A stretch of DNA of 64,000 nt. Source: Caballeronia sp. dw_19 (GTDB lineage Bacteria > Pseudomonadota > Gammaproteobacteria > Burkholderiales > Burkholderiaceae). How positions within the stretch are numbered: the stretch's first letter is position 1; every line of letters starts with the position of its first letter. Made by a program: the position numbers and the translations under genes. Positions 1-64,000 of the stretch are shown one piece after another. The stretch lies in the NCBI RefSeq assembly GCF_018449515.1, contig NZ_JAAVUQ010000002.1, forward strand, positions 310,001 through 374,000, written 5' to 3'. Below the pieces are notes generated by a model. The model did no database searches. It was not told the DNA's origin and saw nothing but the letters and a program-made list of their open reading frames with translations.

Positions 1-488
1 GCGGTCAACTCGTTGTACTGGGCGCCGGCGATCCGGCGCTTGAAAACGGCCTCAAGAACGCCGCGCTGGCGCATCCGCAAGCGGTTGCCGTGGAGCTGGG
101 ATTCGACGAAACGCTTTCTCATTCGATTATCGCGGGCAGCGACATCGTGATGGTCCCGTCGCGCTTCGAGCCGTGCGGCCTGACGCAGTTGTACGCGTTG
201 GCATACGGTTCACTGCCGCTCGTTCATTGCGTGGGCGGTCTTGCCGACACCGTGACGGATGCGTCGCTGGAGAATCTCGCTGACGACCTGGCTACCGGTT
301 TTGTGTTCGAGAAATTCGACCGGCCGTCAATTGTTGCCGCGATCCGGCGCGCGTTCGCATTGAAGCAGCGGCGGCTGGAATGGAAGGCCGTCGTGCGTCG
401 CGCGATGGAACAGGACTTCGGCTGGGAAGCGTCGGCGTTGCGATACGTCGATGTGTATCGCGAGCTGATCGGGGCGAAGGCGCGTTAG
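1..488 (+). CDS. glgA: Glycogen synthase, C-terminal part (5' truncated by window edge)
   Basis: The reading frame is open from base 3 to the stop at 486-488, giving about 161 residues of the C-terminal half of a GT5-family glycogen/starch synthase. This enzyme adds glucose from ADP-glucose to a growing alpha-1,4-glucan in the cytoplasm. The signature PSRFEPCGLTQLYALAYG, found in the nucleotide-sugar binding lobe, is present, followed by the usual GGLADTV turn and a C-terminal helix ending in YVDVYRELI. The first in-frame Met at base 90 is internal and is not the start. The gene is convergent with narL, with only 16 bp between them and no obvious terminator. Confidence 0.93.
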   Translation, partial: GQLVVLGAGDPALENGLKNAALAHPQAVAVELGFDETLSHSIIAGSDIVMVPSRFEPCGLTQLYALAYGSLPLVHCVGGLADTVTDASLENLADDLATGFVFEKFDRPSIVAAIRRAFALKQRRLEWKAVVRRAMEQDFGWEASALRYVDVYRELIGAKAR

Positions 489-504
489 TCGGAGTCAGTC
501 GGGG

Positions 505-1179
505 TCAGTCGTTCAGGTCGCGTGCGAGCGCATGAATCGCGATCTGAACACGGCTCGACAGATTGAGCTTACGAAGCACATTGCGCACGTGGATCTTCAC
601 GGTGCTTTCGGCCAGGTCGAGTTCACGCGCAATATCCTTGTTGCTCGCGCCGCGCGACAGGATTCGCACGATGTCGCGTTCTCTTGGCGTCAGTGCAGGC
701 GACGCCGGCGAGCTGCGTGGTTCAAGTGGCGGCGGCGCAGTATCTTCTGCGCGCACCGGTGTTCTCATTTGCGCGATCAGCCGCTGAGTCATGCTCTCCG
801 CAATCACGGATTCGCCCTCGGCCGCGCGGCGGATCATGGTGGCGAGTGCGTCGGCTTCCATGTTTTTCAACAGATATCCGCATGCACCTTCACGCAGCGC
901 GCGGGTCAGTTCATCCACATCTTCCGACACGGTCAGCATGATGACCGCGGTGTCCGGCAAATCCTGCTGGAGCAACTGCAACGTTTCGATACCCGACAAC
1001 CCCGGCATGTTCAGGTCGAGCAGGACCACGTCCGGCCGATGCTGCTTCGCGCGCTTGAACCCTTCGATACCATCGGCGGCGTCGTCCACGACTTCGAAAT
1101 CGGGCTGACGCTGCAATAATGCGCGCACACCGGAGCGAAACAGCGTGTGGTCATCGATTAAAAGAATGCGGATGGTCAT
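505..1179 (-). CDS. narL: Two-component response regulator NarL (nitrate/nitrite)
   Basis: 224 residues. The N-terminal receiver domain (about 4-120) has the acidic pair DD at 9-10, the phospho-acceptor Asp at about 55 in VVLLDLNMPG, and a Lys in GYLLKN. A proline-rich linker follows, then a LuxR-type helix-turn-helix (about 163-207, LTPRERDIVRIL...STVKIHVRNVLRKL). It is expected to bind DNA and switch on the nar operon when phosphorylated by the adjacent sensor NarX. Its start overlaps the narX stop by 4 nt (ATGA type), so the two are translationally coupled. It is the last gene of the long minus-strand nar run. Confidence 0.93.
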   Translation of the reverse strand: MTIRILLIDDHTLFRSGVRALLQRQPDFEVVDDAADGIEGFKRAKQHRPDVVLLDLNMPGLSGIETLQLLQQDLPDTAVIMLTVSEDVDELTRALREGACGYLLKNMEADALATMIRRAAEGESVIAESMTQRLIAQMRTPVRAEDTAPPPLEPRSSPASPALTPRERDIVRILSRGASNKDIARELDLAESTVKIHVRNVLRKLNLSSRVQIAIHALARDLND

Positions 1180-3170
1180 GCTGCCTGCCGTTCGCTGACG
1201 GGCAGCAGAAGGTGGACGCGCGCGCCCTTGCCAGGTTCGCTGTCCAGCTCTAATTGCGCACCGAGCCGCGCTGCGCGTTCACGCATGATGTGAAAACCGA
1301 CATGGGCTTCGCCTCGACTGGCGATATTGGCGGGATCGTAACCGTCGCCGTTGTCTTGTATCGTCAGTTCAAAATCACGGGCGTTCGTAAGCGCAATGTG
1401 GACCTGCGTAGCCGACGCATGTTTGCGAATGTTCGACAACGCCTCCTGAAGAATGAACAGCACCTGTAGCTGCTGGTCGGGCGGCAAGGGCAGTCCGCCC
1501 GCTTCGTCGTAGTCGAGGCTGACTTGTGTCTCCGTTTGCCGTTCGAACCGCGTTACCGTCTCGTCCACGGCGTCGCGAAGGTTGCCGGTCGCGAACTTCG
1601 TGCGGAAATTGACGAGCAGTTCACGCACGTCCTCATAACTTTCCTCAAGACCTCCGCGTAACAACGGCGCGATCTCGCGCACTTCGTTCATGTCGTCGCG
1701 GCTTGCGGCGTTATCGAGTAAATGCAGTTGCAGCTTCAGGAAATTCAGGCTCTGCGCGATGCTGTCATGCAGCCCCTGCGCGACCAGGTGACGTTCCTGC
1801 GCGACCGCAAGCTGACGCGCGGCCGTGGCAAGCCGATGGTTCTGCAAAGCCGTGCCCAGATGTTTGCCGAGCGTTTCAAGCAGGCGCGTTTCCGATGGCA
1901 GCACCGGGCGGTCGCCGCGAAAGTGCAGCGAGAACGAACCCAGCGCAAGCTCATGCGAGACGATACCGAAGGCCGCGACCGCATCGAAACCTGCCTTGCC
2001 GCAATGCGTCGCGGGACCGCTGTCTACCATCTGCTGCATGCGTAGATCGCGCACGACCGAGAGACCGCCGGTGGCTGCCGCGCCGCACGCGCAGGTGCTC
2101 GCCGGCATGCAGCGCTCCACGTTCAGCAGCGACTCCGGCAAACCTTCGGACACGACTACGTGCAGGTTGTCCGCGTCTTGAGCGAGCACGCGGACGGTGC
2201 CTGCGTCGGCGTTGAACTGACGCATCACGCGCGCAAGAAAACCGCGGCACAGCACTTCAACGTCATGCGCGCCATGCAGGAACGCGGTCATCTCGTAGAG
2301 TGCGACCAGTTCGCCGTTGCGGGTGGCAAGTTGCGCGGTTTTGCTCGTCACGCGTAGCGCGAGGTCCCGGTACAAACTCTGAAGTTCGCTTGCCATCCGG
2401 TTGAAACCCTCCGCAAGATGACCGAACTCGTCGCGCGACTCGACCGGCAAACGGGCGCTGAATTCGCGTTGTTCGATACGGGACAGCCCACGCTCCAGAC
2501 GTCGTACGGGCGTCACGAACCACGCGTAAAGCAGGTACACGATTGCGATCGTGCCCACGCACGCGAGTGCCGCAAGGGCCATTTGCCAGCGTCGCAACCA
2601 GGCTGTCTTGCGGGCGTTTTCGCGTTCGATCATGCGCACCAGTGCATCGGCTTCGGCAACGAACGCGGGCAGCCGGGCGAGATACAGCGAGGGGGTATCG
2701 ATGGAACTTGACGCGTCGTGCGTGATCGCCTGCTTCAACGAGTCGTGCCACGCCTGCGATACGGCATCCAGCTGAGCGTGGATCGCAGGCATGGCAGGAA
2801 GGAATAATGGCCGCGCGGGGTCCCCGCTTTTCAACTGGGCCAGCGTGAGATCGAGCAGGGCGCTTTGCGAATTCACATCGGCTTTACGGCCGGCCCGTGC
2901 TTCGTTGAGTTGAATGGCGATGTTGCCCGCCCGCATGCGCAGGCTGCCGGCGTCGTTGATCGCCGCGCCCGCGCCTTCGAGTTGCCACGAGAGCCAGAGC
3001 GTGCCCGCGATCATGGAAAGGACTAACGCCAGCGCAACGCCGGACAACGCGACAATGCGCGTGGATAACCGGTAACGGAACGGCGTGGCGAGCAGGGCCG
3101 GGTGTGAGGCCGGGGATGAGACCTCGGGTGTGGCCGCGGGTGCGGCCCGATGAAGCGGATGATCGGACAT
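1176..3170 (-). CDS. narX: Nitrate/nitrite sensor histidine kinase NarX
   Basis: I take the ATG at 3170 (MSDHPLH..., 664 aa). A longer in-frame start at 3320 would overlap mobB by 113 bp and adds 50 residues unlike a kinase. The order is: TM1 at about 38-62; periplasmic sensor with the nitrate-binding P-box NDAGSLRMR just after TM1; TM2 at about 195-220; HAMP; a GAF-like central region rich in Cys (STCACGAAA); a HisKA_3 dimerisation helix with the phospho-acceptor His in QGLHDSIAQSL (about 465); and a C-terminal HATPase with DNGDGYD and GFHIMRERA. This is the NarX/NarQ architecture. It phosphorylates NarL in response to nitrate or nitrite. It follows mobB by 37 bp. Confidence 0.92.
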   Translation of the reverse strand: MSDHPLHRAAPAATPEVSSPASHPALLATPFRYRLSTRIVALSGVALALVLSMIAGTLWLSWQLEGAGAAINDAGSLRMRAGNIAIQLNEARAGRKADVNSQSALLDLTLAQLKSGDPARPLFLPAMPAIHAQLDAVSQAWHDSLKQAITHDASSSIDTPSLYLARLPAFVAEADALVRMIERENARKTAWLRRWQMALAALACVGTIAIVYLLYAWFVTPVRRLERGLSRIEQREFSARLPVESRDEFGHLAEGFNRMASELQSLYRDLALRVTSKTAQLATRNGELVALYEMTAFLHGAHDVEVLCRGFLARVMRQFNADAGTVRVLAQDADNLHVVVSEGLPESLLNVERCMPASTCACGAAATGGLSVVRDLRMQQMVDSGPATHCGKAGFDAVAAFGIVSHELALGSFSLHFRGDRPVLPSETRLLETLGKHLGTALQNHRLATAARQLAVAQERHLVAQGLHDSIAQSLNFLKLQLHLLDNAASRDDMNEVREIAPLLRGGLEESYEDVRELLVNFRTKFATGNLRDAVDETVTRFERQTETQVSLDYDEAGGLPLPPDQQLQVLFILQEALSNIRKHASATQVHIALTNARDFELTIQDNGDGYDPANIASRGEAHVGFHIMRERAARLGAQLELDSEPGKGARVHLLLPVSERQAA

Positions 3171-3207
3171 GGAACTGCGTGCTTGCGCGACCGGAATGCA
3201 AAGGGTG

Positions 3208-3762
3208 CTAATTATCCGGTGTGCTGGCGTCCAATAGTGAGAGTCCGACTGTTTTACATATGAACTCACCAATACGGTCAACGTCCGCCAGAGGCAGAAG
3301 CGGGATCGCGGGTGCGTCATGAAGACGCGGGGCGTCGTTGGTGGCGATCGCGAGGATGGCCATGTCGGTCAGATACAGCGGGTCCCGGCCCGCCTCGGGA
3401 CGCACGACTTCGAGGCGCGGCAAGACCTCGCGCGTGAAGCCTTCCACCAGCGTCAGGTCGGAGGGTGCAAGCCGTGCGACAAGTTCCGTCAACGGCGGCT
3501 CGGGCGCGTCATGCAGTTCGCGCACGATGGCATACCTGTACGGCGAGGCAATCAGCACCTCGCCCGCGCCGGCCGCGCGGAAACGTGCGCTGTCCTTGCC
3601 CGGCGGCTCGAGATCGATTGAATGATGGCTGTGCTTCACCACGTTCACCACCAGGCCGCGCGCGCGGAACCAGGGCAGGAGCGCCTCGATCAGCGTTGTC
3701 TTGCCCTGTCCCGAACGCCCGCAAATACCGAATATGCGCAGCTTCGCCGCTGCTTCTGTCAT
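3208..3762 (-). CDS. mobB: Molybdopterin-guanine dinucleotide biosynthesis protein MobB
   Basis: 184 residues. A P-loop (GRSGQGKTTLIEALLPWF, about 13-30) near the N terminus, a VVKHSHH segment and the downstream TLVEGF motif identify the MobB GTPase. MobB assists MobA in attaching GMP to molybdopterin to make the bis-MGD cofactor that NarG needs. Its placement at the 3' end of the narGHJI unit fits that supply role. The start overlaps the upstream peptidyl-prolyl isomerase stop by 4 nt. mobA is not in the window. Confidence 0.9.
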   Translation of the reverse strand: MTEAAAKLRIFGICGRSGQGKTTLIEALLPWFRARGLVVNVVKHSHHSIDLEPPGKDSARFRAAGAGEVLIASPYRYAIVRELHDAPEPPLTELVARLAPSDLTLVEGFTREVLPRLEVVRPEAGRDPLYLTDMAILAIATNDAPRLHDAPAIPLLPLADVDRIGEFICKTVGLSLLDASTPDN

Positions 3763-4505
3763 GTCGCTACCCCGTCTTTCCAGCCTTGGATATTAGCGCG
3801 TGCCACCGCTTCCATCACATAACGCCGCTCGGCAAGATCGCGCAGCGCCTGCGACATCGCGACGCGAATACGCAGCTCAACCTGCTCGAACGGCAACACC
3901 AGGCCCGGCGACTTTTCGTGAACCCGGATGATATGGAAGCCGAACTCCGTTTCCACAAGCACAGGGCAGAGGGTACCAGCAGGCGCGGCAAACACCGCAC
4001 GTTCGAACGCCGCCACCGTGTCGCCGCGGCCTATCTCGCCGAGCGCGCCGCCATCGATCCCCGACGGGCAATTCGACAAGGTACGCGCAAAATCAACGAA
4101 CCGCAGTTCGAGGTCGTCGGCGTGAAGCAGTTCATCGAGTGTCTGTTGAGCGCGTTGACGCAGCGCCACCAGATCCACTCTTTCCGTAACCTGGAACAGG
4201 ATATGGCTAACCCGCGCGCGCTCGTTCACCCGCCAGCGTTCCAGGTCGGCCAGGTAGTGGCGCTCGCACTCTTCATGCGTGGGCGCGGCCGCCTCGGCAA
4301 GCTGATGATCGAGCAACGCTTCGATCATCAGCTCGTCACCCTGAGCGGAGGCGATGTGCAACTGAGCGGCTTCATCGAGCAGGACGCGGCGCAGGACAGC
4401 CGCGGTCAGCGCCGCCCGCTTTACATCCGGCGTGTCTGCATGAGCCGGCATTTCGCGCTCCAGGTCCGTGTCCGCGAGCTCCACGCCGTTGATGATGATC
4501 GCCAT
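3759..4505 (-). CDS. Parvulin-type peptidyl-prolyl cis-trans isomerase of the nar operon
   Basis: 248 residues. A helical N-terminal region (about 1-115) precedes a parvulin/rotamase domain (about 120-215) with RVSHILFQV, the SNCPSG...GGALGEIGRGD stretch and the closing TEFGFHIIRVHEK strand. There is no signal peptide, so it is probably cytoplasmic, like NifM. Parvulins of this NifM-like form are known at the end of narGHJI operons in proteobacteria, and I infer a role in folding or maturation of the nitrate reductase. It starts 19 bp after the narI stop and overlaps mobB by 4 nt. Confidence 0.87.
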   Translation of the reverse strand: MAIIINGVELADTDLEREMPAHADTPDVKRAALTAAVLRRVLLDEAAQLHIASAQGDELMIEALLDHQLAEAAAPTHEECERHYLADLERWRVNERARVSHILFQVTERVDLVALRQRAQQTLDELLHADDLELRFVDFARTLSNCPSGIDGGALGEIGRGDTVAAFERAVFAAPAGTLCPVLVETEFGFHIIRVHEKSPGLVLPFEQVELRIRVAMSQALRDLAERRYVMEAVARANIQGWKDGVAT

Positions 4506-4524
4506 GATGTTCTCCTTGAACAGG

Positions 4525-5202
4525 TTAGCGCGGCCGCACGAGTTGCCATGCGCGGCTCAGGTACGTGACGGAAGCGAAGCCGCTCCAGACGTGCACGAGC
4601 CGGGTGAACGGGAAGATGACGAACAGCGACATACCCATGAACAGATGCATCCGGAACACAAACGGTGCGGCCGCCACGTACTGCGCTGCATCGCCTCGGA
4701 AGGTGACGACGTGCTGCGCCCAGGTCATGAGCTGGACCATCATGTGGCCGTCCATGTGACCCGCTGATTCCCGGATCGTCGACAAGCCGAGCAACAGGGT
4801 AACGAGAATCCACAACAGCAGCACCTTGTCGCCGGTACGGGTCACGGCGGAAATACGCGCGTTGCTGACGCGCCGGTGAATCAGGATGACGAGACCGACG
4901 AGACAGAGGGAGCCCATCACGCCGCCCGCGATCATCGCCACGGCTTGTTTCGTGCCGTGCTCAATCCCGAGCCAGTCCCAAACGGAAACCGGCGTGAGCA
5001 GGCCGCCAAGATGCCCGAAGAAGAGCCCGAGAATACCGACGTGAAACAGGATGCTGCCAAGCCGCAGATTGCCGCGATGAAGCAACTGCGAACTGTCGGC
5101 TTTCCATGTGTACTGTTCTCGCTCGAACCGCGCGAAGCTGCCGAACAGGAAAATGGCGGCCGCAATATAGGGATAAATGCCGAACAAGAATTGATTGAGC
5201 AT
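4525..5202 (-). CDS. narI: Respiratory nitrate reductase gamma subunit NarI (cytochrome b)
   Basis: 225 residues, the normal NarI length. It has about five membrane helices beginning with FLFGIYPYIAAAIFLFGSFARF and ending near LFMGMSLFVIFPFTRLVHVWSGF. His residues in the second and last helices are positioned for the two b hemes. NarI anchors NarGH to the inner membrane, oxidises quinol on the periplasmic side and passes electrons to NarH. It lies 17 bp after narJ. Confidence 0.95.
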   Translation of the reverse strand: MLNQFLFGIYPYIAAAIFLFGSFARFEREQYTWKADSSQLLHRGNLRLGSILFHVGILGLFFGHLGGLLTPVSVWDWLGIEHGTKQAVAMIAGGVMGSLCLVGLVILIHRRVSNARISAVTRTGDKVLLLWILVTLLLGLSTIRESAGHMDGHMMVQLMTWAQHVVTFRGDAAQYVAAAPFVFRMHLFMGMSLFVIFPFTRLVHVWSGFASVTYLSRAWQLVRPR

Positions 5203-5219
5203 GAGCGTGATCCCTGAAC

Positions 5220-5897
5220 TCAGTTGGCCGTGGCCGGCGGCCGCGGATGGAAATGCATCGGCTGAGCCAGCGGCGTGGTGGTGGATGGGGCCAGCAATGG
5301 TTCGACGCCGTCAGTGCCCGGGCCGAAGCGTTCAAGTGCTTCGTCCATGTCGCGGATAGGCGGCACCTCGGCGGGTATCGGCACCACATCTGTCATTGAC
5401 CGCAATACGGTGAATACACCCGCGTACGGGCTTTCATCGCGTGCGAGACGATCGCCCAATGCAGCGAGAACGTGAATAGCCTCGCCCAGCAGCGTGCGAG
5501 CCTCAGTCGCGTCGATATTGCCCAGCACCTCGAGAAACAGCGGCACGTGATCGGGCAGTTCGTTGGTCGCCATTTCAAGACCATGCCGGCGATATTCATC
5601 GAGCAGATCGACCATCGCCTGTCCGCGGTCGCGGCTTTCGCCGTGAACGTGTTCGAACAGATGCAGGGAGTGCGCGGGGTTCCGATCGAACGTGGCGACG
5701 TAATTCTCCTGCAACTCGATCAACGGATGTGCGTTCAGCAACGTCAGCAGCGGCTGCAACGCGGCTTGTGCGGCTTGGGGAAAGGCTATGAGCGCTTGCT
5801 CGATCTCGTCCATGGCCATAAGCAATTCGGGCTCGGGATAGTCGAGCAAGCTCGCCAGCAGCGTGTAGATGGATAGGGGTTTCAGTGTGTCGTTCAC
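5220..5897 (-). CDS. narJ: Nitrate reductase molybdenum-cofactor assembly chaperone NarJ
   Basis: The best start is a GTG at 5897 (VNDTLKPLSIYTLLASLL...), which overlaps the narH stop codon. The open frame continues much further upstream, but only as a shadow of narH. The product is 225 residues with the NarJ features LLDYPEPELL, a central HSLHLFEHVHGESRDRGQAM block and PDHVPLFLEVL. NarJ is a cytoplasmic chaperone that binds apo-NarG and helps insert the Mo cofactor before membrane attachment. It is not part of the final complex. Overlap with narH suggests coupled translation. Confidence 0.94.
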   Translation of the reverse strand: MNDTLKPLSIYTLLASLLDYPEPELLMAMDEIEQALIAFPQAAQAALQPLLTLLNAHPLIELQENYVATFDRNPAHSLHLFEHVHGESRDRGQAMVDLLDEYRRHGLEMATNELPDHVPLFLEVLGNIDATEARTLLGEAIHVLAALGDRLARDESPYAGVFTVLRSMTDVVPIPAEVPPIRDMDEALERFGPGTDGVEPLLAPSTTTPLAQPMHFHPRPPATAN

Positions 5898-7447
5898 GAC
5901 GCGGACTCCGTTTTCTTGCGTGACTTGGGCATGTCGGCGAACACCACGCTGCCTTGTGGTTTCTTGCCGAACAACGATCCTTCCGACACCCCGCCCGAGC
6001 AGCCGTTGCCAAAGGTAAAGCCACAACTGCCCTTGTCGTTGAAGCTGTCTTCCACGAGTTCCTTGTGCGACGAAGGCACCACGAATCGATCCTCGTAGTT
6101 CGCGATGGCCATGGTCTGGTACATGTCCTCCACCTGGGCGGGCGTGAGGTCGAGACCGTCCAGAAGTTCGGGTTCCGCGCGGCCGTGCACGACTTCGGCA
6201 CGCTTGAACGCGCGCATGGCGAGCATGCGTTCGAGTGCGGACGTGACCGGCGCTTCGTCGCCGGCGGTCAGCAGGTTCGCCAGATACTTCACTGGAATAC
6301 GCAGGCTCTTCACGTCCGGAATGATCCCGTCCATGCCTATATGTCCCGCGTCTGCCGCCGACTGAATCGGGGAAAGTGGGGGGATGTACCACACCATTGG
6401 CAAAGTCCGGTATTCCGGGTGCAGCGGGAACGCCACCTTCCATTCCACGGCCATCTTGTAGACGGGCGATTTGACCGCGGCGTCGAGCCAGCTTTGGGGG
6501 ACGCCTTGCGCGAGCGCTTCCGCCTGCACAGCGGGATCATGCGGATCGAGGAACACGTCCAGTTGCGACTGGTACAAGTCCTGTTCGCGTTCAACCGACG
6601 CCGCTTCGCCAATTTTGTCGGCGTCATACAACAGCACGCCGAGATAGCGGATACGCCCGACGCACGTCTCCGCACAAACGGTCGGCTGACCGGCTTCAAG
6701 ACGCGGATAACAGAAGATGCACTTCTCCGCCTTGCCGCTCTTCCAGTTGAAGTAGATCTTCTTGTAAGGGCAACCGGAGATGCACATGCGCCAGCCGCGG
6801 CACTTGTCCTGGTCGACGAGCACAATGCCGTCGTCCTCGCGTTTGTACACCGAGCCCGACGGGCACGATGCCACGCACGCAGGGTTCAGGCAGTGCTCGC
6901 ACAGCCGCGGCAAGTACATCATGAAGGTGTTCTCGAAGGTCGAGTACATCTCTTTCTGCACGTTCTCGAACAGCGCGTCACGACCGCGTGACGAGAACTC
7001 GCCTCCAAGGTCATCCTCCCAGTTCGGGCCCCATTCGATCTTCTCCATCTTCTTGCCGGTGATGACGGACACGGGCCGGGCTGTTGGCGGCGTTTCAGAT
7101 AGCCGCGCGTTCTGCAAATGCTCGTAGTCGAACGTGAAGGGCTCGTAGTAGTCGTCGATAGCGGGCAGATTGGGGTTCGCGAACAGGTTCGCGAGGACCT
7201 TGAGCTTGCCGCCCTGACGCGGATGGAGCTTGCCGCTGGCGTCGCGGGTCCAGCCGCCTCGCCACTTCTTCTGGTTCTGCCATTCCTTCGGATAGCCAAT
7301 GCCTGGTTTGGTTTCAACATTGTTGAACCACGCGTACTCCACGCCGTCTCGCGAAGTCCACACGTTCTTGCACGTGACGGAGCAGGTATGGCAACCGATG
7401 CATTTGTCCAGGTTCAAAACCATTGCGACTTGCGCACGGATTTTCAT
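5894..7447 (-). CDS. narH: Respiratory nitrate reductase beta subunit NarH (Fe-S)
   Basis: 517 residues. It has four ferredoxin-type Cys clusters: LDKCIGCHTCSVTCKN near residue 14, CEHCLNPACVASCP, a third group DKCRGWRMCISGCPYKK, and CIFCYPR...CAETCVGR. The Trp in CRGWRMC replaces a cluster Cys and marks the [3Fe-4S] centre that is diagnostic for NarH. It relays electrons from the NarI hemes to NarG. Its start overlaps the narG stop by 4 nt and its end overlaps the narJ start. Confidence 0.97.
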   Translation of the reverse strand: MKIRAQVAMVLNLDKCIGCHTCSVTCKNVWTSRDGVEYAWFNNVETKPGIGYPKEWQNQKKWRGGWTRDASGKLHPRQGGKLKVLANLFANPNLPAIDDYYEPFTFDYEHLQNARLSETPPTARPVSVITGKKMEKIEWGPNWEDDLGGEFSSRGRDALFENVQKEMYSTFENTFMMYLPRLCEHCLNPACVASCPSGSVYKREDDGIVLVDQDKCRGWRMCISGCPYKKIYFNWKSGKAEKCIFCYPRLEAGQPTVCAETCVGRIRYLGVLLYDADKIGEAASVEREQDLYQSQLDVFLDPHDPAVQAEALAQGVPQSWLDAAVKSPVYKMAVEWKVAFPLHPEYRTLPMVWYIPPLSPIQSAADAGHIGMDGIIPDVKSLRIPVKYLANLLTAGDEAPVTSALERMLAMRAFKRAEVVHGRAEPELLDGLDLTPAQVEDMYQTMAIANYEDRFVVPSSHKELVEDSFNDKGSCGFTFGNGCSGGVSEGSLFGKKPQGSVVFADMPKSRKKTESAS

Positions 7448-10400
7448 GATGCCGCTCCTTCGCTTTCATTGAGCGGGCCTTCGAGCCACGCTACTTTTTT
7501 CATCTTGCGTACGATCACATACTCGTCGCGGTTCGATCCCACGGTGCCGTAGTAGTTGAAACCATAGGCCTGCTGTGCATATCCGCCGATCATGTGCGTT
7601 GGCTTGAGCACCGTGCGCGTGACCGAGTTATGAATGCCGCCGCGCATGCCGCTTGTCTCCGCGCCCGGCACGTTGATGATCTTTTCCTGAGCGTGATACA
7701 TCAGGCACATGCCGAGCGGCACGCGCTGACTCACCACCACGCGCGCAGTCAGCGTGCCGTTCACGTTGAACACTTCCACCCAGTCGTTATCGATGAGACC
7801 GGCTTGCTTCGCCTCCGCTTCCGAGACCCACACGTGCGGTCCGCCACGCGAGAGCGTCAGCATGCGCAGGTTGTCGGAATACGTGGAGTGGATGCCCCAT
7901 TTCTGGTGTGGCGTGATCCAGTTGAGCACGAGCTCATGCTCGCCGTTCGGCTTCGCGCCGAGCATCGCGGTGACGGTTTTCGTGTCAATAGCCGGGCGAT
8001 ACACGCACGAACCCTCGCCGAAATCCAGCATCCAGCGATGATCCTGATAGAACTGCTGGCGGCCCGTGAGGGTGCGCCATGGGATCAGTTCGTGCACGTT
8101 CGTATAGCCTGCGTTGTAGCTGACCTCCTCGGATTCGAGCCCTGACCAGGTCGGCGCCGAAATGATTTTGCGCGGCTGCGCCTGGACATCGCGGAAACGA
8201 ATCTTGTCGTGCTCGCGGCCTTCGGCGAGGTGTGCATGTTCGCGTCCCGTGATCTTCGACAACGCTTGCCATGCCTTCACTGCAACGTGGCCGTTGGTTT
8301 CGGGCGCGAACGTGAGGATCATTTCAGCGGCGTCGATGGCGCTGTCAAGCCGCGGACGTCCATGGCTCACGCCCGGATCCGTGACCGTGTGCGTGATGTG
8401 CGCGAGTTCATCCACCTCATGCGCGCTGTTCCAGTTGATGCCCTTGCCGCCATTGCCCTGTGTATCCAGCAATGGACCCACGGACGTGAACTTGCGATAG
8501 ACATCTTTGTAGTTGCGTTCGACCACCGTCATGGACGGCGCGGTCTTGCCGGGAATCAGGTCGCATTCACCGGCGCGCCAGTCCTTCGGCTCGAACGGCT
8601 GGCCGAGTTCGCCCGGGGTATCGTGCATGAGCGGCGTGCAGACCAGATCGGTACGGGTACCGAGATGCGCACCGCCGATCTCCGCAAACTTCTCTGCAAT
8701 GCCCTTGTAGATTTCCCAGTCGCTCTTGCTCTCCCACAACGGCTGCACGGCTTCCGACAACGGGTGAATGAACGGATGCATGTCCGATGTATTCAGGTCG
8801 TCTTTCTCGTACCACGTCGCGGTCGGCAGCACGATGTCGCCGTAAAGACAGGTCGTGCTCATGCGGAAATCAAGCACGGTCAGCAAGTCGAGCTTGCCTT
8901 CAGCCGCTTCGCGCACATGAACCTGGCCCGGCATGATGGCGTCGTTTTCATCTGAGAAGAGGGCGTTCTGCGTGCCGAGCAAATACTTCAGGAAGTATTC
9001 GTGGCCCTTGCCCGAACTGCCCAGGATGTTGGAGCGCCAGACGAACATGTTGCGCGGGAAGTTGACGGGGTTGTCGGGGTCGTCGCAAGAGAATTGCAAT
9101 GCGCCCGACTTCAGGCGGTCGACCACGTAGTCCACCGGCTTCATGCCGGCACGGGCTGCTTCGTCGGTCAGATCGAGCGGATTCGCGCCGAGTTGCGGCG
9201 CGCTCGGCAACCAGCCCATGCGCTCGGACTTCGCATTCAGGTCGAGCATGGCGAGGTTCGCATAGTTCGCCTTGTTCGCGGTCGGCGAAAGCACTTCGTT
9301 CAGCCCGACCTTCTCGTGACGCCACTGACTGGTGTGGTTATAGAAGAAGGACGTGCCGTTCATCTGACGCGGCGGCTTCGACCAGTCGAGCGCGAACGCA
9401 AGCGGCGCCCAGCCGAATTGCGGCCGAAGCTTTTCCTGACCAACGTAATGCGCCCAGCCGCCGCCGCTCTTTCCTACGCATCCGCACATCATCAGGAGGT
9501 TGATGATGCCGCGATAAATCATGTCGTTGTGATACCAGTGATTGAGCGCGGCGCCCACGATCACCATGCTCTTGCCCTGCGTCTGATGGGCGTTCGTTGC
9601 GAACTCGCGGGCCACCTGGATCACGAGATTGCGCGGCACGGTGGTGTGCTTTTCCTGCCATGCGGGCGTGTAGGGAACGTCGTCGTCGTAACTGCTGGCA
9701 ACGTTCGGGCCGTCGAGTCCCTGGTCTACCCCGTAGTTCGCCATTTGCAGGTCGAACACGGTGGCGACAAGCGCGCTCGTGCCGTCCGCGAGCGTGACGC
9801 GCCGGGCGGGGACGTGACGTTCCAGCAGCGCGTTGTGCTCGCTGCCGAAGTAGGGGAAGCCGACTGTGACCACTTCGTCATGCGTGCCCGCAGTGATCAT
9901 CGAGAGACGGGGGTCGATCGGCCGGCCGCTACCGCCGTCTTTCAGTTCGAGATTCCAGCGGCCGACCTTGCGGCCGTCGTTGTGCGCGGCTTCATTCCAG
10001 CGAAAGCCTACCGTGCCGTTGGGCGCGACGATCTGGCCGCTGTCTGCGTCGATCAAGAGCGTCTTCCATTGCGCGTTGTTCGCTTCGTCGAGGCTATCGG
10101 CGAGATGCGATGCGCGCAGGAACTGATCGGGCACCAGCATGCCGTCGTTGTCGCGCAGCAGCACGAGCATGGGCATGTCGGTGTATTGCTTTACATAGTC
10201 GCGGAAATAAGCGGATTGGTTCGATGCGTTCGCTGCGTGGAATTCCTTCAGCACGACGTGCCCCATCGCCATTGCAAGCGCGGCGTCGGTGCCTTGTTTA
10301 GGCGCAAGCCAGATGTCACCGAACTTGACCATCTCGCCGAAATCCGACGATACCGCTACCGTTTTCGTGCCCTTGTAGCGCACCTCGGTATAGAAATGCG

Positions 10401-11190
10401 CATCGGGGGTCCGGGTCTGCGGAATGTTCGAACCCCATACCATCAGATAGGTGGAGTTGTACCAATCGGCGGATTCCGGTACGTCGGTCTGCTCGCCCCA
10501 GACCTGCGGCGAAGCGGGCGGCAGGTCGCAGTACCAGTCATAGAACGAGAGGCACACTCCGCCAATCAAGCTGAGATAACGCGAACCTGCTGCGTACGAG
10601 ACCATGGACATGGCGGGAATCGGCGAGAAGCCAACCACGCGATCCGGCCCGAACTTGCCTATGGTGAACGCATTAGCCGCCGCGATCATTTCGTTAGCGG
10701 TGTCCCAGTCGGCGCGCACAAAGCCACCGAGACCACGCACGCTCTTATAGCGTTTTGACTTGACCGGGTCCTGGCTGATCGACGCCCACGCGGCGACCGG
10801 ATCGAGCGACTTGCGCGCCTCGCGCCACATTTCCATCAGGCGGCCGCGGATCATCGGATACTTGACGCGCTGCGCCGAATATACGTACCAGCTATACGAC
10901 GCCCCACGCGGACAGCCGCGCGGTTCGTGATTCGGCAGGTCGGCGCGGGTGCGCGGATAGTCGGTCTGCTGCGTCTCCCAGACAATCAGCCCGCTCTTCA
11001 CATAGACCTTCCACGAACACGAACCCGTGCAGTTCACGCCATGCGTGGAGCGCACGATCTTGTCATGTTGCCAGCGGGTTCTATAACCTTCTTCCCACTT
11101 GCGGTCTTCATTGACCACCGCACCGTGTCCGTTCGAAAACGTCGACTGCGTGCGCTTCACGAACTTCAGGCGATCCAGAAAATGACTCAT
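7444..11190 (-). CDS. narG: Respiratory nitrate reductase alpha subunit NarG (molybdopterin)
   Basis: 1248 residues, full length for NarG. Near the N terminus HGVNCTGSCSWKVYV and RGCPRGAS supply the His/Cys ligands of the FS0 cluster. The Mo-cofactor region contains VPESADWYNSTYLMVWGSN followed by PQTRTPDAHF. The C-terminal molybdopterin-binding region includes VFNVNGTLTARVVVSQRVP. It reduces nitrate to nitrite in the cytoplasm using electrons from NarH. There is no Tat twin-arginine signal, consistent with the cytoplasm-facing Nar type rather than Nap. It lies 28 bp downstream of narK2. Confidence 0.97.
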   Translation of the reverse strand: MSHFLDRLKFVKRTQSTFSNGHGAVVNEDRKWEEGYRTRWQHDKIVRSTHGVNCTGSCSWKVYVKSGLIVWETQQTDYPRTRADLPNHEPRGCPRGASYSWYVYSAQRVKYPMIRGRLMEMWREARKSLDPVAAWASISQDPVKSKRYKSVRGLGGFVRADWDTANEMIAAANAFTIGKFGPDRVVGFSPIPAMSMVSYAAGSRYLSLIGGVCLSFYDWYCDLPPASPQVWGEQTDVPESADWYNSTYLMVWGSNIPQTRTPDAHFYTEVRYKGTKTVAVSSDFGEMVKFGDIWLAPKQGTDAALAMAMGHVVLKEFHAANASNQSAYFRDYVKQYTDMPMLVLLRDNDGMLVPDQFLRASHLADSLDEANNAQWKTLLIDADSGQIVAPNGTVGFRWNEAAHNDGRKVGRWNLELKDGGSGRPIDPRLSMITAGTHDEVVTVGFPYFGSEHNALLERHVPARRVTLADGTSALVATVFDLQMANYGVDQGLDGPNVASSYDDDVPYTPAWQEKHTTVPRNLVIQVAREFATNAHQTQGKSMVIVGAALNHWYHNDMIYRGIINLLMMCGCVGKSGGGWAHYVGQEKLRPQFGWAPLAFALDWSKPPRQMNGTSFFYNHTSQWRHEKVGLNEVLSPTANKANYANLAMLDLNAKSERMGWLPSAPQLGANPLDLTDEAARAGMKPVDYVVDRLKSGALQFSCDDPDNPVNFPRNMFVWRSNILGSSGKGHEYFLKYLLGTQNALFSDENDAIMPGQVHVREAAEGKLDLLTVLDFRMSTTCLYGDIVLPTATWYEKDDLNTSDMHPFIHPLSEAVQPLWESKSDWEIYKGIAEKFAEIGGAHLGTRTDLVCTPLMHDTPGELGQPFEPKDWRAGECDLIPGKTAPSMTVVERNYKDVYRKFTSVGPLLDTQGNGGKGINWNSAHEVDELAHITHTVTDPGVSHGRPRLDSAIDAAEMILTFAPETNGHVAVKAWQALSKITGREHAHLAEGREHDKIRFRDVQAQPRKIISAPTWSGLESEEVSYNAGYTNVHELIPWRTLTGRQQFYQDHRWMLDFGEGSCVYRPAIDTKTVTAMLGAKPNGEHELVLNWITPHQKWGIHSTYSDNLRMLTLSRGGPHVWVSEAEAKQAGLIDNDWVEVFNVNGTLTARVVVSQRVPLGMCLMYHAQEKIINVPGAETSGMRGGIHNSVTRTVLKPTHMIGGYAQQAYGFNYYGTVGSNRDEYVIVRKMKKVAWLEGPLNESEGAAS

Positions 11191-11218
11191 TATTGTGTCC
11201 TGTGTCGAAGAGGGCGCG

Positions 11219-12616
11219 TCAGCAAGGCATGCTCGCGTTGCGGCGTGCGTAGCAGAACCACGTGATGGCGACGCACGTCACGTAGAACGCGATGAATACG
11301 TACAGCGCGGGTATGGCGGAACCGGTCATGTCGAGTGCGGTGCCGAAGGTCTTTGGAATGAAGAAGCCGCCGTACGCGCCAATAGCAGCGGAGAAACCGA
11401 GCACGGCCGCGGACTCCTTGCCGGCGTCGTGCATGGCCTGGCGTTGAGCTGCGGCATCCAGCCCCTTGGCGCGGCGCTGGTGCTCGGTCATGAAGATCAC
11501 CGGGATCATGCGGAAGGTCGAACCGTTGCCAATGCCGGTCAGCATGAACAGCACGATGAACATGGCGAGGAAGCCCGCGAAGTTGCCTGCGTAGTTACCT
11601 GATACGCCCGTGGCGGGCATGAACGAGATCACGCCGAACACGGCCACGATCATGCCGAGGAAGGTCCAGAGCGTCACGCGTGCGCCGCCCAGATGGTCGG
11701 AGATCCAGCCGCCTACCGGACGCGCCAAGGCGCCCGCGAGCGGGCCGAGGAACGCATAAGCAGTGGGGTTGATCGACGGGAACTGGCTCTTGGTCAGCAG
11801 TGCAAAGCCTGCGGAGAAACCGATGAACGAGCCGAACGTGCCGATATAAAGCCAGCACATCAGCCAGTTGTGCTTGCGCGTGAAGATCACGGCTTGCTCG
11901 GCGAAGGAGGCCTTTGCATCGGCGATATCGTTCATCCCGAACCATGCCGCCAGCGACGCCACCACGATGAACGGTACCCAGATAAAGCCCGCGTTCTGCA
12001 GCCAGATACCTCGTTCGACCCCGTTCGCGAGGAACGTCTGACCATCCCCTGCGAGCGAAGCGAAGGCGGCCGTGGCGATCACGAGCGGCGTGACGAACTG
12101 CACCAGCGATACCCCCAGATTGCCGATGCCGGCGTTCAATCCCGTCGCCAGTCCTTTGCGTGCCTTGGGAAAGAAGAAACTGATATTCGACATTGAAGAA
12201 CTGAAGTTCGCGCCACCAAAGCCGCACAGCAAAGCGAGCACGAGCAGGGTGGTATAGCTGGTCGACGGATCGCGCAAGGCGAACCCCATGCCGAGCGCGG
12301 GAATCAGCAGCGTGGCCGTAGAGACGGCGGTGAAGCGCCGGCCGCCGAAGATGGGCACGAGAAACGAATAGAAAATGCGCAGCGTCGCGCCGGACAGGGC
12401 GGGTAACGCCGTCAGCCAGAACAGTTCGTTCTTCGTGAAGTGGAAGCCGCCTTTATCCAGGTTGACGACAACGACGCTCCATAGCGACCACACGGCGAAG
12501 GCAAGCATCAGTGCCGGGATGGAGATCCACAGGTTGCGGTTGGCAATGGCCGAGCCGCGTGTTTTCCAGAACGCCGGATCTTCCGGCTCCCAGTTCTTGA
12601 GAAGATAGTCGGACAT
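11219..12616 (-). CDS. narK2: Nitrate/nitrite transporter, NarK2-like (MFS, NNP family)
   Basis: I chose the ATG at 12616 (MSDYLLKNWEPEDPAFW, 465 aa) over the in-frame ATG at 12667, which would run into the preceding gene. Twelve membrane helices are visible, with the NNP signatures GFGGANFSSSMSNISFFFPK in the first half and GIGNGSTFRMIPVIF in the second. Those glycine-rich stretches line the nitrate path in this family. By gene order (second of two narK genes before narG) it corresponds to the nitrate/nitrite antiporter type. It is 16 bp from narK1. Confidence 0.93.
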   Translation of the reverse strand: MSDYLLKNWEPEDPAFWKTRGSAIANRNLWISIPALMLAFAVWSLWSVVVVNLDKGGFHFTKNELFWLTALPALSGATLRIFYSFLVPIFGGRRFTAVSTATLLIPALGMGFALRDPSTSYTTLLVLALLCGFGGANFSSSMSNISFFFPKARKGLATGLNAGIGNLGVSLVQFVTPLVIATAAFASLAGDGQTFLANGVERGIWLQNAGFIWVPFIVVASLAAWFGMNDIADAKASFAEQAVIFTRKHNWLMCWLYIGTFGSFIGFSAGFALLTKSQFPSINPTAYAFLGPLAGALARPVGGWISDHLGGARVTLWTFLGMIVAVFGVISFMPATGVSGNYAGNFAGFLAMFIVLFMLTGIGNGSTFRMIPVIFMTEHQRRAKGLDAAAQRQAMHDAGKESAAVLGFSAAIGAYGGFFIPKTFGTALDMTGSAIPALYVFIAFYVTCVAITWFCYARRNASMPC

Positions 12617-12632
12617 GTTTTTATGGGTTGGA

Positions 12633-13916
12633 TTAGACAGGGGCGCGCGGCAGGACAGCATCGCCATGCGAGCGGAAAGAGAAGGTCATCCAGATGAGGC
12701 TGACGGCGGTAGCGCCGAAAAGCAGCATGAAACAGGTGCTGCTCACGCCCGTCAGGTCGGCGAGCAACCCGAACAGAATGGGTAGCGCGAAGCCGGCCAG
12801 GCCGCCGGCGAGACCGACTACGCCGGAGACCGCGCCGATGTTGCCGGTATATTCATCGGAGACGAACTTGAATACGGATGCCTTACCAATCGCCATTGCA
12901 ATCCCTACCGTGAAAATCAGGACCGTGAACACGGTGGGCGAGAGCGCGATGTGAAACGCGAGCGGACCATGGGTCGATTGCACGATGAAGCCCGCGTCCG
13001 GATAGCTGAGCAAAAAGAAGCACGTAAGCACGGTCCACATCACGACCCACGTTGTTTTCTTCGCGCCGTAGCGGTCGGACAGCCATCCGCCAGCAGCACG
13101 AAGGACGCCGCCCGGCAGCGAGAAGCATGCAGCGAGCAAAGCCGCTTGTTCAATATGGAATCCATAATGATTGACGTAGTAATGCGGCAGCCACAGCGCC
13201 AGCCCAACGTAACCGCCGAACACGACCGAGTAGTACTGCGAGTAACGCCATGCGCGACGGTCTTTCATCACGCGCAACTGGCTGGCGAAGCTCGGCGGAT
13301 TGGCAATGCGATGGGCGGGATTCGTCGCCGATGTCATCCAGAAGAGAATGGCGGTAACGAGCATGGCGATGGCATACACCTTAGGCACGATCATCCACGT
13401 GCCGGCTGTCACGATCAGCACGGGTGCAACGAATTTGGTGAGCGCAGCCCCCGAATTGCCGGCGCCGAAGATGCCCATCGCGAGGCCCTGGCGTTCCTTC
13501 GGGAACCAGCGCGCCACATAGGGCGTACCGACCGAGAAACTGGCGCCGGCGAGACCGACCAGCAGTCCGAGCGCGATGAATTGCCAGAACTGCGTAGCGT
13601 AGGTAAGCATCCAGATGGGTATGACTGTCGCGAGCATCGTCAGGAAAAAGACGATGCGTCCGCCGAAGCGGTCGGTGCAGATGCCGAGCGGGACGCGCGC
13701 CAGCGAGCCCGAGAGCACTGGCGTCGCGGCAATCAGGCCGAATTCGGTATCGGAGAGACCCAGCTGGGTCTTCAGCGGAATGCCTAGAATCGCGAACATC
13801 ATCCAGATCGCGAAGCAGATGGTGAAAGCGAAGGTGCTCGACCACAGCACGCGCCAGGCGCGCGGATCGGCGGTTGCGTCATCGTGGGTGGCTTGGGACT
13901 TGCGTACGGCAGTCAT
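12633..13916 (-). CDS. narK1: Nitrate transporter, NarK1-like (MFS, NNP family)
   Basis: 427 residues, twelve membrane helices. NNP-type motifs are GLAGASFSVGTPYVARWFPK with a following GAGNSG turn, and GKASVFKFVSDEYTGNIGAVSG in the second half. It is the first gene of the minus-strand nar run, so the operon promoter should lie between it and nrdJ (13917-14149). By analogy with narK1K2GHJI of Pseudomonas it would be the nitrate/proton symporter that starts respiration, with NarK2 exchanging nitrate for nitrite. I could not find a clear FNR box (TTGAT-N4-ATCAA) by eye upstream. Confidence 0.92.
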   Translation of the reverse strand: MTAVRKSQATHDDATADPRAWRVLWSSTFAFTICFAIWMMFAILGIPLKTQLGLSDTEFGLIAATPVLSGSLARVPLGICTDRFGGRIVFFLTMLATVIPIWMLTYATQFWQFIALGLLVGLAGASFSVGTPYVARWFPKERQGLAMGIFGAGNSGAALTKFVAPVLIVTAGTWMIVPKVYAIAMLVTAILFWMTSATNPAHRIANPPSFASQLRVMKDRRAWRYSQYYSVVFGGYVGLALWLPHYYVNHYGFHIEQAALLAACFSLPGGVLRAAGGWLSDRYGAKKTTWVVMWTVLTCFFLLSYPDAGFIVQSTHGPLAFHIALSPTVFTVLIFTVGIAMAIGKASVFKFVSDEYTGNIGAVSGVVGLAGGLAGFALPILFGLLADLTGVSSTCFMLLFGATAVSLIWMTFSFRSHGDAVLPRAPV

Positions 13917-14149
13917 ATTGCTTGCCTGTCGATTAAATTTGCGTTGAGTTGGGAAATCACTGCAAGATTAGGAACTGCGCGACGTGCCGCCCATTCGCCG
14001 ATGGGAGGACGCGACTCCATGTCGCTCCTCCGGCGGGACTAGTCCGAAAGGTGTAATTTGGAAGGGGATACGCTCGGCCAGCGCGGCCGGCGAGGCATGC
14101 TCCGCCACTCCGATGCAACGCAGCAAACCGCTGGACATGAGGACAGAAC

Positions 14150-16705
14150 ATGGCTGAAGACGACTTGAAGATCACCGTTTCACCGCAGCAGTTTTCCATC
14201 GACGTCATGCTGGAAAAGTATGCGAAGGGAGATGAAGCGGGCATTGACGATATTTATCGCCGGGTTGCGCGAGGCGTGGCAATGGCTGAGCCCGAGGCGC
14301 TGCGAAAGCAGGTCGAGATCGAATTCTTCGAGAATTTCCAGCGTGGTGCACTGGGCGCGGGCCGCATCATGAGCGCGGCCGGCACGGGTATCCAGGCAAC
14401 GCTCATCAACTGCTTCGTGCAGCCGGTGGGCGACGCCATCCAGGGCGTGGACGAGGACGGTTTGCCGGGCATCTACGTTGCCTTGCTGCAGGCAGCCGAA
14501 ACCATGCGGCGCGGCGGCGGCGTGGGTTACAACTTTTCCGCGATCCGTCCGAAGGGTGCACGCGTGCATTCCACGGGATCGTCGGCATCGGGGCCGTGCA
14601 GTTACATGGATGTTTTCGACGCGTCATGCAGGACCGTTGAAAGCGCCGGGTCGCGGCGCGGCGCCCAGATGGGCATTCTGGATTGCTCACATCCTGACCT
14701 GCTTGAATTTATCGCGGCAAAGCATGTGAAGGGGCGCTGGAATAACTTCAACGTATCGGTCGCGGTGACCGACGAGTTCATGCAAGCCGTTGCTGACGAT
14801 ACCCCGTGGCAGCTCGTGCATCGCGCCGAACCTTCACCGTCGGTCAAGGCATCGGCCGATGCGCGGCAGCGTGAAGACGGTCTGTGGGTTTATCGCGAAG
14901 TGCGGGCACGGGAAGTGTGGGACACGATCATGCGCTCGACCTATGACGTCGCCGAGCCGGGGGTGGTTTTCGTATCGCGCATGAACGACGACAACAACCT
15001 GCGAGCGGTGGAGACTATTCGCGCCACCAATCCGTGCGGCGAGCAGCCGTTGCCGGCCTACGGGTGCTGCAATCTTGGGCCGTTGAACCTGACGCGTTTC
15101 GTGCGTGAACCGTTCGCGCAGCGTCATGGAGGAACGCCGGTATTCGACTGGGATGGCTTGGCGAAAAGCACCCGCACGCAGGTTCGTTTTCTCGACGATG
15201 TGCTCGACGTAACGCTCTGGCCGCTACCCGAGCAAGACAGGGAAGCGCAGGCGAAGCGGCGCATAGGCGTGGGTTTTACGGGGCTCGGCGACACGCTTGT
15301 CATGCTCGGCGTGCGCTACAACTCGCAGGAGGGCCGCGATTTTGCGATACGTGTGGCGCAGACCATGCGCGACGAGGCGTATCGCGCGTCGGTGGAGTTG
15401 GCTCGCGAGCGTGGCGCGTTCCCGCTCTTCGATGCAAAAAAGTACCTTGAAACAGGTACTTTCGCGTCGCGCCTGCCCGATGACATCAAGGCGGAGATTC
15501 ATCGCGACGGGATTCGCAACAGCCACCTGCTTTCCATTGCGCCGACCGGCACCGTGAGCCTGGCGTTCGCTGACAATGCGTCGAACGGCATTGAGCCGGC
15601 GTTCTCGTGGACTTACCAGCGTACCAAGCGCATGGCCGATGGCAGCCGGCAATCATTTTCAGTGGAGGATCATGCGTACCGCTTGTATCGCGAACTGGGC
15701 GGCGACGTGAAGGCGTTGCCGGAGTATTTCGTGAGCGCACTCGATATGTCCGCGAACGATCATCTGGAAATGATGGCGGCGGTGCAGCCTTTCGTCGATA
15801 CCTCCATTTCGAAGACGGTCAATGTACCGGCCGATTATCCGTTCGACGCGTTCAAGGACCTTTACTTCGACGCATGGCGCCGCGGCCTGAAGGGGCTGGC
15901 TACCTACCGGCCGAACGACACGCTGGGTGCGGTGTTGTCGGTGACGCCGGAGACACCCGCGATCGTTGCATCCGATCCATCGGACGCGGCGGACGCAGAG
16001 GTTCAACTGGACCCGTTGCGCATTGCCATCGATCATCGTCCGCGCGGCGAGTTGCCGGCGATCATCGAGAAGGTGGAGTACCTCACGCAAGCCGGCAAGA
16101 AGTCGCTTTACGTAGCGGTGTCGTTCATGGAGATTACCGGGCGGCTGGGTGGCGAAGATGTCACTATCGAGCGGCCCATCGAGTTCTTCATACCAACGGG
16201 GCAACGCGACGAATCGCAGCAATGGATTACGGCGACGATGCGGTCATTGTCGCTGGCGGCGCGAGGTGGTTTTGTCGCGCGCAATCTGCAGGATATGCGC
16301 AAGGTATCGTGGGATCGTGGACAGGTGCGGCTGGGTGACGTCGAGCGTCCCGGTGGTCACAAAGCACCACGCTGGCACGATTCGGAAGTCGCGGCGCTTG
16401 CGTATGCGATCCAGCAGATCCTGTATCGGCGAGGTTTCCTCGATATCGAGGGCGGTCAAGTGCCGTCGCGCTTGCTTGCGCAGCGTCGGCATGAGAGTGC
16501 GCAGGCGGGGCTTGTATCGGCGTCATCCGAATCCAGCGATGACGAGATCACCGCGGTTGTGGAGGACGACGCAGACGCTGGCAACCCGCATGCGCTACTG
16601 CCGATTCCTGGCCGCAAGTGTCCCACTTGCGGTGCCAACGCGATGATCCGCAAGGACGGTTGCGACTTCTGTACAGCGTGCGGCGAAATAGGCGCGTGCG
16701 GCTAA
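14150..16705 (+). CDS. nrdJ: Adenosylcobalamin-dependent (class II) ribonucleoside-diphosphate reductase
   Basis: 851 residues. Motifs of a B12-dependent reductase are visible: MRRGGGVGYNFSAIRP, the ATNPCGEQPLPAYGCCNLG active-site loop, and SIAPTGTVSLAFADNASNGI with the following EPAFSW. The C-terminal tail carries CPTCGAN...CDFCTACGEIGACG, with Cys pairs for re-reducing the active site. It converts ribonucleotides to deoxyribonucleotides with a radical from adenosylcobalamin, needing no oxygen. The start at 14150 has GAGGAC just upstream. It is divergent from the nar run. The nearby cobalamin operons make its cofactor. A 13-bp stem-loop follows the stop. Confidence 0.95.
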   Translation: MAEDDLKITVSPQQFSIDVMLEKYAKGDEAGIDDIYRRVARGVAMAEPEALRKQVEIEFFENFQRGALGAGRIMSAAGTGIQATLINCFVQPVGDAIQGVDEDGLPGIYVALLQAAETMRRGGGVGYNFSAIRPKGARVHSTGSSASGPCSYMDVFDASCRTVESAGSRRGAQMGILDCSHPDLLEFIAAKHVKGRWNNFNVSVAVTDEFMQAVADDTPWQLVHRAEPSPSVKASADARQREDGLWVYREVRAREVWDTIMRSTYDVAEPGVVFVSRMNDDNNLRAVETIRATNPCGEQPLPAYGCCNLGPLNLTRFVREPFAQRHGGTPVFDWDGLAKSTRTQVRFLDDVLDVTLWPLPEQDREAQAKRRIGVGFTGLGDTLVMLGVRYNSQEGRDFAIRVAQTMRDEAYRASVELARERGAFPLFDAKKYLETGTFASRLPDDIKAEIHRDGIRNSHLLSIAPTGTVSLAFADNASNGIEPAFSWTYQRTKRMADGSRQSFSVEDHAYRLYRELGGDVKALPEYFVSALDMSANDHLEMMAAVQPFVDTSISKTVNVPADYPFDAFKDLYFDAWRRGLKGLATYRPNDTLGAVLSVTPETPAIVASDPSDAADAEVQLDPLRIAIDHRPRGELPAIIEKVEYLTQAGKKSLYVAVSFMEITGRLGGEDVTIERPIEFFIPTGQRDESQQWITATMRSLSLAARGGFVARNLQDMRKVSWDRGQVRLGDVERPGGHKAPRWHDSEVAALAYAIQQILYRRGFLDIEGGQVPSRLLAQRRHESAQAGLVSASSESSDDEITAVVEDDADAGNPHALLPIPGRKCPTCGANAMIRKDGCDFCTACGEIGACG

Positions 16706-16722
16706 AGCGTGAATGCCCCGCA

Positions 16723-16760
16723 TGAGTGCCTGATCACTTTCACCCGCGATCAGGCACTCA
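16723..16760. terminator. Inverted repeat downstream of nrdJ, probable terminator
   Basis: The arms TGAGTGCCTGATC (16723-16735) and GATCAGGCACTCA (16748-16760) are perfectly complementary over 13 bp around a 12-nt loop, beginning 18 bp after the nrdJ stop. There is no strong T tract on either side, so it may be a stabilising 3' hairpin rather than a classical intrinsic terminator. Confidence 0.65.
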
Positions 16761-16815
16761 GCCGGATTAATGCACGCTCACATTCAACCTGTTGATTGCC
16801 GCCAGCGATTGCACT

Positions 16816-16840
16816 AGCGCGGACTTGATGAGTCCGCGCT
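16816..16840. terminator. Perfect hairpin between the small ORF and nrdJ
   Basis: AGCGCGGACT (16816-16825), a 5-nt loop, and AGTCCGCGCT (16831-16840) form a perfect 10-bp stem. It lies 19 bp beyond the stop of the 45-codon minus-strand ORF, so it is a candidate terminator for that transcript. It lacks a T run. Confidence 0.45.
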
Positions 16841-16858
16841 GGCCAAGCGTTGAATCGT

Positions 16859-16996
16859 TCAACCTGCCGCGGAATCTGCCCATTCCGCTGCCTGACGCTC
16901 GCTCGTTGCTTGCGGCCTGTATGGGCGCCATTGCGGGGCTGCCGGAAGCCAGTCGTCGAGCGCGGAGAAGTCTTCAAGGGGTACTGATTCATTCAT
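16859..16996 (-). CDS. Small hypothetical protein, 45 aa
   Basis: Two overlapping ATGs lie behind a good ribosome-binding site (AAGGAG). The upstream ATG at 16996 sits 6 nt from it and opens a 45-codon frame (MNESVPLEDFSALDDWLPAAPQ..., ending ADSAAG), while the second ATG at 16992, in another frame, is 10 nt away. The product is acidic, with Trp/Pro-rich spacing, and has no recognisable domain, signal peptide or membrane segment. It starts only 15 bp after the end of the DUF4148 gene on the same strand, so the two may be one transcript. A perfect hairpin follows. I do not recognise the family. Confidence 0.4.
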   Translation of the reverse strand: MNESVPLEDFSALDDWLPAAPQWRPYRPQATSERQAAEWADSAAG

Positions 16997-17011
16997 GATG
17001 GACTCCTTTAT

Positions 17012-17365
17012 TTACTGGGCGTTGGCGTTGCCGCTTTGTGTCACCGATCCGTTCGCGAACTCCACGATAGAACGGTTGCGTTGTTCTGCGGCTGCTGCGT
17101 CGCGTGCACGTTGTTCGTGCTGCTCGGCAATGGCGATCCCCGCCATGCTGCGCTCAGGGTAGGTGTTGCGGTTCAGCGCGGGCAGTGTGCCGTTTGCATA
17201 GGATGCTGCGAGCTCAGCGCGGACTTGCGCGCGTGTCATGGTGCTTTGGCTGGTCACTGCGGTTTGATAAGTGCCTGCGTGCCCAATGCCGCCGTCAGCG
17301 AATGCGGTAGTGGAGACAATGGCTGAGATAGCGGAAAGCGAGAGTGTTGCGATAGCGGTTTTCAT
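17012..17365 (-). CDS. DUF4148 domain-containing exported protein
   Basis: 117 residues. An N-terminal signal peptide (MKTAIATLSLSAISAIVSTTAFA, cleavage after about 23) is followed by a short domain containing MTRAQVRAELAASYANGTLP and NTYPE. This is the DUF4148 pattern, a small secreted or periplasmic family abundant in Burkholderia and relatives. Function is unknown. It stands alone apart from the following 45-aa ORF. Its 5' side borders the large repeat region. Confidence 0.85.
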   Translation of the reverse strand: MKTAIATLSLSAISAIVSTTAFADGGIGHAGTYQTAVTSQSTMTRAQVRAELAASYANGTLPALNRNTYPERSMAGIAIAEQHEQRARDAAAAEQRNRSIVEFANGSVTQSGNANAQ

Positions 17366-17710
17366 GGGTGCTGCTCCTGTCGATTCATTCGATAAGCATC
17401 GAGCGGAGTCGATGCTATCGGACTGATAGCGGGGCAGCGGGCGTCGATCCTGGCAATGAGCCTAAGCAACGAAAGAGAATGACATCGACTAATCGACGAG
17501 CCGCGCTGCGACAGGATGAAATGTAGTCAAGTGAGCGCTGCGGATAAATGATCGTTAAGCGAAAAGATTAATCGCGCTGCGCGAATAATCGAAGGAGCCC
17601 TTATGGAAAGGGCTTTTGCGACAGAACCACTATGAGTGAAAGGGATTTAAGCCCATACCGGTGGGAGGGTCGCTCGCGCCGGTGGACGGGGTGGGGTTTA
17701 GGTTGTTTTT
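17366..17710. other. Non-coding stretch upstream of the DUF4148 gene
   Basis: About 345 bp between the DUF4148 start and the first tandem repeat. It must hold the DUF4148 promoter on the minus strand, but I cannot point to convincing -35/-10 boxes. No credible ORF or hairpin was seen. Confidence 0.4.
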
Positions 17711-17820
17711 GGGGTTAGTGGTCGGGGGTGATGCCGAGGTGGTCGGTTGTGGGGGTAGTGGGCGGGGTCTATGCCGGGTTGGTCGGTTCTGGGGTTAGTG
17801 GTCGGAGTCTATGCCGGGTT
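17711..17820. repeat. Imperfect 40-bp tandem repeat, left edge of palindromic element
   Basis: Units start at 17711, 17751 and 17791 and share a GGGGTTAGTGGTCGG core followed by TATGCCGGGTTGGTCGGTTCT. The third unit merges into the left arm of the long inverted repeat. The mirror-image edge on the other side (18660-18757) carries the reverse complement of the same unit. Confidence 0.75.
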
Positions 17821-18076
17821 GGTGCTTTCGGCCTTAGTGGTCTGCGAGAGTCGGATTTTCTCTTTATCACTGTTAGCCACTGTGCGTGGCGGCACGTCAT
17901 TTCTTTGTCCAAAGCGACAAAGAAACGAAGCAAAGAAAGCGCTTTTCAACCACGCTACCCTAAGTGTCCACAGCGTGCAGTTTCTATTCATAGGTGCCCC
18001 AAAAGCACGGTGCTCGCCAGAGCGGAGGATGTGTGAACCCCTCCTTCTCCGAACACCGATACCCACACGCTTCGCC
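17807..18076 (+). repeat. Left arm of a ~270-bp inverted repeat
   Basis: This arm reads from GTCTATGCCGGG to ACGCTTCGCC and is almost identical to the reverse complement of 18407-18677. Differences are scattered single bases plus a divergent stretch near the inner end. Within it are an A-rich segment (ACAAAGAAACGAAGCAAAG) and GTGCTCGCCAGAGCGGAGG. Open frames across it are also open in the other arm, as expected of a repeat, so I do not call genes here. The family looks like a dispersed repeat typical of this bacterial group. Confidence 0.85.
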
Positions 18077-18406
18077 ACCAGTGACTGAATCTGCCCAAGG
18101 GGCACCCCGCGCTATCCGCGGATAACCGCCCGCCAATTTGTACGCACGACGGACCACGCCGCCAACCCGCCAAGTAATAAAGCCCCAGAATATGTAAGGC
18201 CGCAACCGACGAAAATAACCGCGTAAGCACGCGGTCAGCTCACCAAAAACTGACGCACTAAACGCGTATCGAGCTGCTAGACATCAAGCTGTGATCCACG
18301 AATATGGCCGCACGAACCAGGCGCGAACCCATCAAAAAACACGGCCGGCAGAACGCGTGATGCCGTGCGGATTCCTTGGCAATGGTGCTTGCCCGAGAGC
18401 GTACGG
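18077..18406. other. Spacer between the inverted-repeat arms
   Basis: About 330 bp of single-copy sequence between the arms. I found no ORF with a ribosome-binding site, no transposase fragment, and no obvious structured RNA. Confidence 0.5.
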
Positions 18407-18677
18407 GGCGAAGCGTGTTCATGTCAGGATTCGCGAGAAGGAGGGGTTCAAACATCCTCCGCTCTGGCGAGCACCGTGCTTTTGGGGCACCTATGAATGA
18501 AAACTGCACGCTGTGGACACTTAGGGTAGCGTGTTTTGAAAGCGTTTTCTTTGCTTCGTTTCTTTGTCGCTTTGGACAAAGAAATGACGTGCCGCCACGC
18601 ACAGTGGCTAATAGTGATAAAGAGAAAATCCGACTCTCGCAGACCACTAAGGCCGAAAGCAGCAACCCGGCATAGAC
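18407..18677 (-). repeat. Right arm of the ~270-bp inverted repeat
   Basis: Reverse-complement partner of 17807-18076. It contains the same landmarks in reverse: CCTCCGCTCTGGCGAGCAC, TTTCTTTGTCGCTTTGGAC and GGCATAGACC at its outer end. The outermost bases pass directly into tandem repeats. Confidence 0.85.
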
Positions 18678-18757
18678 CCCGACCACTAACGCCGAAAGCA
18701 ACAACCCGGCATCAACCCCGACCGCTAACCCCGACCGCTAACCCCGACCGCTAACCC
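18660..18757. repeat. Tandem repeats at the right edge of the palindromic element
   Basis: A roughly 40-bp unit (GCCGAAAGCA.CAACCCGGCAT...CCCCGACC.CTAAC) decays into three copies of a 13-bp unit CGACCGCTAACCC at about 18718-18757. These are the reverse complement of the left-edge unit. Confidence 0.7.
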
Positions 18758-18917
18758 CAGAACCGACCAACTCAGCACTGACCCCGACCGCCGCTTCCAA
18801 ACCCATCATCCCTCAAACCCGTCCACCGGCGCGAATGAAAATCAATTTCGCAACAGCGTCAAAGAGCGAGGGACCCAACCCGAACAAGGACCGTAAGCAA
18901 GACAAAACAAAACTAAA

Positions 18918-19928
18918 CTAAACCACCACCTCAGCGGTGCCGGCAACATCCGGCGTCCCATGCTTGACGATTGATTTCGCTGGCGTAGCCGTCGGCAGAC
19001 AACGCTGCTCGGCATCCTCCTGCCCAGAAAGCAGCGGACACCGTTCAAACAACTCCGCGGCCCAGTCGACAAAAACCCGCACCTTAGGCGACAAATGCCG
19101 GTTATGCGGATAAACCACTGAAATCGGCATGGGCAACGGTTTCCACTGCGGCAGCACCTCGACCAGTTCACCGGAGCGCAAATGCGGAAGGGCCATGAAC
19201 CTCGCTATCTGAACGATTCCAACCCCTTTGACGCCGCACGCGATATAAGCCTCGGCATCATTCACGGCAATCTTCCCGCGCATCTTCACGTCGACCGACT
19301 TTCCATCGACGACAAAATCCATATCCATCACGCGGCCGGTGCGGCTGGAGAAATAATTCACGGCCGTGTGCTGCTGTAAATCGTCGATGGTGTGCGGTAC
19401 GCCGTGAAGCTCGAGATAATCCGGACTCGCCGCGGTCAGGCCCTGAAATACGCCGATCCGCCGCGCCACAAGACTGGAATCCTGCAGCGTTCCCACGCGA
19501 ATGACGCAATCCACACCTTCCTGGATCAGGTCGACCGGTTTGTCGCCGAAACCGACCATCAACTCGATGTCCGGATAACGCGCGTGGAATTCACAAAGCT
19601 GGGGCATGACGATCATGCGCCCGATCGACCCCGGCATATCGACGCGCAATTTGCCGCGCGGACCCTTGCCGGTATTGGCGAACGAACTCTCCGTTTCCTC
19701 TATGTCCGCCAGGATCCGCACGCAGCGCTCGTAATACGCGGCGCCGTCCGGCGTGAGGTTCAGGCGTCGTGTCGTGCGTTGCAGGAGACGCACGTTGAGG
19801 AACGCTTCGAGGTTCTGAATGATCGTTGTCACCGAGGCGCGCGGCATGTCCAGCGTGTCCGCCGCGCGTGAAAAACTATTGGTGTCGACAACCCTTGTAA
19901 ACACCTGCATAGCTTGTAGCCGGTCCAT
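18918..19928 (-). CDS. ceoR: LysR-family transcriptional regulator of the adjacent efflux operon (CeoR/BpeT-like)
   Basis: 336 residues. The N-terminal winged helix-turn-helix (about 1-60: MDRLQAMQVFTRVVDTNSFS, then SVTTIIQNLEAFLNVRLLQR) is followed by a LysR effector-binding domain to about 300. A C-terminal extension of about 30 residues is unlike most family members. It is transcribed away from llpE-ceoA-ceoB-opcM, the arrangement of CeoR in B. cenocepacia and BpeT in B. pseudomallei, which control this pump in response to aromatic compounds. A T-N11-A palindrome (20010-20024) in the shared intergenic region is its likely operator. Assignment rests on family and context. Confidence 0.85.
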   Translation of the reverse strand: MDRLQAMQVFTRVVDTNSFSRAADTLDMPRASVTTIIQNLEAFLNVRLLQRTTRRLNLTPDGAAYYERCVRILADIEETESSFANTGKGPRGKLRVDMPGSIGRMIVMPQLCEFHARYPDIELMVGFGDKPVDLIQEGVDCVIRVGTLQDSSLVARRIGVFQGLTAASPDYLELHGVPHTIDDLQQHTAVNYFSSRTGRVMDMDFVVDGKSVDVKMRGKIAVNDAEAYIACGVKGVGIVQIARFMALPHLRSGELVEVLPQWKPLPMPISVVYPHNRHLSPKVRVFVDWAAELFERCPLLSGQEDAEQRCLPTATPAKSIVKHGTPDVAGTAEVVV

Positions 19929-20009
19929 TTTTCTCTCACCGTCAATGCTTTGCGGCGTCCGGAATAAGGATGCCGCTCAGACAGGAATGGGCAGTTTCGA
20001 TTGCGATTG

Positions 20010-20024
20010 TTCGGTGCGACCGAA
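20010..20024. promoter_or_regulatory. Candidate LysR-type operator (T-N11-A palindrome)
   Basis: TTCGGTGCGACCGAA is a 5-bp perfect palindrome around TGCGA, and its inner bases obey T-N11-A. It lies between the divergent LysR gene and the esterase, 33 bp before the preferred esterase start, as expected of an LTTR activation site. Confidence 0.5.
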
Positions 20025-20056
20025 TTGTGTTGCCGGATTATAGGCATTTATTTCAA

Positions 20057-20953
20057 ATGTCGTTGCCCCCAGAATTCGTTCCATCGCAACTCGGGTGGGA
20101 TGGCGCGGACGCGCTGAAAATAACCATGGTATCGACGCTGGATCTGGGCCTCTGCATAGAGGATGTTCGAATCGCGGGACATGCGCAACCCATAACCTTG
20201 CGCAGTTATCGCCCCGCCTCGGACGGTACCGTCCTGCCTGTCGTGCTTTATTTCCATGGCGGCGGCTTTGTGCGCGGCACGCTCGATGACGCCGACGTTA
20301 CCGCCAGCACCATTGCCCGCGATACGGCCGCGTGGGTTATTTCGGTGGGCTACTCACTGGCGCCGGCTTTCCCGTTTCCCGCGGCCCCCGAGGATGCTTA
20401 CCGGGCGGCGCAATGGGCCGTGGCGAACGCTCGTGCGCAGCGCGCAGATGCAAACCGCATCGGGGTCGCGGGGCACGACGCGGGCGGCAACCTGGCCACG
20501 TGTCTCGCGGCGATCGCGCGGGATCGGGGTGACATCGTGATCCTGGCGCAAGCGCTGCTCGCACCGTTGCTCGACCCAAGCATGACGCGCATGGCCGACG
20601 AGAACAAGGTGCGCTCGCCCGACATCTGCATGACGGAGTGCGCGCAGTGTTATCGCGCGTATCTGCCGAACGCTTCACAACGGCTTCATCCGTATGCAGC
20701 GCCGCTGGAATCGCGGCGCCTGGCCGGTCTGCCGCCTGCGCTGATCGCAAGCGCGCAGCATGACCTGCTGCATATCGAGGCAGAGAAATATGCCGGCGAA
20801 CTGATTGCCGCGGGCGTACCGACGGAAGTCACGCGGCACGTCAATGCATCGCATAACGCGCTTGCAGCGGACCCGGCCGCACTCGCCGACGTAATCGCGT
20901 TCTTCAAGAAACGGCTTCGCGCGCAGACGCTTGCGCCGCTCGCGGCACACTAA
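20057..20953 (+). CDS. llpE: Lipase-like alpha/beta-hydrolase of the efflux operon (LlpE-like)
   Basis: 298 residues from the ATG at 20057 (MSLPPEFVPSQLGWDG). The in-frame ATG at 19970 would run through the candidate LysR operator. The fold is a hormone-sensitive-lipase type esterase: oxyanion motif YFHGGGFVRG (HGGG) at about 75-84, a Rossmann-like AGHDAGGNLATCL in place of the usual GDSAGG nucleophile elbow, and a C-terminal HNA. The nucleophile Ser appears as Asp (H-D-A-G-G), so catalysis may be lost or altered. In Burkholderia, llpE is the first gene of the ceo/bpeEF operon, and that gene order is kept here. Confidence 0.82.
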   Translation: MSLPPEFVPSQLGWDGADALKITMVSTLDLGLCIEDVRIAGHAQPITLRSYRPASDGTVLPVVLYFHGGGFVRGTLDDADVTASTIARDTAAWVISVGYSLAPAFPFPAAPEDAYRAAQWAVANARAQRADANRIGVAGHDAGGNLATCLAAIARDRGDIVILAQALLAPLLDPSMTRMADENKVRSPDICMTECAQCYRAYLPNASQRLHPYAAPLESRRLAGLPPALIASAQHDLLHIEAEKYAGELIAAGVPTEVTRHVNASHNALAADPAALADVIAFFKKRLRAQTLAPLAAH

Positions 20954-20991
20954 AAATTTAATAAATCTCAACGACTTAATCGGAGCAACGC

Positions 20992-22182
20992 ATGTCCATC
21001 ACTCGCAAACGTCTTACCGTCGCGCTAGGCGCCGCGCTGGTCGTCGCAGGCATCGGAACATTCACTGCCATGCACGGTTTCGGCCGCGGCGATCTGCCGG
21101 TGAACGGTGCCGAAGCTGCCATCAAGCCGTCGGCGCCCGCCACGGAAGTGGATGTCGCCACGGTGGTCTCGAAGACCATCACCGACTACCAGAACTATTC
21201 GGGCCGCCTGGAAGCGATCGACAAGGTCGAGATCCGTCCGCTCGTGCCGGGGACTATCGTCGCGGTGCATTTTGCCGATGGCGCACTGGTGAAGAAGGGC
21301 GATCCGCTCTTTACCATCGACCCGCGGCCGTATGTGGCGCAAGTCGATCAAGCCGCGGCGCAACTCGCGGCGGCCCAGGCTCGCAACGGTTATACATCGA
21401 CCGATGCCGCGCGTGCGGAGCGCTTGCTGGCGGACAACGCTATTGCCAAGCGTGATTACGACGAGAAGCAGAACGCTTCGCACGAAGCCGCGGCGAACCT
21501 GAAGGCTGCACAAGCGGCGCTCGAGACGGCGAAGATCAACCTGACGTACACGCAGATCGTGGCGCCGGTGTCGGGCCGGGTGTCGCGTGCGGAAATGACT
21601 GTTGGCAACATCGTGTCGACGGGTTCCAGCGCGCCGCTGCTGACCACGCTGGTGTCGGTGTCGCCCATCTACGCCTCGTTCGACGTCGATGAACAAACCT
21701 ACCTGCGGTATCTGAGCCGCGACTCGCGTGCAAGCGTGCCGGTCTCGCTCGGCCTCGCGAATGAAGAAGGTTTCTCGCGCGAAGGCAAGGTTGCATCCGT
21801 CGATAACCAGCTCGATACGGGCTCAGGCACGATCCGCGTGCGGGCACGTTTCGATAACGCCGACGGCACGCTTGTGCCGGGCCTTTATGCACGCATCAAG
21901 GTAGGCGGAGGCACGCCGCATCCGGCCGTGCTGATCGACGATGCCGCCATCGGGACCGACCAGGACAAGAAGTTCGTGATGGTGGTCGATTCGGACAACC
22001 GCGTGCAGTACCGCGAAGTCACGCTCGGCACGTTGAGCGACGGCCTGCGCGTGATCGCGAAGGGCTTGCAGCCGGGCGAACGCATCGTGGTGAACGGCCT
22101 GCAGCGCGTGCGCCCGAACGATGTCGTGAAGGCCAATTCCGTAGCAATGGCGAGTGCGTCGCCGGCTAAAGACGCTTCATAA
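20992..22182 (+). CDS. ceoA: RND efflux periplasmic adaptor (membrane fusion protein)
   Basis: 396 residues. An N-terminal membrane anchor/signal (about 8-28) is followed by a barrel-sandwich hybrid half-motif (VEIRPLVPGTIVAVHFADGALVKKG), a long coiled-coil hairpin rich in Ala (QAAAQLAAAQARN, then ANLKAAQAALETAKINLTYT), the second lipoyl half (IVAPVSGRVSRAEMTVGN) and a beta-barrel. It links the inner-membrane pump to the outer-membrane channel. GGAG lies 7 nt before the ATG. By gene order it matches CeoA/BpeE. Confidence 0.92.
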   Translation: MSITRKRLTVALGAALVVAGIGTFTAMHGFGRGDLPVNGAEAAIKPSAPATEVDVATVVSKTITDYQNYSGRLEAIDKVEIRPLVPGTIVAVHFADGALVKKGDPLFTIDPRPYVAQVDQAAAQLAAAQARNGYTSTDAARAERLLADNAIAKRDYDEKQNASHEAAANLKAAQAALETAKINLTYTQIVAPVSGRVSRAEMTVGNIVSTGSSAPLLTTLVSVSPIYASFDVDEQTYLRYLSRDSRASVPVSLGLANEEGFSREGKVASVDNQLDTGSGTIRVRARFDNADGTLVPGLYARIKVGGGTPHPAVLIDDAAIGTDQDKKFVMVVDSDNRVQYREVTLGTLSDGLRVIAKGLQPGERIVVNGLQRVRPNDVVKANSVAMASASPAKDAS

Positions 22183-22309
22183 GACGCGCTTCATAAGACG
22201 CTTAACAGCGGCTCCTCGTGTGTGTAGTACGTGGCGGGTTTGTTCCTGACGGGATCGACCGGCCGGCGGCTACGCGCGCGCAGCCTCTCATGCAGATAAA
22301 GAAAACGTC

Positions 22310-25300
22310 ATGAACATTTCCAAGTTTTTCATCGACCGCCCGATCTTCGCGGGTGTGCTGTCGGTGCTCCTGCTGCTGGCGGGCATCATTGCCATGTTCA
22401 AGCTGCCGATCTCCGAATATCCGGAAGTCGTGCCGCCGTCCGTGGTCGTCCATGCGCAGTATCCGGGCGCGAATCCGAAGGTGATCGCCGAAACGGTGGC
22501 GTCGCCATTGGAAGAGCAGATCAACGGCGTGGAAGACATGCTGTACATGCAGTCGCAAGCCAACAGCGACGGCAACCTGACCATCACGGTGACGTTCAAG
22601 CTCGGCACCGACCCGGACAAGGCGCAGGAACTGGTGCAGAACCGCGTGTCACAAGCGCTGCCGCGTTTGCCGGAAGACGTGACGCGGCTCGGCGTGACGA
22701 CCATCAAGTCGTCGCCGACGCTCACCATGGTGGTTCACCTGAACTCGCCGAATAACCGCTACGACATGACGTATCTGCGCAACTACGCGCTGATCAACGT
22801 GAAGGACCGGCTTGAGCGAATCCAGGGCGTGGGCGAAGTCCAGCTGTGGGGTTCAGGCGATTACTCCATGCGTATCTGGCTCGATCCGCAAAAGGTCGCG
22901 CAACGCGGCATGACGGCAACTGACATAGTCAACGCGATCCGCGAGCAGAACGTGCAGGTGGCAGCCGGCGTGATCGGTGCATCGCCGACTTCATCGAACG
23001 TACCGCTGCAACTGAACGTGAATGCGCAAGGCCGCTTGCAGACCGAAGCGGAGTTCAGGGACATCGTGCTCAAGACGTCGCCTGACGGCGCGGTCACGCA
23101 TCTGGGCGATGTGGCGCGCGTGGAACTGGCAGCATCGGAATATGGGTTGCGCTCACTGCTCGACAACAAGACCGCGGTCGCGATGGCGATCAACCAGCAG
23201 CCGGGCGCGAACTCGCTGCAAATCTCCGACCAGGTCCGCCAGACGATGAAGGAACTGCAGGCGGACATGCCGGCGGGTGTTGAATACCAGATCGTCTATG
23301 ACCCGACGCAGTTCGTGCGCTCCAGTATTGAAGCGGTGATTCATACGCTGATCGAAGCCATCGCGCTGGTCGTGCTGGTGGTGATCGTGTTCCTGCAAAC
23401 CTGGCGCGCGTCGATCATTCCGTTGCTGGCGGTGCCGGTGTCGATCATCGGTACGTTCTCGCTGCTGCTGGCGTTCGGCTTCTCGATCAACGCGTTGTCA
23501 TTGTTCGGGATGGTGCTGGCAATCGGGATCGTGGTGGATGATGCGATCGTGGTGGTGGAGAACGTTGAACGGAATATCGAGGCGGGGTTATCGGCGCGAG
23601 AGGCCACCTATCAGGCCATGCGCGAAGTGAGCGGGCCGATTATCGCCATCGCGTTGACGCTGACCGCCGTGTTCGTGCCGCTCGCATTCATGTCCGGCCT
23701 GACGGGTCAGTTCTACAAGCAGTTCGCAATGACCATCGCCATCTCCACGGTGATCTCGGCGTTCAACTCGCTGACGTTGTCGCCGGCGTTGGCAGCCCTG
23801 TTGCTGAAGGGCCATGACGAACCGAAGGACTGGCTTACCCGCGGCATGGATCGTGTGTTCGGTGGTTTCTTCCGCCAGTTCAACAAGGTCTTCAAGCGTG
23901 GTTCGGAGAATTACGGCAAGGGCGTAACGGGTGTCATCAACCGCAAGGCGCTGATGATGGGCGTGTATGTCGTGCTGCTGTGCGGCGCTGTGCTGATGAG
24001 CCGAGTCGTGCCCGGCGGTTTCGTGCCGGCGCAGGACAAGGAGTATCTGATCAGCTTTGCGCAATTGCCTAACGGCGCGTCGCTCGATCGTACCGAGGCC
24101 GTGATTCGCCAAATGACGGATATCGCGAAGCAAACGCCGGGCGTACAGAGCGCGGTGGAGTTTCCGGGCTTGTCGGTGAATGGCTTCACGAATTCATCGA
24201 GCGCCGGCATTGTGTTCGTGACGCTCAAGCCGTTTAGCGAGCGCAAGGGTGCAGCACTGTCGGCGGGCGCCATTGCGGGTTCGTTGAATCAGAAATATGC
24301 GGCGATCAAGGGCTCGTTCATTGCTGTGTTCCCGCCGCCGCCAGTGCTTGGCCTGGGGACGCTGGGCGGCTTCAAGCTGCAACTGGAAGACCGTGGCGCG
24401 CTGGGCTACGCCGCACTGAACGACGCTACGCAGGCGTTCATGAAGCGTGCATCGGAGGCGCCTGAACTGGGCCCGACGTTCTCCAGCTATCAGATCAACG
24501 TGCCGCAACTGAACGTGGATCTGGACCGGGTGAAAGCGAAGCAACTCGGTGTATCCGTGACCGATGTATTCAGCACGATGCAGGTGTACCTGGGTTCGCT
24601 GTATGTGAACGACTTCAACCGCTTCGGCCGTGTCTACCAGGTCCGGGTGCAGGCGGATGCGCCGTTCCGGTCGAGTTCCGAGGACATCGGGCTGCTCAAG
24701 ACGCGTAACGCGAATGGCGAGATGGTGCCGCTGTCGTCGCTCGTGAAGGTGACGCCGACCTATGGTCCCGAGATGGTGGTGCGCTACAACGGCTATACCG
24801 CTGCCGACATCAACGGTGGTCCTGCTCCGGGTTATTCGTCGGGCCAGGCGCAAGCTGCGGTCGAACGCATTGCGGCTGAAACGCTGCCGCGCGGCATCAA
24901 GTTCGAATGGACCGACCTGACGTATCAGCAGATTCTTGCGGGCAATGCAGCCATGTGGGTGTTCCCGATCAGCGTACTGCTCGTGTTCCTCGTGCTGGCT
25001 GCCCTCTACGAAAGCCTGACGCTGCCGCTCGCCGTGATCCTGATCGTGCCCATGAGCATTCTCTCGGCGCTGGTCGGCGTGTGGCTCACGAAGGGTGACA
25101 ACAACATCTTCACGCAGATCGGCTTGATGGTGCTGGTGGGCTTGTCGGCGAAGAACGCCATCCTGATCGTGGAATTTGCGCGAGAGCTGGAAATGCAGGG
25201 ACGTTCGATCGTGGAGGCGGCTATTGAAGCCAGCCGTCTGCGCTTGCGGCCGATCTTGATGACGTCGATCGCTTTCATCATGGGCGTGGTGCCACTCGTA

Positions 25301-25504
25301 TTGTCGTCGGGCGCGGGTTCGGAAATGCGCCATGCAATGGGCGTGGCGGTGTTCTTCGGCATGCTCGGCGTGACGCTGTTCGGCCTGATGCTCACGCCGG
25401 TGTTTTATGTGCTGTTGAGAAAGCTGGCTGGCGGCGAACATCTCGTCGACAAGCATGGCCACAATCCGCACATGCGCGGTGTCAATGCTTCGCTCGAAGC
25501 ATGA
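22310..25504 (+). CDS. ceoB: RND multidrug efflux transporter (inner-membrane pump)
   Basis: 1064 residues, the normal size for an HAE1-family RND pump. It begins MNISKFFIDRPIFAGVLSVLL and has twelve membrane helices and two large periplasmic loops. The proton-relay aspartates are in GIVVDDAIVVVENVERN (TM4), and the second-half GLSAKNAILIVEFARE is typical. It should export amphipathic drugs using proton motive force. In B. cenocepacia and B. pseudomallei the orthologous pump handles chloramphenicol, trimethoprim and fluoroquinolones. Substrates here are inferred. A 127-bp gap separates it from ceoA, and its stop overlaps an ATG just before opcM. Confidence 0.94.
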   Translation: MNISKFFIDRPIFAGVLSVLLLLAGIIAMFKLPISEYPEVVPPSVVVHAQYPGANPKVIAETVASPLEEQINGVEDMLYMQSQANSDGNLTITVTFKLGTDPDKAQELVQNRVSQALPRLPEDVTRLGVTTIKSSPTLTMVVHLNSPNNRYDMTYLRNYALINVKDRLERIQGVGEVQLWGSGDYSMRIWLDPQKVAQRGMTATDIVNAIREQNVQVAAGVIGASPTSSNVPLQLNVNAQGRLQTEAEFRDIVLKTSPDGAVTHLGDVARVELAASEYGLRSLLDNKTAVAMAINQQPGANSLQISDQVRQTMKELQADMPAGVEYQIVYDPTQFVRSSIEAVIHTLIEAIALVVLVVIVFLQTWRASIIPLLAVPVSIIGTFSLLLAFGFSINALSLFGMVLAIGIVVDDAIVVVENVERNIEAGLSAREATYQAMREVSGPIIAIALTLTAVFVPLAFMSGLTGQFYKQFAMTIAISTVISAFNSLTLSPALAALLLKGHDEPKDWLTRGMDRVFGGFFRQFNKVFKRGSENYGKGVTGVINRKALMMGVYVVLLCGAVLMSRVVPGGFVPAQDKEYLISFAQLPNGASLDRTEAVIRQMTDIAKQTPGVQSAVEFPGLSVNGFTNSSSAGIVFVTLKPFSERKGAALSAGAIAGSLNQKYAAIKGSFIAVFPPPPVLGLGTLGGFKLQLEDRGALGYAALNDATQAFMKRASEAPELGPTFSSYQINVPQLNVDLDRVKAKQLGVSVTDVFSTMQVYLGSLYVNDFNRFGRVYQVRVQADAPFRSSSEDIGLLKTRNANGEMVPLSSLVKVTPTYGPEMVVRYNGYTAADINGGPAPGYSSGQAQAAVERIAAETLPRGIKFEWTDLTYQQILAGNAAMWVFPISVLLVFLVLAALYESLTLPLAVILIVPMSILSALVGVWLTKGDNNIFTQIGLMVLVGLSAKNAILIVEFARELEMQGRSIVEAAIEASRLRLRPILMTSIAFIMGVVPLVLSSGAGSEMRHAMGVAVFFGMLGVTLFGLMLTPVFYVLLRKLAGGEHLVDKHGHNPHMRGVNASLEA

Positions 25505-25515
25505 GAGAGATTGAA

Positions 25516-27078
25516 ATGAAAACGTTGAATACAAAGCGATGGCTGGGATTGTCGGCGTTACTTGGGCTCTTGCTGGTCGTCGCGGGCTGCTCGCTTGCGC
25601 CGACCTACACGAAGCCCGACGTGAACGCGCCGGCAGCCTTCAAGGAAACACCGCAGGAAACAACGCAGCAAACGGCGTTGGCCCCTTCAGAACAGGGCAC
25701 GTGGAAGACCGCGCAACCATCGGAACAGGTGCTGCGCGGTGAATGGTGGACGGTCTTCAACGACCCCACGCTCAACGATCTGGAACATCAGGCGCTTGAG
25801 GCGAACCAGAACCTGAAGGCAGCGGCCGCGCGGGTGAAGGAATCGCGCGCGATCAACCAGACCGCGCGGGCAGGCTTGTTCCCGACTCTGGATGCAGGCT
25901 TTGGTCCGACGCGCGAGAAGGTCTCGCCGTCCTCGCAGTTCCTTCCGGCCAACGCGAACGTACCGGCACAGACTTTGTGGCGCGCGGAGGGGAGTGCGTC
26001 GTATGAAGTGGATCTGTTCGGTCGCGTGTCGGACTCGGTGAGGGCCGCCAACGCCGACACCGAGCAAAGCGAAGCGCTGTTCCGGTCCGTGCAACTTGCG
26101 TTGCAGGCAGACGTGGCACAGAACTACTTCAACCTGCGCGAGCTCGATTCGGAAAGCGATGTCTTTACGCGTACCGTCACCCTGCGCGAGCAAGCATTGA
26201 AGCTCGTGCAGAATCGCTTTAACGAAGGCGAGATCAGCGAGCTCGACGTGGCGCAGGCCAGGTCGGAACTTGCCACAGCCAAGTCCGACGCCATGACGGT
26301 CCAGCGCTTGCGCGCCGCGTCCGAGCACAGCCTCGCGGTGCTGCTGGGTAAGTCGGCCTCGCAGTTCTCGATGGCGGCCAACCCGCTGAATCCCGTCGAT
26401 ATCAAGATTCCGCCGGGCCTGCCTTCTTCGTTGCTCGAACGCCGGCCGGACATCGCGGCGGCGGAACGTGCAATGGCGGCGGCGAACTCGCGTATCGGCG
26501 TGGCGAAGTCGGCGTTTTTCCCCTCGCTCAACATAACGGGCTCGGGTGGATTTGAATCGGCTACGCTTGGCGATCTCTTCAACTGGTCGAGCCGTACGTT
26601 CCTGCTCGGACCGTTTGCGGGCACGGCGTTGTCGTTGCCGATCTTCGACGGCGGACGTCGCAAGGGCAATCTCGCGAACGCACGCGCGATCTACGAAGAG
26701 GATGTCGCGAACTATCGGCAGCAGGTGCTGGTGGCGTTCCAGGAGGTGGAGGACAACCTCTCCGAGCTGCGCATCCTGCAGGATCAGACACGCACGCAAG
26801 CAGAAGCGGTAAGCGCGTCGAACCGGGCAGCGCAGCTCTCCCGCTCGCAGTACACCGAGGGCGCGGTCACTTATCTTGACGTGATCGATGCCGAACGTAC
26901 CGTGCTGCAGTCGCAGCGCGCGGCGGTGCAACTGGCGGGTGTGCAGGCTACGTCGACGGTGAACCTGATCCGCGCACTGGGCGGTGGTTGGGGCGAGTTG
27001 CCGGCTGCGCCTGTCTCGCCTGCCGCACCTGCTACACCTGTTACGCCCGCCGCAGATGCAAGCGTCGCGTCGCGCTAG
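25516..27078 (+). CDS. opcM: RND efflux outer-membrane lipoprotein channel
   Basis: 520 residues from the ATG at 25516. An in-frame ATG at 25501 overlaps the ceoB stop and would add five residues before the signal sequence. The signal peptide ends in the lipobox VVAGC (Cys about 25), so the mature protein is a lipoprotein. Two TolC/NodT-type repeats follow, with long helices (ANQNLKAAAARVKESRAINQ and a second copy near GRRKGNLANARAIYEEDVANY). The C-terminal tail is an unusual Pro/Ala repeat (PAAPVSPAAPATPVTPAA). It completes the tripartite pump. Confidence 0.93.
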   Translation: MKTLNTKRWLGLSALLGLLLVVAGCSLAPTYTKPDVNAPAAFKETPQETTQQTALAPSEQGTWKTAQPSEQVLRGEWWTVFNDPTLNDLEHQALEANQNLKAAAARVKESRAINQTARAGLFPTLDAGFGPTREKVSPSSQFLPANANVPAQTLWRAEGSASYEVDLFGRVSDSVRAANADTEQSEALFRSVQLALQADVAQNYFNLRELDSESDVFTRTVTLREQALKLVQNRFNEGEISELDVAQARSELATAKSDAMTVQRLRAASEHSLAVLLGKSASQFSMAANPLNPVDIKIPPGLPSSLLERRPDIAAAERAMAAANSRIGVAKSAFFPSLNITGSGGFESATLGDLFNWSSRTFLLGPFAGTALSLPIFDGGRRKGNLANARAIYEEDVANYRQQVLVAFQEVEDNLSELRILQDQTRTQAEAVSASNRAAQLSRSQYTEGAVTYLDVIDAERTVLQSQRAAVQLAGVQATSTVNLIRALGGGWGELPAAPVSPAAPATPVTPAADASVASR

Positions 27079-27450
27079 GCATTAAACGCTGCACTGGAAG
27101 CGCGATTGTTCAACCCGCGCGACAAGTGTCTTCGATTACAGCGGGTTTATCCGGAGGCTCCCGATCCGTAGAATTACAACATGGATACGGGAGCCGTCAT
27201 GAAAGCTTTAATCGAACGACAACTCTACCGACCCGCCGTCGTTCTACCGTTGTTGGTCTTGATGCGCCTGATGGTGACGCTCGATTTCAACCTGATGCAA
27301 GTGACGTTCGTCGTGGTCATGAAGGGTTCGCAATACATGTTTCAAGCGGTATTCAGGCGTCGCCACGATCAAGCCGATCGTAGCAATGTCCGCGCGCCGC
27401 AGGTCCATGCCCTGCATGAGAAGACCTGTCACTGCTAACACTTTTATCGC
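27079..27450. other. Intergenic region between opcM and ppk2, with one doubtful small ORF
   Basis: This gap separates convergent genes. The only ORF worth noting runs 27199-27438 (79 codons, plus strand, GGAG 5 nt before ATG) and encodes one hydrophobic stretch (PAVVLPLLVLMRLMVTLDF). Codon use is less GC3-biased than that of the neighbours, so I do not call it a gene. No clear intrinsic terminator is visible. Confidence 0.35.
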
Positions 27451-28347
27451 TCAATATATTTCCGGCACGATGATGCTTTCGGGCACGGGCTGCCGCAGGT
27501 AATCTTCGTTGTACACGCGGTCGGGCAATTCGATCGTGGGGTGCTCGATCTCGTGATACGGCACCTGACTCAGCAGATGGTGAATGCAGTTGAGCCGAGC
27601 GCGTTTCTTGTCCACGGCCTGCACGACCCACCACGGCGCTTCGGGAATATGCGAGCGGTTCAGCATCTCCTCCTTCGCGTGCGTATAGGCTTCCCAGCGA
27701 CGACGGCTTTCCAGGTCCATCGGACTCAGCTTCCACTGTTTTAACGGATCTTGAATACGCGCCTGGAAGCGAACTTCCTGTTCGTCGTCGGTGATCGAGA
27801 ACCAGTACTTCAGGATCTGCACACCGCTGCGCGCGAGCATCTTTTCGAATTCCGGCACGGAGCGAAAGAACTCTTCGTACTCGGCGTCGGTACAGAAATT
27901 CATCACGCGTTCCACGCCCGCCCGGTTGTACCAGCTGCGGTCGAACAGCACGATCTCGCCGCCCGCGGGCAGATGCGAAACGTAGCGCTGGAAATACCAT
28001 TGGGTGCGTTCGCGATTGTTCGGTGCGGGCAAGGCAGCGACCCGGCAAACCCGCGGATTCAGCCGCTGCGTGATGCGCTTGATCGCGCCGCCCTTGCCGG
28101 CGGCGTCGCGTCCTTCAAAGATCACCACCAGCCGGTGGCCGCTGGCGACAACCCAGTCCTGCAGCTTGACGAGTTCACCTTGCAGGCGGAACAGTTCGCG
28201 AAAGTAGATCTTGCGCTGCTCGCGCGCTTCGGCGGAAAACGCGCCCTCGCCGTCGAGGATGCGGTCGTCGACTTCCATCTCGAGTTCTTCGTCGTAACTG
28301 TCGATCAGGTCTTCTTCGAAGCGGCGCTGTTTATCCTGCGAAATCAT
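27451..28347 (-). CDS. ppk2: Polyphosphate kinase 2
   Basis: 298 residues using the ATG at 28347, which has GGAG 8 nt upstream. An in-frame ATG at 28416 lacks a good site. The PPK2 core has Walker A GRDAAGKGGAIKRI, Walker B VLFDRSWYNRAGVERVMNF (FDRSWYNR) and a lid-loop Arg region. An acidic N-terminal segment (DLIDSYDEELEMEVDDR) is typical of single-domain PPK2. It transfers phosphate between polyphosphate and nucleoside diphosphates/triphosphates. The preferred direction and nucleotide cannot be told from sequence here. Confidence 0.93.
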   Translation of the reverse strand: MISQDKQRRFEEDLIDSYDEELEMEVDDRILDGEGAFSAEAREQRKIYFRELFRLQGELVKLQDWVVASGHRLVVIFEGRDAAGKGGAIKRITQRLNPRVCRVAALPAPNNRERTQWYFQRYVSHLPAGGEIVLFDRSWYNRAGVERVMNFCTDAEYEEFFRSVPEFEKMLARSGVQILKYWFSITDDEQEVRFQARIQDPLKQWKLSPMDLESRRRWEAYTHAKEEMLNRSHIPEAPWWVVQAVDKKRARLNCIHHLLSQVPYHEIEHPTIELPDRVYNEDYLRQPVPESIIVPEIY

Positions 28348-28595
28348 GGGAAGCTCCGTTGGTTGGGCGTGTTGACCGCGTTGACTCGTCCCTGCAGGCG
28401 ATACAAAACCCGGCAATCCTGCAAATTATCGATTATCCGGCCCGATAATTTCAGGAATGTTACGACAGGAGCGTCAAAAACGAAGCAACGGTTAGACGAA
28501 TGATCCGCTTATCCGCGAGCGCCATGCGTGAACGGCCGGCCGCGATATGCGGTAGCGTTATCAATTGCGCACTTTGCCCGGAAACCGGAAACCGC

Positions 28596-29156
28596 ATGCA
28601 CGACTCGTCCACTGGCACGCGGCACCCATCAACGGCCGAACGCTGGGCGCCCTACGTCTACTTCGTGATCGGGCAGCTCGGCTGGTTTGCCTGTGTACTG
28701 AGCGCCGCACGCGACGTGCCGTGGATGGGCGTGGCAACAACCATTGTGCTCCTCGGCGTGCATCTGGCGCGGGTCGAGCGACCGTTGCAGGAGTTCAAGC
28801 TGCTGGTCAGTGTGCTGGTGGTGGGCGCGATCTGGGAGAGCGTGCCGGTCGCCACCGGGCTGCTCGAGTATCCGAACGGCATCGTGTTTCCGGGTATCGC
28901 ACCTGACTGGATCCTTGCATTATGGGCGCTGTTCGCGGCCCAGTTCAACACCGCGTTCGGCTGGCTCAAGCAACGCATGCTGCTTGCTTCGGTGCTCGGC
29001 GCCATTGCCGGACCAATGTCGTTTCGCGCCGGCGCAGCGCTCGGCGCGGTACGCTTTGCGCAGCCATGGCCCGCGACGATCGTGCTGGCTATCGGCTGGG
29101 CAATCCTGATGCCGGTGATGATCCTGCTGTCGCGGCGGTGGGATGGAGTTCACTGA
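28596..29156 (+). CDS. DUF2878 integral membrane protein
   Basis: 186 residues from the ATG at 28596. An in-frame Met at 28500 gives an N-terminal extension lacking membrane features. About five hydrophobic helices are visible (YVYFVIGQLGWFACVLSA, WMGVATTIVLLGVHLA, LLVSVLVVGAIWESV, APDWILALWALFAAQFNTAF, ATIVLAIGWAILMPVMILL). The conserved IWES and PDWILALWALFA stretches fit DUF2878. The function is unknown. It stands between ppk2 (divergent) and the reductase gene. Confidence 0.7.
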   Translation: MHDSSTGTRHPSTAERWAPYVYFVIGQLGWFACVLSAARDVPWMGVATTIVLLGVHLARVERPLQEFKLLVSVLVVGAIWESVPVATGLLEYPNGIVFPGIAPDWILALWALFAAQFNTAFGWLKQRMLLASVLGAIAGPMSFRAGAALGAVRFAQPWPATIVLAIGWAILMPVMILLSRRWDGVH

Positions 29157-29254
29157 TTGCGGCTGAGGGTCAGTGGAAATCGAGGCCGGCGCGTATTTTG
29201 TTTGCCTTTAGAATGCCCCGTTGTCGTTGCCAACGGCATTCTCCTTTGACCGCC

Positions 29255-30226
29255 ATGACCGATACCTCTTCGCTTCCCGCTTCGCTGCCTTCTTCGCTGC
29301 CTTCTTCGCTGCCCCGTTTCGACGACGCGCAAACCGCGCGCTTGCTGCCCTTCGATCGCCTCGTCGATACCCTGAAGCTCACCATGCTCGACTATGCCGA
29401 TGGCCTTATCACGAGCCCCGAGCGCATGGTGGTGCCGCTTCGCGACGGCGCCGTGATGCTCTCGATGCCCGCTGCCGCCGCCGATCTCGCCATGCACAAG
29501 CTCGTCAACGTGTGTCCGAAGAACGGTGCGCTCGGGTTGCCGACCATTCACGGCCAGGTCACGGCTTTCGATGCTGCGACCGGTGTGCCGCTCTTCATGC
29601 TGGACGGTCCCACGGTAACCGGCCGCCGCACGGCCGCGGTCACCATGATCGGCATCCAGGCGCTGCTCGGGCGCGAGCCCTCGGCCGTGTTGATCATCGG
29701 CACGGGCAAGCAGGCTATGTATCACGTCGAGGCGCTGAGCGCGCTTTATCCGGCCGCGAAGATCATCGTGCAGGGCTCGCGGGCCGAACGCGCCGAAGCG
29801 TTTTGTGCGGAGCATGCGGGGTTATCGACGAAATTGAGTGCGCTAAAGGACGCTGATATTCCTGCGTCGATCGACGTCGTTATCGCGACGACCACCAGCA
29901 AGACGCCGGTCTATACGCTGCCGCCCATCGAGGGCAGGCTCTTGATCGGAGTGGGCGCATTCACGCCTGATGCGGCTGAAATCGCGGCATCGACGGTGCT
30001 TGCGAGCGATGTGTTCGTGGACGATCTGGCCGGCGCGCGGCATGAGGCGGGGGACCTGATTCAGGCGGGTATCGACTGGGATGAGGTACGGCCGCTTGCC
30101 AGTGCGTTGAGCGTTCAGGCTGTTGATTCAGCAATCAAGCGGCCAGTCGTGTTCAAGAGTGTTGGATGCGCGGCGTGGGATCTGGCTGCGTGCAGGGTCG
30201 CCCGGGCGATGCTCGAAGCAGGTTGA
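29255..30226 (+). CDS. Ornithine cyclodeaminase / delta1-pyrroline-2-carboxylate reductase family protein
   Basis: 323 residues from ATG 29255. The frame is open further upstream only because it crosses the preceding gene. The fold is the mu-crystallin/OCD type: an N-terminal substrate domain with LKLTMLDYADG...VPLRDGAVMLSMP, then a Rossmann domain with AVLIIGTGKQAMYHVEAL. It lacks obvious ornithine-cyclodeaminase hallmarks, so a ketimine reductase (pyrroline/piperideine-2-carboxylate) is as likely. The first 20 residues contain a repeated SLPSSLPSSLP run encoded by a perfect 15-bp tandem repeat. Confidence 0.8.
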   Translation: MTDTSSLPASLPSSLPSSLPRFDDAQTARLLPFDRLVDTLKLTMLDYADGLITSPERMVVPLRDGAVMLSMPAAAADLAMHKLVNVCPKNGALGLPTIHGQVTAFDAATGVPLFMLDGPTVTGRRTAAVTMIGIQALLGREPSAVLIIGTGKQAMYHVEALSALYPAAKIIVQGSRAERAEAFCAEHAGLSTKLSALKDADIPASIDVVIATTTSKTPVYTLPPIEGRLLIGVGAFTPDAAEIAASTVLASDVFVDDLAGARHEAGDLIQAGIDWDEVRPLASALSVQAVDSAIKRPVVFKSVGCAAWDLAACRVARAMLEAG

Positions 30227-30315
30227 CAAGCTGAGACACGCGCCCTCGTATCAAGCTGGAATAGTCCTTGCTAACTAGCATAGGGTGATCCGAGGATTAT
30301 TTCAGGGCTTGATTG

Positions 30316-30651
30316 ATGACTAGTCGAAACGAATTTGAACTGAGAGAAACGGACTGGCGCGGCCAGTCCGATGTAGCAACCATTGCAAAACAGGCATGGT
30401 CAGACGCGATACCCGCAGCCACGCCAACGGCGCCGTCTCGCGCTACGCCACCGGCGACGTACTTCATCTCGGTGCTCGAACTGGCGACGGGCGAGAAGCT
30501 CGGCAATGACGAACGGCTTCGCGCCATCGCGATTCTTGAAGCGCATTTTGCAATGGGCCGTCCCCGCACGCTGAAAGAAGCGATCAGGATCTGCGCGGGC
30601 GCGATCGATTCTTCGACGCTTCAGCGCATGGCGCGCGGAGCGAAGGGCTGA
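30316..30651 (+). CDS. Hypothetical protein, 111 aa
   Basis: An intact frame from ATG 30316 (a TTG directly upstream is also possible). The N-terminal third is Ala/Thr/Pro-rich and the C-terminal part is helical (YFISVLELATGEKLGNDERL, then RTLKEAIRICAGAIDSSTLQ). It has no signal peptide or membrane helix. Codon use matches the neighbours, which supports a real gene. I do not recognise the family. It is followed by the convergent phosphatase gene. Confidence 0.55.
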   Translation: MTSRNEFELRETDWRGQSDVATIAKQAWSDAIPAATPTAPSRATPPATYFISVLELATGEKLGNDERLRAIAILEAHFAMGRPRTLKEAIRICAGAIDSSTLQRMARGAKG

Positions 30652-30715
30652 TTGCTTGCGCGCTTGCAGCGTTACTCCGGGTGTTCATGTTCCTGGTAAG
30701 AACGGCGTGTCTTTA

Positions 30716-31276
30716 TCATACGGAAGACTTGCATCGAAGGCGCCATGCTTCGCCTGAGCGGGTCAGCGTGATTGCCGAAAGTGGTTCCAGGTCCATGCAA
30801 TAGATTGCCGTAAGCGGCGCTTCCAGCACGCTCGCCAGCACGGTCTTGACCACGATTGCATGCGTCACGATCAGCGTGACTCCCGTCTCTCGATTGCTCT
30901 CCAGCGCGCCCCATACCCTTGTTTGAAGGGCTTCCAGGCTCTCGCCGCCATGCGCCGCGCTGCCTGGTTCGGAAAGCCATGCGCCTAATCCGGCCGCGTC
31001 TTCATCATGAATCTCACGGATCGGACGGCCTTGCCAAAGACCGTAATCCAGGTCGCTCCATGACGCGTCAACGCTCGTCGTGGTTTCGAACGCTTGGCCC
31101 GTTTGCATGGCAGCGTGTGCCGGGCTGGTGACGACGCGATCCGGTTGAAACATCGAAGCAAGGTGTGGGAGCCGGGATAACTCAAGCTCATCGATGGCGT
31201 CGCCGGTACTCGGAAACGAGCCAGTTTTCATGGCGTGCGTGGTCGCGTGGCACAGCAAGATAATTTCGGTTTTCAT
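30716..31276 (-). CDS. Histidine phosphatase-family protein (CobC-like context)
   Basis: 186 residues of the phosphoglycerate-mutase/alpha-ribazole phosphatase fold. The catalytic RHG motif reads LLCHATTHAM: the His is kept but the Arg is Cys and the Gly is Ala. The second His in LIVTHAIVVK and the general acid region (DYGLWQGRPIREI) are recognisable, while the usual TSPLxRARQTA motif reads TSPAHAAMQTG, losing another Arg. It lies head-to-head with the cobalamin-riboswitch-controlled cbtBA genes, so a link to cobalamin (CobC-type dephosphorylation) is plausible but unproved. The altered phosphate pocket argues for a changed substrate. Confidence 0.72.
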   Translation of the reverse strand: MKTEIILLCHATTHAMKTGSFPSTGDAIDELELSRLPHLASMFQPDRVVTSPAHAAMQTGQAFETTTSVDASWSDLDYGLWQGRPIREIHDEDAAGLGAWLSEPGSAAHGGESLEALQTRVWGALESNRETGVTLIVTHAIVVKTVLASVLEAPLTAIYCMDLEPLSAITLTRSGEAWRLRCKSSV

Positions 31277-31324
31277 GGCGCTCGATTAATAGATTGCTTT
31301 ACATTCCACTCACTCATTTTAGAA

Positions 31325-31455
31325 TGACAAGCTTGCAGCGCGAGGAAGCCGGTGAAAACCCGGCACGGTCGCGCCACTGTGAGCAGATGTCGAATGGGAC
31401 TGATAACGCTTCAGCCTTCGTTCAGCATCTGCAAGTCAGACCCCCGCTGCAGCCT
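31325..31455 (+). ncRNA. Cobalamin riboswitch 1, upstream of cbtBA
   Basis: The conserved core GCCGGTGAAAACCCGGC followed by ACGGTCGCGCCACTGT (31347-31380) is the cobalamin-binding central stem and junction. The 3' closing element AAGTCAGACCCCC is at about 31433-31445. The stretch between them forms a long hairpin (GCAGATG ... CATCTGC). It ends about 42 bp before the cbtB start. Cobalamin binding is expected to reduce expression of the cobalt transporter. Confidence 0.92.
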
Positions 31456-31496
31456 TTCTTTTGTCTTACGGGACGCGCATTCCCTTGGAGTCGTTC

Positions 31497-31730
31497 ATGA
31501 ACCATCCTGCCGTAGCCGCCGGTTTGTCCGGCAATAATCCCGCATTTGATGCACCCATACCCATTCCGGTGCGTGAAGTGTTGCCCTGGGCTGTCTTTAT
31601 CGGCCTGCTTTTGCTGATCGCGATTTATTTTGTCGGTGCCGAACAGGGCGCGACTTCGATCTTCCAGGGCATGTATATCCACGAGTTTGTCCACGACGGT
31701 CGCCATCTGCTCGGCTTTCCCTGCCACTGA
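31497..31730 (+). CDS. cbtB: Cobalt transporter subunit CbtB
   Basis: 77 residues from ATG 31497. A single membrane helix (VLPWAVFIGLLLLIAIYFV) is followed by a short His-rich tail (YIHEFVHDGRHLLGFPCH), the CbtB signature, which is suited to binding cobalt. It is the first gene after riboswitch 1 and is 8 bp from cbtA. Together they form a B12-regulated cobalt uptake system. Confidence 0.93.
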   Translation: MNHPAVAAGLSGNNPAFDAPIPIPVREVLPWAVFIGLLLLIAIYFVGAEQGATSIFQGMYIHEFVHDGRHLLGFPCH

Positions 31731-31738
31731 GACCGACC

Positions 31739-32506
31739 ATGATCCGAAATCTTTTGATACGCGGCATGATCGCGGGACTTGTTGCGGGCCTGCTCGGCTT
31801 TTGCGTTGCTAAAACCTTTGGTGAGCCTGCGGTTGATCGCGCGATTGCTTTCGAGTCGCAGCAGGACAAGCTGCGCGACCAAGCGGACGCAGCGGCCGGG
31901 CATCCACACGATCCCGCCGACGACGTCGAACTCGTCAGTCGCGGCACACAAGCGGGGCTGGGATTGTTGACCGGTGTCTGCGTGTTCGGGACAGCATTGG
32001 GCGGCCTGTTCTCGCTCGTGTTCGCTTTTTCGTATGCGCGGCTCGGCGCTTTGCGCGCACGCGGCACGTCGGCGTTACTCGGCTTGTTCGGCTTCGTGAC
32101 CGTCGCGATCGTGCCGTTCCTCAAGTACCCGCCTAATCCGCCTTCCGTGGGCAATCCTGACACTATCGGCGCACGGACCGCGCTGTTTTTCGGCATGGTC
32201 GCGATCTCGCTGATCGTGGCCGTGTTTGCTGTGCGGCTGCAGCGTCGGCTGCAAGCGCGCCACGGCAACTGGAACGCGGTGCTGATCTCCGTTGCCGTGT
32301 ATATCGTGCTGATGGGATTGGCGTACCTTGCGCTGCCTCCGATCGACGAAGTGCCGAAACTGTTTTCAGCGACGCTGCTGTGGAAGTTCCGGGTGGCGGC
32401 AATCGGTATTCAGGCGGTGATCTGGACCACGCTCGGTTTGCTCTTCGGCGCGCTCGCGCAACGTGAAATGGAACAGGTGCCGGCCCGGAGGATTGCTTCG
32501 GCCTGA
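31739..32506 (+). CDS. cbtA: Cobalt transporter CbtA
   Basis: 255 residues. About five or six membrane helices: LIRGMIAGLVAGLLGFCVAK at the N terminus, TGVCVFGTALGGLFSLVFAF, LLGLFGFVTVAIVPFLKYPP, FFGMVAISLIVAVFAVRL, LISVAVYIVLMGLAYLALPP and a last one near the C terminus. The FLKYPPNPP loop and the ALPPIDEVP loop are typical of CbtA. It functions with CbtB under cobalamin riboswitch 1. A strong terminator follows. Confidence 0.93.
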   Translation: MIRNLLIRGMIAGLVAGLLGFCVAKTFGEPAVDRAIAFESQQDKLRDQADAAAGHPHDPADDVELVSRGTQAGLGLLTGVCVFGTALGGLFSLVFAFSYARLGALRARGTSALLGLFGFVTVAIVPFLKYPPNPPSVGNPDTIGARTALFFGMVAISLIVAVFAVRLQRRLQARHGNWNAVLISVAVYIVLMGLAYLALPPIDEVPKLFSATLLWKFRVAAIGIQAVIWTTLGLLFGALAQREMEQVPARRIASA

Positions 32507-32555
32507 GCACTTCGTTAGTGCTTTAGTGCGTTAGGGCTTTAGTGCGGATCCAATG

Positions 32556-32583
32556 AGAGGCGGCTTGCGGGCCGCCTCTTTTT
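32556..32583 (+). terminator. Intrinsic terminator of cbtBA
   Basis: AGAGGCGGC (32556-32564), a 6-nt loop, and GCCGCCTCT (32571-32579) form a perfect 9-bp GC-rich stem followed directly by a T run (32579-32583). It abuts the stop codon of the convergent DUF1289 gene. Confidence 0.88.
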
Positions 32584-32831
32584 CATAGCGCGCTCTTGCG
32601 TGCAAGCAGGGTATCGAACAGGGCGAGCTTGTCGCCGTCGGCCATCGTTTTCCATGCCTTGATTTCTTCGCGGCTTCTGAAACAGCCTTCGCAATGACCC
32701 GTGGTCTTGTCGAGCCGGCATACGTCCGTGCACGGCGAGCCGACGGGTTGAAGCTGTCTGGCGCGCTCGATGGTGAACGTGAGTTCGAGCGGTACGTCTA
32801 TTTCCATCGGCAGTTCCGTAGGCGTTGTCAT
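32583..32831 (-). CDS. DUF1289 domain-containing protein
   Basis: 82 residues. The centre reads SPCTDVCRLDKTTGHCEGCFRSREEI: a C-x3-C plus C-x2-C set that defines DUF1289 and looks like a small metal or Fe-S site. The remainder is helical (IKAWKTMADGDKLALFDTLL). It overlaps the cobB stop by 4 nt and so is the last gene of the riboswitch-2 operon. Its function is not known. Co-transcription with cobalamin genes is the main clue. Confidence 0.88.
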   Translation of the reverse strand: MTTPTELPMEIDVPLELTFTIERARQLQPVGSPCTDVCRLDKTTGHCEGCFRSREEIKAWKTMADGDKLALFDTLLARKSAL

Positions 32832-34126
32832 AGCGTTTCGCCGCGAAAGAGGGCGGCGGCGGCCACCGGATTTGTCGGCCAGTAAGTGTGCATGTAGGTA
32901 GCCGTGATCGGGCCGTGTCGATAGATCGCCTCGCCTTCCACGCCGGTAGTCGCGTGCGTCGCGGTGAGCACCGGCGACATGCCGGTCGTCATCGACGAGT
33001 AGTGGAAGGTGTGGCCGGTATGGGTGCCGTGGCGGCTTTCAACACGCTGCATGGCGAGCCGGGCCAGGCGTTTTTGCATCTTCGCTTGGCCGGGCAGAAG
33101 GGCAAGCATCGCATGGTGCGAACCTTCGATATCCGTCAGCGAATCGAGCAGATACAGCATGCCGCCGCATTCCGCGACTACCGTTTTGGCCGCCTCAACG
33201 TGCGCGCGAATCGAGGCCGCGCTCGCTGCGTTCGCTGCAAGCCGGGCCGCGTGCAGTTCCGGATATCCGCCCGGCAGATAAAGCGCATCGGCATGCGCGG
33301 GAACGGGTTCATCGGCGAGGGGGGAGAAAAACGCGAGCGTTGCGCCCATCGCCTCCAGCAGATCGAGATTAGCAGGGTAGATGAACGAAAACGCAGCATC
33401 GCGGGCAATGGCGATGTGCATGCCTTCCAGCAAACGCGGCGGCTGTTCAAGGGCGGCGTAATTGAACATGACCGCGGGCGGCAACTCGCGCAACGTCGTC
33501 TCGCCGATGGCGTCTGCTGCCCGATCCAGCCGCGCATCGATGTCGGCCACCTCCGCTGCCTGCATGAGGCCCAGATGCCGCCCGGGTAGCGCAATGTCGT
33601 CGATGCTCGACAGATGCCCGCAGTATCGAATGCCTTCTGGAATGGCTTCGCTCAGCATTTGCGCATGCCGTGCCGACGCCACGCGATTGGCGAGCACACC
33701 GTGGAAGGGCAGATCCGCGCGATAGCGCGCGAGCCCGAACGCCATTGCGCCGAAGGTCTGCGCCATGCCGTGCGCGCCGATCACGGCGAGCACCGGCACG
33801 CCGAACGTGGCCGCGAGATCGGCGCTGCTGGGCGTGCCGTCGAAGAGGCCCATCACGCCTTCGATCAGGATCAAATCGGCTTCCTCTGCTGCTTGCGCGA
33901 GCAGCGCGCGGCAGCCGCTTTCGCCGACCATCCACAAATGCAGCGAATACACCGGCGCGCCGGACGCGCGTTCGAGGATCATCGGATCGAGAAAGTCGGG
34001 GCCGGTCTTGAAGACCCGCACCCGCAGGCCAAGCCGTGCGTGATAGCGCGCGAGCCCGGCTGTGACGGTGGTCTTGCCCTGGTTCGACGCGGGCGCGCTG
34101 ATGAATAAAGCGGGGCAGGCGCGCAC
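32828..34126 (-). CDS. cobB: Cobyrinic/hydrogenobyrinic acid a,c-diamide synthase
   Basis: 432 residues, GTG start, 1 nt after the cobO stop. The N-terminal dethiobiotin-synthetase-like ATPase domain has SAPASNQGKTTVTAGLARY and LILIEGVMGLFDG. The C-terminal glutamine amidotransferase domain has the nucleophile Cys in VVAECGGMLYLLD and a late His (GHTFHYSS). This is the CobB/CbiA family, which amidates the a and c side chains of the corrin ring with glutamine and ATP. Size and motifs match the a,c-diamide synthase rather than the larger CobQ. Confidence 0.93.
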   Translation of the reverse strand: MRACPALFISAPASNQGKTTVTAGLARYHARLGLRVRVFKTGPDFLDPMILERASGAPVYSLHLWMVGESGCRALLAQAAEEADLILIEGVMGLFDGTPSSADLAATFGVPVLAVIGAHGMAQTFGAMAFGLARYRADLPFHGVLANRVASARHAQMLSEAIPEGIRYCGHLSSIDDIALPGRHLGLMQAAEVADIDARLDRAADAIGETTLRELPPAVMFNYAALEQPPRLLEGMHIAIARDAAFSFIYPANLDLLEAMGATLAFFSPLADEPVPAHADALYLPGGYPELHAARLAANAASAASIRAHVEAAKTVVAECGGMLYLLDSLTDIEGSHHAMLALLPGQAKMQKRLARLAMQRVESRHGTHTGHTFHYSSMTTGMSPVLTATHATTGVEGEAIYRHGPITATYMHTYWPTNPVAAAALFRGETL

Positions 34127-34127
34127 G

Positions 34128-34733
34128 TCAGAACTCGACGCCGCGTTGCGCCTTCACCCCTTGCTCGCGATACGGATGCTTGATCGGACGCATCTCCGTC
34201 ACGAGATCGGCCGCTTCGATCAGCGCCTCGGGCGCATGGCGGCCCGTCACAACCACATGCAGCATCTCGGGCCGCGCGGTGAGCACCGCGAGCACTTCGT
34301 CGAGTGGCAGGTACTCGTATTTGAGCACCGTGCACAGCTCGTCGAGCACGACCATCTGATACTCGCCGCTTTCAATCATCTTGCGCGCGGCGTCCCAGCC
34401 TCGGCGAGCCGTCGCGATATCGGCATCGCGGTTCTGCGTGTCCCACGTATAGCCGTCACCCATGGTGATGAAATCGCAGTTCGCAATTGCGCCGAGGAAA
34501 TCGCGTTCGGACGTATGCAGCGCGCCCTTGATGAACTGAACCACGCCGAGCCGCATGCCGTGTCCGAGCACGCGTACGGCCATGCCGAACGCCGCGGTGG
34601 TCTTACCCTTGCCCGTGCCCGTATTGACGATCAGGAGGCCCTTCTCGCGCGCGGCGGCGGCCTGCTTTTTCTCGTGACCTTCCTTGCGTCGCTGGGTCAT
34701 GCGTAGATGCGATTCTTCGTCCGTTTTCATCAT
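34128..34733 (-). CDS. cobO: Cob(I)yrinic acid a,c-diamide adenosyltransferase
   Basis: 201 residues of the CobA/CobO/BtuR family. Walker A is NTGTGKGKTTAAFGMAVR, with the family motifs VVQFIKGALHTSE and MVVLDELCTVLKYEYL. It transfers the 5'-deoxyadenosyl group of ATP to the cobalt, yielding the adenosyl form required by NrdJ and EutBC. The start overlaps the cobE stop (ATGA). Confidence 0.95.
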   Translation of the reverse strand: MMKTDEESHLRMTQRRKEGHEKKQAAAAREKGLLIVNTGTGKGKTTAAFGMAVRVLGHGMRLGVVQFIKGALHTSERDFLGAIANCDFITMGDGYTWDTQNRDADIATARRGWDAARKMIESGEYQMVVLDELCTVLKYEYLPLDEVLAVLTARPEMLHVVVTGRHAPEALIEAADLVTEMRPIKHPYREQGVKAQRGVEF

Positions 34734-35125
34734 GTTCTCTCGTTGTCAGTCTGTTGTTCCGAGCCGTCTTCGGCTATGGCGACGGTCACGCCATCGGTCA
34801 CTCTTTTCGGCACTATGATTCGCCCATTACGCGATGCCAGCAATGCACACGGTTCGCAGACGCCGTCGATACCAAGCAGCGCCTGAACCCGTCCCGACAT
34901 GCTGGTTTCAACCTGCGCGATGTCCCGCTTCGAAAAAAACTGCAGCGGCAACCCGTGGTGAGTGGCGAATTCGAGCAGGGCGGTTTCGTCTTTCTTGCTA
35001 TCGATCGATGCCAGCGCTCGAATGCTCGCCAGCGGCCGCGTCCCCAGCGCCGCGAACACGGCGGCATGAATCTGTTCGACGCTTACACCGCGCCGGCAGC
35101 CTATGCCGATGACCCATGTGCTCAT
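34730..35125 (-). CDS. cobE: Cobalamin biosynthesis protein CobE (CbiG C-terminal-like)
   Basis: 131 residues from ATG 35125 (MSTWVIGIGCRRGVSVEQIHAA). The G-I-G-C-R-R-G motif and the following IRALASIDSKKDETALLEFA stretch are those of CobE/CbiG-C, here as a stand-alone domain. The CbiG N-terminal/central part is found separately, fused to CobJ (42747-44432). CobE is needed for corrin synthesis in aerobic organisms, but its exact reaction is unsettled. It is the first gene behind riboswitch 2. Confidence 0.88.
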   Translation of the reverse strand: MSTWVIGIGCRRGVSVEQIHAAVFAALGTRPLASIRALASIDSKKDETALLEFATHHGLPLQFFSKRDIAQVETSMSGRVQALLGIDGVCEPCALLASRNGRIIVPKRVTDGVTVAIAEDGSEQQTDNERT

Positions 35126-35319
35126 GATGGCGCTCGGTTCGCACAGCCCGGACACATGTAAGCAAAACCGCTGAAAGACGGCCGCTGGGTCGAGCTCGAT
35201 ACTGAGCGCAAGCGTTGAAAAATTGGATTCATGTACGACGATATAAGCATTACGTCCTTCATCCGTCCCTCGCGGATGTGGCGTCCAGCGCGCTGTTAAA
35301 GCTAAAGCGCGCCACTTGG

Positions 35320-35566
35320 CGACTGGCCGGTATCCGGGCTTGGCGACCGCATTCCGCTCGCCTTCCCGCTCGTCGGAGCAGTGGCTGTGGAGGAAATGGG
35401 CGCACGGTTCGATGACAGCCAGAAATGAGAGTCAGTCGAAGCGAGCGCGGGTCGCGTACCGTTGCGGGGGACAGCACAGGTTTCGTCGACACGGCGCATT
35501 GGGCATGAAGCGTGAGCCTTGAGCCTCGAAAATACGCGCGTGCACATCCTGTTTCCCGTTTAACTA
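35320..35566 (-). ncRNA. Cobalamin riboswitch 2, upstream of cobE-cobO-cobB
   Basis: On the minus strand the RNA begins near GTTAAACGGGAAACAGG, has the diagnostic CTGTCCCCCGCAACGGTAC (revcomp of about 35457-35475), and ends with CCAAGCCCGGATACCGGCC (35324-35342). It lies about 195 bp before the cobE start. The 5' core is less regular than in riboswitch 3, lacking a clear GCCGG...CCGGC stem, with a variable domain instead. It is still recognisable from its box elements. Confidence 0.85.
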
Positions 35567-35746
35567 CGCGCGCCGGAAAAGCGCGCGTGAGCACCAGACG
35601 CGGGCCAAAGATAGCACAGCGGGTGTCGGTTGCGCTGGGCTTTTACAGGCTGGAACCGGCGGCGGCGCAGGTTTTCCGCGCTCGCAATAGCGCAAGCGCG
35701 CGTTTGCAGGGACGGGTTAAACCCGCTTGCATGCCCCGCCCGAACC
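35567..35746. other. Divergent promoter region between riboswitches 2 and 3
   Basis: About 180 bp that must carry promoters for both riboswitch-led operons. The plus-strand promoter is clear (35747-35775). On the minus strand a TGCTATCTT extended -10-like element at about 35610 is a weak candidate without a good -35. No ORF is credible here. Confidence 0.45.
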
Positions 35747-35775
35747 TTGACGCTAATCCCCCATCAGCCTAGACT
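35747..35775 (+). promoter_or_regulatory. Sigma-70 promoter for riboswitch 3 / cobW operon
   Basis: TTGACG (35747-35752), a 17-bp spacer and TAGACT (35770-35775) form a good housekeeping promoter. Transcription would start near 35782, about 40 nt before the first conserved riboswitch bases. Confidence 0.65.
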
Positions 35776-35820
35776 TCGCGGTAGTTTTCTGGTGCTCGCG
35801 CGTGGTCTCTGCTGCGCGCA

Positions 35821-36025
35821 GTTAAACGGGAAGCAGGAAGCGTTGCCGGAACCCCGGCCATGCCAACCTGCGCTGCCCCCGCAACGGTAAACGAAAATCG
35901 CGCGACGTGGTTTTACCCTGATTCACGCCACTCGCGCGGTAAAGCCGCCTTCGAAAAACCACTGCATGCCCATGTCATGCGGGAAGGTGAAGCGGCATTT
36001 TCGCCAGCCCGGATACCGGCCGGAA
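35821..36025 (+). ncRNA. Cobalamin riboswitch 3, upstream of cobW-cobN-chlID
   Basis: The conserved boxes read GTTAAACGGGAAGCAGGAAG, then GTTGCCGGAACCCCGGCC, then CTGCGCTGCCCCCGCAACGG (35869-35886), and close with GCCAGCCCGGATACCGGCC (36004-36022). Between the third and last boxes about 115 nt form a long variable domain. It ends about 185 bp before cobW, leaving room for an expression platform. Confidence 0.93.
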
Positions 36026-36210
36026 CGAGTAACACCTGAAGCGGGCGTTTGTCGCGGGGATGCGGCATATGCTCGATACTTTTCACCATGCTTTTTCCGG
36101 ATTGCCGTCCTGCATTGCGACGCTTGTGAGCGCATTTTATTGTTCGCCTTGGGCGGCAAAGGACCACGCATTCCGGCAGCAAGCAGCCAATCAATAGCAC
36201 GGAGCAACGG

Positions 36211-37299
36211 ATGCAAATGCGCAAAATTCCGGTCACGGTCGTAACGGGTTTCCTCGGCAGCGGCAAGACCACGTTGATGCGGCACATCCTGCAAAACGCG
36301 AAAGGGCTGCGGATCGCGGTGATCGTGAACGAGTTCGGAGAACTCGGCATAGACGGCGAAATCCTGAAGGGCTGCAACATCGGTTGCGAGGATGAAAGCG
36401 TCACTGATCAACCGAATCTGTATGAACTGTCGAACGGCTGTCTTTGCTGCACGGTGCAGGAAGAGTTTTATCCGGTGATGGAACAACTCGTCGAGCGGCG
36501 CGATCAGATCGATCATGTGCTGATCGAGACCTCCGGCCTCGCGTTGCCCAAGCCGCTCGTGCAGGCTTTCAACTGGCCGTCCATCAAGAATGCATTCACC
36601 GTGGACGCCGTCGTGACTGTTGTCGATGGCCCCGCTGCCGCAAGCGGCCAGTTCGCGGCGAACCCGCAGGCTGTCGACGCACAACGCCGCGCCGACCCGA
36701 ACCTCGATCACGAATCGCCGCTGCATGAGTTGTTCGAAGATCAACTCGCTTCAGCGGACCTGGTGATTCTCAACAAGACCGATCTGATCGATGAAACGCA
36801 GCAACGCGCGGCGGAAACGTTGATTCGCGGCGAGATTCCGGCGGGCGTCAAGATCGTGCCGGCGCAGATGGGTCAGCTCGATCTGCATGCGCTGCTCGGG
36901 CTGGAGGCAGCATCGGAAACGACTATTCATCTGCGTGTCGACCATCATGGTTCCGTCGACGACGAAGGGCACGCCGATCATCATCACGACGATTTCGATT
37001 CAGTCGTGGTGGAAGCGCGGGTCGAGTCGCGCGAGGCTGTGGTCTCCGCATTGCGCTCGCTGGTCGATGCCAACACGATCTATCGGGTGAAGGGTTTTGC
37101 GGCGTTGCCGGGCACGCCCATGCGGCTGGTCGTGCAAGGTGTAGGCCAGCGTTTCGATACCTACTTCGACCGCCGCTGGACTGCTGCCGAAGCAGCCAGC
37201 GAGACCAGCCGGTTCGTGCTGATTGGTGAAGATCTCGATCAGCCGCGTCTGCAACAAGCGCTGGTTGCCGCGCTCGCCAACGCACCCGTGCAGGCCTGA
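36211..37299 (+). CDS. cobW: Cobalamin biosynthesis protein CobW (G3E GTPase)
   Basis: 362 residues. P-loop VVTGFLGSGKTTLMRHIL at about 9-26; the metal-binding C-x-C-C motif in NGCLCCTV; the switch ETSGLALPKP; the guanine-recognition NKTD in VILNKTDLID. A His/Asp-rich linker (DHHGSVDDEGHADHHHDD, about 248-265) precedes the C-terminal CobW_C domain. CobW is a metal-delivery GTPase that likely supplies cobalt to the CobN chelatase encoded 3 bp downstream. The family also includes Zn chaperones, but context favours cobalt. Confidence 0.94.
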   Translation: MQMRKIPVTVVTGFLGSGKTTLMRHILQNAKGLRIAVIVNEFGELGIDGEILKGCNIGCEDESVTDQPNLYELSNGCLCCTVQEEFYPVMEQLVERRDQIDHVLIETSGLALPKPLVQAFNWPSIKNAFTVDAVVTVVDGPAAASGQFAANPQAVDAQRRADPNLDHESPLHELFEDQLASADLVILNKTDLIDETQQRAAETLIRGEIPAGVKIVPAQMGQLDLHALLGLEAASETTIHLRVDHHGSVDDEGHADHHHDDFDSVVVEARVESREAVVSALRSLVDANTIYRVKGFAALPGTPMRLVVQGVGQRFDTYFDRRWTAAEAASETSRFVLIGEDLDQPRLQQALVAALANAPVQA

Positions 37300-37302
37300 T
37301 CC

Positions 37303-40300
37303 ATGCATCTGCTACGCACGACGCCCGGCGGTTTTGTCGACGACGCAGCCGGCGTCATGCGTATCGACCAGACGCCTGCGCCGATCGTTGTGCTCAGCTC
37401 TGCCGATACCACGCTCTCGCTTCTCGCGAGCGTCGTGCCGCATCTGGAAGCGGACTTTCCGGCGCTGCGGCTGGCAAATCAGGCGTTCTTGCGGCAACCG
37501 GCATCGGTAGATTTTTACGTCGACGACGTGCTGAGACATGCACGGGTGATCGTTATCGATCACCTTGGCGGCGAAGCATACTGGCCTTACGGAATCGAGA
37601 GCATTACCGCGCTTGCGCGCCGCAACGGCCAGATGCTCGTGATGTTTTCCGGCGATCTGCAGGAAGATCCGAACCTCGTTGCGAAGAGTACGGCCGAGCC
37701 CGAATTGTGCGATCAACTCTGGCGGTATCTGCGTGAGGGCGGTGCGAAAAATGCTGAAGAGTTTCTTCGTTGCATCGCGTTTCGGGCGTTGGGGTATGGG
37801 CGTGAAGCGCATGCGCCGAGCCCGTTGCCGACAGTGGCAATCTATCATCCGGCGCGGCAGATCGCGACCATTGACGACTGGAAAAAACGTTGGATTCAAG
37901 GTGCGCCCGTGGTCGCCGTGCTGTTCTATCGGGCCCATCTGCAGTCCGGTAATACGGACGTGTTCGATGCGTTGATCGAGGCCCTGGAAGCTCACGGCCT
38001 TAACCCGCTGCCGATCGCGATGGCGTCGCTAAAAGACCCGTTGAGCCGCGAAGTCGTGCAGCAGCTTTGCGCGGATCACGGGGCGTCGCTGGTGCTGAAC
38101 ACGACCTCGTTCGCAGCCGGCGTCATAGACGACCCTGTGCCTTTCGAACTCGCGGGCGACGCGCCGGTACTGCAAGTTATCCTCAGCGGCGGCAATCGTG
38201 AAGACTGGCTGAAAGACAACCACGGGCTGAATTCGCGTGATGTCGCCATGCATGTCGCCCTGCCGGAAGTCGACGGCCGCATCATCACGCGCGCGATCAG
38301 CTTCAAGGGACTCGCGTATCGATGCAAGATCACCCAAGTCGATGTCGTGCGATATCAGCCCGACCTTGAGCGAGTGCGTTTCGTGGCTGAGTTGAGCAAA
38401 CGTTGGTGTCGCTTGCGGCAACTCGCGAACGCCGACAAACGCATCGCACTCGTGCTCGCAAATTACCCGCTGAGTGAAGGCCGCATCGGCAATGGCGTGG
38501 GTCTTGATACACCCGCATCTGTCGTCAATATCCTTTCGATGCTCGCTAACGAAGGGTATCGCGTGGATGACATTCCCGCCGATGGTGACGCGCTGATGCA
38601 CGCGCTGACCTCGGGCGTGACGAATGATCCCGTGGTTCGCGACTTGCGTCCCGCGTTGCAAAGCCTCGCGCTTGACGACTACCTCGACGCTTTCAACAAG
38701 CTGCCGGACAACGTCCAGCAGGAGTTGAATACGCGCTGGGGTCCGCCCGAAAGCGACCCCACGATCCGTCGCGGCCGCTTCATGATCGCGGGCTGGCGCT
38801 GCGGGCATGTGTTCATCGGCATCCAGCCGGCGCGCTCGCGTGAGCGTGGCGACTACGCGAGTTATCACGACGCGGAACTCGTGCCGCCGCACGCGTATCT
38901 CGCTTTCTACTTCTGGCTGCGGCTGCGATTCAACGTGGATGCGATCGTTCACGTCGGCAAGCACGGCAACCTTGAATGGCTGCCGGGCAAGAGCGTTGCA
39001 TTGAGCGCGTCGTGCTGGCCTGACCTGACGCTGGGCGCCATGCCGCATCTATATCCTTTTATTGTCAACGATCCGGGCGAGGGCAGCCAGGCGAAGCGGC
39101 GGGCGCAGGCGGTCATCATTGACCACTTGATGCCGCCGCTCACGCGCGCTGAAAACTACGGTCCTCTGCAGGATCTGGAGCGTCAGGTCGACGAATATTA
39201 TGAAGCGCTGATGGTCGACCCGCGCCGCGCGAAACTCCTGCGCAAGACGATTCTGGCGAGCATTGTCGAACATCGGCTGCATGAGGAACTCGGACTCGAT
39301 AAACCTCGCGATTCCAATACTGAGGATGCGTTACTGACCCGTGCCGACGCATATTTATGCGAGCTCAAGGAGGCTCAGATCCGCGATGGCCTGCATGTGT
39401 TCGGTGCGTCGCCGCAAGGCGTGCAACGCCGCGATACCCTGCTTGCCCTCGGCCGTTATCCAACCGGCGACGCGCAAGGCGCGAACGCAAGCGTGCTCAC
39501 TGCACTGGCTCGCGACTTGAATCTGGGCGACACGTTCGATCCCCTCGATGCCGACTGGAGCGCGCCGTGGACAGGTCCTCGTCCCGCTGAACTCGAAACG
39601 GTGATCGATGCACCGTGGCGCCATCATGGCGACACCCGCGAGCGTCTCGAACTGCTCGCAACGTCGTTGCTCGACCGGCCATCCGATGCGGCGGGGCCGA
39701 ACACTTCGCAGGTACTCAAACGCCTGAACGGCGACCTGCTCGCGCGGCTCGACGCTTGCGGCCCGCAAGAGTTAAAGCAGCTTCAACGCGGTCTCGACGG
39801 GCGTTTTGTGCCGCCGGGCCCGAGCGGATCGCCATCGCGTGGAAGGCCGGACGTATTGCCGACTGGCCGCAATTTCTACTCCGTCGATACCCGCGCCGTG
39901 CCAACGCGCGCTGCGTGGACGCTCGGCCTGAAGTCAGCCAACCTGCTGATCGAACGCCACCTTCAGGAGCACGGCGACTATCCGCGCGCGATCGGCTTGT
40001 CTGTATGGGGCACGGCCACCATGCGCACCGGAGGTGACGATATCGCCCAAGCCATGGCGCTGATCGGCGTGCGACCGAAGTGGGCGGCGGGCAGCAATCG
40101 CGTGACTGATTTCGAAGTCCTGCCTATCACCATTTTCAATCGCCCGCGCATTGACGTGACGCTGCGTGTGTCGGGATTTTTCCGCGATGCGTTCGCCAAC
40201 CTGATGCATCTCTTCGACGCCGCTGTGCAAGCCGTGGCCGAACTCAACGATGAAGCCGAAGACATCAATCCGATCCGTGCGCGCATCATGCGTGAACGCG

Positions 40301-41076
40301 ACGAACACATGGCGCGCGGGCTGGATGAAAAGGAAGCGCGCTTGCGCGCGGGTTGGCGCGTATTCAGCACGAAGCCGGGCGCATACGGCGCGGGTTTGCA
40401 GGAAATGATCGACGCCAAGCAATGGCAAAACGACGCTGACCTTGCGCGCGGTTTCCAAAGTTCAGGCGGTTATGCGTATTCGCAAAAGGGCGATGGCGTT
40501 GAGGCCCGCGACACCTTTGGCGCGCGCTTGTCGACCATCGACGTGGTGGTGCAGAACCAGGACAACCGCGAACACGACCTGCTGGATTCGAACGACTATC
40601 ACCAGTTCCAGGGCGGCATGGTGGCGGCCGTGCGGCATCTTTCGGGTACCCAGCCGCAAGCGTATAACCCCGATCACAGTAATCCGGCCGCGCCCCGCAT
40701 CCGCACGTTGCAGGAAGAAATCTCACGCGTGATCCGCTCGCGCGTAGTCAATCCGAAATGGATCGACGGCGTGAAGCGGCATGGTTACAAGGGTGCCTCG
40801 GAACTCGCGGCAACAGTAGATTATCTGTTTGGTTACGATGCCACCGCGCGGGTCGTATCGGATCATCAGTACGCGCTTGTTGCCGATGCCTACGTCAACG
40901 ACGCTGACACGCGCGAGTTCATGCAGCAGCATAATCCGCACGCGCTGCACTCGATCTGCGAGCGTTTGACCGAAGCGATGCAGCGCGGCTTATGGCAAAG
41001 TCCAGGCGCGTATCAGGACCAGATCGAACGCCATCTGCTGGACGCCGAACAGCAACTCGAAGGGCAACGAACGTGA
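37303..41076 (+). CDS. cobN: Cobaltochelatase large subunit CobN
   Basis: 1257 residues, the usual CobN size, of the CobN/BchH magnesium-chelatase large-subunit family. Family stretches include IVHVGKHGNLEWLPGKSVAL, PHLYPFIVNDPGEGSQAKRR, IGLSVWGTATMRTGGDDIAQ and RNFYSVDTRAVPTRAAW. It binds the corrin a,c-diamide and inserts cobalt with an ATPase partner. No cobS/cobT lies in the window. The partner here is the ChlI/ChlD-type gene that overlaps its stop codon (GTGA). It is the second gene after riboswitch 3. Confidence 0.95.
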   Translation: MHLLRTTPGGFVDDAAGVMRIDQTPAPIVVLSSADTTLSLLASVVPHLEADFPALRLANQAFLRQPASVDFYVDDVLRHARVIVIDHLGGEAYWPYGIESITALARRNGQMLVMFSGDLQEDPNLVAKSTAEPELCDQLWRYLREGGAKNAEEFLRCIAFRALGYGREAHAPSPLPTVAIYHPARQIATIDDWKKRWIQGAPVVAVLFYRAHLQSGNTDVFDALIEALEAHGLNPLPIAMASLKDPLSREVVQQLCADHGASLVLNTTSFAAGVIDDPVPFELAGDAPVLQVILSGGNREDWLKDNHGLNSRDVAMHVALPEVDGRIITRAISFKGLAYRCKITQVDVVRYQPDLERVRFVAELSKRWCRLRQLANADKRIALVLANYPLSEGRIGNGVGLDTPASVVNILSMLANEGYRVDDIPADGDALMHALTSGVTNDPVVRDLRPALQSLALDDYLDAFNKLPDNVQQELNTRWGPPESDPTIRRGRFMIAGWRCGHVFIGIQPARSRERGDYASYHDAELVPPHAYLAFYFWLRLRFNVDAIVHVGKHGNLEWLPGKSVALSASCWPDLTLGAMPHLYPFIVNDPGEGSQAKRRAQAVIIDHLMPPLTRAENYGPLQDLERQVDEYYEALMVDPRRAKLLRKTILASIVEHRLHEELGLDKPRDSNTEDALLTRADAYLCELKEAQIRDGLHVFGASPQGVQRRDTLLALGRYPTGDAQGANASVLTALARDLNLGDTFDPLDADWSAPWTGPRPAELETVIDAPWRHHGDTRERLELLATSLLDRPSDAAGPNTSQVLKRLNGDLLARLDACGPQELKQLQRGLDGRFVPPGPSGSPSRGRPDVLPTGRNFYSVDTRAVPTRAAWTLGLKSANLLIERHLQEHGDYPRAIGLSVWGTATMRTGGDDIAQAMALIGVRPKWAAGSNRVTDFEVLPITIFNRPRIDVTLRVSGFFRDAFANLMHLFDAAVQAVAELNDEAEDINPIRARIMRERDEHMARGLDEKEARLRAGWRVFSTKPGAYGAGLQEMIDAKQWQNDADLARGFQSSGGYAYSQKGDGVEARDTFGARLSTIDVVVQNQDNREHDLLDSNDYHQFQGGMVAAVRHLSGTQPQAYNPDHSNPAAPRIRTLQEEISRVIRSRVVNPKWIDGVKRHGYKGASELAATVDYLFGYDATARVVSDHQYALVADAYVNDADTREFMQQHNPHALHSICERLTEAMQRGLWQSPGAYQDQIERHLLDAEQQLEGQRT

Positions 41077-42071
41077 ACGAATTCATCTTCCCGTTTGCCG
41101 CATTGGTCGTACAAGAACCCTTGCAGCAAGCACTTTTACTCGCCGCGGTCGATCCGGCACTGGGCGGCGTGCTGGTCAGCGGTCCGCGTGGGACCGCGAA
41201 ATCGACGACTGCGCGCGCGCTTGCCGAACTGCTGCCCGAAGGGCAGTTCGTGACTTTGCCGCTGGGGGCAAGCGAAGAACAGTTGATCGGTTCGCTGGAT
41301 ATCGAAGCTGTCTTGCGCGACGGCGGCGTGCGCTTTTCGCCGGGTTTGCTCGCGAGGGCGCATAAGGGCGTGTTGTACGTCGATGAAGTGAATCTGCTGC
41401 CCAATCAACTCGTGGACCCGTTACTCGACGTAGCCGCGAGTGGGGTGAACGTGATCGAACGCGACGGCATTTCGCATCGGCATGAAGCGCGGTTTGTGTT
41501 GGTCGGAACCATGAATCCGGAGGAGGGCGAACTCAGGCCGCAATTGCTGGATCGCTTCGGCTTGGCGGTGGAATTGCAGAATTGTTTCGATGCTGAAAAA
41601 CGCCGTGAGATCGTCAAGGCGCGTCTCGCATTCGATACGAATCCGGAAGCTTTTCGCTCGCAGTTTGCGGGGCAGCAAGCCGCCTTGGCCCTGAGGCTTC
41701 GCCAAGCCAGAGCGACGCTTCTGACGCTCGAATTCGACGACGCAGTTCACGCGCGCGTCAGCGAGTTATGTATCAATGCTCATGTGGACGGCTTGCGCGC
41801 CGATCTCGTCATGCTGCGCGCAGCGCGAGCGCTGGCAGCCTTTGAAGCAGCTTCAGCGGTGAACGTGGAACACGTTGAACGCGTGGCGGAGTCGGTGTTG
41901 CTGCATCGGCGCAAGGATGGCAGCGCGGCTAGCGATCATGGCTCTTCTGAGCCTAGCCCACAACAACGTCCCAAAGACACTGACGAAGCAAGCTTCGGCT
42001 ACATGCCTCCCGAGCCCGTAGACATCACAGCAGTCAAGAACGTAAGGCCGCTTGCAGCAAAAAAATCCTGA
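41073..42071 (+). CDS. chlI: Cobaltochelatase AAA+ ATPase subunit, ChlI-like (zero-frame product)
   Basis: 332 residues from a GTG at 41073 that overlaps the cobN stop. An in-frame Met at 40992 lies inside cobN. The AAA+ core has Walker A SGPRGTAKSTTARAL, Walker B GVLYVDEVNLLPNQLVDPLL, sensor LVGTMNPEEGELRPQLLDRF and the helical lid. It corresponds to BchI/ChlI and should power CobN. The frame ends Ala-Ala-Lys-Lys-Ser-stop immediately after an A7 run. This short product is one of the two predicted outputs of the gene (see the fused product). Confidence 0.92.
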   Translation: MNEFIFPFAALVVQEPLQQALLLAAVDPALGGVLVSGPRGTAKSTTARALAELLPEGQFVTLPLGASEEQLIGSLDIEAVLRDGGVRFSPGLLARAHKGVLYVDEVNLLPNQLVDPLLDVAASGVNVIERDGISHRHEARFVLVGTMNPEEGELRPQLLDRFGLAVELQNCFDAEKRREIVKARLAFDTNPEAFRSQFAGQQAALALRLRQARATLLTLEFDDAVHARVSELCINAHVDGLRADLVMLRAARALAAFEAASAVNVEHVERVAESVLLHRRKDGSAASDHGSSEPSPQQRPKDTDEASFGYMPPEPVDITAVKNVRPLAAKKS

Positions 42072-42745
42072 GCCATCGAAGACCGGATGCACAGGCCGAA
42101 CCCGGCCGCCTTCGATGGCTAGAACCTTCCTCGCCGGGTAGAACACGATCACGCGCAGGGGAAGCGAGCGCTCGCATCGACTGGTTGCAAACGCTGCTGG
42201 CGAAACGCAATCATCCTTTGGATAAAACGCACCTGAGGTTTCATCGCGAGCAAGGCGACAGCACCGCGCTGCATTGCTTCGTGCTTGATTGCTCCGGCTC
42301 CATGCTTAGCGGCAAGCGGCTTGCGCTGGCTAAAGGACTGGTCGTGGCGTTGTTCGACCGGGCGTACCGCGAGCGTGCAGAGGTGGCGCTGGTCTGCTTC
42401 GGCGGTGCGACGGCGCAAGTGCGTCGCGAACCCGGGGCGGCACATTGGTGGAACGATCGCTGGCTTGCGCCGATAGGTGGCGGCGGAGGAACGCCGCTCG
42501 CGCTGGGCGTGCGCACTGGCGCCAATGTACTTCTGAAGGCTGCACGTCGCCGCCCTTCGCAGCGGCGTTTCCTGTGGCTGCTGACCGACGGCCGCAGTCC
42601 GGAAACGCCATCGCGTCCCGATGCAGCGGATCAGATTGTCATCGTCGATTTCGAGAGTGAGGCGGTGCGTTTAGGGCGTTGCATGACGCTCGCCGAGTCG
42701 TGGCAAGCCGAGTACCGTACGGCCGCTTCCATGACTTCCGGCTAG
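41073..42745 (+). CDS. chlD: ChlI-ChlD fusion made by predicted programmed -1 frameshift
   Basis: If ribosomes slip back one base at 42059-42065, translation continues from 42065 in the -1 frame to the TAG at 42743-42745. The result is a protein of about 557 residues: 331 of the ATPase plus 226 more. The added part begins ILSHRRPDAQAEPG, passes a basic linker (RTRSRAGEASARIDWLQTLL) and forms a von Willebrand A domain with the MIDAS motif CFVLDCSGSMLSGKRLAL and a later LLTDGRS. The -1 frame is open from 41984 and has no ATG/GTG/TTG until TTG 42185, which is inside the conserved IDWLQTLLA segment. The fusion matches the ChlD (I plus VWA) architecture. The downstream stop is one base from that of the convergent cobJ. 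Confidence 0.85.
42044..42120 (+). promoter_or_regulatory. Programmed -1 ribosomal frameshift signal
   Basis: Three stimulators occur in the right order. An SD-like AAGG is at 42044-42047, 11 nt before the slip site. The slippery heptamer A-AAA-AAA is at 42059-42065, phased with zero-frame codons GCA AAA AAA. After a 5-nt spacer a hairpin begins with arms AGCCATCGAAG (42071-42081) and CTTCGATGGCT (42110-42120), perfect over 11 bp, with an inner GGCCG/CGGCC stem. The layout resembles the dnaX frameshift site. Confidence 0.85.
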
Positions 42746-42746
42746 T

Positions 42747-44432
42747 TCATTCGTACCAGCGTGGCGTGTATACCCAGTCTCCATCGCCGTTGGTCCGGGG
42801 AAAACTGCGGGTGGTGGTCGAGCCAACAATCACCATCGTGCGCATATCGACCTGGCTGGAATGAAGTTTATCCAGCGTCGTGGTAGTCAGTGTTTCACCC
42901 GGCCTGCCGATGTTTCGACCCAGCACGATCAGGGTCGCGCCACTCCGATGCTCACGCACGATATCCAGCGCACGATCGAGTTGCCACGGCCGTGCGCGCG
43001 AGACGGGGTTATAAAACGCCATGACAAGATCAGCTTGAGCGGCGTGCCGCAAGCGTGTTTCTATCACGGTCCACGGCTTGAGGTTGTCGGAAAGCGACAG
43101 CATGCAGAAGTCGTGGCCGAGCGGCGCACCGGCCCGGGCAGCCGTAGCGAGCGCGGCGGATACACCCGGTACGATCTGCAATTCCACCGCGTTCCACTGC
43201 TCGTTATCCCGGGCCTCATCGAGCGCTTCGAGCACGGCGGCGGCCATTGCAAAGACCCCGGGGTCTCCCGACGATACAACCACTACATTACGTCCGGTAC
43301 TCGCCAGTTCGAACGCGTGACGCGCGCGCTGCATCTCTTCGCGGTTGTCGGTGCAATGAAGCACCTGATGCGGCGCGAACGGACCGGCCATGCGCACATA
43401 GGTCTCGTAACCGAGCACATCGTCTGCTTGCGACAAAGCCTGTTTTGCCGCGGGCACCATCAGATTCGCGCTGCCGGGGCCGAGTCCAATCACGGTCAGT
43501 GTGCCGCGTGCTTGCCCGAGCGTTGAGGGATCGACCGGTTGTGGCGCGAGGGCAATCACGATGCCATCGCCACGGGACTCAAGCGTTTCGAAGCCTGCTG
43601 GAAGGGTTCCGAAGCGCAGCGGCAAGTCCAGCGTCCGTGCGGCTTCTGCAAGCGGTGCAGAAGCCATCATGCTCGAAGGCGCGAGCACTGCCGCCAGCGA
43701 CATCGGTGAAAGGCGATGTCCACGCAACATGAGACGCACACCTTCGACGATCGAGTCTTCCGACGACAACGCCGTCACGTACACAACCGCGCAGCGCGGA
43801 TGAATCATCAAGTCGCCCGCAACCTCGCTGGTATGCGGCGTGATGCGGATCGCCAGGCCTGCGTCGGCAGCGCGTGGCAAGTCTGCTGCGTCGAGCCACG
43901 GCGCATGACCTTCAACGCGCGTCGTGGCGCCCGCAAGCAGGTCCGACACAAAACGTTTCCCATGCTCGATATCGCCAAGCACATAACCCGCTGGCGGGTT
44001 CAGCAGGCAGGTGCCGAAACGTAGCTCGCCGCTGGTCGTGATCGCTGGTGCAACGTCCAGCGCCGCCGCGATTTCGCGGGCCATCACGTTCACCCCACCC
44101 AGTCCACCAAGCAAAGGCACGACTGCACTTCCGTCCTCAGCCACGGCCAGCACGGGCGGTTCATGGGTTTTGTCGGCGAGTGCGGATGCGAGGCATCGAA
44201 TCACGATACCCGCCGCGCATAACGCGACAATCGGCGTGTTGCGGCCATAGAGTTCGCGCAGATGCGAACCAAGCTCAGTGAACGCGACATCGCCCTGCAC
44301 GCGGCTCGCGAGACCATGAACGAGCGAACCCGGATACTGGGCCTGAATGCGGCGCGCGGTATCGATTGCCCCCGTCCCCAGCACCACGATTGCCACAGGA
44401 ACCTGATCATTCAACGCGGTCACGCCTGCCAT
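42747..44432 (-). CDS. cobJ: CbiG-like / precorrin-3B C17-methyltransferase fusion (CobJ)
   Basis: 561 residues. The N-terminal ~310 residues are CbiG-like ([52 protein letters not shown]). The C-terminal ~245 residues are an SAM methyltransferase of the CobJ/CbiH type ([71 protein letters not shown]). CobJ methylates C17 during ring contraction. The CbiG C-terminal domain is encoded apart as CobE. It overlaps cobI by 13 bp and is the last gene of the cobGHIJ operon. Confidence 0.93.
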
Positions 44433-45145
44433 TTTTCCCCCGGCACGACGAGCAGCGAGAAGTAGGGTGACGCCATGGGATCGACTTCTTCCAACGGCAC
44501 GATGCGCTGGTTCGCCATGGTCGCGCGCTCGACATACAACGCGCGTTTGTCCAGGCCCAGTTCGGTCAGCACGCGGCGCACTTTATCGAAGTTGCGACCG
44601 AGTTTCATGATCACGGCGGCATCGGCGGTGGCGAGGCGTTCCCTGAGATCTGCTTCCGGCAGCACGCCCGATAACACCGACAAACTCTGGTTCCGGTACA
44701 CGAGCGGCACCCCAAGTACGGCCACGCCGCCCAGCATGGAACATACACCCGGCACTACGTGCGCTTCGAAGCGTTCGGCCAGCCGGTCATGCAGATACAT
44801 GTACGAGCCGTAGAAGAACGGATCGCCTTCGCAGATCACGGCCACATCGCGGCCCGCTTCCAGATGATCCGCGATGCGGATGGCGGATTCATCGTAGAAG
44901 TCGCCGATGATCGTTTCATAGCAAAGCGGCGGCTCCAGCGCTTCGGTCGTGACCGGATACACCAGCGGCAAACGCGTTTGCGTCTCGTTGAGATGCCCTT
45001 CAATGATCCCGAACGCATTGCCTTTCTTGCCCTTCGCCACGAAGTAAGCGACCACCTGTGCGGAAGTCAGCAAACGCAGCGCCTTTACTGTTATCAGCTC
45101 GGGGTCGCCAGGACCGACACCGAGGCCATAGAGGCGTCCGCTCAT
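44420..45145 (-). CDS. cobI: Precorrin-2 C20-methyltransferase
   Basis: 241 residues. It begins [20 protein letters not shown], the glycine-rich SAM-binding start of CobI/CbiL, with [20 protein letters not shown] and [19 protein letters not shown] downstream. It adds the C20 methyl to precorrin-2, the first committed corrin step. It starts right where cobH ends (adjacent bases) and overlaps cobJ. Confidence 0.95.
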
Positions 45146-45772
45146 CTATTCAGTCTCCGTTGCCAGTGCGTTCACGGCGGCCGCCGCCATCGCGCTGCCG
45201 CCACGCCGGCCGCGTAACGCGACGAAGGGCACGCCGCGGCTATCGGCGGCAAGCAGCGCCTTCGATTCCGCCGCGCCGATGAAACCCACCGGAAAGCCCA
45301 GGATCAGCGCAGGTTTGGACGCGCCCGCGTCGAGCATGTCGAGCAGATGGAAGAGCGCGGTGGGCGCATTGCCGATCACCACCACGCTGCCTTCAAGATT
45401 CGGCCGCCACAATTCGAGCGCGGCGGCCGAGCGCGTGTTGCCAAGCGCGTGAGCGCGTTCAGGCACGGATGGATCGTTGAGCGTGCAGATCACGCGGTTG
45501 TTCGCCGGCAATCGCGCACGCGTGATGCCTTCGGCGACCATGCGTGCATCGCAGAGAATGGGGGCGCCTTGACCCAGCGCTGAGCGGCCTGCCGTGCCCG
45601 CGCCGGGTGAGAACACGAGGTCATCTATCACATCCGTCATGCCGCATGCATGGATCACGCGCACGGCAAGTTTCTCGAGATCGGCTGGAATGGCCGAGAG
45701 GTTGGCCTCGGCGCGGATAGTCGCAAACGACGCGCGATAGATCGCCTGGCCGTCGCGAATGTAGTCAAGCAT
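45146..45772 (-). CDS. cobH: Precorrin-8X methylmutase
   Basis: 208 residues. The catalytic His is in VRVIHACGMTDVIDDL (about 40). SPGAGTAGRSALGQGAPILC, VVIGNAPTALFHLLDML and FPVGFIGAAESKALL are typical of CobH/CbiC. It moves the C11 methyl to C12 to make hydrogenobyrinate. It overlaps the cobG stop by 8 bp. Confidence 0.95.
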   Translation of the reverse strand: MLDYIRDGQAIYRASFATIRAEANLSAIPADLEKLAVRVIHACGMTDVIDDLVFSPGAGTAGRSALGQGAPILCDARMVAEGITRARLPANNRVICTLNDPSVPERAHALGNTRSAAALELWRPNLEGSVVVIGNAPTALFHLLDMLDAGASKPALILGFPVGFIGAAESKALLAADSRGVPFVALRGRRGGSAMAAAAVNALATETE

Positions 45773-47048
45773 CAGAGGGGCTCCGGGCTAGCCAGCGGGC
45801 TGCCTGTTCTATGGTGAGATGGCGGGCGAGGGGTTCAGGCGCCTCGCCGTAAAGATCGTAGCGACCGGGAGCGACAGCAATCAAGGTGGTTTCTACACGG
45901 TGTGCCGCCGCGCATGAACGCGCGCAGCCGCTAAGGTGGACGTTGCCTGCTGGCGGCATGGACCGCGCGAGAAGGTGCGCGTCGGCTTTGGTATCGGCGA
46001 AACTTTTCGCGCAGCCTTGCGAACCTGTACACGCAATCAGGCGCGCGAGTGGTTCGTCGGGGTCTGTCGCGAGGCCGAGTGCAGCGAGTTGTTCAACCAC
46101 CGCTTGGGCCTCGGCAGACGGAACATCGAGCAGCATGGCGCTTTGCCACGGCGTCATGCGTAATCGTGGCGCGAGATCGGCAAGTGCGAACAGCGTCGCG
46201 GCATCCAGGCGCCCGAGCGGGACTTGCGCACCAACGCACACGCTGTCGCCCGTCCCTTGACGATGCATGCCGAAACGCAGCCTTGCATCGGATGTGGGAC
46301 GGCGCCAGTGTTCAACGTCACGATCCGAAGGGAAACCAAGCTTCTCCTGAACGCGGCCAAGAATGTCTTCAATGGAACACGTCGTCAGCAGATCGCGCAT
46401 CCTGGTCTGCGAGGGCTGCGCGAGATCGAGGAAGGTATGCAACAGCGCATCGACCAACGCGGGGACGTGCCCGGTTTTCACTGCAGCCAACGCAGGCGTA
46501 TCGTTTTCAAACCGTGGTGGACAGCCCGCGAGCCCGAACACAAACCGTTCCGCCGATAGCGCTGAAAGCCAGACATCATGAGGATGATCGAGCATCGCAA
46601 GGCGCTCGCCGCCATCCACCATCAACGCAAATTTCGGCGATAGCTCATGCAACCGCGCGTCGCGCTGCATCTGCCCGATTAACGTGGAAACGAGCGGTGC
46701 GGCATCGAGCAAGGCGTGCGGATCGAGGCCCGCCAGCGGACTGGACATGACGTTACGCAGGTCGTCGGAACCCGGCGTGAGAGGGCCGAGTCCCGCATCG
46801 ATGAGCCGCGAGACGAGCGCTTCCTGCGAGTCTTCCCTTACGCCGCGGATCTGGAGATTCGCGCGATTGGTCACGTCGATGAAACCCGAGCCGAACGTCC
46901 GCGACGCGTGCGCCACCACCCGCGCCTGCGCCGCACTCAGTTCGCCCCATGCGAGGCGAATGCGGCACAGGCCGCCGTCACGCGCAGGCACAATCCGCAT
47001 CAGCCCCGGGCAAGCCGACGGCCGCGATGCTTGCGGTAATAGGTGCAT
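45765..47048 (-). CDS. cobG: Precorrin-3B synthase CobG
   Basis: 427 residues from ATG 47048 (MHLLPQASRPSACPGLMRIV). A longer open frame to 47489 only reads through riboswitch 4. It is a sulfite/nitrite-reductase-like protein. The Cys quartet for the Fe-S centre is in ACTGSQGCAKSFADTKAD and VHLSGCARSCAAA, and the N-terminal half has FIDVTNRANLQIRG. CobG uses O2 to hydroxylate C20 and form the lactone, marking an oxygen-dependent route. It is the first gene after riboswitch 4 on the minus strand. Confidence 0.93.
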   Translation of the reverse strand: MHLLPQASRPSACPGLMRIVPARDGGLCRIRLAWGELSAAQARVVAHASRTFGSGFIDVTNRANLQIRGVREDSQEALVSRLIDAGLGPLTPGSDDLRNVMSSPLAGLDPHALLDAAPLVSTLIGQMQRDARLHELSPKFALMVDGGERLAMLDHPHDVWLSALSAERFVFGLAGCPPRFENDTPALAAVKTGHVPALVDALLHTFLDLAQPSQTRMRDLLTTCSIEDILGRVQEKLGFPSDRDVEHWRRPTSDARLRFGMHRQGTGDSVCVGAQVPLGRLDAATLFALADLAPRLRMTPWQSAMLLDVPSAEAQAVVEQLAALGLATDPDEPLARLIACTGSQGCAKSFADTKADAHLLARSMPPAGNVHLSGCARSCAAAHRVETTLIAVAPGRYDLYGEAPEPLARHLTIEQAARWLARSPSDA

Positions 47049-47182
47049 AGTAGTGAGTGGTTCGTTCAAAGCGTGACCCGTTCGGTCTCGCGCGGCGCCT
47101 CGAGCATGCCGGACCCTTTGAGAGCATGGCACGTTCGCGGCATCGGTACACCCCGCCCGATGCTGGCTTGCACGAAGAATTC

Positions 47183-47332
47183 CGGTCGGCAGGTCTCTTG
47201 GCTTGCAGGTCGCCGTCCGTACCGGCCTTCCCAGTCGAAACCAGTGGCAGTGGAGCGCGGACTCGCTGCGTACAATTGCGGGGGCAGCCACAGTTCTGCT
47301 GTGTTCCCTGTTAGGCCCGTAAGGGCACCGAC
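47183..47332 (-). ncRNA. Cobalamin riboswitch 4, upstream of cobGHIJ
   Basis: Read on the minus strand: a 5' stem GTCGGTGCCCTTACGGGC, then CAGGGAACACAGCAG, then the core GTGGCTGCCCCCGCAATTGT, and the closing GCAAGCCAAGAGACCTGCCG near 47185-47206. These are the standard cobalamin riboswitch boxes. About 135 nt separate it from the cobG start. Confidence 0.92.
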
Positions 47333-47340
47333 TAACCGCG

Positions 47341-47369
47341 GTATTATGCCCGTTTTTGCGGCGGTTAAA
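47341..47369 (-). promoter_or_regulatory. Sigma-70 promoter for riboswitch 4 / cobGHIJ
   Basis: On the minus strand TTTAAC (47369-47364), a 17-bp spacer and TAATAC (47346-47341) form a good promoter, placing the transcript start within a few bases of the first riboswitch stem at 47332. Confidence 0.7.
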
Positions 47370-47482
47370 GCGCATTGGCGGCAGGCCGGCGGTGCTTTCG
47401 CCGGATTGTCTCGACCACGTTGCAGACGCGGCGTAATCAGTGAATGAATCAAGCAGTGAATGAATCAAGCGAGGATCGGCGG

Positions 47483-48691
47483 ATGTCACCGTGGTTGACC
47501 GTGGTGGGGATCGGGGAGGATGGCTGGCGCGGCCTGAGCCGGCACGCGCGCCAGGCGCTGCTTGCCGCCGATACGATTTTCGGCGGCGCGCGTCATCTCG
47601 CGTTGTTGCCCGCCCGGATTGGCGGCGAACGTCGCGTATGGCCTACGCCGTTCACGATTGCGCCGGTACTCGAACATCGTCACGAACGTGGACGGGTGTG
47701 CGTGCTTGCGAGCGGCGACCCGATGATGTTCGGCGTCGGCACGACGTTCGCCCGCGAACTGGCTGCGGATGAATTCAGCGTAGTGCCCGCGCCATCTTCG
47801 TTGTCGCTGGCCGCCGCGCGTTTGCACTGGGCGCTCCAGGACGTCGCGGTGGTGTCGCTGGTTGGGCGGCCGGTCGCGGCGCTCGAAACGCAGCTTCATC
47901 CCGGCGCGCGCCTGATTGTTCTAAGCGCTGACGCTGCGAGTCCCGCCGCGGTCGCTGGGTTGCTGACAAAGCGCGGCTTCGGCGCAAGCCGCCTGAGCGT
48001 GTTCGAGCATCTCGGCGGCGATGAGGAGCGCCGTATCGATCGCGTGGCCAGCGCGTGGACGGCAAGTGACGTGGCTGCGCTCAATCTGGTGGCGATCGAC
48101 TGCATTGCAGAGAGCCATGCGCTGCGCTTGCCGCTGACGCCCGGTCTCCCCGACGATGCATACCGGCACGACGGCCAGCTCACGAAACGCGATGTCCGCG
48201 CGATCACGCTGTCGCGGCTTGCGCCCGAGCCGGGCGAACTGCTGTGGGACGTGGGCGCGGGATGCGGGTCGATTGGTATCGAATGGATGCGCACGCACCC
48301 GAGTTGCCGTGCCATCGCGATCGAAGCGAATGGTCAGCGTCAACGCCTGATCGAACACAATCGCGACGCGCTCGGCGTGCCCGGACTGCAACTGGTCGAG
48401 GGCGAAGCGCCGGGCGCGTTGGCCGGACTTCCCGAGCCCGATGCTATTTTTATCGGCGGCGGAGTGACCACGCCGGACATGCTTGAGACGTGCTGGTCTC
48501 ATCTGAAGAAAGGCGGCAGGATGATCGTCAACGCCGTCACGATCCAGAGCGAGGCGACGCTGATCGCGTGGCGCGCGCTTCATGGCGGGGAGATGACGCG
48601 TATCGGCGTTGCCCATGCACAGCCGTTAGGCGCCTTCGATACCTGGCGTCAGGCATTGCCCATTACGCTGCTGCACGCGGTTAAACCATGA
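47483..48691 (+). CDS. cobL: Precorrin-6Y C5,15-methyltransferase (decarboxylating)
   Basis: 402 residues from ATG 47483, which has GAGG 8 nt upstream. An in-frame ATG at 47444 would add 13 residues. The N-terminal half is a CbiE-like methyltransferase ([35 protein letters not shown]). The C-terminal half is a CbiT-like Rossmann methyltransferase ([32 protein letters not shown]). The fusion catalyses methylation at C5 and C15 plus decarboxylation. It opens the plus-strand operon cobL-cbiD-cobK-cobM. No riboswitch precedes it on this strand. Confidence 0.94.
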
Positions 48692-48715
48692 CGTTCATGC
48701 TCATCCGATACCACC

Positions 48716-49807
48716 ATGCGTGACGAAACGCCCGAACAGCCCGCGCCGCTACGCACTGGACTGACCACGGGCAGTTGCGCGACCGCGACGTCGCTTGCGG
48801 CGGCGCGATTGCTGCTTGCGGGTCACGTCAGTGAGCACGCGGACATTACGTTGCCGAAGGGGCAACAGGTCGTGATGCCGCTCGTGTTCTGCCGTCTTGC
48901 TGGAGACAATTGCGCGGAAGCAGGTACCGTGAAAGACGCCGGCGATGATCCCGACGTCACCCACGGCGCGATCGTTTTTGCACGCGTTCGCTTGCTTGGA
49001 GAACCGGGCGTGCGGTTTCTCGCGGGACCGGGCGTGGGCACCATCACGCGAGCCGGACTGGCACTTCCCATAGGCGAGCCCGCCATCAATCCCGTGCCGC
49101 GCAAGATGATGACGGATCACCTTTCGGCACTCGCAACCGAGCACGGGTACGGCGGTGGCTTCGAAGTCAGCATCGGCGTGGAAAACGGTGCCGAACTCGC
49201 ACTCAAGACGATGAATCCGCGCTTGGGGATTGTCGGCGGGTTATCGATTCTCGGCACGACCGGCATTGTCCGGCCGTTTTCCTGCTCGGCTTATATTGCT
49301 TCAATTCATCAAGGTATCGACGTTGCCCGCGCGAACGGGTACGTCCATATTGCGGCGTGCACGGGCAATCAGAGCGAGGACGCCATGCGTGTGCGTTACA
49401 GCTTGCCGGACATCGCGCTGATTGAAATGGGCGATTTCGTGGGCGCTGTGCTCAAGCATTTGCGACGTGCGCCGGTCGAGAAGTTGAGCCTGTGCGGCGG
49501 CTTCGGCAAGATCAGCAAGCTGGCTGCGGGACATATGGATCTGCATAGCAGGAACTCGAGCATCGATCTGCCGCAACTCGCCGGCTGGGCTGCGAATGCG
49601 GGTGCAAGCGACCCGTTGCAACAGTCCATGCGCGCGGCCAACACGAGCCAGGAAGCGCTGGTGCTCGCGCACGAACACGGGGTGCCGCTCGGCAACATTG
49701 TCTGCGAACACGCGCGGCAATTTGCGTTGAGCGTGGTGCCTGAAGGGATCGCCGTGGAATGTTTTGCGATCGACCGCCAGGGACGCATCGTGGGGGCGGC
49801 GCCATGA
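48716..49807 (+). CDS. cbiD: Cobalt-precorrin-5B C1-methyltransferase CbiD
   Basis: 363 residues. It opens with [22 protein letters not shown] and contains [29 protein letters not shown] and [20 protein letters not shown], all CbiD hallmarks. It methylates C1 after loss of the two-carbon fragment, replacing CobF of the classical aerobic path. It lies 24 bp after cobL and overlaps cobK by ATGA. Confidence 0.94.
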
Positions 49808-50556
49808 AACGGGTCTTGCTATTGGGCGGCACCGGCGACGCATTGACAATCGCGCGCCGTCTCGGCCCTACTCATGTCTACAGCCTCGCGGGGTTGGGCC
49901 GCACACCGGGCGATCTGGTCTGCGGCGTGCGCGTGGGCGGTTTTGGAGGCGTAGAAGGATTAAAGGAATTCATTGACGCAGAATCCATCGGCTTGGTAAT
50001 CGATGCCACGCATCCTTACGCCGCGCAAATGAGCCGTCACGCGAGCGTGGCCAGTGCGCAGAAGTCCGTTGAATGCTGGGCGCTTCGCCGTGCACCGTGG
50101 CAACCGCAAACCGGAGACGATTGGCGGGAGGCAGCAGATTTCCCGGATATAGTCCACGCCCTCGCGCCTTTTAAATATCCGCTCTGGACGCTCGGCCGCG
50201 AACCGCTTGCGCATCTTGATGAGATTCCCCCTTCGCAACACTGGACCATTCGCTGTCTTGACCCACACCCCGGCAACGCGCGCGCGACAATCATCGGCGC
50301 GCGTGGACCGTTTTCGCTCGATGGCGAACGCGCGCTCTTCGACGCACAGCAAACCGATGTTCTGGTCAGCAAGAACAGCGGCGGTGCGGCCACCGAAGCG
50401 AAACTGGCGGTAGCACGGGAACGAGGCTTGCGCGTGGTCATGCTGCAGCGGCCGATCCTACCGCCGGTCGAACGCGAGTTCTCCGATACAAGCTCGCTTC
50501 TGGACACGCTCGCTGCATGGCTCCATCCGTATCCACTTTTCGATAAAACCCCTTAA
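49804..50556 (+). CDS. cobK: Precorrin-6A reductase
   Basis: 250 residues from ATG 49804 ([20 protein letters not shown]). The upstream part of the open frame lies inside cbiD. A dinucleotide-binding start, the [14 protein letters not shown] motif and [20 protein letters not shown] are those of CobK/CbiJ. It reduces precorrin-6A with NADPH. Its stop is immediately followed by the cobM start codon. Confidence 0.94.
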
Positions 50557-51285
50557 ATGACGGTCTATTTCATTGGCGCCGGACCCGGAGATCCCGAACT
50601 CATCACGGTGAAGGGGCAACGCCTCATTCGCACGTGCCCGGTCATCTTGTATGCCGGATCGCTCGTGCCGGAAGCCGTGTTGAGCGGGCATGGCGCACAA
50701 AGCGTGGTGAATACGGCGGATCTTCACCTCGACGAAATCGTCGCGTTGCTCGAAGCCGCGCACGCTAAAGGGCAAGACGTCGCGCGCGTGCATTCCGGCG
50801 ATCCGTCGCTATACGGCGCAATAGGCGAGCAGATACGGCGTTTGAATATGCTTTCTATTCCTTATGAAATCGTGCCCGGCGTCACGGCTGCTGCGGCATC
50901 TGCTGCGTCGCTGGGCTGCGAATTCACGTTGCCCGGCATCTCGCAGACGGTGATCCTCACGCGTTTCGCCACGAAGACATCGATGCCCGAAGGCGAGCAA
51001 CTTGCCGATCTCGCACGTCATCGCGCGACCATGGCTATTCACCTTGGCGTGCGTCATATTGAACGGATAGTAGTTGATCTGATTCCGCATTACGGCGCGC
51101 AGTGCCCTGTCGCTGTGATCTTTCGTGCAAGCTGGCCCGACGAAGAGAAGGTACTCGGTACGCTCGCCGATATCGCGGGAAAAGTGCTTGAAAAAGGTAT
51201 CGAAAGGACAGCGCTGATCGTGGTCGGGTATGTGCTGAATGCGGAAGGTTTTACGGATTCGTCTCTGTATCGCAAGCCATCCTGA
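50557..51285 (+). CDS. cobM: Precorrin-4 C11-methyltransferase
   Basis: 242 residues. [20 protein letters not shown] at the start, VARVHSGDPSLYGAIGEQIR, IVPGVTAAAASAASLGCEFT and QTVILTRFATKTSMPEGE define CobM/CbiF. It adds the C11 methyl. It starts directly after the cobK stop with no gap. Confidence 0.95.
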   Translation: MTVYFIGAGPGDPELITVKGQRLIRTCPVILYAGSLVPEAVLSGHGAQSVVNTADLHLDEIVALLEAAHAKGQDVARVHSGDPSLYGAIGEQIRRLNMLSIPYEIVPGVTAAAASAASLGCEFTLPGISQTVILTRFATKTSMPEGEQLADLARHRATMAIHLGVRHIERIVVDLIPHYGAQCPVAVIFRASWPDEEKVLGTLADIAGKVLEKGIERTALIVVGYVLNAEGFTDSSLYRKPS

Positions 51286-51295
51286 GCCACGTGCC

Positions 51296-51691
51296 ATGCG
51301 CGATCTCGACATCGTTTTCGACGCCTTGTCGCATTCGAATTTTCGAATGCGTTTCCGGCTTGGTGCGCGTGAGCAAGCGTATTTGCGCGAGCACGGCATG
51401 ACGGAAGTGATCGGCCACGCGCGTGAATTGATCACCCGGCGGCTTGCATCCGAACAACCGCCGAACGACGGCAAGCAGACGCCGTTTCGTGGCCACCCGG
51501 TGTTTATCGCGCAGCACGCCACGGCGACGTGCTGCCGGAGTTGCCTCGCCAAATGGCATGGCATAGAAGCGGGGAAACGACTGGACGATGACGAACGGGA
51601 TCATGTCGTGCAGGCAATCGAACGTTGGCTGAAGGCGCAAAAAGTGACGGGCGCCGATAAACCGCCACGTCAGCCCGACTTGCCGTTCTGA
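51296..51691 (+). CDS. DUF4186 domain-containing protein
   Basis: 131 residues from ATG 51296. An earlier in-frame Met at 51239 lies within cobM. The sequence has FDALSHSNFRMRFRLGAREQ, GMTEVIGHARELITRRLA, and a C-terminal QHATATCCRSCLAKWHGI with clustered Cys/His, the DUF4186 pattern. It is probably cytoplasmic and may bind a metal through the CC-x2-C and His residues. The function is unknown. It is 10 bp after cobM and is followed by a strong terminator, so it belongs to this operon. Confidence 0.85.
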   Translation: MRDLDIVFDALSHSNFRMRFRLGAREQAYLREHGMTEVIGHARELITRRLASEQPPNDGKQTPFRGHPVFIAQHATATCCRSCLAKWHGIEAGKRLDDDERDHVVQAIERWLKAQKVTGADKPPRQPDLPF

Positions 51692-51703
51692 TAAGGAACC
51701 GAA

Positions 51704-51740
51704 GACCCCGCCGCACGGTTTTGAGCCGCGCGGCGGGGTC
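51704..51740. terminator. Bidirectional hairpin between DUF4186 and the TerC gene
   Basis: GACCCCGCCGC (51704-51714) pairs perfectly with GCGGCGGGGTC (51730-51740) across a 15-nt loop that includes GGTTTT. It lies between convergent genes and can serve both. Confidence 0.75.
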
Positions 51741-51754
51741 GACTTATCGCGTCA

Positions 51755-52498
51755 TCATTCCAAAGCGCGTTTCTTCTTCGCCCGTCGCGACAGCATGTTC
51801 AGCGCCTCGACCAACGCCGAGAAAGCCATCGCTGCATAAATATAGCCCTTGGGAACGTGCGAGCCGAACCCTTCGGCGACCAGCGTCATTCCGATCACAA
51901 GCAAAAAGCCGAGCGCGAGCATCACGACAGTCGGGTTCCTTTCGATGAAACGCGACAGCGGTCCCGCTGCGAACATCATCACTGAAACGGCCCCGACCAC
52001 CGCCACGAACATGATGGGAATGTGCTCCGTCATGCCGACCGCGGTCACGATGCTGTCGATGGAAAACACGAGATCCAGCACCAATATCTGGCCGATCGCC
52101 GACCACGGCGTGAGCGTGGAGGTCTTCACGGCGCCGCCATCATTGCCACCTTCACCCGCGACGTGATGATGGATCTCGGTGGTCGCCTTCCATACGAGGA
52201 ACGCACCGCCGGCAATGAGGATCAGGTCGCGCCAGGAGAAGTCATGTCCGAACGCGGTGAAGATCGGGGCGGTCAGGCGCACGATCAGCGCGACCGTGCC
52301 GAGCAGGCCAAGCCGCATGATCAGCGCTAGCCCAATGCCGAGCCGCTGCGCACGCGCACGATGCGCCTCGGGCAGTTTGTTCGTAAGAATGGAGATGAAG
52401 ATCAGGTTGTCGATGCCGAGCACGACTTCCATGACAAGCAGCGTCGCCAGTGCGGCCCACGCGCCTGGGTCGCTTGCCAATGCAACTAAATAGTCCAT
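51755..52498 (-). CDS. TerC-family integral membrane protein
   Basis: 247 residues from ATG 52498 with GGA just upstream. A TTG three codons earlier is possible. About seven membrane helices are visible. The conserved acidic motif is in [19 protein letters not shown] near the N terminus and again in [17 protein letters not shown], the two half-site Asp motifs of the TerC fold, linked by a cytoplasmic HHH-containing loop. The family is implicated in metal (often manganese) export and in tellurite resistance. The substrate is not deducible here. Confidence 0.9.
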
Positions 52499-52507
52499 GA
52501 GATCCAA

Positions 52508-52813
52508 GGGTCTTGGGGAAGTAGGAAGAACCGATTACGACGCCTACGCGGCAGCCGTTCGCGATGATACGTGACGCGCCAAGCAAAAATGTAAGCTTAA
52601 TGAAATAATTGAGAGCGCTGCAGAGCCAAAAAGTTCGACGGATGCAGGGTTTGACATCGACAAATCCATCGAAATGGTGCGACGCGAAAATGCGGGTAAA
52701 CTCTAGTGCTGCGCGCCATATGGTAACTGTGCACTTACTTTAGCCGGAACCGTACCGGAACCCACGCCTTCAATCTTCACTGCCCGCCTCCGGCAGCATT
52801 TTTCAGGTTTCAC
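52508..52813. other. Intergenic region between TerC and opgC
   Basis: About 306 bp between divergent genes. A perfect TTGACA lies at 52651-52656 on the plus strand but no good -10 follows at normal spacing. A TAAACT at about 52695 is the nearest -10-like box. No ORF or strong hairpin was seen. Confidence 0.4.
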
Positions 52814-53941
52814 ATGCAGGGAAAATCCCAACGCCTGGTTGAATTGGACTTTTTTCGCGGTCTCGTACTGCTGGTGATTCTGGTCGATCATATTGGCGGC
52901 AGCATGATATCCCGCGTGACGCTTCACGCGTTCGCGCTCAACGACGCCGCCGAAGTCTTCGTGTTCCTTGGTGGATTTGCCACCGCGACCGCCTATGTGT
53001 CAATGTCGGGCCGCCGTTCGGAATCGGCCGCGCGGGCGCGGTTTTTCCGGCGCGCATTCGAAATCTATCGTGCGTTTCTCATTACTGCGGCCCTGATGCT
53101 GGCGACAAGTTTCGTGCTGCGGCCATTTTTCGGCAGTGCGCCGAATCTGGCTACCGCCGACCTGGACAGCTTCCTCGCCGCGCCGTTCACCGTGCTTGCC
53201 GACGTCCTGCTTTTGCGCCGTCAGCCGTATCTGTCTTCCGTGCTGCCCATGTATGCATTCTTCGCGCTGGCCGTGCCGCTGGTGTTGCCGCTGGCTCGCA
53301 GCAAGCCGTGGCTGTTACTGGGCGCCAGTATCGCGTTGTGGGCAGCGGCGGCTCCCGTTGCCGAGTATTTGCCGTCGGCGGATGACTCGCTGTGGGACTT
53401 TAATCCCGCCGCATGGCAGTTGATGTTTGTTCTCGGTGTGCTCGCGTGCTGCCAACCGGTCTATCAGCGGGTGAGTTCGCACCGGTTCGGCTGGGTGGTG
53501 AGCGTTGCTGCGCTCGCGATTGTCGCGGGCATGGCGTATTACAAACTGCTCGTGCTCCCCGTTTCCTTCGATGGCGATTTCAAGCGCAATCTGGCCGGCG
53601 CGAGAATTGTCAATTTCTTGGGCATCGCGTGGCTTGCGGGCGACCTGGCGCGCTACGGCGTAGTGAAGCAGTTTGCGCGCCGCTTGCCGTGGGTCGGCGC
53701 GGTCGGCCGCGATGGACTGATGTGCTTCGTAGCGGGCGCGGTGATCTCGTTGTGTGTGGATTCGGTATTGTTCACGCTCACTGGCGGACTGATTGATGTC
53801 CCGCTGGGTTTCGCCGCCGACGCTGTCGCGCTGGGTCTGTTGCTCGCGATTCCGCATCGCCAGCGTGTCCTTGATGTGATCGGTTTAAGACCGGTTGCGC
53901 CGGTCGCGAAGAGAGAAGGGGAAGGGCGCGTGGTTCGATGA
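52814..53941 (+). CDS. opgC: OpgC-domain acyltransferase-like membrane protein
   Basis: 375 residues with about ten membrane helices. It begins QRLVELDFFRGLVLLVILVD, the R-D-x2-R-G type start of acyltransferase-3/OpgC proteins, with the conserved Asp and His-like polar residues in the first helix, and then DAAEVFVFLGGFATATAYVS. In Proteobacteria OpgC adds succinyl groups to osmoregulated periplasmic glucans. Other family members modify different glycans, so the substrate is inferred. It is a single gene with a stem-loop 55 bp downstream. Confidence 0.85.
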   Translation: MQGKSQRLVELDFFRGLVLLVILVDHIGGSMISRVTLHAFALNDAAEVFVFLGGFATATAYVSMSGRRSESAARARFFRRAFEIYRAFLITAALMLATSFVLRPFFGSAPNLATADLDSFLAAPFTVLADVLLLRRQPYLSSVLPMYAFFALAVPLVLPLARSKPWLLLGASIALWAAAAPVAEYLPSADDSLWDFNPAAWQLMFVLGVLACCQPVYQRVSSHRFGWVVSVAALAIVAGMAYYKLLVLPVSFDGDFKRNLAGARIVNFLGIAWLAGDLARYGVVKQFARRLPWVGAVGRDGLMCFVAGAVISLCVDSVLFTLTGGLIDVPLGFAADAVALGLLLAIPHRQRVLDVIGLRPVAPVAKREGEGRVVR

Positions 53942-53995
53942 ACGGCGGCCGACCTCGATCTTCGTCAAGTAAGAAAGCGCGACTAACGAACTACG

Positions 53996-54021
53996 CTGCG
54001 TAGCATCCGCTTGCTACGCAG
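53996..54021. terminator. Stem-loop after opgC
   Basis: CTGCGTAGCA (53996-54005) and TGCTACGCAG (54012-54021) are perfectly complementary (10 bp) around a 6-nt loop. No T tract follows, so it is a weak terminator candidate. Confidence 0.5.
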
Positions 54022-54427
54022 CACATCATTGCTGGATCGAGCGGGTCCTCATAACCACAACGATTCCCGCACAAGGCTCGGCTCCCGAAAGCCCTCACTC
54101 ATCTGAACCTGTACGAAAGCAAAAAAGGCGTCCGCACTACGGACGCCTTTTTTGCATTCAAAGACCCGCGTCAGGTCACATCCCCCGTTTCATTTTTAGG
54201 AATTCTCAGTTTTGTCCTAATTCTTTAAGAGAGCTCCGAGGGTCATCTGAGGGGCCCCGTCTTAATATTCATTCACTCGCAGACGAACCGGTTCATCGCC
54301 TCCCACACGAATCCAGACGATGAAAGAACAGGTGGCTCGCACTGCGCGCTCAGCATCGCGGGACGAAGTAGTCCTAAGCACTGTAAGCGTCGACAAACCC
54401 GCATTCATTTCTCTATTGGAAACGTTC
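54022..54427. other. Non-coding region between opgC hairpin and fimbrial operon
   Basis: This stretch holds one very strong terminator (54119-54155) that follows no ORF, then about 270 bp of fimbrial promoter region. A short stretch (about 54190-54230) is AT-richer than its surroundings. I could not fix promoter boxes for the pilin gene. Confidence 0.45.
54119..54155. terminator. Strong intrinsic terminator without an adjacent gene
   Basis: GCAAAAAAGGCGTCCG (54119-54134) and CGGACGCCTTTTTTGC (54140-54155) are perfectly complementary over 16 bp with a 5-nt loop and a six-T tail on either strand. It is about 180 bp past the opgC stop, too far for a simple partner, so it may end a small RNA. 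Confidence 0.9.
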
Positions 54428-54988
54428 ATGAAATCCTTCATCTCTACCCTCGCTGCTGCTGCAACCTTGGCCACCCTGGCGCTCGCTTCAACCGGCGCAA
54501 GCGCTGCTGACGGCACGATCACTTTCACGGGTGCCGTGACTGATACGACTTGCTCGATCGATGCAAAAACCACTGGCGCCGCTGACAAGAACGTCACGTT
54601 GCCGACGGTGACGGGCAGCGCGCTGAGCGCCCCAGGCGCAACGGCCGGCACGACAGGCGCGACCGACCTGACCTTTGCGCTGAGCGGCTGCTCGACCGAA
54701 ACGAAGGCGGTTGCCCGTTTCGAGAACGGTCCGACGATCGACCAGACCACCGGTTATCTGATGAACCAGGCACCGGCCGGTGCGCAGAACGTTCAGGTTC
54801 GTTTGCTCAACGCATCGCGTCTGCCTATCAACGTGGTCACAGGCGCAAACAACGACCTGGCAGGCAACGGTGTCGCAATCGTGTCGGGTGCCGCGAACCT
54901 GCAGTACTTCGCTCAGTACTACGCCACCGGCAAGGCCACAGCCGGCCCGGTCAACACCTCGGTCCAGTACACGGTCGACTACCAGTAA
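54428..54988 (+). CDS. Major type 1-like fimbrial subunit (pilin)
   Basis: 186 residues from ATG 54428. The open frame upstream to 54320 lacks a signal peptide. The signal peptide is MKSFISTLAAAATLATLALASTGASA. The mature protein starts ADGTITFTGAVTDTTCSID and has the two Cys (TTCSID and LSGCSTE) that form the pilin disulfide. The C-terminal QYTVDYQ has the penultimate Tyr and alternating hydrophobic beta-zipper seen in chaperone-usher subunits. It should polymerise at the cell surface via donor-strand exchange. A strong terminator follows, as is usual for the most abundant subunit. Confidence 0.92.
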   Translation: MKSFISTLAAAATLATLALASTGASAADGTITFTGAVTDTTCSIDAKTTGAADKNVTLPTVTGSALSAPGATAGTTGATDLTFALSGCSTETKAVARFENGPTIDQTTGYLMNQAPAGAQNVQVRLLNASRLPINVVTGANNDLAGNGVAIVSGAANLQYFAQYYATGKATAGPVNTSVQYTVDYQ

Positions 54989-54998
54989 GCCGTATCAG

Positions 54999-55032
54999 CA
55001 GGCATCTGCGGGGTGCAGATGCCTGTTTTTTT
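54999..55032 (+). terminator. Intrinsic terminator after the pilin gene
   Basis: CAGGCATCTGC (54999-55009), a 5-nt loop, and GCAGATGCCTG (55015-55025) form a perfect 11-bp stem followed by seven Ts. It sits between the major subunit and the rest of the locus and would make the pilin message most abundant. Confidence 0.92.
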
Positions 55033-55074
55033 ACCGAAATTTCGAGATACGTTTTTCACGGAGAAATATCAATC

Positions 55075-55377
55075 ATGAAGTCCATTAGTCGAATTGCATG
55101 TGGTTTGGGTCTGGTCGCGGCCTTCTTGGCGGGCAGTGCAGACGCAAGCATGACCGTGAGTGGCACGCGGGTGGTGTATCCCCTTGAAAATCGTGAGTTG
55201 GCGATGGGTGCAGGCAAGACCTATACGAACGACATCGGCGGGATGGTTGAGCCGCGCGGCACCGCGCTGTTCCCGATCAAGAACCTGAAGACGGTTCCCG
55301 CCAACGCGCACGTCAAGTACCAGGGTATCAGCGATTTCGGCGGCGCCCTGCCGTTCGAAGCACCTATGACCCCGTAA
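55075..55377 (+). pseudogene. Fimbrial periplasmic chaperone remnant with large internal deletion
   Basis: The 100-residue frame has an intact signal peptide (to about 24), then SMTVSGTRVVYPLENRELAM, which matches the first strand of a PapD-type chaperone including the conserved Arg of GTR. It then jumps to GKTYTNDIGGMVEPRGTALF and VKYQGISDFGGALPFEAP, the last strands of domain 2 (compare the I-N-D-Y-G-G motif). A normal chaperone has about 230-250 residues, so some 140 are missing in frame, including the domain-1 G strand and its Lys that are needed to hold subunits. No other chaperone ORF lies before the usher. It is probably non-functional. Confidence 0.8.
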
Positions 55378-55557
55378 GGCCCCGCAAGACTCGCCGTAAG
55401 GCTTCGCCCCGCACCGGGGCGGATTGAAGGTGTCGCGGGCCATATCGAGCCGACGCCTTCCCCCAACACTCAACACGCGTTTTACCGAGCGGACTGTCCC
55501 GAACAGCCCGGTGGGTCAAGTCGCGTCTGAATCGACCTAACCATCGCAGGCTGAATC

Positions 55558-58254
55558 ATGAAACTCGCTGCTCAAACCGCATTCAATGCTCAGTACCCGG
55601 TCGCATTCCGGCTGCGCCTGAAGCCGCTTGCCGCGATCGCTTTCTCGATGATGGCGTGTGGTGCAATTTCTCAAGCCGTGGCGGAGGCCGCGACAACGCC
55701 GCAAACCCAGACCGGCGCCATCGATGAAGTCAGTTTCGACAACATGTATCTGCGCGGGGACGCGGGCACGGCCATCGACACCAGCCGTTTCACGCGCGGC
55801 AACGCGGTGACCCCGGGAACGTATTCGGTCGACCTGATCGTGAATGGCGCGCGTTTGGCGCGTGAAGACATTCGCTTTGTTTCAACCGACGGCAAGCTGG
55901 GCTCAACGCCTTGTTTCAACCGCGCGCTGTTGCAGCGCGCGGGCGTGGATCTGGCGAAGGCCGATGCGGCCGCGGGACGTGGTGCGGCAACGACTGCTGC
56001 ACCGGCAACAACTACTGCCCACGCGGACACCTGCGATGAAATTGGCGCGATCGTACCGGGCGCGACGGTCGATTTCGACTTCACGCAGCAGACGCTCGAA
56101 CTGAGCGTGCCGCAAGCGTTCATGAAGAACTCGGCACGCGGTTATGTGCCGCCCGAACAATGGGACCAGGGCGTCAACGGTGGTTTCATCAGCTACAACG
56201 CGAACACGTATCACACGGCGAGCTCGGGCGTCGGTTCGAGCCAGAGCTACCTCGGCCTGAGCGCCGGCCTGAACATTGGCGCGTGGCATATCCGCCACCA
56301 ATCGTCGATATCGACCGGAACTGGTCAAAAGACGCAATTCGACAACATCGCGACCTATGCGCAGCGCGACGTGACGAAACTCGGGTCACAACTGACCGTG
56401 GGCGATACGAGCACGACCGGCGAGATCTTCGACAGCGTGTCGTTTCGCGGCGTGCAACTGGCCACCGACGACCGCATGCTGCCTGAATCGATGCGCGGTT
56501 ACGCGCCGGTCGTGCGTGGTACCGCTGAAACGAACGCACGCGTGACGATTCGCCAAAACGGCCAGGTGCTGGAGGAAACGAACGTTGCGCCGGGCCCGTT
56601 TGAAATCAACGACCTCTACTCGACCGGCTACGGTGGCGATCTGGTGGTGACCGTGACGGAAGCCGATGGCCGCAGCAAGGAATTCACGGTGCCGTTTGCG
56701 TCGGTGGCGCAATTGCTGCGCCCCGGCGTCACGCGTTTCAGCGCGACCGCCGGCCAGTTGCGCAACGATTCGCTCGATACGAAACCCGTCTTCGCCCAGT
56801 TCACCATCCAGCGCGGCCTGACCAACACGGTCACCGCTTACGGCGGCGCGGTCGTGTCGAACGGGTACGGTGCAGTGAACGTGGGTGGTGCGTTGAACAC
56901 GGGTATCGGCGCATTCTCGATGGATGTGACGGGCGCCTTCACCAGCATCCCGAACGCGCAGTCGATGCACGGCACGAGCTTGCGCGTGGGTTACAGCAAG
57001 TTCATCGCGGCAACAGATACGAACGTGTCGGTCGCGGCGTACCGTTTCTCGACGGCGGGCTACATGAACCTGAACGATGCCGCATCGGTGAGGGATATTG
57101 CAGATCACGGTGGCGATATCAACTCGGTTTATCGGCAGCGTAACCGCATGCAGGTGTCGATCAATCAAAAGCTGGGCGACCACGGCACGATGTTCGTGAC
57201 GGGCTCGTCGCAGAACTACTGGAACCACGGTGGTAACGACACGCTGTTCCAGGCCGGCTACACCAACGCGTTCAAGTACGGAACGTACAGCCTGACGGCG
57301 GGGCGCACGCGGTCAATGGATGGCCAGATGTCGAACGAATTCATGCTGAGCACGACTATTCCGCTGGGCCACAAGGCGCATGCGCCGATGCTGACCACGA
57401 ACGCCTCGCACACCTCCGATGGCGCGACGAACATGCAGGCGAACGTGAGTGGTTCGCTGGGTGAAACGAACCAGTTCTCGTACAACGGATATGGCACGTA
57501 TAACGCGGGCGGCAGTTCGGCCAACAACGGCAACGCGGGTTTGAGCGCGACGTATCGTGCGCCTTATGCGACGTTGAATGCATCGGCGAGCGCGGGTGGC
57601 GGCACGCGTCAGGTGTCGGCCGGCGTGCAGGGTTCGGTGGTGGCGCATCCGGGCGGGGTGACTTTATCGCAGACGGTGGGCGACACGATCGGGATTGTGG
57701 AGGCACCCGCTGCAGCCGGTGCGATGGTGACGAGTTCACCGGGAACGAAGGTGGATTCACGCGGTTATGCGGTGGTTCCGTACTTGTCGCCTTACACCAT
57801 GAACGAAGTGGATATTGATCCGAAGGGCACGTCCACCGATGTTGAATTTAAATCGACATCGGCGCAAGTGGCGCCGCGTGCAGGCTCTATAGTGATGATG
57901 AAGTACGAGACGGTGAGTGGTCGGGCTGCATTGATTCAGGCGCCGAAACTAGGTGGTGGGACGTTACCATTTGGAGCGAGTGTGGAAGACGAACAAGGCA
58001 AGAGCGTGGGTGTGGTCGGTCAGGATAGCAGAATATTTGCACGGGGTCTTGAGGATCAGGGAGCGCTGACGGTGAAGTGGGGAAATGGCCCGGTCGAACA
58101 ATGCCGGATTGCTTATACGCTGCCGAAGAAAGAGGCGAAGGCTTATAACCCCGGGTATTTGTCGCTGCAGTCGCATTGCGTGTTGGGAAGTGAAATGGTG
58201 GCGAGTGGGAGGGGGGCGGTTGCAACAGTCGTTCCCGCGACCGCCGAGCGATAA
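55558..58254 (+). CDS. Outer-membrane fimbrial usher
   Basis: 898 residues. A signal/N-terminal extension (to about 45) is followed by the N-terminal chaperone-binding domain (VSFDNMYLRGDAGTAIDTSR, CFNRALLQRAGVDL), a 24-strand beta-barrel with the family signature TTGEIFDSVSFRGVQLATDD, a plug, and two C-terminal domains (SPYTMNEVDIDPKG, then GASVEDEQGKSVGVVGQD and CRIAYTLP). It secretes and assembles the pilus. All domains appear intact even though the adjacent chaperone is not. The length is slightly above average for the PapC/FimD family. Confidence 0.93.
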   Translation: MKLAAQTAFNAQYPVAFRLRLKPLAAIAFSMMACGAISQAVAEAATTPQTQTGAIDEVSFDNMYLRGDAGTAIDTSRFTRGNAVTPGTYSVDLIVNGARLAREDIRFVSTDGKLGSTPCFNRALLQRAGVDLAKADAAAGRGAATTAAPATTTAHADTCDEIGAIVPGATVDFDFTQQTLELSVPQAFMKNSARGYVPPEQWDQGVNGGFISYNANTYHTASSGVGSSQSYLGLSAGLNIGAWHIRHQSSISTGTGQKTQFDNIATYAQRDVTKLGSQLTVGDTSTTGEIFDSVSFRGVQLATDDRMLPESMRGYAPVVRGTAETNARVTIRQNGQVLEETNVAPGPFEINDLYSTGYGGDLVVTVTEADGRSKEFTVPFASVAQLLRPGVTRFSATAGQLRNDSLDTKPVFAQFTIQRGLTNTVTAYGGAVVSNGYGAVNVGGALNTGIGAFSMDVTGAFTSIPNAQSMHGTSLRVGYSKFIAATDTNVSVAAYRFSTAGYMNLNDAASVRDIADHGGDINSVYRQRNRMQVSINQKLGDHGTMFVTGSSQNYWNHGGNDTLFQAGYTNAFKYGTYSLTAGRTRSMDGQMSNEFMLSTTIPLGHKAHAPMLTTNASHTSDGATNMQANVSGSLGETNQFSYNGYGTYNAGGSSANNGNAGLSATYRAPYATLNASASAGGGTRQVSAGVQGSVVAHPGGVTLSQTVGDTIGIVEAPAAAGAMVTSSPGTKVDSRGYAVVPYLSPYTMNEVDIDPKGTSTDVEFKSTSAQVAPRAGSIVMMKYETVSGRAALIQAPKLGGGTLPFGASVEDEQGKSVGVVGQDSRIFARGLEDQGALTVKWGNGPVEQCRIAYTLPKKEAKAYNPGYLSLQSHCVLGSEMVASGRGAVATVVPATAER

Positions 58255-58365
58255 GGCCATTGAAGGGGCCGCGTTCTCGACACGTCAGGCGGTAGGCAAA
58301 CATCACATAACCGCAAGGTCACGTTCACGCGGTGTCAGGTGCCAAACTATGAGACGACGAATTTC

Positions 58366-59394
58366 ATGTTGAAACGACTTGTGATAATCCTGTTTTGCCT
58401 GCTTCAGATAACGGTTGGCGTGTCAGTGTCGGTTGCAGCGACCACCGTGTGTTCTATAACGGGAGGCCTCAACTATGCTCCTGCCGTCACCGACAACCTT
58501 TTTCCGCGTGACGCTCCCATCGGCACGCAAAGTCCGCCTTACTCCACAACGGTGCAAATTGGATGCATTCCAGACAGCTCAAGTCACACGATACAGTTAT
58601 ATATATACGCGCCCAATGGCGTAAACGTAGCTGGAAACCAGTACTACTTCCAAACGAATCTCCCAGACGTTGCCGTTAGGTACATTATTGAAAATGCAAC
58701 AGGCACCTCTTGTAGCCCGTACTCGGAAGGCTGGCCGTCGCAGGTCAAACAAGGTAAACGAACGATCAACTGCCCACTCGCGGCTTCGAGTACAGGCATT
58801 CCGCAAATATTCAGTCTAAAACTGACGGCTTATTTTTTGAAGCTCGGCACAGCTACAACCGGCAATTTGACGACGATCGCGCCAGTCATCATTAACGAAT
58901 ATTTGCCGGACGTTGGTGGTACGTTTAACCTGTTCTCAGGTGCCGCAAGTGGTACGTTTTCCATCGCCGCATGCACGGTCACGACACCTTCCATTGCCGT
59001 GACCATGCCGAAGACCTACACCTCCCGATTGCCGAACGTCGGATCAACCGATGGTGAAACGAGCCTGAACATAGGCCTGAACTGCGACGCAGGTGTCAAG
59101 GTGTACACCACGCTAACCGACGTGAGCACGCCTTTGAACAACACGACAACGCTGTCGCTCAGTTCGGACTCGACTGCGCAAGGTCTCGGTTACCAAATCC
59201 TTTATAACGCGACGCCCGTCAAGTTTGGCGTTGATTCGTCGGTACCGGGAAACGCGGGTCAGTTCGTGTTGACACCCGCGCAAACCCCGGGCGGCACGGT
59301 GACAGTTCCGCTAACCGCCCGGTACATCCGTACAGGCAAGATCGGCAGCGGTTCTGCGAACGCGAAAGCAACCTTCACCATGTCGTATCAGTAG
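58366..59394 (+). CDS. Fimbrial tip adhesin-like protein
   Basis: 342 residues from ATG 58366 (MLKRLVIILFCLLQITVGVS). An upstream in-frame Met at 58339 precedes no signal. After the signal peptide a lectin-like N-terminal domain (about 25-195, with several Cys) is followed by a pilin domain with AACTVTTPSIAVTMPKTY, LNIGLNCDAG and a C-terminal FTMSYQ donor-strand motif. This two-domain design is that of MrkD/FimH-type tip adhesins. Its base composition and codon use are less GC-rich than those of the usher (e.g. a TATATATATA run), hinting at acquisition or rapid change. Confidence 0.83.
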   Translation: MLKRLVIILFCLLQITVGVSVSVAATTVCSITGGLNYAPAVTDNLFPRDAPIGTQSPPYSTTVQIGCIPDSSSHTIQLYIYAPNGVNVAGNQYYFQTNLPDVAVRYIIENATGTSCSPYSEGWPSQVKQGKRTINCPLAASSTGIPQIFSLKLTAYFLKLGTATTGNLTTIAPVIINEYLPDVGGTFNLFSGAASGTFSIAACTVTTPSIAVTMPKTYTSRLPNVGSTDGETSLNIGLNCDAGVKVYTTLTDVSTPLNNTTTLSLSSDSTAQGLGYQILYNATPVKFGVDSSVPGNAGQFVLTPAQTPGGTVTVPLTARYIRTGKIGSGSANAKATFTMSYQ

Positions 59395-59507
59395 GAAACG
59401 TGAGCGGGACAAGGTCTATCACGAGACCGGCGGAGCGAAGCAACGGTATCGCACAATGACGCCGTTGCAAGCGCTGCGTGCGATGACTTCCGCCTTCGCG
59501 CTTTGCC

Positions 59508-60314
59508 TTAACGCGGCAACGCCGAGCCTGATTCTCCCGCCGCCGGCAGCAACGCATCGCTGTCGTCCTTGAGCTTGACGCCTGTCAGCTTCAGACGCCT
59601 CGCTTCGGTCAACAGGTAATGCAGCTTGAACGCTGCCGCGTCGTAACCAAGTCCTTCAGGCCGAACGTTTGAAATACAGTTGCGCTCCGCATCGCTTTTG
59701 CCGATGCGCGGCTCATAGGTCAGGTAGATACCGAGACTATCGGGCGAACTCAAACCCGGCCGTTCACCAATCAGCATCACTACGATCCGCGCCCGTAAAA
59801 GCTCACCGATACCATCGCCGAGTGCGACCCGCGCCTGCCTGGCGACGACGATCGGACCGATGCTGACGCCAGCAAGCTTCGAGCGCATCCGCTCAAGCAG
59901 CGGTACGGCATGACCCGCGGCGGCATAGGCCGACAAACCATCGGCGACGACGAATACGATATCGAACGCAGCGGGCGCCGCGGCCGCGTAATCGCGCAGC
60001 CGTGCGGCGCTTTCATCGTTCAGTTTTCTGCCCAGATCCGGGCGCCGCAGATAATGATCGCGATCGGGGGCAGCGCTTTCGGCATCGAGCGTATCAAAAC
60101 CCGCTGCACGCAACGATGCATGCAGGGCGTCTACATCGAGCGGTTGATGCACTGCGTCGCGGGCTTGCGCATGCGAAAGATTAAACGCAAGCAGCGGCGC
60201 CGTCGGCAGGCTGCTGCCCGCCCGGCCCAACGCAATGCGCGCGTTGGTGAAACGGCGCAACGCGTCCCACGGATTGGTGCTGACGGAAGAAGGGGGATCG
60301 TCGAAATCGGCCAT
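59508..60314 (-). CDS. eutC: Ethanolamine ammonia-lyase small subunit
   Basis: 268 residues from the ATG at 60314, which overlaps the eutB stop (TGATG) and has GGA upstream. An ATG at 60329 would add five residues. Typical EutC segments are ALGRAGSSLPTAPLLAFNLS, YLRRPDLGRKL, VFVVADGLSAYAA, GPIVVARQARVALGDGIGEL and GERPGLSSPDSLGIYLTYEP. With EutB it deaminates ethanolamine to acetaldehyde and ammonia using adenosylcobalamin. No other eut genes or microcompartment genes are present. Confidence 0.94.
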   Translation of the reverse strand: MADFDDPPSSVSTNPWDALRRFTNARIALGRAGSSLPTAPLLAFNLSHAQARDAVHQPLDVDALHASLRAAGFDTLDAESAAPDRDHYLRRPDLGRKLNDESAARLRDYAAAAPAAFDIVFVVADGLSAYAAAGHAVPLLERMRSKLAGVSIGPIVVARQARVALGDGIGELLRARIVVMLIGERPGLSSPDSLGIYLTYEPRIGKSDAERNCISNVRPEGLGYDAAAFKLHYLLTEARRLKLTGVKLKDDSDALLPAAGESGSALPR

Positions 60315-61693
60315 CAGGCGCTTATCCATTCAAGCAGCGGTTGCGGTGCGGACTGGTTCAGCAACCTGCCGCGCGAATCGGCGATTCGCATCGATTCAAG
60401 CCAGGCCTCGAACTCCGGCGCGCGCCGCAAGCCGAGCACATTGCGAACATACAGCGCGTCGTGGAACGAGGTGCTTTGATAGTTCAGCATGATGTCATCC
60501 GCGCCGGGAATGCCCATGATGAAATTGACATTGGCGACACCGAGCAGCGTGAGCAGGTTGTCCATGTCGTCCTGATCGGCTTCAGCGTGATTCGTGTAGC
60601 AAATGTCGCAACCCATGGGGACACCGAGCAATTTGCCGCAAAAGTGATCTTCCAGTCCGGCGCGAATGATCTGCCGGCCGTCATACAAATACTCGGGGCC
60701 GATGAACCCGACCACCGTGTTGACCAGCAGCGGGCTGAACTTGCGGGCGACCGCGTAAGCGCGCACTTCGCAGGTTTGCTGATCGACGCCATGATGGGCG
60801 TTGGCGGACAACGCGCTGCCCTGACCGGTTTCGAAATACATCAGGTCGTTGCCAACGGTGCCGCGTTTGAGCGACAACCCGGCTTCATGCGCTTCCTGAA
60901 GCAGCGCCAGCGAGACGCCAAAACTGCTGTTCGCTTTCTCGGTGCCCGCAATCGACTGGAACACGAGATCGACCGGCGCACCTTTCTCGATCGCGGCAAT
61001 CGTGTTGGTCACATGCGTGAGCACGCATGATTGCGTGGGGACTTCGTAGCGTTGCCGGAAGTCGTCGATCATTACGAGCAGCGTCGTGATCGCACTCAAC
61101 GAATCCGATGCCGGATTGATACCGATCACGGCGTCGCCGCAGCCGTACATGAGGCCGTCGAGCATCGATGCGGCAATGCCCTTGACGTCGTCGGTCGGAT
61201 GGTTCGGCTGCAAGCGCACCGACAGATGTCCGGGCAAGCCGATCGTATTGCGAAAGCGCGTGATGACCGGCCGTTTTTTCGCGGCGAGGATCAGGTCCTG
61301 GTTGCGCATGAGCTTCGATACGGCCGCGACCATCTCCGGTGTCAGCCCCGCGCTCACGCGGATCAGCGCGGCGGAGTCGGTGGTGTCCGCGAGCAGCCAG
61401 TTGCGGAAATCGCCCACGGTGAGATGCGAAATGTCGGCGAAAGCCTGCGGCGAATGATCGTCGATGATCAGGCGCGTGACCTCGTCACTCTCGTACGGGA
61501 TCACGGCTTCGTTGAGGAAGGTGCGCAACGGCACTTGCGCCAGCGCCATCTTCGCCGCTACGCGTTCTTCTTCGGTATCGGCTGTCACGCCTGCCAACTG
61601 GTCGCCGGAACGCAGCGGGCTGGCTTTCGCCAGCAACGTCTTCAGGTCGTCGAAACGGTAAGTCCGCAGACCGATGGTCTCGTTATAGCTCAT
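60314..61693 (-). CDS. eutB: Ethanolamine ammonia-lyase large subunit
   Basis: 459 residues, full length. Conserved stretches include GLPGHLSVRLQPNHPTDDVK, GCGDAVIGINPASDSLSAIT, SIAGTEKANSSFGVSLALL, MYFETGQGSALSANAHHGVD and GVPMGCDICYTNHAEADQDD, the active-site region. It holds the substrate and the B12 site of the enzyme. It is a second adenosylcobalamin consumer in the window. The start at 61693 is followed upstream by 330 bp of intergenic DNA. Confidence 0.96.
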   Translation of the reverse strand: MSYNETIGLRTYRFDDLKTLLAKASPLRSGDQLAGVTADTEEERVAAKMALAQVPLRTFLNEAVIPYESDEVTRLIIDDHSPQAFADISHLTVGDFRNWLLADTTDSAALIRVSAGLTPEMVAAVSKLMRNQDLILAAKKRPVITRFRNTIGLPGHLSVRLQPNHPTDDVKGIAASMLDGLMYGCGDAVIGINPASDSLSAITTLLVMIDDFRQRYEVPTQSCVLTHVTNTIAAIEKGAPVDLVFQSIAGTEKANSSFGVSLALLQEAHEAGLSLKRGTVGNDLMYFETGQGSALSANAHHGVDQQTCEVRAYAVARKFSPLLVNTVVGFIGPEYLYDGRQIIRAGLEDHFCGKLLGVPMGCDICYTNHAEADQDDMDNLLTLLGVANVNFIMGIPGADDIMLNYQSTSFHDALYVRNVLGLRRAPEFEAWLESMRIADSRGRLLNQSAPQPLLEWISA

Positions 61694-62023
61694 CGTGTGA
61701 TCCTTGTTCCAAGGCTTCTCCAGGCACTTATCCTGCGCTCACCGGCCGGGTAGCACATCCGGCATCCGGCATCCGGCCGGCGAGAGCAGGTTGAGCCGCA
61801 TCCTTCGGCGATGACCGGGGCCGGTGGCCGATCCAGGCGTCGATCTCGAAGTATGCGGCGAAACGATGAGCAGCCAAAAATGCGGAAATGGTAATTTGAA
61901 TGGAGCAGACAGTGTATCCATGCCGGATCGCCGGTCTGGACGGCGCGCCGGGCGCATCGCGACCCGATTTTCCGCATGCGATAATCGCGCTCTTCCCATC
62001 CGGCCACTTTTGCGCGGCGCACC
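61694..62023. other. Divergent intergenic region between eutB and selU
   Basis: About 330 bp. No cobalamin riboswitch boxes, clear promoter or hairpin could be recognised, although eutB encodes a B12 enzyme. A short direct run CATCCGGCATCCGGCATCCGG (about 61758-61780) is present. Confidence 0.4.
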
Positions 62024-63091
62024 TTGAAAAACCTGCTTGTTTCCCTCGATCGCCTGGCCGATTTCGACGAGATCGTCGACGTCCGCACGCCGCTCGAATT
62101 CGCGGACGACCATATCCCCGGCGCGATCAACGCCCCCGTGCTGAGCAATGAGGAGCGGGTGCTGGTCGGTACGATGTACAAGCAGGTGTCGCCGTTCGAA
62201 GCGTCCCGCGTGGGCGCTGCGCTGGTCGCGCGCAATATCGCGCAGCACCTCGACACGACCTTTGCCGGCCGGCCGCGCAACTGGCGTCCGCTGATTTATT
62301 GCTGGCGCGGCGGTACCCGGTCCGGCTCCGTTACCACGGTATTCAGCATGATCGGCTGGCAGGCGCGGCAACTGGCGGGCGGGTATAAGACCTACCGGCG
62401 CGCGACGCTCGATACGCTCGACCATTTGCCCGCCACGTTCCGATATATCGCGCTGACAGGCCCCACCGGCAGCGGCAAAACGCGTCTGTTGCACGCATTG
62501 CACGAGGCCGGTGCGCAGACGCTGGATCTGGAACAACTGGCGGCACATCGCGGCTCCCTGCTCGGCGCGTTGCCGGGTGAGCGGCAACCATCGCAGAAAT
62601 GGTTCGACACGCTGCTGGTCTGCGCGCTACGCGGCTTCGATCCGGCCCGGCCGGTGTTCGTCGAGGCGGAGAGCAGGCGGATCGGCACGATCTCCTTGCC
62701 CCTCGCGCTGCTGGACACGTTTCACCGCGGCGCGTGTGTCGAGGTCGAGGCAAGCCGCGAGGATCGCGCCACATTCCTGCTGCACGATTACGCTCATCTT
62801 TTCCAGGATCCGGAGTCATTCAAGCAGCAACTGTCGCGGCTGATCGGGCTGCATAGCCGCGAGCGGGTGAGCGGCTGGCATGCGTTGATCGACGCGGGTC
62901 GGGAGGCGGAGCTTGCCCGCGAACTGATCGACCTGCATTACGATCCGGCCTACGCGCGCAGCAGTCACCAGAATTTCAGCGAATTGCCGCACGCCACGCA
63001 CATGCTGTTCCGGCCGAACGACGCCGATGTGGTCGAGCAGGCAAGGGTGCTGCTGGCACGGCTTGAGGCCGTGCCAGTTACCTCAGCCTGA
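62024..63091 (+). CDS. selU: tRNA 2-selenouridine synthase
   Basis: 355 residues from a TTG start at 62024; no ATG or GTG precedes the conserved region in frame. The N-terminal rhodanese domain has VDVRTPLEFADDHIPGAINA and the catalytic Cys in LIYCWRGGTRSGSV. The C-terminal P-loop domain has ALTGPTGSGKTRLLHAL and VFVEAESRRIG. This is SelU/MnmH, which replaces sulfur with selenium in the wobble 2-thiouridine of some tRNAs, via a geranylated intermediate. selD is not in the window. Confidence 0.94.
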   Translation: MKNLLVSLDRLADFDEIVDVRTPLEFADDHIPGAINAPVLSNEERVLVGTMYKQVSPFEASRVGAALVARNIAQHLDTTFAGRPRNWRPLIYCWRGGTRSGSVTTVFSMIGWQARQLAGGYKTYRRATLDTLDHLPATFRYIALTGPTGSGKTRLLHALHEAGAQTLDLEQLAAHRGSLLGALPGERQPSQKWFDTLLVCALRGFDPARPVFVEAESRRIGTISLPLALLDTFHRGACVEVEASREDRATFLLHDYAHLFQDPESFKQQLSRLIGLHSRERVSGWHALIDAGREAELARELIDLHYDPAYARSSHQNFSELPHATHMLFRPNDADVVEQARVLLARLEAVPVTSA

Positions 63092-63130
63092 TGCCGTTTC
63101 AATCCAATCCAATACAAACTACCCAAGACC

Positions 63131-64000
63131 ATGCAATCCACTCTTCGACAACCCCGCGTCGCGCTCGGCTGGATCACGTTCCTGCTGATCGCGGTCGTGG
63201 GCCTGTTTTACGTCAAATGGTTTCCTTACTACAACCGTGCGTTCGTGGCGGCCAGTCAGCATTCCATTGGCAAATCAATCCTGATGGGCACCGCCGCGAG
63301 CGCGCCCGCGCCGTCGTGGCAGGCGGCTATCGACTATGCGATTGCCTACGGCAAGGCGATCTGGCAGGCGATGGTGCTGGGGCTTTTGCTCGGCTCGGCG
63401 GTGCAGGCGTTGATACCGCCGCAATGGGTGGCGCGCGCGCTCGGCAAGAGTGGCTTCGGCAGCGTGGTGAACGGCGGCCTGATGTCGCTGCCGGGCATGA
63501 TGTGCACCTGCTGCGCAGCGCCGGTGGTGGCTGGCCTGCGGGCGCGTCAGGCGGCGCCGGGAGCGGCTATCGCGTTCTGGCTCGGTAACACTGTACTTAA
63601 CCCGGCCACGCTGATTTTCATGGGCTTCGTGCTCGGCTGGCAATGGATGGGACTGCGGCTCGCGCTTGGCGTACTGATGGTGTTCGGCCTGGGTTATGCC
63701 GTGAACCGGATGGTGACGCCCAAGGAAGCTGAAGCGTCACGCATCGAGATGGCGAAGCTGGTCACAACGGAAGATCCGGGTACGGCATTCACGCGCTGGG
63801 TTCGCATTCTCGGACGCATGACGATCCGGCTTGTACCCGAATACATCGTGCTCGTGCTGGTGCTTGGTGCCGCGCGGGCGTGGCTGTTTCCGCATATTGG
63901 TCCGAATATCGACAATAGCGTGCTGTGGATTGTGGGACTTGCTATTGCCGGCACGTTGTTCGTGATCCCGACAGCGGGCGAAGTGCCGATCATCCAGGCA
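63131..64000 (+). CDS. Permease, ArsP/DUF318-like (3' truncated by window edge)
   Basis: 290 codons are visible from ATG 63131 with no stop before the window end. It is a polytopic membrane protein: helices at ALGWITFLLIAVVGLFYVKW, AIWQAMVLGLLLGSAVQALI, then GLMSLPGMMCTCCAAPVVAG with clustered Cys, ATLIFMGFVLGWQWMGLRLA and LVPEYIVLVLVLGAARAWLF. The GLMSLPGMMCTCCAAP and NTVLNPATL motifs suggest the permease family that includes organoarsenical transporter ArsP. The substrate is unknown. It lies 39 bp after selU, possibly in one operon. Confidence 0.85.
   Translation, partial: MQSTLRQPRVALGWITFLLIAVVGLFYVKWFPYYNRAFVAASQHSIGKSILMGTAASAPAPSWQAAIDYAIAYGKAIWQAMVLGLLLGSAVQALIPPQWVARALGKSGFGSVVNGGLMSLPGMMCTCCAAPVVAGLRARQAAPGAAIAFWLGNTVLNPATLIFMGFVLGWQWMGLRLALGVLMVFGLGYAVNRMVTPKEAEASRIEMAKLVTTEDPGTAFTRWVRILGRMTIRLVPEYIVLVLVLGAARAWLFPHIGPNIDNSVLWIVGLAIAGTLFVIPTAGEVPIIQA

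Follow-up and report, generated by a model that had tools for sequence, protein, structure and literature searches.

A conserved -1 frameshift cassette in the chlD gene beside cobN of Caballeronia sp. dw_19 probably yields two chelatase subunits

The window analysed here is a 64,000-nucleotide stretch of the genome of Caballeronia sp. dw_19 (9.06 Mb, 153 contigs). On its forward strand, a cobalamin riboswitch is followed by a cobW-family GTPase gene, by cobN and by a gene that starts as a ChlI-type ATPase and continues, one frame back, into a VWA domain (Table 1). The genome has a single PF02514 match, that of CobN, and the GTG at 41073 with which the ChlI-type frame starts overlaps the TGA of cobN. 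Among the best 80 of at least 589 confirmed candidates, the closest named relatives are C. sordidicola (89%) and C. udeis (87%). Three other cobalamin riboswitches, one RF01482 and two RF00174 matches, flank the B12 cluster at 31316-31495 (+), 35308-35613 (-) and 47171-47347 (-).

Table 1. Features of the cobN-chlD locus, in window coordinates, and of the CobS/CobT-family pair on contig C122, in coordinates of locus L099 (G000:C122:68000-86000)
Feature	Position	Strand	Evidence or remark
Cobalamin riboswitch aptamer, upstream of operon	35773..36038	+	Rfam RF00174, 59.8 bits (gathering 31.5)
cobW-family GTPase gene, 362 aa	36211..37299	+	PF02492 194.7 bits, PF07683 57.5 bits
cobN, cobaltochelatase large subunit, 1257 aa	37303..41076	+	TIGR02257 1579.6 bits (cut-off 822)
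fs-chlD 0 frame, short product, ChlI-type AAA+ ATPase, 332 aa, GTG start	41073..42071	+	TIGR02442 N-terminal half 388.7 bits; TIGR02030 333.8 bits
SD-like AAGG, probably not functional	42044..42047	+	-3.7 kcal/mol with anti-SD; 11 nt before the A-run
Slippery heptamer A_AAA_AAA, 0-frame phase	42059..42065	+	Read directly; then TCC, then TGA
fs-chlD -1 frame, linker and VWA with MIDAS, 226 codons and TAG (42743-42745)	42065..42745	+	PF13519/PF00092; TIGR02442 C-terminal half 90.3 bits
0-frame stop TGA	42069..42071	+	One codon past the heptamer
Stem-loop 3' of the slip site: 11-bp outer stem (42071-42081/42110-42120), 5-bp inner stem (42094-42098/42103-42107)	42071..42120	+	Fold, independent search, covariation
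CobS-family gene (L099)	7328-8335		
CobT-family gene (L099)	8272-10074		
xsc (L099)	5281-7173	-	
pta (L099)	4119-5168	-	

The ATPase frame, which has solved relatives in ChlI/BchI (6l8d, 8osf, 1g8p), closes just after the heptamer, from which the -1 frame runs on as ATC CTG AGC towards a VWA domain with the MIDAS motif DCSGS. Joined, the two frames would give a ChlI-VWA product of 557 aa. No ordinary start was found at the junction, the earliest ATG, GTG or TTG of the -1 frame past its own preceding stop being the TTG at 42185. The outer stem, AGCCATCGAAG/CTTCGATGGCT, begins 5 nt past the heptamer; it is a 100% match over 11 nt and was recovered by an independent search, and the inner stem, GGCCG/CGGCC, was read from the sequence. 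A preliminary description had placed the same elements here, and its anatomy and coordinates hold, from the phase of the heptamer, the stop and the open -1 frame without a junction start to the VWA domain with its MIDAS and the perfect 11-bp stem. A6R heptamers are not rare by themselves (eight in the window, 7.58 expected), and the local fold at the cassette is moderately unusual (z -2.92; 3 of 200 shuffles equally stable). At the level of sequence, what settles that the arrangement goes beyond chance is the conservation of heptamer, phase and stop position together with the covariation of the stem, rather than the heptamer or the fold alone.

For this comparison, 149 loci were assembled: the 80 best of at least 589 candidates from a named collection, a sample biased towards close relatives, the window itself, 29 further matches and 39 loci fetched from the same family. 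Of the 149, 140 have A_AAA_AA(A/G), always in the same phase, where the ATPase frame ends. For the VWA domain, 139 loci have the match in the -1 frame and eight in the same frame, with none found in two (L026 and L162). In the nine loci lacking the cassette a single frame holds both domains, judged by the BLAST offset for eight and by the translation for L162. Merging six loci with identical 180-nt surroundings leaves 134 distinct cassettes, among which L026, L064 and L069 (early in-frame stop, metagenome assembly) were kept. The heptamer is A_AAA_AAA in 84 of these, with seven As in 83 and eight in one, and A_AAA_AAG in 50. A stop follows exactly one codon past it in all 134 (TGA in 95, TAG in 39, TAA in none), and by a strict pattern the -1 frame is open from heptamer to MIDAS in 132, the exceptions being L064, with a variant MIDAS, and L026, which closes early. 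L026 comes from Cupriavidus basilensis OR16; the cassette is there, and the -1 frame shuts after 65 codons, downstream of about position 4020, through assembly error or decay. Every one of the 62 family genomes with a close ChlI carries the cassette, two of them as A_AAA_AAG.

The stem was examined in an alignment of the 84 cassettes of the A_AAA_AAA type, using 16 named pairs. These pairs are formed in 86.1% of 1336 cells. Shuffles give 76.3% and versions with a slid partner strand 28 to 51%, the latter comparison being favoured by a structure that was drawn from the consensus of the same 84 sequences. Two-sided changes number 146, compared with 53 in shuffles and at most 64 in slid controls. 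The covariation score is 0.317, a value reached in 0 of 500 shuffles (0.161), which kinship alone can beat, and well above the slid controls (at most 0.118), which retain kinship. Counted by pair, two-sided changes are not clearly more frequent than in shuffles (11 pairs versus 9.1, matched by 53 of 500), and RNAalifold retains 6 pairs over the whole alignment. Taken singly, the sequences score above the 95% control level for the outer stem in 97 of 134 cassettes and above the 99% level in 62. The mean folding energy is -35.2 kcal/mol at the cassette versus -28.1 kcal/mol elsewhere in the same genes, where 13% of control windows equal the median cassette in stability. Passages of a 2016 review describe a strong potential for structure without strong conservation of sequence (PMC5009743), a combination from which covariation is to be expected. 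Because the stem covaries across relatives, the aligned sequences suggest that it is selected at the RNA level. The preliminary description had proposed a -1 frameshift cassette linking a ChlI ATPase to a VWA (ChlD) tail, with an alignment of orthologs as a check; the cassette proves to be conserved in 140 of 149 loci and adjoins the only CobN gene found in the genome, the phase of the A-run is kept throughout these 140, and the stem pairs show compensatory changes among the 84 aligned sequences.

The AAGG upstream of the heptamer fares differently from slip site and stem. Within the 21 loci assigned to Caballeronia and its nearest kin, an SD-like duplex is enriched, with a mean of -5.47 kcal/mol where control positions give -1.97 kcal/mol; the copy in the window ranks towards the weak end of this set. 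The other 63 A7-type loci show no enrichment (-2.51 versus -2.35 kcal/mol), and the 50 A6G loci a slight one (-3.18 versus -2.35 kcal/mol). The bases of this region encode Val-Arg-Pro-Leu in the window. An upstream Shine-Dalgarno stimulator was rejected as a general element, being weak in the window and unenriched in the 63 loci, and on the same grounds AAGG is not supported as a functional SD element. The earlier view that all elements of a dnaX-like cassette are present is thus borne out for slip site and stem and not for an internal SD about 10 nt upstream.

In the mechanism we propose, most ribosomes would read to the TGA at 42069 and make the 332-aa ChlI-type ATPase, and a minority would slip by -1 on A_AAA_AAA, both lysyl-tRNAs moving back one base. 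The stem 5 nt downstream would hold the mRNA and aid the slippage, and the slipped ribosomes would make the 557-aa ATPase-linker-VWA (ChlD-type) protein. Short and long products would share one AAA+ module and probably form the motor that helps CobN to insert cobalt into the corrin ring. How much of each is made would follow from how often ribosomes slip, perhaps about once in ten if the published cassette of seven As is a guide. From the sequences we infer a useful rate of slippage, its ribosomal nature, and the assembly of both products and their action on CobN. Classical BchD has a degenerate ATPase. The Walker A of the shared module, as read in the sequence, is apparently intact, and with an intact Walker A in a shared module the D-type subunit predicted here could not have a BchD-like degenerate ATPase. 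We regard it as highly probable that the gene is a frameshifted chlD (fs-chlD) in a riboswitch-cobW-cobN-chlD operon, its two products working with CobN as proposed.

A second close ChlI was not found in the genome, where the next match stands at 6e-7. It had also been thought that cobS and cobT are lacking, which fails at genome scale: CobS- and CobT-family genes lie on contig C122, beside xsc and not beside cobN. The CobS homologue scores 537.7 bits, just under the cut-off of 558.6, and has the CobS_N domain; the CobT homologue scores 300.9 bits against a cut-off of 759. The pair adjoins genes matching xsc, pta and phnW. This raises the alternative that CobS and CobT from C122 are the true partners of CobN and that the frameshifted gene does something else. 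Among 150 genomes of the family, CobS_N is found in 48, CobN in 73, a close ChlI in 62 and an in-frame ChlI-VWA fusion in 7. CobN is present in all 62 close-ChlI genomes and all 7 fusion genomes. CobS_N occurs in 26 of the 62 genomes with the frameshifted gene, in keeping with that alternative; however, it is absent from the other 36, and it occurs in none of the 7 with a fusion. CobN and CobS occur together in 29 of 48 CobS genomes, with CobS_N present without CobN in 19 (association p 0.055). Xsc, in contrast, is found in 51 of the 150 genomes, in 47 together with CobS and in four alone, leaving one genome with CobS alone (G071; Fisher p 5e-33, a statistic that ignores relatedness). CobS and Xsc share a contig in 47 of 47 genomes, within 8 kb in 41 and within about 32 kb in all. 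In the 20 of 48 CobS neighbourhoods that were fetched, Xsc lies within 7 kb on either side in 16, in varying order and orientation, and the four without it are all of one genus. Together with the overlap of the frameshifted gene with the end of cobN, these counts make it unlikely that CobN has its true partners in CobS and CobT while the frameshifted gene does something else. As CobS goes with Xsc more than with CobN, fs-chlD is, by its genomic company, the likeliest partner of CobN.

By the same kind of evidence, CobST appears to go with sulfonate catabolism here. We tentatively suggest, as an idea that falls somewhat short of probable, that CobN of Burkholderiaceae has the frameshifted gene as its only motor and that the CobS/CobT-family pair has been recruited to serve sulfoacetaldehyde acetyltransferase (Xsc), or the pathway of that enzyme, as a dedicated AAA+/VWA helper. 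If so, a pair annotated as vitamin B12 enzymes would belong to sulfonate catabolism. Because these genes accompany xsc, an annotation as CobS/CobT would seem to say little about whether a member of the family makes B12, and surveys counting genes for B12 producers could be misled by it. A Caulobacter vibrioides control matches CobS and CobT and neither Xsc nor CobN, which speaks against a general rule. A limited literature search found no paper joining sulfoacetaldehyde acetyltransferase and cobaltochelatase, and the link may still be published; it is the most interesting loose end of the analysis. Separately, a distant CobS/CobT-like AAA and VWA pair lies on contig C69 (L100, G000:C69:1-18000; 7647-9467 (-) and 9505-10716 (-); 119.6 and 123.6 bits), its AAA protein carrying a CbbQ_C domain. 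Genomes of one genus of the family (g3; G002, G045, G089, G107, G131, G138, G145 and others) have a second kind of CobN that scores about 915 to 985 bits versus about 1310 to 1360, and in G045, G138 and G145 this lower-scoring CobN is the sole one, without a close ChlI match.

Other explanations concern the junction itself. RNA polymerase could slip on the A-run, so that mRNAs with one A more or fewer fuse the frames, and the runs of seven or eight As in 84 of 134 cassettes would allow this. Yet in 50 of the 134, two of them within the window's own family, the heptamer is A_AAA_AAG and the run is no longer than six As, the X_XXX_XXR phase that polymerase does not need is identical in all 134, and a covarying stem 5-6 nt downstream fits slippage by the ribosome, so that we consider transcriptional slippage quite unlikely. 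Alternatively, the VWA part could be a separate protein, translated from a start codon of its own or coupled to termination at the end of ChlI. An ATG, GTG or TTG does occur in the -1 frame within 200 nt downstream in 126 of 134 cassettes (upstream in 59), 38 have one accompanied by an SD-like tetramer close to the slip site, and the window has its TTG at 42185, so that internal starts may play a part in individual loci. However, no start position is conserved: even the most widely shared occurs in no more than 48% of the VWA frames, two codons upstream of the MIDAS. The -1 frame is open from heptamer to MIDAS in 132 of 134 cassettes, nine relatives are single-frame fusions, and a separate start would leave the heptamer unexplained; we consider it very unlikely. 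A mistake in sequencing or assembly, or decay of the gene, would fit an annotation resembling an interrupted gene; this reading is scarcely credible and is refuted by the run, phase and stop that 140 of 149 loci from many assemblies have in common.

A frameshifted chlD is not the only arrangement found with CobN. In eight genomes of the family, CobN is accompanied by one ChlI-type gene alone, and in seven of them that gene was read as an in-frame fusion (L162 to L168, from G017, G008, G053, G105, G037, G121 and G029); the eighth, G038, is 70% complete and was judged by a long open frame alone. Reverse (dnaX-type) slip sites were considered in all nine in-frame fusions and rejected. For the motifs scanned, the seven from Burkholderiaceae have none where the two domains meet, their hits falling within the ATPase in L165 and towards the end of the VWA in L163 and L168. 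CobS_N, found in 48 genomes of the family, is absent from all eight. In the fusions L078 and L083, GGGAAAG and TAAAAAA lie between the domains, and the -1 frame closes 7 and 10 codons on. Since there are fusion genomes without a boundary slip site, the two-product scheme is not universal; a single fused product beside CobN may suffice, or the small subunit may be made another way. The premise that such chelatases need both an I-type and a D-type subunit is weakened by these eight genomes, seven of them with a fusion that was read.

Frameshifting in chlD is an already described phenomenon. A frameshifted chlD is reportedly described by Antonov in 2020 (Mol Biol Evol 37:2268). The statement in the preliminary description that chlD-type frameshifting had been reported agrees with passages of two papers (PMC3711429, PMC9227772). 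Those of the first place 23 fs-genes, shifting by -1 and spread over six genera including Burkholderia, in a magnesium-chelatase cluster, and give reporter frameshift efficiencies of 63% with 11 As, 40% with 9 and 10% with 7, with the organism for each value not given there (Antonov et al. 2013, PMC3711429). Those of the second state that fs-chlD supplies both subunits for CobN and present a database covering over 1200 genomes (Kuznetsov et al. 2022, PMC9227772). The present locus would confirm, by sequence, the published finding that two subunits of an enzyme can come from one gene, to which stem covariation adds evidence beyond the fs-chlD passages cited.

As far as those passages go, the published fs-chlD and the gene described here share an ATPase frame followed by a -1-frame VWA, A_AAA_AAR, a downstream stem and a position adjoining cobN. 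There is no difference in kind, and what is added here is the covariation of the stem, the want of a general SD and the coexisting CobS/CobT pair. In E. coli dnaX, an A-rich heptamer with a stem about 5 nt downstream gives two products with a common AAA+ module, the shifted product being the shorter one. The shifted product here would be the longer, and the upstream SD of dnaX is not supported. With the CobN-CobS-CobT cobaltochelatase the system shares the large-subunit family and, by inference, the reaction; it differs in motor subunits of the ChlI/ChlD type that would come from one gene, with the CobST of the genome lying elsewhere, beside xsc. The in-frame ChlID of other Burkholderiaceae genera (TIGR02442 type) has the same two domains and is likewise a lone ChlI-type gene accompanying CobN; it differs in having one reading frame, with no boundary slip site in the seven fusions read.
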